Below are positions 1-30,832 of a DNA stretch of 30,832 nucleotides, one piece after another (position 1 is the first letter of the stretch; the number at the start of each line of letters is the position of its first letter). Source of the DNA: a virus. The stretch covers positions 1 to 30,832 of IMG/VR virus record IMGVR_UViG_3300043466_000640; one strand, given 5' to 3'. Position numbers and translations under genes: made by a program. The notes under the pieces were generated by a model, which saw nothing but the letters and a program-made list of their open reading frames with translations, was not told the origin of the DNA and ran no database searches.

Positions 1-95
1 AGTTTATAAAAAGCCGCAGCCGTTTTAAATGTACCCGGACCGAACGCACCATCTGCATGACACCCACATTTATGTTGAAGGTTTAAAAGGCTCAT
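1..95 (-). CDS. Endolysin, N-terminal peptidoglycan-binding part (partial, runs off left edge)
   Basis: A gene starts at the ATG at 95, which overlaps the stop of the upstream holin-like gene as ATGA, and stays open to base 1 (31 codons). A GGAG lies about 9 nt upstream of the start. The translation contains ADGAFGPGTFKTAAAFYK at residues 14-31, the DGxFGPxT signature of small peptidoglycan-binding modules found at the N-terminus of many phage endolysins, often in front of a GH19 or muramidase catalytic domain. Its place as the last gene of a cassette with holin-like and lipoprotein genes supports a cell-wall lytic enzyme. The catalytic domain lies outside the window, so enzyme class is unknown. 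Confidence 0.8.
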   Translation of the reverse strand, partial: MSLLNLQHKCGCHADGAFGPGTFKTAAAFYK

Positions 96-595
96 TTACC
101 AGCACTCCGCCAATCAGGAAAGTCATCTTCGTCAACCACGCCGTCACCGTTCGCATCATAGCGCAGGTCGTTGCGGTATTTCTCCCAAGGCTCCATGTCG
201 TCATCATCGTCGTCTTCAGGCTCGTCGATAAAGACTGTGGCCTGCGGATCGTCGTATACCTTCGGCGCCATCGCTGGCGTCAGTTCAAGCGGCGCTTCTG
301 GTTCTGGCGCCGGCGCCGGTGCAGGCTCAGGGTCGGCGTCGCGCGCATTGGCGTTGAGGCTCAAGCCGCCCAGCAGTCCGACAAGTGCACCGATGATTGT
401 TTGGAACGCAGGGTTAATCATCTCAAGAACGGCAGTGCTGTCCACTACGTCATTAGGCACAAACATGCCGACGACCAGCGCCAGCACGACGACAAGGATA
501 ACTGCCGACAGCGTGACGATTGCCACACGCACGACAAACTCAACGGTGTCGTTGACGCCGTCGTGCTTGCTCTCAAAACTATTCAGGAAGCTCAT
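92..595 (-). CDS. Holin-like membrane protein with acidic tail and EF-hand-type calcium loop
   Basis: The 167-residue product has two predicted membrane segments (about residues 22-46 and 58-80), an Ala-Pro-Glu-rich linker (about 88-105), an Asp run near 129-134 and a C-terminal loop DANGDGVVDEDD at 147-158. The loop fits the EF-hand/dockerin calcium pattern, with D, N, D, D and D at positions 1, 3, 5, 9 and 12. The second membrane segment (INPAFQTIIGALVGLLGG) matches the corresponding segment of the upstream neighbour, so the two genes look paralogous. It overlaps that gene by 17 nt and the endolysin by 4 nt. A holin or holin partner role is inferred from topology and position; the calcium loop is unusual for a holin. 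Confidence 0.7.
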   Translation of the reverse strand: MSFLNSFESKHDGVNDTVEFVVRVAIVTLSAVILVVVLALVVGMFVPNDVVDSTAVLEMINPAFQTIIGALVGLLGGLSLNANARDADPEPAPAPAPEPEAPLELTPAMAPKVYDDPQATVFIDEPEDDDDDDMEPWEKYRNDLRYDANGDGVVDEDDFPDWRSAGK

Positions 596-857
596 CTTCT
601 TCGTCCTTCTTCTTTTGCATAGCGCCGCTGCCCTGCCCCGCCATAAGTCCTGCCAACGCCCCGACGATAAAAGTCGCTATCGGGTTAATCAACTTGAAAA
701 ACTCAGCGTCGTTAGGGGACTGCCCCTCCATCGGCTGCGACACAAACACCAACGAGTATAATACTGTAGCTACAATAAACGTAAGCGTCAGCGACAGGAC
801 GATCCCGACGATGAAACGCAGCAATTCTTCCGGCGTCCATTCACTTCTCGGCTTCAT
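579..857 (-). CDS. Holin-like two-TM membrane protein
   Basis: The product is a 92-residue protein from the ATG at 857; an in-frame GTG at 866 is an alternative start. An AGGTGA sequence precedes the ATG. It has a charged N-terminus, two hydrophobic segments (about residues 13-40 and 55-73) and a highly charged KKKDEEDE tail, a common class II holin layout. It overlaps the lipoprotein gene upstream and the second holin-like gene downstream by 17 nt each, so translation is probably coupled. The segment INPIATFIVGALAGLMAG resembles the second segment of the downstream protein. Holin function is inferred from size, topology and neighbours. Confidence 0.7.
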   Translation of the reverse strand: MKPRSEWTPEELLRFIVGIVLSLTLTFIVATVLYSLVFVSQPMEGQSPNDAEFFKLINPIATFIVGALAGLMAGQGSGAMQKKKDEEDELPE

Positions 858-1026
858 CTTCTTCACCTGTATCTATCAACCACTCAGTGCAATAACCCAT
901 AGCGATACACCGAGGCTTCTTGCAGAGTTCATCTTCCCAGTTCGCAGGGTCTTGGCAATCATAACGGTAGCGGTCTTCGCAGGCCCCCAGCACCAGCACC
1001 GCCAGTAGTAGACTGACTACACGCAT
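841..1026 (-). CDS. Small secreted lipoprotein of the lysis region
   Basis: The 61-residue protein begins with a short basic N-terminus, a hydrophobic stretch and a lipobox, VLGAC, that puts the lipidated cysteine at about residue 16. The mature part has five further cysteines and the pattern RYDCQDPANWEDELCKKP, which I recall from small conserved lipoproteins in many marine and soil podoviruses. It lies in the lysis cassette, where an outer-membrane lipoprotein could act like an Rz1 spanin, but it is not proline-rich and its cysteine pattern differs from Rz1. The lipoprotein call is firm; the spanin role is a guess. Confidence 0.8.
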   Translation of the reverse strand: MRVVSLLLAVLVLGACEDRYRYDCQDPANWEDELCKKPRCIAMGYCTEWLIDTGEEDEAEK

Positions 1027-1034
1027 ACGTCCAC

Positions 1035-1214
1035 CTAGCCAGCCTTTTGAAGCACGTTCACTAGTATGCCGACGAGCAATACGATGATTGTGCCGGCGGA
1101 AGTCATGCCGACTTTCTCAATCCGCTTCATCCGCGCGCAGATACTTTCGTACCGGAACGCGCAGACCTGTTCGTGCGTGTTGAGTTGTGCTTGGGTCTGG
1201 TCAATAGAAGTCAC
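1035..1214 (-). CDS. XhlA-like small membrane protein of the lysis cassette
   Basis: This is a 59-residue reading frame from a GTG at 1214 with AGGTGAG just upstream; it begins right after the stop of the ejection-protein gene. Residues 1-34 are polar with a heptad-like amphipathic stretch, and residues 39-56 form one membrane segment (AGTIIVLLVGILVNVL) followed by a short QKAG tail. That soluble helix plus C-terminal anchor is the layout of XhlA-type haemolysin/holin-associated proteins of phages. It is followed 8 nt later by the lipoprotein gene, so it probably opens the lysis cassette. Homology to XhlA is inferred from layout, not shown. Confidence 0.65.
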   Translation of the reverse strand: MTSIDQTQAQLNTHEQVCAFRYESICARMKRIEKVGMTSAGTIIVLLVGILVNVLQKAG

Positions 1215-1220
1215 GTATGC

Positions 1221-2837
1221 TCACCTTTTTTTGCTGGATTTCTTACTGTCGTAATAGTTTCGGCCCCCTGCGACGCCAGTTTGCGTGAGTGGGAAAGGGA
1301 AACGATTAGCCGCGACTACTGGACCCTTGTTACGCAGTATCAAACTAAGATTTTTTCCTTGCCCGCTTACCATTGCGTTACGCAACACGTTTGCGGTAGC
1401 TCCCGTCGTCGCAAGACCTGCTGCAAGAGGCACACTTCCTGCTGTAGCACCAAACGCATATAGAAGTGCTTTAGCATCTAACTTTTGATTAGGCTGTAAT
1501 TTAGACAACACATTAAGGATTTTTGTTTTGTAATTACCTGACGCTATTTTTTCTATCGCTGCCTTTTCTTGGGCGCTAAATTGACGCATTTTAGTTTTGT
1601 TATCGAGTAAATTTTGGAAGCCGGTTTGAATGGCATCCGCTTTTGAAACATTGCCGTTTTCGCGTCCCGCTTTAGTACTTGCTTTTGTTAATATCTCGTC
1701 AATCGTTTCGCTTTTAAATGCTCGTTGGCGCAACTCATTTGCTTTGCGTAGCGCGGCGACATCTTTTGCCGACGCCCCGCCTAACTCTCTAGGTGACAGC
1801 CGGTCAAAGAAAGTTGATATAGAGTCCGCCATGTCGTTCAACACAGAACCTTCGCCGGGGCTAACCTTTTGGGCTGTAGATCTAATATCTTTATACAGCT
1901 CATTAAGCCGCGTAATCGACAGCGGCGAACCGGCAAATTCATCTAATTGATCTAATATGTTGTTAACCGCTGTATGCTGACGGTTAAGGTACTGTTGCGT
2001 ACCCGTCACAAAATTACGCATACCTGTGGCTAGGCCCTGTGTAATTTGTGGGTCAATACGGACGCCAGACGCGTCGATTTGCTGGTATATTTTTTTAGCT
2101 GCGTCTTTAATTGCTTCTGTTGCAGGCACCGCGTTCTTAGCGACGACCGAAGCTATTTTTTGGACCACGGGAGCTGCAATGGTGGGGACTGCAACGCCTA
2201 TCGCAGTACCTAAAGCAGTATCTTCTGGTTGCGTAAGCGCGGTTGTCGCCGCGCCCGTCGTACCTCCGCCAAAAGCGCGCGTAAAAAAGTTTTTACCTGT
2301 CATGCCCCCACTGCGAATAAGGTTAGCCGCTTGAGGCGCGCCGGCAACAGCCGTACCGCCAGCAATCGCCGATATAGCCGGCGCAGTACCTGTAATTTCA
2401 CCGGCAATTTTACCCGCGCCAAAAGCAAATGGGTCACGATTTTGATACGGGGCCGCCTCTCTGTTTAGCCGTGCCTGCCCCGCTTGTGCATCTCGCTGAA
2501 GAAAGTTGCCGCCGAAATCTTGACCGCCGACAGCGGACAAACCTTGACCCAAATAATCTTGCACGGTCAGGCCGACGTTACCCACGCCGCGACCAAAGCC
2601 GGCGGCTGTAGAAACCGCAGGATCAACCACATACTTTTCAAAAACGCTTGGCTGCTCCACTGGTTGCTGCGGTGTCGATATAAAGTTTATGATTTCCGTA
2701 GGTTTATAGCCGCTATCTACGGCTTGTTTAACCTTTGGATCGCTAATTACCAAGTGCGCGACAATGTCGTCGTCGCTATATCCGTACTTACGGGCGGCGT
2801 TAATTTGTGCAGTGTAGTCTACAGGTGGCACGACCAA
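1221..2837 (-). CDS. Internal virion / DNA ejection protein
   Basis: The product is about 538 residues. The start is a TTG at 2837 or, better spaced from an AAAGG, a GTG at 2831. The N-terminus carries the motif ARKYGYSDDDIVAHL, typical of large phage internal and ejection proteins. Residues about 140-230 are rich in Ala and Gly with several hydrophobic stretches, as expected of a protein that inserts into the host envelope. The rest is helical, and the C-terminus is lysine-rich (DSKKSSKKR). It is the third of three consecutive ejection-type genes, matching the three-protein ejection set of P22 (gp7, gp20, gp16). I assign a class, not a one-to-one equivalent. Confidence 0.65.
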   Translation of the reverse strand: MVVPPVDYTAQINAARKYGYSDDDIVAHLVISDPKVKQAVDSGYKPTEIINFISTPQQPVEQPSVFEKYVVDPAVSTAAGFGRGVGNVGLTVQDYLGQGLSAVGGQDFGGNFLQRDAQAGQARLNREAAPYQNRDPFAFGAGKIAGEITGTAPAISAIAGGTAVAGAPQAANLIRSGGMTGKNFFTRAFGGGTTGAATTALTQPEDTALGTAIGVAVPTIAAPVVQKIASVVAKNAVPATEAIKDAAKKIYQQIDASGVRIDPQITQGLATGMRNFVTGTQQYLNRQHTAVNNILDQLDEFAGSPLSITRLNELYKDIRSTAQKVSPGEGSVLNDMADSISTFFDRLSPRELGGASAKDVAALRKANELRQRAFKSETIDEILTKASTKAGRENGNVSKADAIQTGFQNLLDNKTKMRQFSAQEKAAIEKIASGNYKTKILNVLSKLQPNQKLDAKALLYAFGATAGSVPLAAGLATTGATANVLRNAMVSGQGKNLSLILRNKGPVVAANRFPFPLTQTGVAGGRNYYDSKKSSKKR

Positions 2838-2847
2838 ATACCTTTAT

Positions 2848-4527
2848 TTAACGAAAAATATCTTTAAGCGGTGGTTTTTTTGTAGACGTTTTGCGCCCAC
2901 TTGAACTGCCGCCAGTTGACGTATCGGCTTTTGGTTTTACATACGGCATACCTGTGCCACGCATAAGTATCGGCAAAACTACGTTTTCCCATTTTGCCAA
3001 ACGCTCGTTAGCTGGAATGTCCATGTTAGCTATGTCGCCCATCGTACTGGCGACAAGCCGAACGTCAGCATCTGAAATCTGCGCGCCCAACTTGCCGCGC
3101 AACTTTTCAAACGTCATATTATCTTTTAATGTCGTTAGTTGACCTATGGCTACGCGCCCCGGTGTGGCTTCACCAGTTAAGAAACCTACCACTTCAGAAC
3201 CAATCCGTTGTGCGCCGCCGCTGGTGGACGCGTTAATTAATTTTGAGATGGAATTTTCGCCTGTTTTTGCGTTGTAGTCAAACAGGTCTAGTGCTTTCTT
3301 AAACCCTTTTTCCGTTTCAAGTTGCGAAAAAGTTTTCGGTGCGCCTGTGGGTGTACCAGCGCCTGTGGGCGTACCCGCGCCGCGGCGAGGACCGCCGCCG
3401 CTTTCGACTTGAATGATTTGATCGCGGACTTGTTCCCAAGGCACGTTTGTATACTGGCCCGGACGATTGCTAGGTAGGCCAGCCCAAGTGTCTTTAAGAT
3501 TTCCGCTTTTGCGGTCGTTGTAAAGTGCTTTTGCAAGCTGCTCTTGAACGTCTGCGGTGAAGGTCTTGTTGCGCCAATTAGGCCCAAGAACTTTTGGCGC
3601 GTATTCTTTAAGCGTGTCGTAAGTAAATTGGTATGTACCGACAGCGCCGGTGCCTATACGTGGCCCTTTACCGATTTGGCCCCGCGTTTTGGGAATAAGC
3701 GTGTTGCGCTGGAAGTCTTGCACTTCACCGATAGACAGCGTGCTAAGGGGCTTTGATGGCGAACCAAATTCGCCGAAACCATACACAACGTCCGCAGTGT
3801 TACCTCGCCCCGGCGCGCCGCGTGGGCCGCCGACGCCGGGCGGTGTGTATCCGCCGGGCGCGCCAGCGGCCACAGGGTAGCCCCTGCCGGTGTTGGGGTC
3901 TACGATTACTGGACCTACGTTCTCGACGTTGACGACAGTTGGTTTGATGTCAACAGCGGCTTCGGAACCTTCAACAACTTCAGCGCCCCCACGACCGAAT
4001 TTAGGTGTGCGAATTACGCGAGTAGACGTACCAAGATTCTGCGTCGTAAATTCGTTTGACAATTCTTCTGCGGCGGTCAGTGCTTTAGACGCAGATGATT
4101 CTTTCCACGGCTGAAACAGCGCGGGGTCGGTCGGCATATTCTGTACGGCGTCTGACAACATACCCTGATACAACGGGTTTTGAAATTGAGGAAGGCTAGC
4201 GATACGCTGCGCAAACCCAACCACTTGGTCAGGTGAGTCGGCGTTCTTTAATGCCGTATAAACAAACGCGTTAAATTCAGCCCCTGTTTTAAGGTCCATA
4301 CCCGTGGCCTCTGCCTGCGCTTTAGCTAATCTAGGTGCTTGCAGTTCTGCTTCGCGTGCTTCGCCAGCGCGGGCAAACTCCATTGCCTGCTGCGCTTGCT
4401 CTGCTTGACGCTGGGCTGCGCGCTGTTGCGACGCCATGTTCATCATGTTCGCCATCTGCGTCGTAGCACGGGCAGGATCAGGAAGCTGCGGGTTGCGCGC
4501 CTGAAGGGCTATCATCTGGTTTGGCAT
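2848..4527 (-). CDS. Ejection protein with lysozyme-like (transglycosylase) domain
   Basis: The product is 559 residues. Residues about 30-75 are a Gln/Ala-rich predicted coiled coil, and a Pro/Gly-rich linker spans about 205-245. A lysozyme-like domain covers about 245-375: IGEVQDFQR, then GAVGTYQFTYDTL at 294-306, the conserved core of phage muramidase-like domains in virion proteins. Glu253 is a candidate catalytic acid. Such domains open the peptidoglycan locally during DNA entry, as in T7 gp16 and related ejection proteins. The gene starts 1 nt after the DNA-transfer gene ends, and the ejection protein follows. The C-terminal 180 residues are unassigned. Confidence 0.75.
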   Translation of the reverse strand: MPNQMIALQARNPQLPDPARATTQMANMMNMASQQRAAQRQAEQAQQAMEFARAGEAREAELQAPRLAKAQAEATGMDLKTGAEFNAFVYTALKNADSPDQVVGFAQRIASLPQFQNPLYQGMLSDAVQNMPTDPALFQPWKESSASKALTAAEELSNEFTTQNLGTSTRVIRTPKFGRGGAEVVEGSEAAVDIKPTVVNVENVGPVIVDPNTGRGYPVAAGAPGGYTPPGVGGPRGAPGRGNTADVVYGFGEFGSPSKPLSTLSIGEVQDFQRNTLIPKTRGQIGKGPRIGTGAVGTYQFTYDTLKEYAPKVLGPNWRNKTFTADVQEQLAKALYNDRKSGNLKDTWAGLPSNRPGQYTNVPWEQVRDQIIQVESGGGPRRGAGTPTGAGTPTGAPKTFSQLETEKGFKKALDLFDYNAKTGENSISKLINASTSGGAQRIGSEVVGFLTGEATPGRVAIGQLTTLKDNMTFEKLRGKLGAQISDADVRLVASTMGDIANMDIPANERLAKWENVVLPILMRGTGMPYVKPKADTSTGGSSSGRKTSTKKPPLKDIFR

Positions 4528-4528
4528 A

Positions 4529-5320
4529 TCAGTTTTGCCCTGTTAAGTTAAATTTCGTGGCTGAGCCAAAGCCCGGGCCTCGCGCTTTACTACTGTCAAA
4601 CGTGTTGCCGCGGTAGTAGTCCATCATAGCGTTCTGCATGGGTAGCTGCCCTGCGATGCCAGCGACTTGACCAAGGGCTTGGTTCAGCGCGTTAGCCTGA
4701 CCGATGTAGCCTGACGCGCGGGCTTGGCCTGCGCCATAGATGTTAGTAGCTTCGTTCTGGCCCATCTGCCCTGCGGCGCCGGTCATCACGTTCGCGGCAG
4801 ACTGACCTGAACCCATCAGCGATTGCAGTGGGTTAAGCCGTGCTGCCCGCTCAGTCTGAAAACGATTGAACGCGTTCTGATATTCTTGGCTTGCCAAGTC
4901 CTGACCGAAACGCTGGATGCCCTTCAAAGTGCTGCCCGACATGAGGTTGCCGCGCGCTGCTGCCGACCGCTCTAACGCCTTCATGCCTTCCGCTTGACGG
5001 AAAGCATAGCCGGGGTCTTGCTGGAATTGGTCAGTGCCAAAGGCTTTCGCCATGCTGCCGTAGCCAGCAGCGGTCTTGTCGCCGCCGATACCCAGAAGCT
5101 GCATAATCTGGTCTTGCGCCGTGAGGCCACCTTGGCGAAACGGCTCTTGCAAAGCCTTTTGTTCTTCGAACATACGCTGTTGTGCAGCAGTAGCGTCACG
5201 CGCAGCTTGCTCTTGTACCCTAGCTGCTTTTTTAGACGCTTTTCCGGCTATGGCGCCGCCAGCAAGTGAACTTGCGGCAGATACGCCTGCGGCGATTGCC
5301 ATGCCTGTGGTAAGTGCCAT
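4529..5320 (-). CDS. DNA transfer / ejection protein, P22 gp7-like class
   Basis: The 263-residue protein opens with an Ala/Gly-rich hydrophobic segment (AIAAGVSAASSLAGGAIAG, residues 9-27), then an Ala/Gln-rich coiled-coil stretch. The diagnostic block QDPGYAFRQAEGMKALERSA at about 100-119 and ARGNLMSGSTLKGIQRFGQD just after it recur in a large family of podovirus DNA-transfer proteins. These are packed in the capsid and released into the cell envelope ahead of DNA. The start overlaps the GNAT stop by 1 nt. The family call rests on these two blocks and the position upstream of two further ejection-type genes. Confidence 0.75.
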   Translation of the reverse strand: MALTTGMAIAAGVSAASSLAGGAIAGKASKKAARVQEQAARDATAAQQRMFEEQKALQEPFRQGGLTAQDQIMQLLGIGGDKTAAGYGSMAKAFGTDQFQQDPGYAFRQAEGMKALERSAAARGNLMSGSTLKGIQRFGQDLASQEYQNAFNRFQTERAARLNPLQSLMGSGQSAANVMTGAAGQMGQNEATNIYGAGQARASGYIGQANALNQALGQVAGIAGQLPMQNAMMDYYRGNTFDSSKARGPGFGSATKFNLTGQN

Positions 5321-5784
5321 CAGTTTAATCCCTTTACAAATACACGTTCTGTGGGCGCGTATCCTAAGCGTCCGTACATTTTCGCCATAGTAGTAACGCG
5401 GTCGTTATCCAACGCAATCATAAACATGGCTTCTGCCTGCTTACTCTTACCCCATTTTTCTATCTCTTGAAACAGCAATTTTGATGCTGCCCCACCCCGT
5501 GCGTCAGGCTTGATATACCACCATAACTCCTGCGCCACCAGCTTCGATGGGTTGAAATACATAGGGTATGTAAGCGCCGCAGTAATCCCGACTATTTCGT
5601 CGTCATCTTCAGCCACCAAAACAACCATATTTTCGTTGTCTAGCGCGCTTTCGACAAACGCCGCGGTGCTGTCACGGTCGAACGGGATTAGATGGTTGAC
5701 AGGTGTCGTCGCCACAAATGCTTCCGCCAAGTCCATGTAGCACGGTATGTCTTCGACAGTAGCAGTGCGGACTGTCACGGGCAT
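5320..5784 (-). CDS. GNAT family N-acetyltransferase
   Basis: The 154-residue product has the GNAT fold signatures: an N-terminal VRTATVEDIPCYMDLAE, a central beta strand VVLVAEDDDEIVGITAAL, then ELWWYIKPDARGGAASKLLF, whose RGGAAS segment is the acetyl-CoA-binding loop in slightly diverged form. A C-terminal MAKMYGRLGYAPTERVFVK completes the domain. It would transfer an acetyl group from acetyl-CoA to an unknown amine. It sits between a small virion-type gene and the ejection genes with 1-nt overlaps on both sides, so it is made late. Lone GNAT genes in podovirus tail regions are known, but the substrate is not evident here. Confidence 0.85.
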   Translation of the reverse strand: MPVTVRTATVEDIPCYMDLAEAFVATTPVNHLIPFDRDSTAAFVESALDNENMVVLVAEDDDEIVGITAALTYPMYFNPSKLVAQELWWYIKPDARGGAASKLLFQEIEKWGKSKQAEAMFMIALDNDRVTTMAKMYGRLGYAPTERVFVKGLN

Positions 5785-6119
5785 TAGCTAACTAGACGGC
5801 CTGACGCGCGGATGTTGACCGCCGACGCCGTACCCGCAACAGTGCTGATGAAGCCATTGTTAGGCAGCACATGGCCGACCAGTTCAGGAAAGGTGTACGT
5901 CTCGCTGGCCTGAAGCGTCTTGGTCTTGACAATCAAGTTGTCGTTGCCCGCCACGCCTGAAGGCGAGATAAGGTTAACGCTGATCGTCGCCGCAGAGCCA
6001 CTGTAGTTCGTGGCTGTAAACTTGTCGATAATCGTCTGCACGCCATTCGACGTGTATTGCGTTGTTTGGCTGTTTTCCGCCGTCTTAGAGGGAATGATAT
6101 TGCTGACAGTCACTGCCAT
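5784..6119 (-). CDS. Small beta-rich virion-region protein
   Basis: The 111-residue protein is rich in Thr, Ser, Val and Asn, with alternating hydrophobic positions that suggest a beta sandwich and no membrane segment or signal. The start has AAAGGA about 8 nt upstream. It follows the 43-residue gene and overlaps the acetyltransferase start by 1 nt. Proteins of this kind occur in tail regions of P22-like phages and may be minor structural or tail-associated components. No catalytic motif is visible; the role is inferred from neighbours. Confidence 0.6.
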   Translation of the reverse strand: MAVTVSNIIPSKTAENSQTTQYTSNGVQTIIDKFTATNYSGSAATISVNLISPSGVAGNDNLIVKTKTLQASETYTFPELVGHVLPNNGFISTVAGTASAVNIRASGRLVS

Positions 6120-6130
6120 AACAAAGTCCT

Positions 6131-6262
6131 TTATTTCGCGGCGGGTTTAGGTGGGGCAGGTTTAATAGGCTCAGGCTTCTCAGGGTAAGCCTCTTTAGGG
6201 CCAAGCAGCTTGATAAACATTTCAAGCGATTTACCGCTGGCTGGTTGTGGTTCGTCAGTCAT
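6131..6262 (-). CDS. 43-residue Pro/Lys-rich protein, unknown function
   Basis: A short frame starts at the ATG at 6262, overlapping the tailspike stop as ATGA, and ends 11 nt before the next gene's start. Residues 11-21 (KSLEMFIKLLG) could form a short amphipathic helix. The remainder is Pro/Lys/Glu-rich and probably disordered. It fills an otherwise empty gap in a tightly packed operon and has the coupling seen at its neighbours, which is the main support for calling it a gene. I do not recognise a family. Confidence 0.6.
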   Translation of the reverse strand: MTDEPQPASGKSLEMFIKLLGPKEAYPEKPEPIKPAPPKPAAK

Positions 6263-8247
6263 CGTCCGGCTACCTCGATTGTGGTTGTTACTTGGGTTGA
6301 AGCGACGCCCGGATACCGGATTGGTAATATGGTCGTTGTCACAACACCTACGTTTGCAGGCACCGTAAGCGCTGAGTTACCGCTTGTGGCAAGTGCGCTT
6401 TTAATAGCGCGGAACAAGTTGGTGGGTAGCGCAATGGTAATGTTGCCGCTGCCGTCCGTAGTTTGTACAACCACGTTACGGTACATGGTTGTGCCATCTG
6501 ATCCGATAGTCCACGACCAGTTAGTTCCGGGCAACGCTTCTACAATGTCGCCGACGCGAGTTTCGCTAATAGCGTAACCAGAGGCGTCTACAACTCTTGC
6601 AGACGTATAGGTGCCTGAGCCGCGGAACGTGTTTTGGCGCTCAATAATCCCCCTGTCTAAGACCGTTGAAGCGACAAACAGCCATTCAGAAAATGACGCG
6701 TAGCTGACCGTCATGTTTTCCGTGATGCGAATATCAGTAGATATAGGCCCGCCGATAGCAAAAGCGTTGCCACCCGTCCAAGCACCTTCGGCAAAAATTT
6801 CATTGCCGTCAATGATCGTATCGACGCAGTCAATGAGTTGTCCGATACGCGTGAGGTTACTTGTTGACGTAGCGTCAACAACAAACAAACCGTCGCGGAC
6901 GCGGACAAATTCAAGATATTGGAAGTCAAAACATGGTCCTGAACCCTGCCAACCGCAAGTGTCAAAAATCCAGTTATCCGCAGGCGCATACGCGCTGTTG
7001 GTGTCCAAAAGTTGTGCAAATCCAACACCGGAATAGGCTTGACTGTTTGCCCAACGACCTTGTTCGTGCGAATGCACAAGCGCGGTAAAACCAGTCCAGA
7101 GGAAATCCCAACCAAATTTATAGCCGACTGTCATACAGTTGTCGAAGTTGTAGCTATCGCCAGCGCCGGTGCCAGCTTGGCCGGGAGGGCAATCAGGATC
7201 AGATGCGGAGTTTGACGGGAATACGTGCGCGTTGCTGCTTAGGACAAAGAAGTTCCGCCCAAACACGATAAAGTTGCGCCAATCCAAGCCGCGCTGGATG
7301 TTGCGGGTAATCGTGGAGTTCACGAAATAAGAAGTAGTGTCGCGCGACAAAATCATTACGTTGTCTATGACGTGACACCAAGCAGGCTGGCTGCCTGAGA
7401 ACCGGACGTTAAAGCAGCAGGCGGCGGCAGCGCCAGCGGCAGGCGTAATACGCAAATTCTGTACGTAGAACGTGCCTGTAGCAGCTACGGAATTGGTGAA
7501 ACCATGCGACCAAAACGTACCTGTGCCCGTGTATTTGATTTCGGTCAGATCGCGGCCAGCGCCCCAAAGGTTTATGTTCTGGTTTTGGCCGGTCTGGATA
7601 CCGATATTAAAAATGGCAACGCCAGCGGGCAGGTTAAGTTCACCGCCGCCGGGGCGATCATTGAACCATGCCTGCACGGAAACAGCGTCGATCTCATTCG
7701 TCAACGCCGTGACTTGTGGCACTAACGCCTGCCATTGGCTAAGCGAATAGCCAGTTACGTTTATACCTTTGAAATAGGTTACTGACGAAAGAGGATGGCT
7801 GAAGCCATCAGCGACATAGCCGTACCAGCGGATGTCGTTATTTTCCGCCAGCCATACCAACCATTCACCTACCGTATTATTGGCGTAAGAAAGACTTGTG
7901 GAGAAGCCAACTAGACCGGCGCCGGTCAGCGCGGACAAATCGCTGTATATCCCTGACGGAACTCCGCCGATGTTATCGTGCGACCAAAGCTGGATGTTCG
8001 TGCTAGTGGTCAAGACAAATTTATAAGAGGCGCTTGTTGTCAGCCAAATCTCGCTGCTAACGCGGCCAGCGCTATCCAAAATTATGGGGTTAGCGTGCGG
8101 CGTAGCGCCAGTGCTGCTGGTGTATGTGGTCGCAGGGGTTGTGGTCCCCGCTGCGTAAGTATATAGCTTACCACCGGCCAGAGGCACGCCGTTGTTATCA
8201 AAAAACTGCCAGCCTGCCCCACCCAGAATTGAAATATCGACCGTCAT
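6259..8247 (-). CDS. Tailspike with phage head-binding domain and beta-helix body
   Basis: The product is 662 residues. Residues about 8-100 hold the head-binding domain of phage tailspikes: a FFDNNGVPLAGGKLYTYAAG block, NPIILDSAGRVSSEIWL and a YKFVL strand. A linker follows. From about residue 190 there is a long repetitive, Gly/Asn/Asp-rich region (ELNLPAGVAIFNIG, NINLWGAGRDLTEIKYTG) like right-handed parallel beta-helix proteins of the pectate-lyase type. Tailspikes bind and often cleave surface polysaccharide. I cannot point to catalytic acids, so depolymerase activity is inferred from the fold. Unlike the preceding fibre it has no S74 chaperone end. Confidence 0.8.
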   Translation of the reverse strand: MTVDISILGGAGWQFFDNNGVPLAGGKLYTYAAGTTTPATTYTSSTGATPHANPIILDSAGRVSSEIWLTTSASYKFVLTTSTNIQLWSHDNIGGVPSGIYSDLSALTGAGLVGFSTSLSYANNTVGEWLVWLAENNDIRWYGYVADGFSHPLSSVTYFKGINVTGYSLSQWQALVPQVTALTNEIDAVSVQAWFNDRPGGGELNLPAGVAIFNIGIQTGQNQNINLWGAGRDLTEIKYTGTGTFWSHGFTNSVAATGTFYVQNLRITPAAGAAAACCFNVRFSGSQPAWCHVIDNVMILSRDTTSYFVNSTITRNIQRGLDWRNFIVFGRNFFVLSSNAHVFPSNSASDPDCPPGQAGTGAGDSYNFDNCMTVGYKFGWDFLWTGFTALVHSHEQGRWANSQAYSGVGFAQLLDTNSAYAPADNWIFDTCGWQGSGPCFDFQYLEFVRVRDGLFVVDATSTSNLTRIGQLIDCVDTIIDGNEIFAEGAWTGGNAFAIGGPISTDIRITENMTVSYASFSEWLFVASTVLDRGIIERQNTFRGSGTYTSARVVDASGYAISETRVGDIVEALPGTNWSWTIGSDGTTMYRNVVVQTTDGSGNITIALPTNLFRAIKSALATSGNSALTVPANVGVVTTTILPIRYPGVASTQVTTTIEVAGR

Positions 8248-8318
8248 ACGTTTATCCTTGTGAGCCGCGCGTTTATACGCTGGTATAGCCTATTGTGTCA
8301 ACCGCAACTGAAACTCGA

Positions 8319-10247
8319 TTAGCTTTGCGTTGCGTACTTCAATTCTAATGTTTCAAGCCGCGCCGACACGTCTTGCAGCGACCGCACCAAAAGCGCGACC
8401 ATGTTGGCGTAGGCCAGTGCGTCGGGCCTATCTTCTTCGTCGTATGTTACAAACTCGGTCATGCCTAGCGCGTCTACTTCTTCGGCAATAAGCCCTGCGT
8501 AAACTTTATCGCCGTCATTTTTACCCTTGTAAAATACCGGCCTAAGTTTGTTAAGATCGGCAAGCCCGCGAGAATAATCAGTCACGTCAGTCTTGTATCG
8601 GATGGATGATGTAGACCGCAACAGTTCGCCCGCAACGATACCTAAAACGCAGTTAGCAGCGGCGGCTGTCGTGTTGTTATATGGCGACGCTGCTGCGCTG
8701 CCGGTGAACATTTTTCCGTCGTCTTGGATAAAAAACATATTGGTGCCAGAGCTGTTGCGGATAACTTGGGCGTATGTGGCGGAAGTGGACCCCGTACCTT
8801 GAATAAAAAAGCGGAATGAACCTATAGGCGCTGCACCGACGCCGACTTCAGTTCCGTTGTCTTGGATAATAGACGCTGAGACTGCCGAAGTTCCGTTACC
8901 TTTAAGGAGATAGCCGGATGTTAGTGTTGTCGCGCCGGTCCCGCCGTTAGCAACAGGGAGAGTGCCGCTAACCTGCGTTGTAAGGCTGACACCAGACAAA
9001 GTGCCGCCGAGGGTCAAGCTGCCGCTCGAAGTGACTGACCCAGTCAATGTGATGCCGTTGACAGTGCCAGTGCCGGATACGCTGGTGACAGTACCAACAT
9101 ACTGGTCGTTCGAAGTGATCGTAAAGCTAGGGTACGTGCCGGTAACAACAGTCGTCCCCGCGCCGGTTAGGCTGACAATTTGATCTGGCGCGGCGTTGGT
9201 TATCGTAAAGGAGGGGTAGGTGCCGGACACCGAAATACCCGTGCCAGCGGTCAACGTGACAGTTTGGTCGGGCGCGGTGTTTGTGATCGTAAACGAAGGG
9301 TACGTACCGGACACCGAAATGCCAGTCCCTGAAGTCAGAGAAACCGTTTGGTCGGGTGCGCTGTTCGACAGCGTGCCGCCTGACAGCAGCAGCCCAGTGC
9401 CGACCGTGATTTCTTCGGCGGCGCCGGTGCTGGCTGTAGTGCGCCCTAGCAAGCGGTTGGTGGACATTACCAAGCCGTTGGCGGAAGCATACGCGCTGGG
9501 CGCTACATAGTCGGTCGCCGCAATCGCAGCCAACAAGGCTGTGCCGTTACCTTTGACAAGCCCCGTAACCGAAGTTGAGAGAGTTATAGCCGGAGTGGTG
9601 GTGGCATTAGCTACCGTGCCTGCAAAGCCATTAGCCGATACAACCGAAACGCTTGTCACTGTCCCGACAAAAGCATCTGTCGCATTGATGGTGATAGAGC
9701 CAGCGCCATTGGTGATGCTGACATTTGTGCCTGCCGTCAGTGTTGCTTTGGTCAGCGTATTTCCGGTTGTGTTACCAATCAGAAGTTCGCCGTTGGTGTA
9801 AGTTACTTGGCCTGTACCCCCGCTGGCAACCGCCAGTGTGCCGCCAAGCGTAAGGGTGCCGCTTGTCGTGATTGGCGATCCGGTAAAAGTTAGTCCTGTT
9901 GCACCGCCGGACGCAGCGACCGAAGTGACAGTGCCGCCAAGGTCAGGCGGCGTAACTTCAAAAGCGTCTTGCAAATTGTTTAAGCTGCTCTCAAGTGAAG
10001 CCGTCAGCGAAGTGGCGTCAGGCGCGCTCTGGACGCCTTGCGCCAAATCAATCAACATAGCGTCGTAGGACGCCAGCAATGCCGTAGTGTCCGGCACTAA
10101 TTCGGTTTCTTCTTGGGTAGTTTGCGTTGCAGTCAATAGCGACAGGAAAAACCTATACCATTCACGGCTGATAGCACCCGACCGCTCGTCAATCAGACTG
10201 ACGCGGGGCGGCGTCATTTGCGTAGGATTAGTTGGGGTGTACACCAT
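8319..10247 (-). CDS. Tail fibre with C-terminal S74 intramolecular chaperone
   Basis: The 642-residue protein starts with a short conserved N-terminus (residues 13-35, including SREWYRFFLSLL) that probably docks to the tail. It continues with a long Gly/Thr/Ser-rich beta-repeat shaft and ends, from about residue 550, in an intramolecular chaperone of the endosialidase type (peptidase S74). Visible markers are SSIRYKTDV, the Ser/Lys self-cleavage region, then YAGLIAEEVDAL and LVRSLQDVSARLETLE, which gives a trimeric coiled coil. S74 domains fold the trimer and then cut themselves off. The gene overlaps the gp10-like gene by 1 nt as TAATG. Confidence 0.85.
   Translation of the reverse strand: MVYTPTNPTQMTPPRVSLIDERSGAISREWYRFFLSLLTATQTTQEETELVPDTTALLASYDAMLIDLAQGVQSAPDATSLTASLESSLNNLQDAFEVTPPDLGGTVTSVAASGGATGLTFTGSPITTSGTLTLGGTLAVASGGTGQVTYTNGELLIGNTTGNTLTKATLTAGTNVSITNGAGSITINATDAFVGTVTSVSVVSANGFAGTVANATTTPAITLSTSVTGLVKGNGTALLAAIAATDYVAPSAYASANGLVMSTNRLLGRTTASTGAAEEITVGTGLLLSGGTLSNSAPDQTVSLTSGTGISVSGTYPSFTITNTAPDQTVTLTAGTGISVSGTYPSFTITNAAPDQIVSLTGAGTTVVTGTYPSFTITSNDQYVGTVTSVSGTGTVNGITLTGSVTSSGSLTLGGTLSGVSLTTQVSGTLPVANGGTGATTLTSGYLLKGNGTSAVSASIIQDNGTEVGVGAAPIGSFRFFIQGTGSTSATYAQVIRNSSGTNMFFIQDDGKMFTGSAAASPYNNTTAAAANCVLGIVAGELLRSTSSIRYKTDVTDYSRGLADLNKLRPVFYKGKNDGDKVYAGLIAEEVDALGMTEFVTYDEEDRPDALAYANMVALLVRSLQDVSARLETLELKYATQS
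9108..9359 (-). repeat. Three tandem 84-bp in-frame repeats in the fibre shaft
   Basis: Three consecutive 28-residue units are encoded at 9276-9359, 9192-9275 and 9108-9191 (order of translation). Each starts with APDQ and contains a GTYPSFTIT strand. The first two are nearly identical (GTGISVSGTYPSFTITN), while the third has diverged (GAGTTVVTGTYPSFTIT). The exact 84-nt period keeps the reading frame. Confidence 0.9.
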
Positions 10248-11677
10248 TAGGCGCGTGTCCCTGACAGCAACAGTTCAGCCCCCATAATGTAGATACGTAC
10301 AGGATCAGTCCCGGATGCTTCATATACGCGGTCACGTATCTTCATCGTTGCACCAAGGCGGCGCCAGATAGTGCGTTTGCCAAACCTACCGATGGCGCCC
10401 ATCGACTTCCAATGTTCGTTAGACCATGTATGGCCGCCATCATCAGACCAGCGCAGCATGACTTGCGGGTCGCTACCTTGGCCGTTGTTCAAGCCAACGC
10501 CTGTTTCGCAGTCAAGCTGTAAGGAATGTTGAATGGTGCGGGCGAGGTTGTTAGCGCCTGTCGGCAGCGCGCGCCACGACCGCAACCATTTTTGCGGCTC
10601 ATTGTCGTCGGCGTACACCTCAAGGTCAAACTTGTATATCTTGCCGTTTTCGTAATCGCCGACGATGTTTTGGCTATTAAAGTACATTTGGCTATTGCCG
10701 CGGTGACGATTAAACTGGCCGTTGTCAAAAGAGGCCCGCTCGTGCCATGCGCCTGTTGCAACGTCAAACACCCATGTTGTGTTAGCCGTCGGAAAGTTTA
10801 GCACGTAGAAGTTGTGGCCGTCCTGCTGGTATGTGTAGCCGACAGCATCCGAGATGTCGGCGTACTCTTGCATCTGCCATTCAATAGCGTGCGTTGACAC
10901 GCGTTGACCCATATAGCCCGCCGCGCGGTATACGATACCTTGTCCGCGTGCATCCTTGCCCAGCCAGTAGACTTGGTTGTCCATCTTGGCGACAGAATAC
11001 GGTGCCGCGCAGCCCAGTTCGTTGTACGCGCCTTGGATACGTGTCAGTGGGAAGTCGAGCAACCCTGCGTCATACCAAACTTCCGTTGAGTTTGTACCGA
11101 ACACCCACACTTCACGGTGGTCAACAAAAACAGCTACAACGCCGTCGGGGCTGCCTTCCGCGCTTGCAAACTCCAACGGGTCAATGATGGTGCCTTCGAG
11201 CAACGCCGTAACCCAAATCTTTTGGCTGTTTGGTTCGTTAAAAACAAAATAGCCGTCGATATACCCAACTGATACCGCGCCGGGAAAATCGGGATCGGTA
11301 ATTTGCTGGAATGTGTCAGTAACGACGTTGTAGATGTAACCTTCTGGGTTAGCGGCGACAAATAGCTGCGTGCCGTTGTCGGCCATGCTGACAGGGCCGG
11401 AACCGGCTATGGTTCCTTTAGGGATTGCGTTCCAGCTATTATTGATTTGGTATAGCGTGTTGCCGGATACGGCGTAGCCGTAGTTGCCGAACTGCCACAT
11501 ACCGCGAATAGGCCCTGTGCCAAGCGTAGCCAGACGGGTCAGCCCCGGAGCGCGCTGAAGAAATGCAGGTTCTTTGCCGCCTTCCGGTACGATCTCCGGA
11601 AAGAGGTTGACCATTCGATTGTCGGCGGCGTTGACGCTTCTTGCGACATACGCCGACCCTAAGATCGGCGTCTTCAT
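10247..11677 (-). CDS. Packaged-DNA stabilization protein, P22 gp10-like
   Basis: The product is 476 residues from the ATG at 11677, which overlaps the gp4-like stop by 1 nt. The N-terminal block TPILGSAYVARSVNAADNR, followed by VNLFPE and FLQRAPGLTRLA, is the hallmark of the P22 gp10 (phage_stabilise) family. The body is beta-rich with repeated blade-like units. Gp10 plugs the portal-gp4 channel after packaging and provides the platform for the needle and tailspikes. Its place between gp4-like and fibre genes is the order expected for P22-like tails. Confidence 0.85.
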   Translation of the reverse strand: MKTPILGSAYVARSVNAADNRMVNLFPEIVPEGGKEPAFLQRAPGLTRLATLGTGPIRGMWQFGNYGYAVSGNTLYQINNSWNAIPKGTIAGSGPVSMADNGTQLFVAANPEGYIYNVVTDTFQQITDPDFPGAVSVGYIDGYFVFNEPNSQKIWVTALLEGTIIDPLEFASAEGSPDGVVAVFVDHREVWVFGTNSTEVWYDAGLLDFPLTRIQGAYNELGCAAPYSVAKMDNQVYWLGKDARGQGIVYRAAGYMGQRVSTHAIEWQMQEYADISDAVGYTYQQDGHNFYVLNFPTANTTWVFDVATGAWHERASFDNGQFNRHRGNSQMYFNSQNIVGDYENGKIYKFDLEVYADDNEPQKWLRSWRALPTGANNLARTIQHSLQLDCETGVGLNNGQGSDPQVMLRWSDDGGHTWSNEHWKSMGAIGRFGKRTIWRRLGATMKIRDRVYEASGTDPVRIYIMGAELLLSGTRA

Positions 11678-12387
11678 CAATAGTTCCCAGCGAAGATGTT
11701 GAACCGCTGACGTGTAGCCACAATGCTGTACGGCATCGACATGATGTCGTCAGGGTTGTTGATGCGCTTCAGGTTACGCTTCGACGCCATAGCCAAACGC
11801 GACACTTGCGGTGACGGCTCTACACCAAACTCTGGTGCCATCTCGCACGCCAAGTTGTAACGGAACGCACGCAGATAGCCGGGCGGGAAATGTAGTGTGG
11901 TCGCCAGCGTTGCAGGCTGGGTTAATTCTTCAACCGAAATAAAGTGCCACTCCAGCGCGCGCGTAGGGCGCGGGTAGATGTACATTTCGACGTCAGGAAA
12001 CGTCATGTTGACGAAGATAACCTGCGGGTATGTGGATGTTACGGTTTTGACCGCAATACCGTTATACTGCTGCTGGTTAATGAATTTGATACCGTAGCTG
12101 ACGCCGGTGCCGGGATCGCGGAAATATGTCGAGTCCTCAAGCAGCACGGGGCGGTTGCCAACAAAGTCGCCGCTAGGGCCAAGTGTGCGCGAAAGCTGGC
12201 CTGCTGGCCATGTAAATATCTGGTCTTGCGTCGCGTAGACCGCGAGGCGCTCAGTGTTCCAGCTATCAATCATCTGGTTCATGGCGCGCAGTGCGTCTTG
12301 CGACGTTTCAGCCGATGGAACTTCACCCTCTGCCAGAACGCCTAGAAGCCTAAGCGAACCGTTAATTATGTCCCCAGCCGTTTCCAT
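11677..12387 (-). CDS. Tail accessory (head completion) protein, P22 gp4-like
   Basis: The 236-residue product begins with a helical region (GDIINGSLRLLGVLAEGEVP, then ALRAMNQMIDSWNTERL) that matches the start of the P22 gp4 tail-accessory family. The middle includes FTWPAGQ and a PRPTRALEWHF stretch. The C-terminus FPPGYLRAFRYNLACEMAPEF is also typical of the family. Gp4 binds under the portal ring and lets gp10 attach. An AGGAAG lies upstream of the ATG. The gene follows the coat/decoration block and overlaps the gp10-like gene by 1 nt. Confidence 0.85.
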   Translation of the reverse strand: METAGDIINGSLRLLGVLAEGEVPSAETSQDALRAMNQMIDSWNTERLAVYATQDQIFTWPAGQLSRTLGPSGDFVGNRPVLLEDSTYFRDPGTGVSYGIKFINQQQYNGIAVKTVTSTYPQVIFVNMTFPDVEMYIYPRPTRALEWHFISVEELTQPATLATTLHFPPGYLRAFRYNLACEMAPEFGVEPSPQVSRLAMASKRNLKRINNPDDIMSMPYSIVATRQRFNIFAGNY

Positions 12388-12390
12388 TTG

Positions 12391-12570
12391 TTAGACTTCC
12401 TGCGTTGCGCGGCGGCGACTATTGCGCGCCGACATTTCGTTTGCGGACGCCTCTACAGGGGCGTCAGGGTAATGGCGTTCCCAACCGTATTCCTCATCAA
12501 ATTGCGCTTCTTCTTCCGAAATAGCAACTTTTGCGCCGTGGACGTCGTGAACAAGGTAGATAACAGCCAT
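12391..12570 (-). CDS. 59-residue small protein downstream of the decoration genes
   Basis: A short frame starts at the ATG at 12570 with GGAG about 7 nt upstream and stops 3 nt before the gp4-like start. The N-terminus reads VIYLVHDVHGAKVAISEEEA with a later YGWERHYPD. This 'HGxKVA ... E(A) ... GWxRY' pattern recurs in small proteins beside capsid genes of many phages. The C-terminus is basic (SRRRATQEV). No function is known to me; it is probably a minor head or neck factor, judged only by position. Confidence 0.7.
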   Translation of the reverse strand: MAVIYLVHDVHGAKVAISEEEAQFDEEYGWERHYPDAPVEASANEMSARNSRRRATQEV

Positions 12571-12586
12571 AAAAACTCCGTAAAAT

Positions 12587-12606
12587 GGACGGCCCGAAAG
12601 CCGCCC
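12587..12606 (-). terminator. Intergenic hairpin 3 (after the 136-residue structural gene)
   Basis: On the minus strand GGGCGGC pairs with GCCGTCC (7 bp including one G-U) around a 6-nt loop, followed by ATTTTAC. The T run is short, so it is more likely a weak terminator, attenuator or mRNA-end stabilizer than a full stop. It lies between the 12614 stop and the RBS of the 59-residue gene. Confidence 0.55.
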
Positions 12607-12613
12607 AAATTAG

Positions 12614-13024
12614 TTAAAGGCAGTGGATAACCGCAAAGTTAATCACTACTGCTTCGCTCAAGTTACCGCCGGAAATGTTACGGACGGTAATGGTAACTGT
12701 TCCAGTGCCTTTGCCGGAAACCCAGCAGTTATACGCGCCGGCAGTAGCCCCTGAAGCAACACTCAAAACAACCACATCTTTTGCGCTAACCGTGCTGTTG
12801 TTCAGCGTGAACGTCACGTTGGTCGCTGCGTTCAACTGTGCGTTGTTCATCGTGATTTGACCAGCGGACTTGTTCAGCGTGACGGCAGTTGACTTATTTG
12901 TCAACTGAGTGACCACGCCTTGTGCTGCGGCGGTGTAACCGAGTTCGCTATCAACATAAACGAAATCGGCGCCGTCGATGTTTTGGTCAAGGAAAGCGAC
13001 GCCAATAGATTTTGTATTAGCCAT
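12614..13024 (-). CDS. Probable capsid decoration / structural protein
   Basis: The 136-residue protein has a conserved block VVTQLTNKSTAVTLNKSAGQ and ITMNNAQL, followed by beta-rich VTFTLNNSTVSAKDVVVLSVASG. This is a small phage structural family I know from positions next to the coat gene. The start has AGGAG 7 nt upstream. It is flanked on both sides by GC-rich hairpins, consistent with separately tuned expression of abundant capsid parts. Decoration of the capsid surface is inferred from position and composition. Confidence 0.65.
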   Translation of the reverse strand: MANTKSIGVAFLDQNIDGADFVYVDSELGYTAAAQGVVTQLTNKSTAVTLNKSAGQITMNNAQLNAATNVTFTLNNSTVSAKDVVVLSVASGATAGAYNCWVSGKGTGTVTITVRNISGGNLSEAVVINFAVIHCL

Positions 13025-13042
13025 TGATTTTCTCCTGAAAAT

Positions 13043-13062
13043 GGGCGGCCCGAAGACCGCCC
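13043..13062 (-). terminator. Intergenic hairpin 2 with UUCG tetraloop
   Basis: On the minus strand GGGCGGTC pairs with GGCCGCCC (8 bp, one G-U) around TTCG, giving a C(UUCG)G-capped stem, then ATTTTCAGG. The RBS of the next gene (AGGAG) begins only about 6 nt later. The short T tract suggests partial termination or mRNA protection. Confidence 0.6.
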
Positions 13063-13069
13063 AAATTGG

Positions 13070-13321
13070 TTAAGCGACGACAGCAAACTGCCATTTAGCG
13101 CCATCGGAGATGAACAACTTGCCCACGCCGGTTGCGTTTGTGGTCACGCCAATAGAGCCAGAAGCGACTGTAGTGGTCGTGGTGTTTGCGGTAATTGCAG
13201 TGGTAAGGAAATAGATGCCTGCGCCCGACGTAGCAATAAGTGCTGGGCCGCCGAGCAGCTTGTCTGCCTCGACGTTGCCATCCGAAACCTGATAGGCGGA
13301 ACCGCCATTTGGTAATGCCAT
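13070..13321 (-). CDS. Small structural protein next to the coat gene
   Basis: The 83-residue product begins PNGGSAYQVSDGN and continues with a Thr-rich beta region and a C-terminal KLFISDGAKWQFAVVA strand. It has no membrane segment or enzyme motif. The start has AAAGGA about 8 nt upstream and the gene lies between hairpins 1 and 2. Position and composition suggest a capsid accessory or head-fibre protein. The family is not certain. Confidence 0.6.
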   Translation of the reverse strand: MALPNGGSAYQVSDGNVEADKLLGGPALIATSGAGIYFLTTAITANTTTTTVASGSIGVTTNATGVGKLFISDGAKWQFAVVA

Positions 13322-13335
13322 AATAAAAATCCTTT

Positions 13336-13366
13336 AAAAAAGTTGGCCCCCGGCGAACCGAGGGCC
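13336..13366 (-). terminator. Hairpin 1 after the coat gene, UUCG loop plus T run
   Basis: On the minus strand GGCCCTCGG pairs with CCGGGGGCC (9 bp with one G-U) around a TTCG loop at 13345-13366, followed by AAC and six T residues (13336-13341). It is the strongest terminator-like element of the late block and lies directly downstream of the coat stop. The following genes still need expression, so read-through or partial termination is likely. Confidence 0.7.
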
Positions 13367-13375
13367 GTGATTAAA

Positions 13376-14584
13376 TTAGCCCCACATCCGAACGGCCATT
13401 TGTGGACGGATCGTGCTGTAGCCATACAGAACGTCAATACGGCAAGGCATACGGTCGTTGTTGATGTCGTACTGACGAACAACGCGAAGCGAAATGCCGT
13501 TGTGTACCTGACGCGAAGCCATATCTACACCTTGTGGGAGCAGAAGGTCGGCGGTTGCAAAGGTGATAGCGTCCTTGTGGTATACGAGGTTCTGCGCGTA
13601 TTGCGAAGAAGCCGCACCAACGAACACTACAGCCTTGCTGTTGCCGGGCAGTGTGTTGACTGTGGCAAGAGCATGACCAGCCGAGTAGATTGGTGCAACA
13701 GTGATGTTGCCTGCACCGCCGCTCGAAAGCGCAACGTCTGCAAGAGCAACGAACTGGAACAACGAACCTGTGCTTTCACGCGTCTGTGGGTTGACTGCAA
13801 AGCAGTCAGCTACAGTGAACACGTCGCCAGCCTTGACGGTTGTGCTTGTGCCAGCGCCAGTGATGGCGATGGTGGTCGCGCCTTCTGCCGTAACAGCAGC
13901 CGAAGTCGAACCGCCGGTTGCAGTACGCGAACCAGTGGTGAACTGTTTGATGGACTGCGACATATTGATTTCGTCGAAACCAAGTACGCCCGTACCCATC
14001 ATGCCGTTCTTGAACTGCTTGCTGACAGTGTCAGTTGGGTTGAAGAGGCCCTTCATGCCTTCGACCAAGCCAGCGTTTGCGGCTGGGTTGACAGTGGCAT
14101 AGCGTGGCGACATCACGGCAGCGTTTTCGTTCAGCTTCTGCTGCGCTTGCAACAGAACCAGCGACGAAGAAGGCGTAGTGCCGGGCGTGCCGACCGAGTT
14201 ACCGATGGTTGCATACGCGTTTGCAACGTCAGCGTCGATGCTGGAAGCAAGCTGCGAGATACGTGGCTTGAGAACGCGCTCTGCGAAATCGTCAAGCTGC
14301 ATGGTCAATTCAGCAGTCGTGAAGTTGACGCCGATGTGCTTCTGGTTGGCAACGGTCAGCGTTGTGAACTGTTCGTTGTCGTCCTGTACCTGAAGGGCTG
14401 CACCGTCGGTAACAAGCGCACGGTCTGGAAGACGGATACGCAGAGTTGAACCAATCTTGGCGCCTTCAACAGCAAAGCTGTCGTCGTACTGGCGGTTTAC
14501 GTTACGAGTAAGCACGAGGTTGTTCTCAAGGATTTCGAGAGCCTTCCGCGTGATCATATCAATGGTTAAAATGCTATTGGACAT
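13376..14584 (-). CDS. Major capsid (coat) protein, P22 coat family
   Basis: The 402-residue protein matches the P22-type coat: an N-terminal helix with ITRKALEILENNLVLTRNVN, a GSTLRIRLPDRA block, then TVANQKHIGVNFTTAEL and a LDDFAERVLKPRISQLAS helix corresponding to the spine of the HK97 fold. A Thr/Gly/Ala-rich inserted region (about 230-310), possibly the P22 I-domain equivalent, precedes the C-terminal VLYGYSTIRPQMAVRMWG. It forms the icosahedral shell. The upstream neighbour is scaffold and the downstream one a decoration-type gene. A strong hairpin follows. Confidence 0.9.
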   Translation of the reverse strand: MSNSILTIDMITRKALEILENNLVLTRNVNRQYDDSFAVEGAKIGSTLRIRLPDRALVTDGAALQVQDDNEQFTTLTVANQKHIGVNFTTAELTMQLDDFAERVLKPRISQLASSIDADVANAYATIGNSVGTPGTTPSSSLVLLQAQQKLNENAAVMSPRYATVNPAANAGLVEGMKGLFNPTDTVSKQFKNGMMGTGVLGFDEINMSQSIKQFTTGSRTATGGSTSAAVTAEGATTIAITGAGTSTTVKAGDVFTVADCFAVNPQTRESTGSLFQFVALADVALSSGGAGNITVAPIYSAGHALATVNTLPGNSKAVVFVGAASSQYAQNLVYHKDAITFATADLLLPQGVDMASRQVHNGISLRVVRQYDINNDRMPCRIDVLYGYSTIRPQMAVRMWG

Positions 14585-14598
14585 GGGGTATTCCCTAT

Positions 14599-15390
14599 TT
14601 AACGGTTACGTTGTGCCTCGTACTTCTTGATCTGCCGTAGCCGCTCTGCTTCGATCCATTCCGACGTACTCATCGACTTAGTCGAGCGAGGGTCGGTCGT
14701 ATCGTACTGGGTTGATCCAGTAGAACGTGCAGTGACAGGCGCAATCGGTGCCGGGGCGGTTGAAGTTTTCTTAACCGGCGGGTTTGAAGCCAAACCGGCC
14801 TCAATTTTTCCGATTTCCTTTGCTTGCAAGATTGGGTTCAAGCGGGCGATGCGATCAGCTTCTTTGGGGTTGGTGCCTAGCCAATAAAGCAGGTCAGGGC
14901 CAACGTCCGAAGACTGTATGCTTTGTGCCATGTATTCCGTAACAGGCAGGTTAGGATTGTAGGCGACTTGGTCGAAGTCGTCATATCTATCCCGCGCCGT
15001 TTCTTCACGGTCATGGTACTGTTCAAGCAATGCCTGCTGTTCTCTGGCGGTTGCCCGCCGTTCCAGCAACACTTCCGCTTTATGCTCTGCCAAGGCGTCG
15101 GCATAATCTTCGTAAGTGTCAAACTGCTCAGGAGTCAGATCGGTTGGCGATTGCGCCGGTTGCCGAGACTGTGCTTCCGCGAGCTTTTGTGCTTGCTCTC
15201 GTTCCCACTTGCGTTGTTCTCTCGCAAGTCGCTTACCTACAATCGCGTCTAGTTCTTCTTGTGAAAAGGTCTTAGATGCTTCCTGTTCGGCAGGCGTTTC
15301 CGGCGTCGTGTTTTCTACAGGCTCGATTGCTGCCGTGGCTTCGAGTTCTGGCGCGGAGGCATCCGCTTCAATAGGAACATTATCGTCCAT
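14599..15390 (-). CDS. Capsid scaffolding protein
   Basis: The 263-residue acidic protein has an Ala/Glu/Pro-rich disordered N-terminus. A block TFSQEELDAIVGKRLAREQR at about 42-61 then leads into a long charged helix, and EDYADALAEHKAEVLLERRA follows further on. The C-terminal 30 residues are basic (AERLRQIKKYEAQRNR), like the coat-binding helix-turn-helix of P22 gp8. Scaffold guides coat assembly and leaves before DNA packing. AAGGG precedes the start. Its place between portal-side genes and coat supports the call. Confidence 0.8.
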   Translation of the reverse strand: MDDNVPIEADASAPELEATAAIEPVENTTPETPAEQEASKTFSQEELDAIVGKRLAREQRKWEREQAQKLAEAQSRQPAQSPTDLTPEQFDTYEDYADALAEHKAEVLLERRATAREQQALLEQYHDREETARDRYDDFDQVAYNPNLPVTEYMAQSIQSSDVGPDLLYWLGTNPKEADRIARLNPILQAKEIGKIEAGLASNPPVKKTSTAPAPIAPVTARSTGSTQYDTTDPRSTKSMSTSEWIEAERLRQIKKYEAQRNR

Positions 15391-15447
15391 GTTTAACCCT
15401 TAAAGAGTTCCTGATGAGCCGCACCAGTACGGTTTTTTGAGTTTTAT

Positions 15448-15726
15448 TTACTCATAAAAAACTGAAACTTTAGGTGTTGTACCGCCGAGAACGACGTACA
15501 GACCCTTGCTAAAATATACGCCGCCTTCGTCGCCGGTCAAATTGTACGTTCCGGGTGTGGCGCCAGTGAAGGTTGCGACTATAGCAGGATCGCTGGTAGA
15601 TGCAGTTGCGCTATCATAAACAGCGATTGTTGGGGATGTGCCTGAAGACACAAAAATGCTTTTCAGTTTGCCCGCGCCGACTTTTACCTGTGCGGTTGCG
15701 CCAATCTGTGTGTATAATGCAGCCAT
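15448..15726 (-). CDS. Small beta-rich structural protein
   Basis: The 92-residue product runs KVGAGKLKSIFVSSGTSPTIAVYDS and ends in GGVYFSKGLYVVLGG and KVSVFYE, an alternating beta pattern of a small single-domain protein. I recall similar small proteins in head/neck regions of podoviruses without a defined role. The start has AAGGG about 8 nt upstream. It lies between the DUF5856-like gene and scaffold, with a 57-nt gap before scaffold. Structural role inferred. Confidence 0.6.
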   Translation of the reverse strand: MAALYTQIGATAQVKVGAGKLKSIFVSSGTSPTIAVYDSATASTSDPAIVATFTGATPGTYNLTGDEGGVYFSKGLYVVLGGTTPKVSVFYE

Positions 15727-15736
15727 GATTTAGCCC

Positions 15737-16099
15737 TTATGCCAAAAATTTTAACTTGTATAAGGTTGAATAATACAACCCAAAAATCTCGTCGATAATG
15801 TTTTGGATTGAGGTGCAATCCTTATCAACCACTTTATACCGCATTTCCATCAGTTCGTCTACCTGACCTTCAAGAAACTCGACAATGTTGTTGGTCTTCT
15901 TAGCTGACATGAGCGAAATAGGCCCGATTAGGCCATATTTTCCCTGATAGGCTTCCGCGTATTTGTCCGCCAAGTCGATAATCTCGCTGTAAAATTTCCG
16001 CAACGCCTTATGCTTTGCGTAACTGCGCGTGTTCAGGTGCGTCGAGTGGGCTACGTCGCGCGCCAAAAACAGTGTCCCTACAAAATCAGCGCAACTCAT
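15737..16099 (-). CDS. DUF5856-like helical protein
   Basis: The 120-residue all-helical protein contains AHSTHLNTRSYAKHKALRKF and FYSEIIDLADKYAEAYQGKY, the conserved core of a phage family I recall as DUF5856. Its pattern (H-x2-H and D-x2-D/E-x2-A-E) resembles the four-helix ferritin-like/Dps bundle. The start overlaps the portal stop as TAATG, so it is co-translated with portal. Its function is unknown. A Dps-like DNA or metal association is a guess from the pattern. Confidence 0.6.
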   Translation of the reverse strand: MSCADFVGTLFLARDVAHSTHLNTRSYAKHKALRKFYSEIIDLADKYAEAYQGKYGLIGPISLMSAKKTNNIVEFLEGQVDELMEMRYKVVDKDCTSIQNIIDEIFGLYYSTLYKLKFLA

Positions 16100-18393
16100 T
16101 ACATCATTCCTTCAGGCGATTGGCCGGGTTCTTCTGGCGGTGCCATTGCTTCTTCCATACCCATTTCTGGCATTTGCTGCATATTCGGCATTTCTTCCAT
16201 GCCCATCTGGGGTATTGGCTGCTGAGGCTGCATCATATCTTCGTCCATCTGAGGCTGCTCACGCATTTCAGGTGCGCCGCCGATCAGGTCGCCTGTGTCC
16301 ATCGCCGCTGCGATAGTACCCATGACGATGTCTTGGATTTGCTCAGGTGACATACTGTTCTGCACCGCAGAAATGCGCTTGGTTTCGGCGTCGTAGGCGT
16401 CTACTTGCGCCTTGTATTCCTTGATGTCTACTTCGCGTTGTGCGACGCTGTCCTGAACATTCTGGATGATGTCTGTCATCCGGTTCAGTTCCTGCGTCAT
16501 GGCTTCCATCTGTTGCTGTGCAGCCATCATCTCAGGCGACTGATCGCCTTCCGACAATACCTTCGGATCAAGTATTTTTTTGAAGCGAGCTGCCATTTCC
16601 TGCGCGCCGGGCCAATCCATGTTCTTGATGAACAAATCACCTGCAACAGACCAAAGCGCTGGGTTGGACTGCAAAATCTGGCTCATGGCGTCGAGTGCCT
16701 CTTGGCGCTTCGTCATGTAGCCGGGGCCAGTTGTGACCATAACGTCGTAAGTACCGACGCCGGGGTTGTAGACCTTTTCGATCAACGCGCCCATTTCGTC
16801 ACGAATTTCCTTGACAGGCTCTTTCTGCGTCGGGTTGAACTTGACCATGTCAACATCACCATCAACTCCGATGATGCGTGCGATGCGCTGCGTGTCGTAA
16901 ATCTTTGGTATCAGGTCTACGATCTGGCGTGTGATGTGCCGAATGGCGCGCGCAAGGTTGTCTACGTAGTGATACGTGCCAACATCGCCCTGCTTTTCGC
17001 GCGCTACGATGGCCTTAGCCGACCGTTCGTTGCCCTGTTGGCCCAGCGATGCGTCATACTGGCCGGTAGTAGCCTTAATGTCCTCACCAGCGCCCATTTT
17101 AGCCTGTATCAGACCTGTTTGGGGTAGCGGGGGCGCTGCACGCTGTGGCAACGGCAAAACGGCGCCAGCGCCGTCTGTGACGTCTGGGTTGACTTCCAGA
17201 TACGGCCAGTTGGTCGTATTGGCAGTCTTCCACTGCATTTCGTAGCCTTCAAACTGGCCGCCGTAACCGATAAACGGTGCTTTTGGTGCCAGCGCCAGCA
17301 TTTCTGCTTCTTGGCTGGTCCAGTAGTTATACATACGCTGGGCGTCTTTGGCGTTACGCACAAGGCCACTGATGTACAGCTTGCCTTCGACTTCCCATTC
17401 GTTACCTACAACGCGCACGACAGGTATCCACTTGCCGGGCCATTCGCGTTCGTCAAGAATGTCAAACCCGTTGGTCTTCATCCACATGACTTTTTGGCGA
17501 TCTACTTCGCGTGTGCGAATAGGTTTACCAAACATGGCTTGCAGGTTGGCGTCTTGCGGTGTGCCTTTGAAAGCCGTCTGATTGTCTGGATACAGGTTTA
17601 GTGTGGCTTTTTCATATGCCTTGTAGAAGTATTCCGCAATCCGAATGGTGTCTTCAGCCAGCCACTGCGCCATGCTTTCGTTGCCAACGCCCTGCGACAT
17701 GATGGTCGAGACAGGTGATGCGTCTGGAAACATACGCTCATAGTCGGAAATTAGGATGTCTTCAGTAACAAAGCACCATTCAGCGTCTGCGCCGCATGGG
17801 TCTTGGATTGTTGGGTCCATATAGACGCTAAACGCATTACGGACACGCGCGATGCGGATGTCTTGGTCAAAACTCTCTTCGTTGCAGTATTCAGTCAACA
17901 GGCGGATGTAACCTTCGCCATAGGTGACTTGGTTGTCGCAGGCGGTGTCATACGCGACGTCGGCGTCTGACATATACTCGATGTGGCGTACCACACCGTT
18001 AAAAATCTCTGCGACCTGCACGTCAGCGTTGTCGTCGGCTGGAATTACCTTGCCGCTCGGGCGGTTTTGACGCTGTTCGTTGGTAACTTGACGGACGTGC
18101 TGCGGCAATTTGTTAATTGTCAAGCATGGACGCGCATTAATTGTCTGCCCTTGGACACTTCCGCGAGTCGCCAACACGTCAGCAGGCCATTGCCACTGGT
18201 TGTCAGGACTGCCAGCCATGAAACGCAGATCGTCCAGTTCGTCTTCACGGCTGTCCGAGTACGCAGCCTGCGCCATTTGCAGGCGCGACCGCATGGTTGC
18301 CATCTTGTCATGGTCGTCGCCTGACGTTTTCGGCGCGTTAGAGCCTACGTTAGCGACTTTACCTGCCGTGTTGATGCCTGTGGGGTCGGCCAT
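16099..18393 (-). CDS. Portal protein, P22 gp1-like
   Basis: The 764-residue product has the length and blocks of the P22-type portal: RFMAGSPDNQWQWP near 55-70, RPCLTINKLPQHVRQVTNEQ near 97-116, a VTYGEGYIRLL block, YMDPTIQDPCGADAEWCF, and DASLGQQGNERSAKAI before a DNLARAIRHITRQIVDLIPK helix. The last 100 residues are Gln/Met/Pro-rich (a barrel-type or disordered tail). It forms the dodecameric vertex ring for DNA entry, exit and tail attachment. It sits between the small basic genes and the DUF5856-like gene, and overlaps the latter by 1 nt. Confidence 0.92.
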   Translation of the reverse strand: MADPTGINTAGKVANVGSNAPKTSGDDHDKMATMRSRLQMAQAAYSDSREDELDDLRFMAGSPDNQWQWPADVLATRGSVQGQTINARPCLTINKLPQHVRQVTNEQRQNRPSGKVIPADDNADVQVAEIFNGVVRHIEYMSDADVAYDTACDNQVTYGEGYIRLLTEYCNEESFDQDIRIARVRNAFSVYMDPTIQDPCGADAEWCFVTEDILISDYERMFPDASPVSTIMSQGVGNESMAQWLAEDTIRIAEYFYKAYEKATLNLYPDNQTAFKGTPQDANLQAMFGKPIRTREVDRQKVMWMKTNGFDILDEREWPGKWIPVVRVVGNEWEVEGKLYISGLVRNAKDAQRMYNYWTSQEAEMLALAPKAPFIGYGGQFEGYEMQWKTANTTNWPYLEVNPDVTDGAGAVLPLPQRAAPPLPQTGLIQAKMGAGEDIKATTGQYDASLGQQGNERSAKAIVAREKQGDVGTYHYVDNLARAIRHITRQIVDLIPKIYDTQRIARIIGVDGDVDMVKFNPTQKEPVKEIRDEMGALIEKVYNPGVGTYDVMVTTGPGYMTKRQEALDAMSQILQSNPALWSVAGDLFIKNMDWPGAQEMAARFKKILDPKVLSEGDQSPEMMAAQQQMEAMTQELNRMTDIIQNVQDSVAQREVDIKEYKAQVDAYDAETKRISAVQNSMSPEQIQDIVMGTIAAAMDTGDLIGGAPEMREQPQMDEDMMQPQQPIPQMGMEEMPNMQQMPEMGMEEAMAPPEEPGQSPEGMM

Positions 18394-18396
18394 GTG

Positions 18397-18537
18397 CTAT
18401 TTCTTGCCCTTCTTGGCGGCTTCTCGCTTGACGCTGTACGCTATTGCCACAGCCTGCTTCACGGGCTTGCCCGCGTTTACTTCAGCCTTGATGTTCTTAC
18501 GGAACGCGGCTTTGCCTGTCGATTTGACCAGAGGCAC
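18397..18537 (-). CDS. 46-residue basic protein upstream of portal
   Basis: A short frame starts at a GTG at 18537, 1 nt after the previous stop, and ends 3 nt before the portal start. The segment AGKPVKQAVAIAYSVKREAA is a recurring motif of small Lys/Ala-rich phage proteins found near terminase and portal genes. About a quarter of the residues are Lys or Arg. No strong RBS is visible, so coupled translation is likely. Function unknown; nucleic-acid binding is suggested only by charge. Confidence 0.65.
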   Translation of the reverse strand: MPLVKSTGKAAFRKNIKAEVNAGKPVKQAVAIAYSVKREAAKKGKK

Positions 18538-18538
18538 T

Positions 18539-18940
18539 TTATTTCTTCTTCTTTGCCGGTGTGGGCTTCATGTTTACTGTTGTGCGTGTGACTTGCACTG
18601 GCTTTGCCGCTGCACGTCCGCCTGCTGCGCTTGTCGTGCCTTCACGCGCTACAGCTTGCATTGCACGGCGTGCGCGGGCTGGGTCACGGTTAGCGATTGC
18701 AGCGCGTTCAGCCGCGCTAACAACTTGAGAAGCTTTTGGCTTTGGTGACGCCATAGCGCGCGTATAAGTGTTGTTAGGGTCGTTATTTTTATTGCTCATG
18801 GTAGGCTTGCCAACCATTTTAGGGTCGGTTGTACGCGCGCCCTGAGTGCCTGTTTTTCCTGCAACTGGAGCTGTGCCGCCTTTAGAGCTAACGCCGCCCC
18901 GAAGAGTCCCTAGAACTTTTGTACCTTTATATGCTGGCAT
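18539..18940 (-). CDS. Basic, low-complexity protein, unknown function
   Basis: The 133-residue protein is rich in Lys, Ala, Thr and Gly with no clear globular core. It includes an ERAAIANRDPARARRAMQAV helix near 78-97 and a poly-Lys end (PTPAKKKK). It begins directly after the stop of the 52-residue gene and belongs to a run of four basic genes between terL and portal. It may bind DNA or RNA, but nothing specific is recognisable. Confidence 0.55.
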   Translation of the reverse strand: MPAYKGTKVLGTLRGGVSSKGGTAPVAGKTGTQGARTTDPKMVGKPTMSNKNNDPNNTYTRAMASPKPKASQVVSAAERAAIANRDPARARRAMQAVAREGTTSAAGGRAAAKPVQVTRTTVNMKPTPAKKKK

Positions 18941-19099
18941 TTACTTACCCTTCTTAGCTGGTTTAGCGGTTTTGGCGCTCTCTTTGAACGCTTTGGCTGT
19001 TGGTGCGCCTTTAGCGCCGGGTTTACGCATTTTTTCGCCCGATCCAGCCGCTATGCGGGCCTTCTTGGCGTTGATGTTGGCGTATAGTCCGGGCTTCAT
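18941..19099 (-). CDS. 52-residue Lys/Ala-rich protein
   Basis: The ATG at 19099 overlaps the end of the 88-residue gene as ATGA, and the stop abuts the next start (TAAATG). The N-terminus KPGLYANINAKKARIAAGSG followed by EKMRKPGAKGAPTAKAF is a conserved small phage protein pattern I recognise from podovirus and siphovirus head regions. It is strongly basic. Function unknown. Confidence 0.7.
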   Translation of the reverse strand: MKPGLYANINAKKARIAAGSGEKMRKPGAKGAPTAKAFKESAKTAKPAKKGK

Positions 19100-19362
19100 G
19101 AGCAATTCCACCTTTTTAAACTTGCCTTAGCGCGGGTGCCATCCTTAGCCTTGGCTGCTACAGCGCCCATGCGGGCGCAAAATGACGCTTTGCGGCCTGC
19201 ATCGGCCTTTGTCTTCGGGTTGGGCGCTGGCGCCTTCAGCTTAGAGCCGGTCGCAGCGTTGTATTTAGCACGGCCTTTAGCAGTCAGCCCCGCGCCTTTG
19301 GCAGCGGGCAATTTTTCCCCACGGCCAACCGACAGCGACACAGACTTTTTCTTGTCCGCCAT
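19096..19362 (-). CDS. DUF6321-like small basic protein
   Basis: The 88-residue product has SVGRGEKLPAAKGAGLTAKG early, an RAKYNAATGSKLKAP centre and RKASFCARMGAV with a final SLKRWNCS. These two cysteine-containing blocks (FCARM and KxWxC) are the mark of a small family I recall as DUF6321, common next to terminase genes. The conserved Cys pair could bind metal. The gene starts 2 nt after the terL stop. Function unknown. Confidence 0.7.
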   Translation of the reverse strand: MADKKKSVSLSVGRGEKLPAAKGAGLTAKGRAKYNAATGSKLKAPAPNPKTKADAGRKASFCARMGAVAAKAKDGTRAKASLKRWNCS

Positions 19363-19364
19363 GC

Positions 19365-20891
19365 TTACGAACCCATCCAGCTTGTAGAAATTCCTTGGGG
19401 AGAATAACTGCTCATGCGTCGCTTGTCAACGCGTGCTTCGCGGTGTGCGATAGGAAATGCAAAAGTCACTGCGATGGCGTCCGCGGCGTCTGGTGAGGCC
19501 AGCCCGCGCGACTTCATGTCCTTCTTGCTTTCGAGGAAGATCGTACCCTTACTGTCGGGCTTTACTTTAGGGCTTATCAGGTCTGTTTTCAGAAACCTAT
19601 CGTTGGGTATATGCGCCGTTTTCAGCCAGTCGCGCATGGCGCCCCACATTTCGGCGCGCTTGTTGCCGTACATCATCTGCTTCATGGCTTTATTGCCGAA
19701 GTTCACGCCGCGTATCTTGTACCGTTGCTCTTTCAGCCGGTCTACGATGCCCGCACCCAGCCCGCCTTCGTCGATGACGACCAGCGCAGGCTTATATTCT
19801 TCGATAGCTTCGATGACATGACCGACCACTTCCATAGTGTCAGCGCCTTTTAGCCGCTTGATGGCGATGAGATCGCGGCCCTGCCGCACAGCTATGACGG
19901 TAGCATCCGCGCCGAAGCGCGCAGGGTCAACACCTATAGCGATGGGCGCCGTTTCATCCTTATACTTTGGCCGTGCCATTGCGTCGTCTACCAGACTGAC
20001 GCCGATAAACTGGTCGTCACCCTCACTGGGGAACTTACCGAAGACTTCGACGTGCGCTTGGTAGCTGTCAGCCCCATATTCGTCGATGATGCGTTGATAC
20101 AGGTTTTTGTCTGTACCCTCGACTTCGCGCGCGTCGATGTTGCGGGTTTTCCAGAACGCCCGTTTGCTGTGGAACGTCTCGTAGAAATAGCCTGTGTTAC
20201 GTCGCGGGTTGGAGAAGGCAACATGAAAGCGGTGCGGCGTGTTCTCCGTGAAGAAACCGTCCGATACGGACCAAATGCTGTCAGGGATACCGCTGGCTTC
20301 GTCGAAGATCAGCAGCACACCGTCGAAGTTGTGGACACCTGCGTAGGCGTCAGGGTTCTCTTCGGACCACAGCCGGCCCTCGACTGACCAGTAGCGCGTG
20401 CCTTTCTTGAGGTCGCGCTCGACCAGTTCGGTCAACCATTTGGCGGGCATGATGCGTGTGGCGGCTATCTCAAACCAGTGACTGTTCAGGCTCATGGCCA
20501 GCCACTTGGTAATTTCTGCCCATGTGACTGACCGCAACTGCGCTTCAGAGTTTGCCGACACGATGGTGGTCGAACCGATGCGGGTCGATAGCATCCATAT
20601 CGTCAGCCATGACACCAGCGCCGACTTGCCGATACCGCGGCCTGATGCAATCGCCAACCGCAGGGTGTCATAGTCTATCTTGCCGTTGTTCTGCTTGATG
20701 TGGTCCCGCAAGTCGCCCAGCACTTCGCGTTGCCATTTACGCGGGCCTTGAAAATGCTCCAGCGGCGTACCTTTTTCGCCCCACGGAAATGTCAGCAGTA
20801 CAAAAGCTAACGGATCATCCTTGATCCCCGGCGACCACAGCCGCGACATCAATTCCATCTCTTCTTGGGCTGAGTATATTGGCGCCTGCAT
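19365..20891 (-). CDS. terL: Terminase large subunit
   Basis: The 508-residue packaging motor has an N-terminal ATPase with Walker A SGRGIGKS (83-90) and Walker B VLLIFDEASG (192-201, catalytic Glu198). Its C-terminal RNase H-like nuclease has acidic residues in GVDPARFGADAT (Asp322) and VVIDEGGLGAG (Asp374), with a further SPDAADAIAV block near 475. It translocates DNA into the procapsid and cuts it. The start has GAGGAT upstream and lies inside the last 77 nt of terS in another frame, so the two subunits are translationally coupled. Confidence 0.95.
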   Translation of the reverse strand: MQAPIYSAQEEMELMSRLWSPGIKDDPLAFVLLTFPWGEKGTPLEHFQGPRKWQREVLGDLRDHIKQNNGKIDYDTLRLAIASGRGIGKSALVSWLTIWMLSTRIGSTTIVSANSEAQLRSVTWAEITKWLAMSLNSHWFEIAATRIMPAKWLTELVERDLKKGTRYWSVEGRLWSEENPDAYAGVHNFDGVLLIFDEASGIPDSIWSVSDGFFTENTPHRFHVAFSNPRRNTGYFYETFHSKRAFWKTRNIDAREVEGTDKNLYQRIIDEYGADSYQAHVEVFGKFPSEGDDQFIGVSLVDDAMARPKYKDETAPIAIGVDPARFGADATVIAVRQGRDLIAIKRLKGADTMEVVGHVIEAIEEYKPALVVIDEGGLGAGIVDRLKEQRYKIRGVNFGNKAMKQMMYGNKRAEMWGAMRDWLKTAHIPNDRFLKTDLISPKVKPDSKGTIFLESKKDMKSRGLASPDAADAIAVTFAFPIAHREARVDKRRMSSYSPQGISTSWMGS

Positions 20892-21315
20892 TTGGTGTGT
20901 TATCCTCTAGCTGGGGTATCTCAAGATACGTCCCTTCGATGACGCGCTGCTGTGCCTTTTCGAGCGCGCCTGTAATGCTAATCTGCTGGTCGATGTTCAC
21001 GTCGATCTGCTGCTTGGCTACCCAGCCGTGCTGATGCTTGAGTATTTCCAGCGCAGCCTTGCTGTCGCCATCGCGCGCCGCTTCGTACATGGTCTTAGCC
21101 GCAGTGTATTCGCCGTCAGCGCGTCCTTTGACTTCAGCCATCTCGACCAGCGGATCAGCGTCGGCCAGCACGCGGAACTGCCGCGGGGTCAATCCAGCGG
21201 CCATTGCCAGACTGTCACCCTTCAGGCCGTAGCGGGCAGCTTCATAGATTGCCTCCAGCCGCGCCTCGGTGGCTTGCGTCCGCTCTGGTGTAAATGGCAG
21301 TGAGTAAAATGTCAT
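20815..21315 (-). CDS. terS: Terminase small subunit
   Basis: The product is 166 residues from the ATG at 21315. A further upstream ATG (21384) would add 23 hydrophobic, AT-coded residues unlike the rest, so I reject it. Residues about 15-52 hold a helix-turn-helix (RLEAIYEAARYGLKGDSLAM, AGLTPRQFRVLAD) typical of DNA-recognition domains in small terminases, followed by a helical oligomerization region (EYTAAKTMYEAARDGDSKAA, EILKHQHGW). It selects phage DNA for packaging. No RBS is visible and a promoter -10 ends 8 bp before the ATG, which suggests leaderless or near-leaderless translation. Confidence 0.85.
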   Translation of the reverse strand: MTFYSLPFTPERTQATEARLEAIYEAARYGLKGDSLAMAAGLTPRQFRVLADADPLVEMAEVKGRADGEYTAAKTMYEAARDGDSKAALEILKHQHGWVAKQQIDVNIDQQISITGALEKAQQRVIEGTYLEIPQLEDNTPNAGANILSPRRDGIDVAAVVAGDQG

Positions 21316-21322
21316 TGGGCGT

Positions 21323-21351
21323 ACTATAGTGTGTTGCAAACCATATTGCAA
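21323..21351 (-). promoter_or_regulatory. Promoter for terS and the late block
   Basis: On the minus strand the -35 is TTGCAA (21346-21351), the spacer 17 nt and the -10 TATAGT (21323-21328). The -35 matches 4 of 6 and the -10 matches 5 of 6 consensus bases. The predicted start of transcription falls at about 21316-21315, on the terS ATG. A second TTGCAA lies at 21334-21339 within the spacer, a self-complementary hexamer repeated with 6 bp between copies, so a regulator could bind across this promoter. Confidence 0.55.
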
Positions 21352-21419
21352 AAAAAATAAAAATTGTTTGCTGGGCACCAACATTTATAAAAAATAAAAA
21401 TTGTTTGCGGACGGTGCCC
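21352..21419. repeat. 20-bp direct repeat pair plus inverted GGGCACC/GGTGCCC
   Basis: A very AT-rich 20-mer (six A, T, five A, TTGTTTGC) occurs at 21352-21371 and again exactly at 21389-21408, 37 bp apart. Each copy is followed by one arm of an inverted repeat, GGGCACC (21373-21379) and GGTGCCC (21413-21419). It lies immediately upstream of the terS promoter and could be an UP-like element, a regulator site or part of a terminase recognition or replication site. Confidence 0.75.
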
Positions 21420-22003
21420 GTGACAGTCACGCGGCCCAAGGCCCCACCCCTCCCCCCTCCAGTCAGTCAGCGTTCTCGTTCTGTTCTATAGCGTAGATTT
21501 TGGGTTGGCCTTTCCTTTCCTGCTAACAACAGTGTCAGTAAAAAACATATCGGCTGCACTGCAACATATTGCACTGGCCGGTTGTCAAGTTGTCATCGGT
21601 TTGCAAGTCACCGACGAGTTGAGTTGACGCTAACGTCAAGTGCGGTTGTTGGGGGAGTGTGACATTTATGCATCAAGTCAAGTTGCCATGGTTGCCATGA
21701 CTTTTCAACTGCCCACAAATTTACACGGGTATTATAATACCTCTTTTTTTTATCCATAAACAAATATCATATCCATAACAACTTGACGTTCCATTCACTT
21801 ATAACCCGCGCATTTAAGCCGTTTTTCGGGCAGTCATTTGCGCCCGTAAAATAACGCCACAAATGACAACTATATAGCCACGCAATCCGCCGCGCATTTT
21901 CGCCCGCGCCGAAACTTTTTTTAGTGCAACACAATTTAGTGCTTGACGGCATGAGTAAGAGGGTACATAAGAGGGTAGTAACAACGCAATGGAGTGAGAC
22001 ACC
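21420..22003. other. Gene-free divergent control region
   Basis: No convincing coding frame is present. It holds a C-rich tract (21441-21460, G-rich on the minus strand), an inverted repeat TTGACG-CTAA-CGTCAA (21624-21639), tandem GTTGCCATG (21682-21699), and a perfect 14-bp palindrome around TATA (21728-21741) followed by eight T. Further right are inverted GTCATTTG/CAAATGAC (21833-21840 and 21860-21867), paired TTTAGTGC (21920 and 21935) and several CTTGACG motifs. Candidates are early promoters, operators, the packaging site and a replication origin; the sequence alone does not decide between them. Confidence 0.7.
21943..21977 (+). promoter_or_regulatory. Candidate early promoter with TAAGAGGGTA direct repeats
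   Basis: A TTGACG -35 (21943-21948) is followed after 17 nt by CATAAG (21966-21971), a 4/6 match to the -10, or after 15 nt by TACATA. The decamer TAAGAGGGTA occurs twice (21956-21965 and 21968-21977) across the -10 and start region, as expected for an operator. It lies 26 bp before the first early gene. The same CTTGACG -35 context recurs at the strong promoter at 25908. Confidence 0.45.
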
Positions 22004-22108
22004 ATGATACAGACAGAGTTAGACTTCAACATTCACGCAATCGCATTTGTCGCTATCGTCGCAAAAGCATTGTTGGCAATCGCCGTTTTTACAGGAGCAA
22101 TAGCATGA
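22004..22108 (+). CDS. 34-residue membrane micro-protein, first gene of early operon
   Basis: A short frame with GGAG about 10 nt upstream of the ATG. Residues 1-11 are polar and residues 12-33 form one hydrophobic segment (AIAFVAIVAKALLAIAVF). Its stop overlaps the next ATG as ATGA. As the first gene of the run it could be an early host-membrane effector or a leader peptide that couples translation of the next gene. No family is recognised. Confidence 0.6.
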   Translation: MIQTELDFNIHAIAFVAIVAKALLAIAVFTGAIA

Positions 22109-22293
22109 CAAATATCCCCGAATTATGTGACCGCTGCAATAGCTGGATAATCACCGACAACGGCCAGCCTGTCATTGAGACTTGGAACCGCGACTATGTG
22201 GAGACAATCGCCAACAGCGAGATGCCCGGCGTTGTTATCTATACCGCGCTGCAATGGTTGCAGCACTTCAACACTAACTTAGGAGCAAAGTGA
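22105..22293 (+). CDS. 62-residue small protein with CxxC
   Basis: The ATG at 22105 has AGGAG 8 nt upstream. The N-terminus LCDRCNSWIITDNGQPVIET contains a single CDRC pair that could bind metal with other ligands; the rest is mixed alpha/beta. It overlaps the preceding micro-protein by 4 nt and is followed 1 nt later by the next gene. Function unknown. Confidence 0.65.
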   Translation: MTNIPELCDRCNSWIITDNGQPVIETWNRDYVETIANSEMPGVVIYTALQWLQHFNTNLGAK

Positions 22294-22294
22294 C

Positions 22295-22525
22295 ATGATT
22301 ATCGACGGTATCAAATACGCACGCAAATGCTGCGAGTGCGGTAAAGGCATGAACGAGGGATACGTCATCAACGGATGTGATACGTATTGCGATGACCCAT
22401 GCTTGCATAAGCACGTCAGCGCCGAAGAGTTCATAAAACTTTTTGATAACGGCGAGGGCGATAGCTTCTACACAGATTGGGAAGACGAAAGAGAATGGGA
22501 TGATGAAGAGGAACTGGCAGCATGA
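22295..22525 (+). CDS. Cys-rich zinc-binding-type conserved phage protein
   Basis: The 76-residue product begins with KCCECGKGMNEGYVINGCD, then YCDDPCLHKH and an acidic C-terminus (GEGDSFYTDWEDE). The CxxCxxGMxEGYxIN...C...CLHKH pattern is one I recall in small conserved phage proteins, with the cysteines and histidines arranged like a treble-clef zinc finger. A strong GGAG precedes the start. Binding to a host protein or nucleic acid is possible but not shown. Confidence 0.75.
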   Translation: MIIDGIKYARKCCECGKGMNEGYVINGCDTYCDDPCLHKHVSAEEFIKLFDNGEGDSFYTDWEDEREWDDEEELAA

Positions 22526-22611
22526 TAGCGCACATTGCAATCATCACATTCTTTTGGGGCGTCCTTGCCCTATCAACCTACGCAATCATTAAAACAGTGA
22601 GGGAAGCATAA
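22522..22611 (+). CDS. 29-residue membrane micro-protein
   Basis: The ATG overlaps the stop of the zinc-binding gene (ATGA), and the TAA overlaps the next ATG (TAATG). GAGGAA lies upstream. The sequence is almost entirely one membrane span (IAIITFFWGVLALSTYAIIK) with a short basic end, TVREA. The exact coupling on both sides supports a real gene despite its size. Confidence 0.6.
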   Translation: MIAHIAIITFFWGVLALSTYAIIKTVREA

Positions 22612-22808
22612 TGACACTATTAATGGATTTCGCAAGGGACGCAAGGGGCCTTGCCCGATACGCCGAGATATTCGGGTTCATCAGGGCTGCGGAGCGTTAC
22701 CTAGCCGACATGGCGGAGCGCGGTGATCATGCGGCGGCGATTTTATGTGGCGATGCTGGCATCATACTGGCCGAGCATGGAGAGGGAGAGGATTGGGACG
22801 ATGTATAA
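22611..22808 (+). CDS. 65-residue small protein, unknown function
   Basis: An Ala-rich, mostly helical protein (GLARYAEIFGFIRAAERYLA) with an acidic C-terminus (EHGEGEDWDDV). The start is coupled to the upstream micro-protein by TAATG with GAGGGAAG upstream. It overlaps the next gene by 8 nt. No family recognised. Confidence 0.65.
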   Translation: MTLLMDFARDARGLARYAEIFGFIRAAERYLADMAERGDHAAAILCGDAGIILAEHGEGEDWDDV

Positions 22809-22986
22809 AGAAATCCTATCATGCGCCGATGGCGGGCCAGAACCGCTGTGGGGAATGAACCCAGAGACAGCTTACTTTGTCGGCATATACGACGAGAGCG
22901 GGATGCTATTGTCCAACTTCTTCGACACCGAGCAAGAGGCGCGGGCCGTTTACGACCGCATTAAGTTACCAGAGCAAGGAGCATAA
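22801..22986 (+). CDS. 61-residue small protein, unknown function
   Basis: I chose the ATG at 22801 because upstream in-frame starts would overlap the preceding gene deeply; GAGAG lies upstream. The translation has TAYFVGIYDESGMLLSNFFD, two strands and a turn, followed by a helix (EQEARAVYDRIKL). It could be a small alpha/beta domain. Function unknown. Confidence 0.6.
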   Translation: MYKEILSCADGGPEPLWGMNPETAYFVGIYDESGMLLSNFFDTEQEARAVYDRIKLPEQGA

Positions 22987-22987
22987 C

Positions 22988-23197
22988 ATGACACAAGACC
23001 GCAACTACCTACGCATGTTGAACGTCCGCGACCTGACGCTCATTGCGTCCGAACGGTTCACGACCGACCTAGAACTTGTCCTGCTGGAGCGCCTAGAGCA
23101 TCTGATAGGCGTTGACGACGAACTAGAGCACCTACAGACGCTATATGACCGCCTAGTGGCCGAGAATAACGCCCTGCGGGACGATATGGCCGAATGA
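22988..23197 (+). CDS. 69-residue helical protein, possible coiled coil
   Basis: A perfect GGAG spaced 7 nt precedes the ATG at 22988. The protein is Leu- and Glu-rich with a heptad-like C-terminal half (DELEHLQTLYDRLVAENNAL), consistent with a dimeric coiled coil. Its stop overlaps a tiny hydrophobic frame. No family recognised. Confidence 0.7.
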   Translation: MTQDRNYLRMLNVRDLTLIASERFTTDLELVLLERLEHLIGVDDELEHLQTLYDRLVAENNALRDDMAE

Positions 23198-23253
23198 TTG
23201 CGGTTATCGCTGGAGCCGCCCTATTCCTATTAACTTTACTACTGGAGGATTGA
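23194..23253 (+). CDS. 19-residue hydrophobic micro-ORF (tentative)
   Basis: An ATG overlaps the previous stop as ATGA and the frame encodes IAVIAGAALFLLTLLLED. The RBS of the next gene (GGAGG) is inside its last codons, so it may act as a coupling leader rather than a functional peptide. Support is position and the match to the pattern of other membrane micro-genes here. Confidence 0.4.
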   Translation: MIAVIAGAALFLLTLLLED

Positions 23254-23256
23254 CCA

Positions 23257-23457
23257 ATGACACAATATGAAATCATCATAGGCTTTATGTTAGCCGCGCA
23301 ACTGTTCACTGCCTTTCTGTTATGGGAGACCGCTAAGAACGGCGACAAATGGAAAGCCATGTGGACACGCGACACATCGGAACTGCTATTCTGGAAGCGC
23401 AACGGCATCCTGCGCGATCCCTTGACGGGCAAATACCGCAAGCGGGACAAAAGCTAA
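23257..23457 (+). CDS. 66-residue single-span membrane protein
   Basis: TGGAGG precedes the ATG. An N-terminal membrane span (IIIGFMLAAQLFTAFLLW, residues 6-23) is followed by a basic, tryptophan-containing cytosolic tail (WKAMWTRDTSELLFWKRNG, ending KYRKRDKS). It is coupled to the next gene by TAATG. Function unknown; anchoring at the inner membrane is likely. Confidence 0.7.
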   Translation: MTQYEIIIGFMLAAQLFTAFLLWETAKNGDKWKAMWTRDTSELLFWKRNGILRDPLTGKYRKRDKS

Positions 23458-23795
23458 TGGAATATGCCGTCCGCAAGCAAATAAAGCACCTGTGCGGCTA
23501 TATCAGCGACAGAAGCGCAGTGTTGCAGCACATCAACAGGGAACACAACTTACGCCTGACGCTGCACGACCTAGAACAAGCCATAAAGAGCAAAAGCGCC
23601 CGTGTGCGGCGCACTGATTTAGAGGCGATGATACCGTCACCGCTAATCGTCACGCACAAGAGCGCAGGACACGACCCGCTGGCTTTGGCGCTGTTCAAAT
23701 ACCATGCAGCGCGGACGTTCGGCCCTGAGCAAGCATATTGGCTGGACAGACTGAACGACCGCAAGCCCAAGCCAGCAACGCAAATAGAAATCTAA
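23457..23795 (+). CDS. 112-residue helical protein, possible DNA-binding
   Basis: The ATG at 23457 overlaps the preceding stop. Residues about 14-44 (SDRSAVLQHINREHNLRLTL, then a HDLEQAIKSK helix) could be a helix-turn-helix, but the match is loose. The C-terminal half includes PLALALFKYHAARTFG. The protein is basic overall. Role in early gene control or host interaction is a guess. Confidence 0.6.
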   Translation: MEYAVRKQIKHLCGYISDRSAVLQHINREHNLRLTLHDLEQAIKSKSARVRRTDLEAMIPSPLIVTHKSAGHDPLALALFKYHAARTFGPEQAYWLDRLNDRKPKPATQIEI

Positions 23796-23805
23796 AGGAT
23801 AAGAC

Positions 23806-23943
23806 ATGATTAAACCACAACAAGCCGCCCCTATGGGCCGCAAACATCGCGTTTCATCCGACAGCGCATGGCCGCTGCGCGGACTGGACGGAAAGACATT
23901 CGCGGAACGCCGCGCAGAACGTGAAAAGGAACAAAGCAAGTGA
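23806..23943 (+). CDS. 45-residue basic protein
   Basis: A short frame with AAAGGATAAG upstream of the ATG. It is rich in Arg, Lys and Glu with SSDSAWPLRGLDGKTFAERR and a charged end. The stop overlaps the methyltransferase GTG start by 4 nt (GTGA), which supports the gene. No family recognised. Confidence 0.6.
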   Translation: MIKPQQAAPMGRKHRVSSDSAWPLRGLDGKTFAERRAEREKEQSK

Positions 23944-24365
23944 GCGTCCACTTCTCAAGTGCGACTGACCTATGGTCAACGCCACAGGACTTTTTTGACA
24001 AGCAGAACGCAATTCACGGCTTCACGCTCGACGTTTGCGCGACAGCCGACAACGCCAAATGTGCCCGCTATTTCACGGAAGCAGACGATGGGCTGGCGCA
24101 GCCTTGGCATGGCGTCTGTTGGATGAACCCGCCCTACGGTCGCACAATAAGCCTATGGATGCGTAAAGCATACGAAAGCCACCTGACAGGCGCGACAGTT
24201 GTTTGCCTTGTCCCGTCACGCACTGACACCCGTTGGTGGCATGACTACGCCATGAAAGGCCAGATCGAATTTATCCGTGGACGGCTCAAGTTTGGCGATG
24301 CCAAGAACAGCGCGCCCTTCCCGTCCGCATTAGTTGTATTCAGCAAAGGGAATAATAATGCCTAG
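23940..24365 (+). CDS. Phage DNA N-6-adenine methyltransferase (Dam family)
   Basis: The 141-residue product starts at a GTG with AAGGAA upstream. It shows the phage Dam-like family pattern: ATDLWSTPQDFFDKQNAIHG at the start, FTLDVCATADNAKCARYFTE (the S-adenosylmethionine side), then WMNPPYGR, the catalytic NPPY motif, and a C-terminal KFGDAKNSAPFPSALVVF. It would methylate adenine in DNA, probably to shield phage DNA from host nucleases or to mark replication. No partner nuclease is present nearby. It overlaps the next gene by 8 nt. Confidence 0.9.
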   Translation: MSVHFSSATDLWSTPQDFFDKQNAIHGFTLDVCATADNAKCARYFTEADDGLAQPWHGVCWMNPPYGRTISLWMRKAYESHLTGATVVCLVPSRTDTRWWHDYAMKGQIEFIRGRLKFGDAKNSAPFPSALVVFSKGNNNA

Positions 24366-24543
24366 ACCAATGACATACCCAATCGGAACGCTGGCCGTAG
24401 GCGAGAGCGCCACCATGCCAGCCACCAAGAAGGGCGATGCCAAGCGCACCAGCCGCAACGTGAGCCAATACGGCATCCGCAACGGCAAAGCGTTCAAGTG
24501 CCGCACTGTGGGCGGCGTAACCTTCATAACTAGATGGATGTGA
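24358..24543 (+). CDS. 61-residue small protein, unknown function
   Basis: The ATG at 24358 has AAAGGGAA upstream and lies inside the methyltransferase end. The protein is basic, with PIGTLAVGESATMPATKKGD, SQYGIRNGKAFKCRTVGG and a final TFITRWM; it may be a small beta barrel. The pattern of a hydrophobic 'IGTLAVGES' start and an aromatic-basic end resembles small phage DNA-binding-like proteins, but no certain family is recognised. Confidence 0.65.
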   Translation: MPRPMTYPIGTLAVGESATMPATKKGDAKRTSRNVSQYGIRNGKAFKCRTVGGVTFITRWM

Positions 24544-24547
24544 GCAA

Positions 24548-24940
24548 ATGACCAATATAGGCGAATGGGGCGCAGTCATGCGCCTAGCCAGACGCGCTGC
24601 GCTGTTGGCTGGCGAAGAACAGCGCCGCCTTGGGCGTGTGACGGAGCAAGAGGACAGCAGCATTATGCTGTATACCGACGACCCGACAACGGCGGGGCTG
24701 TTCGCCCGCAATTCCGACATGGCTGCAATGTGCAAGACCAGCGGCATTGAAGGCGTGTGCATCGTCATGGGCGACAAGTTTCCGCCAGCAGCGCATGAGG
24801 CCGAACGTCCCGATCCGGAACTGCCGCGCGTTGCTGCGATGTGGTTCCCTGCCAATGGTGACAAATGCCCGCGCTGCCGCCTGTTCAGACGCACGACAGG
24901 CGAAATATGCAACCCATGCGAAAGGAGACTAGCAGCATGA
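24548..24940 (+). CDS. 130-residue protein with C-terminal zinc ribbon
   Basis: The start at 24548 follows the previous stop by 4 nt with only a weak RBS. The N-terminal half is helical and basic. The end is a compact zinc-ribbon-like element, CPRC at about 108-111 and CNPC at about 122-125, separated by 10 residues. Such ribbons occur in small phage regulators and nucleic-acid-binding proteins. Function unknown. Confidence 0.65.
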   Translation: MTNIGEWGAVMRLARRAALLAGEEQRRLGRVTEQEDSSIMLYTDDPTTAGLFARNSDMAAMCKTSGIEGVCIVMGDKFPPAAHEAERPDPELPRVAAMWFPANGDKCPRCRLFRRTTGEICNPCERRLAA

Positions 24941-25131
24941 CAGACTATGATGATGAGGATGACGAATTGGCGCTGCCTGAACGATACATCGAACGCGCAG
25001 GGGAAACCTTGGCCTACCGCCTGATGGAATATCTGGAGTTTCTTGGCGTGATAGGCAAAGACCATGTGTCTTACCTGCGATGGCCGCCCATTGAATTGAT
25101 CGAAGACGCTGAAAAAGCATTGAAGGAGTGA
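24937..25131 (+). CDS. 64-residue acidic protein
   Basis: The ATG overlaps the preceding stop as ATGA, with AGGAG about 11 nt upstream. The N-terminus is very acidic (DYDDEDDELALPE) and a helical region AYRLMEYLEFLGVI follows. Highly acidic small early proteins sometimes mimic DNA or bind host enzymes; that is speculation here. No family recognised. Confidence 0.65.
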   Translation: MTDYDDEDDELALPERYIERAGETLAYRLMEYLEFLGVIGKDHVSYLRWPPIELIEDAEKALKE

Positions 25132-25136
25132 TGCAA

Positions 25137-25310
25137 ATGACAGACGAAGAAATCACACACACCGCACGGGAAATCTGCGCCGCGCAAGCATTTAAGGGTG
25201 ATGGTAACGAACATGTGCAATATATGTCTGGCGATTGGGATGACACGGTCTGGATGCGCCTCGTCGAGCAAGGCATCCGCAAGGGCATTGAGATTGGGAG
25301 GCCGCTGTGA
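25137..25310 (+). CDS. 57-residue small protein, unknown function
   Basis: I place the start at the ATG at 25137, 8 nt after a GGAG; an ATG at 25131 is too close to it. The sequence is helical with DEEITHTAREICAAQAF and ends in a basic-hydrophobic GIRKGIEIGRPL. It overlaps the next gene by 4 nt (GTGA). Function unknown. Confidence 0.65.
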   Translation: MTDEEITHTAREICAAQAFKGDGNEHVQYMSGDWDDTVWMRLVEQGIRKGIEIGRPL

Positions 25311-25669
25311 CAGGCATTGAACAAAAAGCCTTGGCGCTGGTGAACGAGATTGAACTGGAACGTGGGTCAACCGAACTTACGCCCCATATCATGCGCCGAC
25401 TTATCATGGACGAAGCACTATGCCGCGCCATCGAAGCGCACGAAGCCTTTAAGCAAGAGGTGAGCGACATTGTGTATGCCCATGTCAACGCAACCAACGA
25501 AACTAGTGCGGACGCTTGGGAAAAACTAAAGACGCTCATCATAAATGCGGATAAGCCTGACGCGTTGGTGGATGTATGGGGTGATTTGTTTATAAAATCC
25601 TACAATTTAGACCAATTCTGCGACGCACTGGAGGCCCGTGGGCTGGAGATACGGGCGAAGGACGAATAA
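25307..25669 (+). CDS. 120-residue helical protein, unknown function
   Basis: The GTG start at 25307 has GGGAGG upstream and overlaps the preceding stop. The product is helical and acidic (EQKALALVNEIELERGSTEL, then an RRLIMDEALCRAIEAHEAF helix), with two aromatic residues near the end of the domain (VWGDLFIKSYNLDQF). It is one of the longer early genes. No motif for function. Confidence 0.65.
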   Translation: MTGIEQKALALVNEIELERGSTELTPHIMRRLIMDEALCRAIEAHEAFKQEVSDIVYAHVNATNETSADAWEKLKTLIINADKPDALVDVWGDLFIKSYNLDQFCDALEARGLEIRAKDE

Positions 25670-25670
25670 A

Positions 25671-25841
25671 ATGCCGGTAGTAAAACGGACTAGGCGCGTG
25701 TGGACGCCTGAAATGGACGCAGAGTTGATGAGTTATTATGATCATGATTTACGGCCAGCCTACATGGCGGAACAGATGAGATTGACGATTGCGTCCGTAG
25801 AAGGCCGTTACAGAAAACTGAAAAAAGTCGGCACTAACTGA
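25671..25841 (+). CDS. Small Myb/SANT- or homeodomain-like DNA-binding protein
   Basis: The 56-residue protein starts at the ATG at 25671 with AAGGA upstream. It has a basic N-terminus (KRTRR), VWTPEMDAELMSYYDHDL as a first helix and AEQMRLTIASVEGRYRKLKK as the second and recognition helices. The spaced Trp and aromatic residues and the RYRKLKK end resemble Myb/SANT-type or GcrA-like helix-turn-helix domains. It is the last gene before the regulatory cassette at 25867-25977, so it is a candidate regulator of that promoter. Confidence 0.65.
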   Translation: MPVVKRTRRVWTPEMDAELMSYYDHDLRPAYMAEQMRLTIASVEGRYRKLKKVGTN

Positions 25842-25866
25842 CTGAAAACAAAAGATAAACAAAAAC

Positions 25867-25906
25867 AACTTTCTTCTAAGTCTTTGAAAACAAAGGAAAG
25901 AAAGTT
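25867..25906 (+). promoter_or_regulatory. Nested inverted repeat upstream of the 25.9-kb promoter
   Basis: AACTTTCTT (25867-25875) and AAGAAAGTT (25898-25906) are perfect 9-bp inverted arms. Within them CTTTG and CAAAG (25882-25886 and 25891-25895) pair around AAAA. The outer arm ends 1 bp before the -35 of the strong promoter, so it could be an operator, an activator site or, as RNA, a stem-loop at the end of the early operon. There is no T run for a terminator. Confidence 0.7.
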
Positions 25907-25907
25907 C

Positions 25908-25935
25908 TTGACGTGCCCTCAAACTATGCTATAAT
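25908..25935 (+). promoter_or_regulatory. Strong extended -10 sigma-70 promoter
   Basis: The -35 is TTGACG (25908-25913, 5/6), the spacer is 16 nt and the -10 is a perfect TATAAT (25930-25935). TGC precedes the -10, making an extended -10. The expected transcription start is about 25942. It drives the 90-residue gene through a structured leader. Confidence 0.9.
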
Positions 25936-25977
25936 GAGCCATCAAGACGGGAAACCGCCTTGGTGGCTCTTTGACAA
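25936..25977 (+). promoter_or_regulatory. boxB-like GAAA stem-loop and rrn-type boxA leader
   Basis: GAGCCATCAAG (25936-25946) pairs with CTTGGTGGCTC (25959-25969) over 11 bp with one T-G wobble, then an A-C mismatch and CGG/CCG closed by a GAAA (GNRA) tetraloop at 25951-25954. The sequence GGCTCTTTGACAA at 25965-25977 agrees with the E. coli rrn boxA TGCTCTTTAACAA at 11 of 13 positions. The order promoter, stem-loop, boxA is that of rRNA leaders, where NusB/S10 load for antitermination. The predicted RNA start at about 25942 leaves the inner stem and frees boxA. Confidence 0.65.
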
Positions 25978-25998
25978 TACAGTAAAGGAAAATAAAGT

Positions 25999-26271
25999 AT
26001 GATACGCAAGTATAGCCATCCGCTCGGCTCGTCCACAAAGCTAACTGATTTGCGGACCCGCGCAAAGTCCATTGGCATCCGCGTTGAAACCGACGAACAC
26101 GACGTTTCTATCAACGGAAGCAAATGGGGTTACTGGCTGGTAGATGAGAATACCGGCAAAGGCCCTTGGGCTGACGATAATTACTGCGCCACTCGCAGCG
26201 AAGTGAAAAACAAGTTGCGCTCGCTTGAATTTGAACGCGGCGTTCGAAGCAAAGCAACGCTGTCCCTTTAG
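25999..26271 (+). CDS. 90-residue protein behind the boxA leader, unknown function
   Basis: The ATG at 25999 has AAAGGAAA upstream. The product is a basic alpha/beta protein: SSTKLTDLRTRAKSIGIRVE helix then strand, VSINGSKWGYWLVDENTGKG strands, and a C-terminal helix EVKNKLRSLEFERG. It resembles small single-domain nucleic-acid or protein binders but I recognise no family. It has its own strong promoter and structured leader, separate from the early operon, which points to high or specially timed expression. Confidence 0.75.
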   Translation: MIRKYSHPLGSSTKLTDLRTRAKSIGIRVETDEHDVSINGSKWGYWLVDENTGKGPWADDNYCATRSEVKNKLRSLEFERGVRSKATLSL

Positions 26272-26311
26272 CAATAAAAAGCCCCCGGCGGAGTGAGGAC
26301 ACCGGGGGCTT
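26272..26311 (-). terminator. Intrinsic terminator of the replication operon
   Basis: AAGCCCCCGG (26279-26288) and CCGGGGGCTT (26302-26311) form a perfect 10-bp GC-rich stem with a 13-nt loop. On the minus strand the stem is followed directly by TTTTTATTG, a classic T run, so it stops the polymerase-primase transcript after 26370. On the plus strand only two T follow, so it would be a weaker stop for the convergent 90-residue gene. Confidence 0.9.
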
Positions 26312-26369
26312 AAAAAGGTCAGCGGAGCATCACCGACCCTATCCATATATCATTGCAACCAAATGGTTG

Positions 26370-28718
26370 TCAATTCTTGCCTATCGACGGCATGATGCCC
26401 GACTTGGGTAATTCTTCCACCATGCGGCGCAACTCTGACTTGTTGTGCTTCTCCAACGCCTCTGGTGCGGCAAAGATATGTTTCTTGTTCTGATACTCTT
26501 TCGAGTTAATGCGGCCTATGTCAACCCAGCCCGCTTCCTTCAGTGCGTGAAGCAGTGCGGCCTGTGGTATTTTCACACCAGCAGGCACGTTGACGGCCAG
26601 CGCGTCACAGATACGGTGGAACGGCCCACCGATGACACCGTCAGAGAACACGCCCGACCGAAGCCGCATCATGTCCACAAGATAGCTTTCCGCTACGCTC
26701 ATGCCATGTTCGACCATGTTCAGCTTCCATTCGGTCACTGGCGGCGCAGCGGCAGGGTTGAACGCCGACACGTCGCGTTGATGCAGCCAAGCGGCGCACT
26801 TTTCATAACCGCCATTCTCATACCAGCCCCACAGCGCATTAGCTGCGGTCGGCGTCATACGCGGCGCACGCGTCCACACGCAGAACCAGCGCCTGTCCTG
26901 TGTTGGCAGCGTGATAGGCAGCGGATCGTTCGTATAGGCAACGACCATCAGGCGGTTGACCAACTCATAGGGGTGCATACCCTTACGATTGACCGACAGC
27001 GTTTCAGGTGGCGCAGCGATGAGCGGCTTCAGCTTGTTAGCCATCGCCCGACGTTCGCGTGCCTCTGGCTCTTTTAACTCGTTCAGGATGACAACTTCAG
27101 CCTCAAGCGCATAACCCCATTGGCTGTCCAAGCCGCCAGCCTCAATGACTGACCGGTTGCGCCAGTGCTTACCGCCAAGCGCCCATAGGAACGGCTGGAA
27201 CATACTATCCTTACCCGCGCCTTCATCGCCGCCAATTAGGATGGCGTGGTTAATCTTGACGTTAGGATGCTGTATCTTGAACGCCATGGCGTTGAGGATG
27301 TGGTCTAACTCGACATCATCCGCCACCAGATTGCGGCAATGCTCTAGCCAAGGCTCAACGTCATGGTCTGCAATCTTGTCACTGCCCGACACGTCAGGGC
27401 GGGCGTTTGTCCAGCGGTTGCCGTAAACCAATCCGTCACGCGTCACCAGCACGTCATCGCCAGCGGCGAACGTCACCGCCGACAGCGCAGGCGCGCCGCG
27501 ATCCTGACGGCGCTCGTCAAAATAGATGGACGACTGCACGCGCTGCGTTTTCTTGTGGATGGAGCGGCAGTCAACGTGACGGAACAACGCATTAAAGACG
27601 TTGCGGGCTATCTCTTGACGCGTCACCATGTCAAAATAGCAGTCATCGGACTGTATATAGGCGAAACGCTCGAACCACTCGCTTTGTTCCAGCCGTCCTG
27701 CTTCTTTTTTCTCGACCTCACGCACACGCGCTGCGGCCTCATCAGGGAACGCTTCGGTAGGCGCGATTTTCTCATACATTGACGCCAGACGTTCAGCGAT
27801 TAGTTCGTCACGCAAGCCCGGCGTTACCTTCGGGCCGCCGTTGTTAGCTACCCAATCAAGAAAGGTGCGACTGTCTAAGTCTTGGCAATGCCCGTGATAG
27901 CAGCAGAACGACCTATCCAGCGGCTTGTAGCGCGCCTCAATCATGCCGTCGCTATGCTCTTCATGGTTAGGGCAGACGATGGCGCACCAACCGTCGGTAT
28001 TGGGCGCGCTGAGGACTAGGTTGTTGTCGCTCAACCATGTCAGGACGTTGTCCTGTCCGGTGTCGCGTATCTTTACCGCTTTATAGTCCGCTGTGTCGCC
28101 TTCGGCTGGCGTGACGTCCAGCGCCTTGCATATTTGATCCAGCGTATATTCGCGCTCTGGGTGAAACTCAACCAGCCGTGCGGGGAAGTTACCCCGCCCG
28201 CTCTTCAGGTTGACGCTGCCGGGGATGCGGCAGTTGCGAACAGCATTAGTCGCGCCGGGGTCAGTGTAGCCCGCGTCCGCAATCGCCTTGATGGCAGCGC
28301 AGAAGTCGCCTTTGTTTGGCTGTTCGCTGAACGCGTAGCCCCACTGGAACGAACCTTCACTGGTTTCCAGTATCCATGTCGGGTCAAGCGGCGGCGTTTT
28401 GGATTTAGTGCCGATGTCATCCAGCATCATGAACAGGACAAACTCGACGTTGCTTGACTTGGCAGCAGGCTTGCCGTCTACAAAGCGGTCAACGACGAAC
28501 GAGCCTGTGTTGATATACCAAGCCTCGCCTTCCTTGATGCGGGCCTTTTCAGGCAGGAACGCAGGGAAGGTAGCCTTGGGCGCGCCGTCTGCGTGGTATA
28601 TCAGATTGCCGTCGCTGCCATGCACGGGCTTCTGACGCAACAATAGCGCCGTCTCGCCCACTGTATCAGCGGCCAATCCAACTATATAGTCTATAAACTT
28701 GATGCGATCCTCACTCAT
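26370..28718 (-). CDS. Primase-helicase (archaeo-eukaryotic-type primase region, Zn element, D5-like ATPase)
   Basis: The product is 782 residues from the ATG at 28718, which has a perfect AAGGAG; longer in-frame starts lie inside the polymerase gene. Residues about 90-185 resemble a RepB-type primase core (FVLFMMLDDIG with Asp100/Asp101). Residues about 249-278 hold a Cys/His zinc element (CPNHEEH and FCCYHGHC). The C-terminal half is a superfamily 3-like ATPase with Walker A GGDEGAGKDS at 496-505. It would prime and unwind DNA at the phage fork. It starts 10 nt after the polymerase stop. Confidence 0.85.
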   Translation of the reverse strand: MSEDRIKFIDYIVGLAADTVGETALLLRQKPVHGSDGNLIYHADGAPKATFPAFLPEKARIKEGEAWYINTGSFVVDRFVDGKPAAKSSNVEFVLFMMLDDIGTKSKTPPLDPTWILETSEGSFQWGYAFSEQPNKGDFCAAIKAIADAGYTDPGATNAVRNCRIPGSVNLKSGRGNFPARLVEFHPEREYTLDQICKALDVTPAEGDTADYKAVKIRDTGQDNVLTWLSDNNLVLSAPNTDGWCAIVCPNHEEHSDGMIEARYKPLDRSFCCYHGHCQDLDSRTFLDWVANNGGPKVTPGLRDELIAERLASMYEKIAPTEAFPDEAAARVREVEKKEAGRLEQSEWFERFAYIQSDDCYFDMVTRQEIARNVFNALFRHVDCRSIHKKTQRVQSSIYFDERRQDRGAPALSAVTFAAGDDVLVTRDGLVYGNRWTNARPDVSGSDKIADHDVEPWLEHCRNLVADDVELDHILNAMAFKIQHPNVKINHAILIGGDEGAGKDSMFQPFLWALGGKHWRNRSVIEAGGLDSQWGYALEAEVVILNELKEPEARERRAMANKLKPLIAAPPETLSVNRKGMHPYELVNRLMVVAYTNDPLPITLPTQDRRWFCVWTRAPRMTPTAANALWGWYENGGYEKCAAWLHQRDVSAFNPAAAPPVTEWKLNMVEHGMSVAESYLVDMMRLRSGVFSDGVIGGPFHRICDALAVNVPAGVKIPQAALLHALKEAGWVDIGRINSKEYQNKKHIFAAPEALEKHNKSELRRMVEELPKSGIMPSIGKN

Positions 28719-28728
28719 CGCTTGCTCC

Positions 28729-30720
28729 TTATTTTCCAAATCTGTTTCGGATTTTACCTTCCACTGCAAGGGGCAATCCCTGACCCCATGCAGGCGCTTC
28801 AACCATTATCTGCTGCACAGCGCGCGCTACGTCTTGTGCATCTTCTTCCGCGCACTCCACAATAATTTCATCGTGAATATGTGCTATAGCTTGAAACCCT
28901 TTTTCATCTAGCCGGCGCAACGCCGACCGCAAAACATCATGTGCAACAGCCTGCGTCACGTTTTCGCAAGCTAACCCGCGCCATAATCTACCTCTGGGCC
29001 ATTCCTTAGCGTCGGCTGCTGGCTTCCAAGAAGCCTTGGCATAGGTCAGATTGCCTTCGTTGTCAAAACGGGCGAAAGGATAACATAACACACGGCCAGA
29101 CGGAAGAGCATACCAAAGATGCAATCCGTCAAATAAATATGTAATACGCCCCGCGGTAAACTCCCGCCCCTTGTTCCGCATGGCGCGCATATAGGCGTCT
29201 TCCAACGCAGACCAAAAGTGAACTGCCCACGGGTTCGCCTTGCGCCATGCTTGCACTACGCGCCGCGCATCGCTTTCAGGTATGTTTACGTTGTAAATGC
29301 GACCCATCGCGGCAAACGCGCCTACAGAACCCCCAAATCCACATGCGAGAATTGCTACTTTCCCTTGTTGCCGGCGGTCTGACTTTCCTGTCTCTTCATA
29401 CTCGCGTAGGATGTCGGCTTCATTTTCGTTAAAAATAGCCGCCGCCTCGCGGCAGTAAATGTCACGACCGCCAACAAACACGTCAAGCACGTCTTGCGAA
29501 GACCGATGCAAAGATAGCCACGGGTTGACCCGCGCTTCAATCGAAGTCCAATCGTATATTACAAACTTTTTCCCCTTGGGCGCTATGATGGACGGGCGCA
29601 GCATACCCTTCAGCACGTCCGTCACACGGCGACCATGCGCGGGGACAATCTGGTGGCCGCGCACCATAGCCTGCCGCACTAATGCAGGGTCGTCGGCACA
29701 CTTTCTGGGGAAATTTTGGATTTGAAGCCCAAATGATGAAGCGCGGCCAGTAGCACTGCCTCCTGCAAATACAAATGCTCCTCTAACTCGAAAATCTTCC
29801 TCATCAGCAAGCGCCGCGGCCCGCTGGAATTTTGCCACGGACGATGCCCAGAGATCGTCCGCGCACTGGATGACTTCCGCGACTTCTGATGGAACTTCAT
29901 CTGGATTTTCCCCCGCCAGCGTGAGCAGGTTAGCGCGCACGTTCTTGTCGATAGATAGCTTGGCTTCGCCGTCTTTGTAAATGGTCGCCAGTTCAAGCGC
30001 CTGCGGTCCCACCCTGTCCAGCACCCACTTCTTCATCTTGGGGCTGCGGACGGATTTAATCTCGCCTTGCGTCACCTCTGCGACAATGTCTTGTATCTCG
30101 ACCATCTCTTCTTGAGCGTAGCGCACAGCGGCCAGCGCCAATGGCCGATCCAGCAACACGCCGCGGTCGTTGATGCGTTCGTTGGTGTGATAGTCGGCCA
30201 ACTCTTCCGCCGACAGCGGACGCTGCGCCTGCGCGATAGCGCGCATGGCACGCACATCCTGTTCGCAATAATCGACCATCTCCTGCATCAGCGTCGCGTC
30301 CTCGCGGAACGTGCCGTCTGATTGCGGGATGGACAGCAAGCGGATCAGTTGACCGCCGCGATGGTCTTTCTTCATGGTCGCGCCAGCGAAGCGGCCCACA
30401 TCCTCAAGGCTGCCCGGCGCGCAGTTAGCGCGGGCTTGCGCTGCGGTGCAGTAGAACTGCTCCAGCTTGAAATCGACCTGAAGGACATACCAGAATATCA
30501 GGCGCTCGAACGCTGCGTTGTGCGCGTATACCAGCCCCTTATGATCTTTGACCTCTTGCGGGAAAGGCTCACTGGGGAGCCACGTCCGCACGTCTTCGTC
30601 ATCAAATGCGTATGACATACACAGCACGTCGGTGCTGGCGTCCTGCGCGTAGTTGTACACGCCGCGGCTGCGAAGGTCGCACCGGCTGCGCGTCTCAAAG
30701 TCAATCCATAATTTAGACAT
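28729..30720 (-). CDS. Family A DNA polymerase with 3'-5' exonuclease
   Basis: The product is 663 residues from the ATG at 30720; a GTG at 30732 is less likely. The N-terminal DnaQ-like exonuclease has WIDFET (Asp7, Glu9), HNAAFERL and YCEQDV (Tyr151, Asp155), so proofreading looks intact, although motif II carries Glu in place of the usual Asp. The polymerase part has motif A VIYDWTSIEARV (Asp390), motif B RRQQGKVAILACGFG and motif C AHIHDEIIVE (His616, Asp617, Glu618). There is no 5'-3' exonuclease. It is the replicative phage enzyme, co-transcribed with the primase-helicase. Confidence 0.95.
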   Translation of the reverse strand: MSKLWIDFETRSRCDLRSRGVYNYAQDASTDVLCMSYAFDDEDVRTWLPSEPFPQEVKDHKGLVYAHNAAFERLIFWYVLQVDFKLEQFYCTAAQARANCAPGSLEDVGRFAGATMKKDHRGGQLIRLLSIPQSDGTFREDATLMQEMVDYCEQDVRAMRAIAQAQRPLSAEELADYHTNERINDRGVLLDRPLALAAVRYAQEEMVEIQDIVAEVTQGEIKSVRSPKMKKWVLDRVGPQALELATIYKDGEAKLSIDKNVRANLLTLAGENPDEVPSEVAEVIQCADDLWASSVAKFQRAAALADEEDFRVRGAFVFAGGSATGRASSFGLQIQNFPRKCADDPALVRQAMVRGHQIVPAHGRRVTDVLKGMLRPSIIAPKGKKFVIYDWTSIEARVNPWLSLHRSSQDVLDVFVGGRDIYCREAAAIFNENEADILREYEETGKSDRRQQGKVAILACGFGGSVGAFAAMGRIYNVNIPESDARRVVQAWRKANPWAVHFWSALEDAYMRAMRNKGREFTAGRITYLFDGLHLWYALPSGRVLCYPFARFDNEGNLTYAKASWKPAADAKEWPRGRLWRGLACENVTQAVAHDVLRSALRRLDEKGFQAIAHIHDEIIVECAEEDAQDVARAVQQIMVEAPAWGQGLPLAVEGKIRNRFGK

Positions 30721-30745
30721 AGAAGTTCTCACTCTTCTGCTACTC

Positions 30746-30769
30746 GCCGGGGTGGTGGATCACCCCGGC
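30746..30769 (-). promoter_or_regulatory. Perfect 9-bp hairpin between the edge gene and the polymerase
   Basis: GCCGGGGTG (30746-30754) and CACCCCGGC (30761-30769) pair perfectly with a 6-nt loop. On the minus strand no T run follows (GAGTAG), so it is not a normal intrinsic terminator. It lies 12 bp beyond the upstream gene's stop and 25 bp before the polymerase ATG. It could stabilize an mRNA end or be a processing site. Confidence 0.75.
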
Positions 30770-30780
30770 TTTCGCACCCC

Positions 30781-30832
30781 TTAAACTACGCGACGACGAC
30801 GACGCGCACCTTCAGCGGCTTCAGGTTCAGCG
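30781..30832 (-). CDS. C-terminal end of a gene upstream of the polymerase (partial)
   Basis: The last 16 codons and TAA of a minus-strand gene enter from the right edge, reading AEPEAAEGARRRRRVV. In phages with this type of polymerase the gene just upstream is often a DUF2815-type single-stranded DNA-binding protein, and members I recall end in a similar basic run. Too little is present to assign it; the frame and stop position relative to the polymerase are the main support. Confidence 0.5.
   Translation of the reverse strand, partial: AEPEAAEGARRRRRVV

Follow-up and report, generated by a model that had tools for sequence, protein, structure and literature searches.

Hairpins of the CUUCGG type occur commonly between phage genes, and a 5′ hairpin of this kind is said to stabilise the gene 32 mRNA of phage T4 (PMC8948821). 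The same source describes a GTTCGG hairpin 5′ of the sigma gene of phage 7-11 that is kept in a distant relative; its authors propose that the hairpin stimulates production of this regulator, perhaps by stabilising the message (PMC8948821). Terminators have been placed directly behind the major coat gene in several other phages: the T-phi terminator of T7, which allows read-through (PMC5592923), an apparent strong terminator in LUZ100 (PMC10134795), and a predicted terminator in JG068 (PMC3765740). The hairpins that we describe here, from the capsid genes of a P22-like virus, resemble each of these systems in part. Like the T4-type CUUCGG hairpins (Tuerk et al., 1988, as described in PMC8948821), they are very stable, short and intergenic and have UUCG loops; unlike them, they occur once per gene of the block, are conserved in position across a P22-like group, and are not C-G closed in two of three cases (hairpins 1 and 3). 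With the phage 7-11 hairpin they share an intergenic UUCG loop and, in part, a G before the loop, whereas that hairpin is described at a single site and proposed to serve regulator production. With the T7, LUZ100 and JG068 terminators, as these are described, they share a position directly behind the major coat gene, but their T tract is displaced or short and they form a series of three. Our literature search found no published description of this hairpin series, which seems to extend a known class of phage elements and not to be wholly new.

The window, by which we mean the whole stretch of DNA analysed, corresponds to a linear viral record 30,832 bases long (IMG/VR IMGVR_UViG_3300043466_000640). 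Its minus strand carries a P22-like head module with genes for a portal, a scaffold, the coat protein, proteins of 83, 136 and 59 aa, a gp4-like connector and a head-closure protein. The sequence-only reading had reported three GC hairpins, each 3′ of one gene of the coat/decoration block, and both their coordinates and their assignment to the minus strand are correct. The features of the block are as follows, in the order of the minus strand.

13376..14584, minus strand: 402-aa major coat protein gene of the P22 coat family (PF11651, E 1.7e-38; phrog_283, major head protein)
13366-13345, minus strand: hairpin 1, GGCCCTCGG-TTCG-CCGGGGGCC, 9 pairs, tail AACTTTTTT, 9 nt past the coat stop codon
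13330..13341, minus strand: U6 run and Shine-Dalgarno AAAGGA of the 83-aa gene (from the sequence, and from T frequency before the Shine-Dalgarno in relatives)
13070..13321, minus strand: slot-1 decoration-type gene, 83 aa, with N-terminal tag MALPNGGSAYQVSDGN
13032-13073, minus strand: 42-nt direct-repeat copy with hairpin 2, the preceding stop codon and the following Shine-Dalgarno
13062-13043, minus strand: hairpin 2, GGGCGGTC-TTCG-GGCCGCCC, 8 pairs, tail ATTTTCAGGAG, 7 nt past the stop codon of the 83-aa gene
12614..13024, minus strand: slot-2 decoration-type gene, 136 aa, with tag MANTKSIGVAF followed by a predicted beta-sandwich (phrog_18251, unknown function; structure model)
12576-12617, minus strand: 42-nt direct-repeat copy with hairpin 3, the preceding stop codon and the following Shine-Dalgarno
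12606-12587, minus strand: hairpin 3, GGGCGGCT-TTCG-GGCCGTCC, 8 pairs, tail ATTTTACGGAG, 7 nt past the stop codon of the 136-aa gene
12391..12570, minus strand: 59-aa gene, 3′ of hairpin 3
11677..12387, minus strand: gp4-like head-tail connector gene (phrog_12985; phrog_637, head-tail adaptor; PF11650 slightly below the cut-off)

The hairpin series stops at the gp4-like gene, which lies 3 nt from the 59-aa gene with no hairpin in between. Isolated stem energies of hairpins 1, 2 and 3 are -18.1, -16.0 and -13.1 kcal/mol, and z-scores computed with flanks are -3.5, -2.3 and -2.9. UUCG loops had been noted in the first two hairpins only; the third also has one, which was overlooked. The loop-closing pair is G-C in hairpin 1, C-G in hairpin 2 and U-G in hairpin 3, such that only hairpin 2 has a strict C(UUCG)G. 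The shared core and flanks noted for hairpins 2 and 3 belong to a longer similarity, since both hairpins lie inside the 42-nt repeat, whose copies are 86% identical. With as many as 3 mismatches allowed, a degenerate pattern built from these two hairpins matches the window at the same two sites only, where shuffled sequences are expected to give 0.02. A good T run had been credited to hairpin 1 alone. Its T6 is indeed the longest, but it begins 3 nt past the stem and directly abuts the Shine-Dalgarno AAAGGA; hairpins 2 and 3 have an A and then T4 behind the stem. All three have the GC-rich stem-loop by which intrinsic terminators are recognised. A search of both strands of the window against Rfam gave 0 matches at or above the gathering threshold.

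Comparison with related phages had been proposed as a check, and it shows one hairpin per gene of the coat/decoration block conserved far beyond chance. Three scans, with the coat, 136-aa and 83-aa proteins, yielded relatives (L003-L239) from among the best-scoring matches listed. From 239 loci, two of which were the window's own and failed the filters, 198 passed together with the window by having the coat gene and gp4 in order, and these 199 sequences were reduced to 139 representatives (95% clusters, window included), which are close relatives and not independent samples. We scored every spacer of at least 20 nt from the coat gene to gp4, using a cut-off of -8 kcal/mol and five dinucleotide shuffles. 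Among the matches listed, 372 of the 393 spacers in the 139 representatives have a hairpin at or below the cut-off, against a shuffle mean of 30.8, and 259 of the 393 have a UUCG loop, against 0.4 in shuffles. These 259 loops are closed by C-G (180), G-C (40) or U-G (39). A hairpin follows the coat gene in 128/139 representatives, the first decoration gene in 131/133 and the next gene in 111/112, with mean stop-to-stem distances of 8.0, 7.7 and 7.1 nt, respectively. Since in 11 of the 139 no hairpin behind the coat gene reaches the cut-off, the hairpin is not essential there; among these 11, seven spacers are short (23-28 nt), and the stem of L046 contains a mismatch.

Covariation was assessed in an alignment (A3) of 41 spacers behind the coat gene, 38 of them distinct, chosen without a hairpin filter. 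These are 41 of the 42 top rows by coat-gene identity, L006 being excluded for a spacer identical to that of L003; L046, with its mismatched pair, stayed in, as did poorly aligned rows (L138 among them). In A3, 95.0% of cells pair, compared with 88.8% in shuffles, and seven of nine pairs change on both sides. None of 500 shuffles reaches any of five measures, a comparison that is inflated by relatedness, and structures slid along the alignment drop to 31-64% of cells paired, a comparison that preserves relatedness but favours a structure drawn from one aligned sequence, as here. Judged by its spacing, conservation and covariation, a folded RNA element is retained at a set distance past the stop codon of each capsid cistron.

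In the window and 18 large relatives, we surveyed gaps of 25-200 nt between genes of the same strand, reading each gap on its own strand; gene calls were crude, and a gap outside the block counted only when each of its neighbours had 75 aa or more. Within the block of these 19 contigs, 43/44 gaps have a hairpin and 36/44 have a UUCG loop, whereas outside it 31/89 have a hairpin, with a UUCG loop in 1/89 and other loops in the remaining 30. Fisher's test gives p values of 1e-13 for hairpins and 1e-23 for UUCG loops, with gaps treated as independent, which they are not. Hairpins occur in 11/26 convergent and 4/21 divergent gaps, with UUCG loops in 0/26 and 0/21. UUCG loops are nearly confined to the capsid block. 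A chance origin of the hairpins is ruled out by the pattern search, the spacer shuffles, the specificity to block gaps and the covariation.

Two other recurrent hairpins were observed in the same contigs. At 30746-30769 on the minus strand of the window there is a strong non-UUCG hairpin, GCCGGGG...CCGGC followed by (G/A/T)AGTAGC, that ends 25-27 nt before a gene start; it recurs in G018, G020, G022 and G023, a similar one is present in G008, and G005 and G012 have a differing hairpin at a comparable distance from the gene start. 3′ of the block in G005, G007, G012, G016, G021 and G025 there is a recurrent CG(C/T)AG...CTGCG hairpin that ends 8-9 nt before the start codon, near enough to cover the ribosome-binding site.

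The 83- and 136-aa genes form a two-slot modular locus (13070-13321 and 12614-13024) that is also seen in L005, L013, L019, L180 and other relatives, and that may be a more interesting find than the hairpins. From position and architecture, we infer that both genes encode decoration proteins. Proteins in slot 1 begin with a MALPNG-like tag in 127/139 cases, and those in slot 2 begin with an NTK..GVA tag in 102/122 cases by a strict pattern; inspection by eye shows near variants of the tag in 18 of the 20 misses, and the other two are slot-1 genes displaced by an insertion. Behind the tags, the C-terminal parts differ in length and family. Neither Pfam nor PHROG gives a match for the 83-aa protein at E 0.001, and a fold search with its structure model found nothing (best E 1.9). 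In the model of the 136-aa protein, the first 24 residues are poorly predicted, and are probably disordered, and a confident beta-sandwich is present (mean pLDDT 82.4). Its structural neighbours are a pyocin fibre foot, snail and slime-mould lectins (H-type), phage tailspike domains and other beta-sandwiches, with Z scores of at most 7.6, a level at which a common arrangement may carry little meaning; Foldseek gave no hit for this model at E 0.001.

The C-terminal domain of the window's 83-aa protein is also found behind the slot-2 tag (e.g. in L005). Both slots hold that domain in 20 genomes, where nucleotide homology between the two genes starts at nt 77-153 of the slot-1 gene, mostly around nt 100, past the tag. 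The sequence-only reading took the likeness of the hairpins to suggest duplication, and this is borne out in 8 of the 20, where homology, at 71-81% identity, carries on for 26-42 nt beyond the stop codon, entering or crossing the hairpin; the remaining 12 lose it before the stop codon or at most 4 nt from it. A GGGCGG-type hairpin 2 is present in 8/12 genomes that have this domain in slot 1, compared with 0/22 that have the other slot-1 family (Fisher p 2.7e-5; counted by hand in representatives whose coat gene is at least about 82% identical to that of the window, excluding L080, which has no hairpin call, and L205, which has another slot-1 gene). Behind slot 2 in the same clade, the hairpin is of the GG(G/A)CGG type in 27/27 genomes that have one there, whatever domain precedes it. 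Since the GGGCGG hairpin is tied to the domain in slot 1 and a GG(G/A)CGG hairpin is universal behind slot 2, hairpin 2 of the window most likely arrived with its domain from slot 2.

Pairwise comparisons show that, among close relatives (coat genes more than 85% identical), hairpin 2 is co-inherited with the upstream gene: hairpin-2 identity is 0.75 in the 127 pairs that share only the upstream gene and 0.56 in the 37 that share only the downstream gene. The opposite pattern, with hairpin 2 tracking the downstream gene, is not supported among these relatives, and there is no clear link to either neighbour at lower identity (0.53 for a shared upstream and 0.52 for a shared downstream gene at 75-85% coat identity; 0.57 and 0.51 below 75%). 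Second hairpins of different genomes have a mean identity of 0.51-0.63 in pairs below 85% coat-gene identity. Hairpins 1 and 2 are more alike within a genome than across genomes (0.678 vs 0.544; largest of 200 shuffles, 0.582), and hairpins 2 and 3 less markedly so (0.616 vs 0.564; largest shuffle, 0.588). It is possible, if somewhat doubtful, that this is a plug-and-play locus of two fixed-tag slots with swappable C-terminal domains, in which a domain and its 3′ hairpin move between slots as a unit that brings its own message end and leaves the start signals of the next gene intact. If so, swapping of decoration domains with their hairpins behind fixed tags would bear on how phages diversify their capsid surfaces.

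The sequence-only reading had also proposed a graded series of weak terminators or mRNA-end stabilisers. We scored the hairpins with a terminator formula and modern energies, for comparison only. Hairpins 1, 2 and 3 score -20.9, -5.9 and -18.8, all below zero and with hairpin 1 the lowest, which argues against a graded series with a strong terminator at its head; the hairpins may still be weak terminators or mRNA-end stabilisers. A single strong terminator behind the coat gene of the window is likewise contradicted by the displaced T run and by the lowest score of the three. Scores in relatives exceed zero in 32/128, 59/131 and 26/106 cases at the three positions, compared with 7 of 9 hand-picked gene-end hairpins elsewhere in the contigs, one of them barely (0.1), and stems are kept in relatives where a good U tract is absent behind them. 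A simple terminator scan of the window region lists hairpin 1 and not hairpins 2 or 3, with a total of 17 hits vs 15.3 in shuffled sequence. Nonetheless, each of the three positions shows an excess over shuffled tails of T runs, 4 or longer, that lie no more than 3 nt from the stem (28/127, 83/130 and 50/102, against 9.8, 3.9 and 10.9).

In relatives, T frequency at positions -5 to -2 before the Shine-Dalgarno of the slot-1 gene is 0.67-0.90, and before that of the coat gene itself it is 0.59-0.90 (n=88), compared with 0.25-0.31 at the same positions in 381 genes outside the block; for the third spacers, a Shine-Dalgarno was identified in 44/106 only. A U-rich run directly 5′ of the Shine-Dalgarno marks the coat and decoration genes of the window and its relatives, not genes generally. 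The coat gene of the window, 14 nt behind the scaffold gene, has this type of ribosome-binding site and no hairpin ahead of it, and within 45 nt 5′ of the coat gene just 1 of 113 relatives has a hairpin at or below -8 kcal/mol, none with UUCG. By eye, 6/7 short hairpin-less spacers of relatives retain the U-rich stretch before the Shine-Dalgarno. Because the U-rich stretch precedes the coat gene without a hairpin and persists in these short spacers, the T run appears to be largely a feature of the ribosome-binding site. Regression of the T-run offset from the stem against the Shine-Dalgarno position gives slopes of 0.64, 0.47 and 0.62 (1 meaning tied to the Shine-Dalgarno), indicating mixed anchoring. 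We also examined 16 of 40 named-phage records matched by coat protein, allowing shorter stems and larger loops than in the scan of the 139 representatives. Thirteen of the 16 have a hairpin at or below -8 kcal/mol behind the coat gene, five have UUCG, and six (DSL-LC05, PBR31, BA3, 1.211.A, X14 and VvAW1) have T4-T5 flush with the stem; DSL-LC05 is an isolate whose block carries hairpins of this kind. These six make a terminator origin of the hairpins plausible, and leaky termination the main rival to the role that we propose.

We put at a little under an even chance our preferred reading, that the hairpins are cistron-separating, 3′-end-protecting elements of the T4 CUUCGG kind, maybe with leaky termination. 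They lie between same-strand cistrons that presumably share one transcript, and would be intercistronic structural elements of the late mRNA, one for each presumed high-copy cistron of the capsid block. A stem 7-9 nt past a stop codon is just outside the terminating ribosome, so the hairpin could stay folded while the upstream gene is heavily translated. It may protect the 3′ end of the upstream cistron as a barrier to 3′-to-5′ exonucleases, the end itself arising by cleavage or by polymerase release within the U-rich stretch past the hairpin, and it may keep the next ribosome-binding site unpaired and separately translated. Any transcription termination at the hairpins would be leaky. Leaky termination could instead be their whole function: intrinsic terminators in series, each freeing some RNA polymerases, would leave coat and decoration messages in excess over connector and tail messages. 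The T runs near the stem that exceed shuffled tails, the T4-T5 tracts flush with the stem in six named phages, and the coat-gene terminators known in T7, apparent in LUZ100 and predicted in JG068 are consistent with such a series. We nonetheless consider it tentative and rather less probable than not, given that all three window hairpins score below zero, that scores above zero are less frequent in relatives than among the comparison hairpins, and that the U run also precedes the Shine-Dalgarno of the coat gene, where a comparable hairpin is found in a single relative.

An unlikely alternative is that the hairpins are purely translational insulators, which would block the drift of post-termination ribosomes to the next start and hold the U-rich ribosome-binding site open, giving independent initiation for each capsid gene. 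The hairpins are indeed placed where an independent U-rich ribosome-binding site follows, with none between the 59-aa gene and gp4, and the T frequency before the slot-1 Shine-Dalgarno is far above that of genes outside the block. Yet the coat gene has the same type of ribosome-binding site, close behind the scaffold gene, without a hairpin, and hairpin 2 is inherited with the upstream gene among close relatives. We regard as very improbable that the hairpins are recombination landmarks, their repeated flanks providing homology for exchange of decoration genes with no role in RNA. Compensatory pairing and UUCG loops persist through sequence turnover, pointing to a folded RNA, and second hairpins of different genomes share little sequence, even though a domain and its hairpin were seemingly copied between slots and hairpins 1 and 2, more than 2 and 3, are most alike within a genome. 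What began as a loose guess is now a position-locked element that a large group of environmental phages conserves; if the series is ordinary, it adds one further set to the intercistronic hairpins of phages. Natural variants in which the hairpin is lost, the loop changed, the stem rebuilt or the U run moved could separate the three proposed roles.

Two further observations concern the wider region. The 642-aa gene has an internal 84-nt tandem duplication at 9164-9331, with copies 79% identical. Inserted genes that look homing endonuclease-like by eye adjoin hairpin-bearing spacers in L095 and L197, 5′ of slot 1, and in L004 and L043, 3′ of the 59-aa gene.
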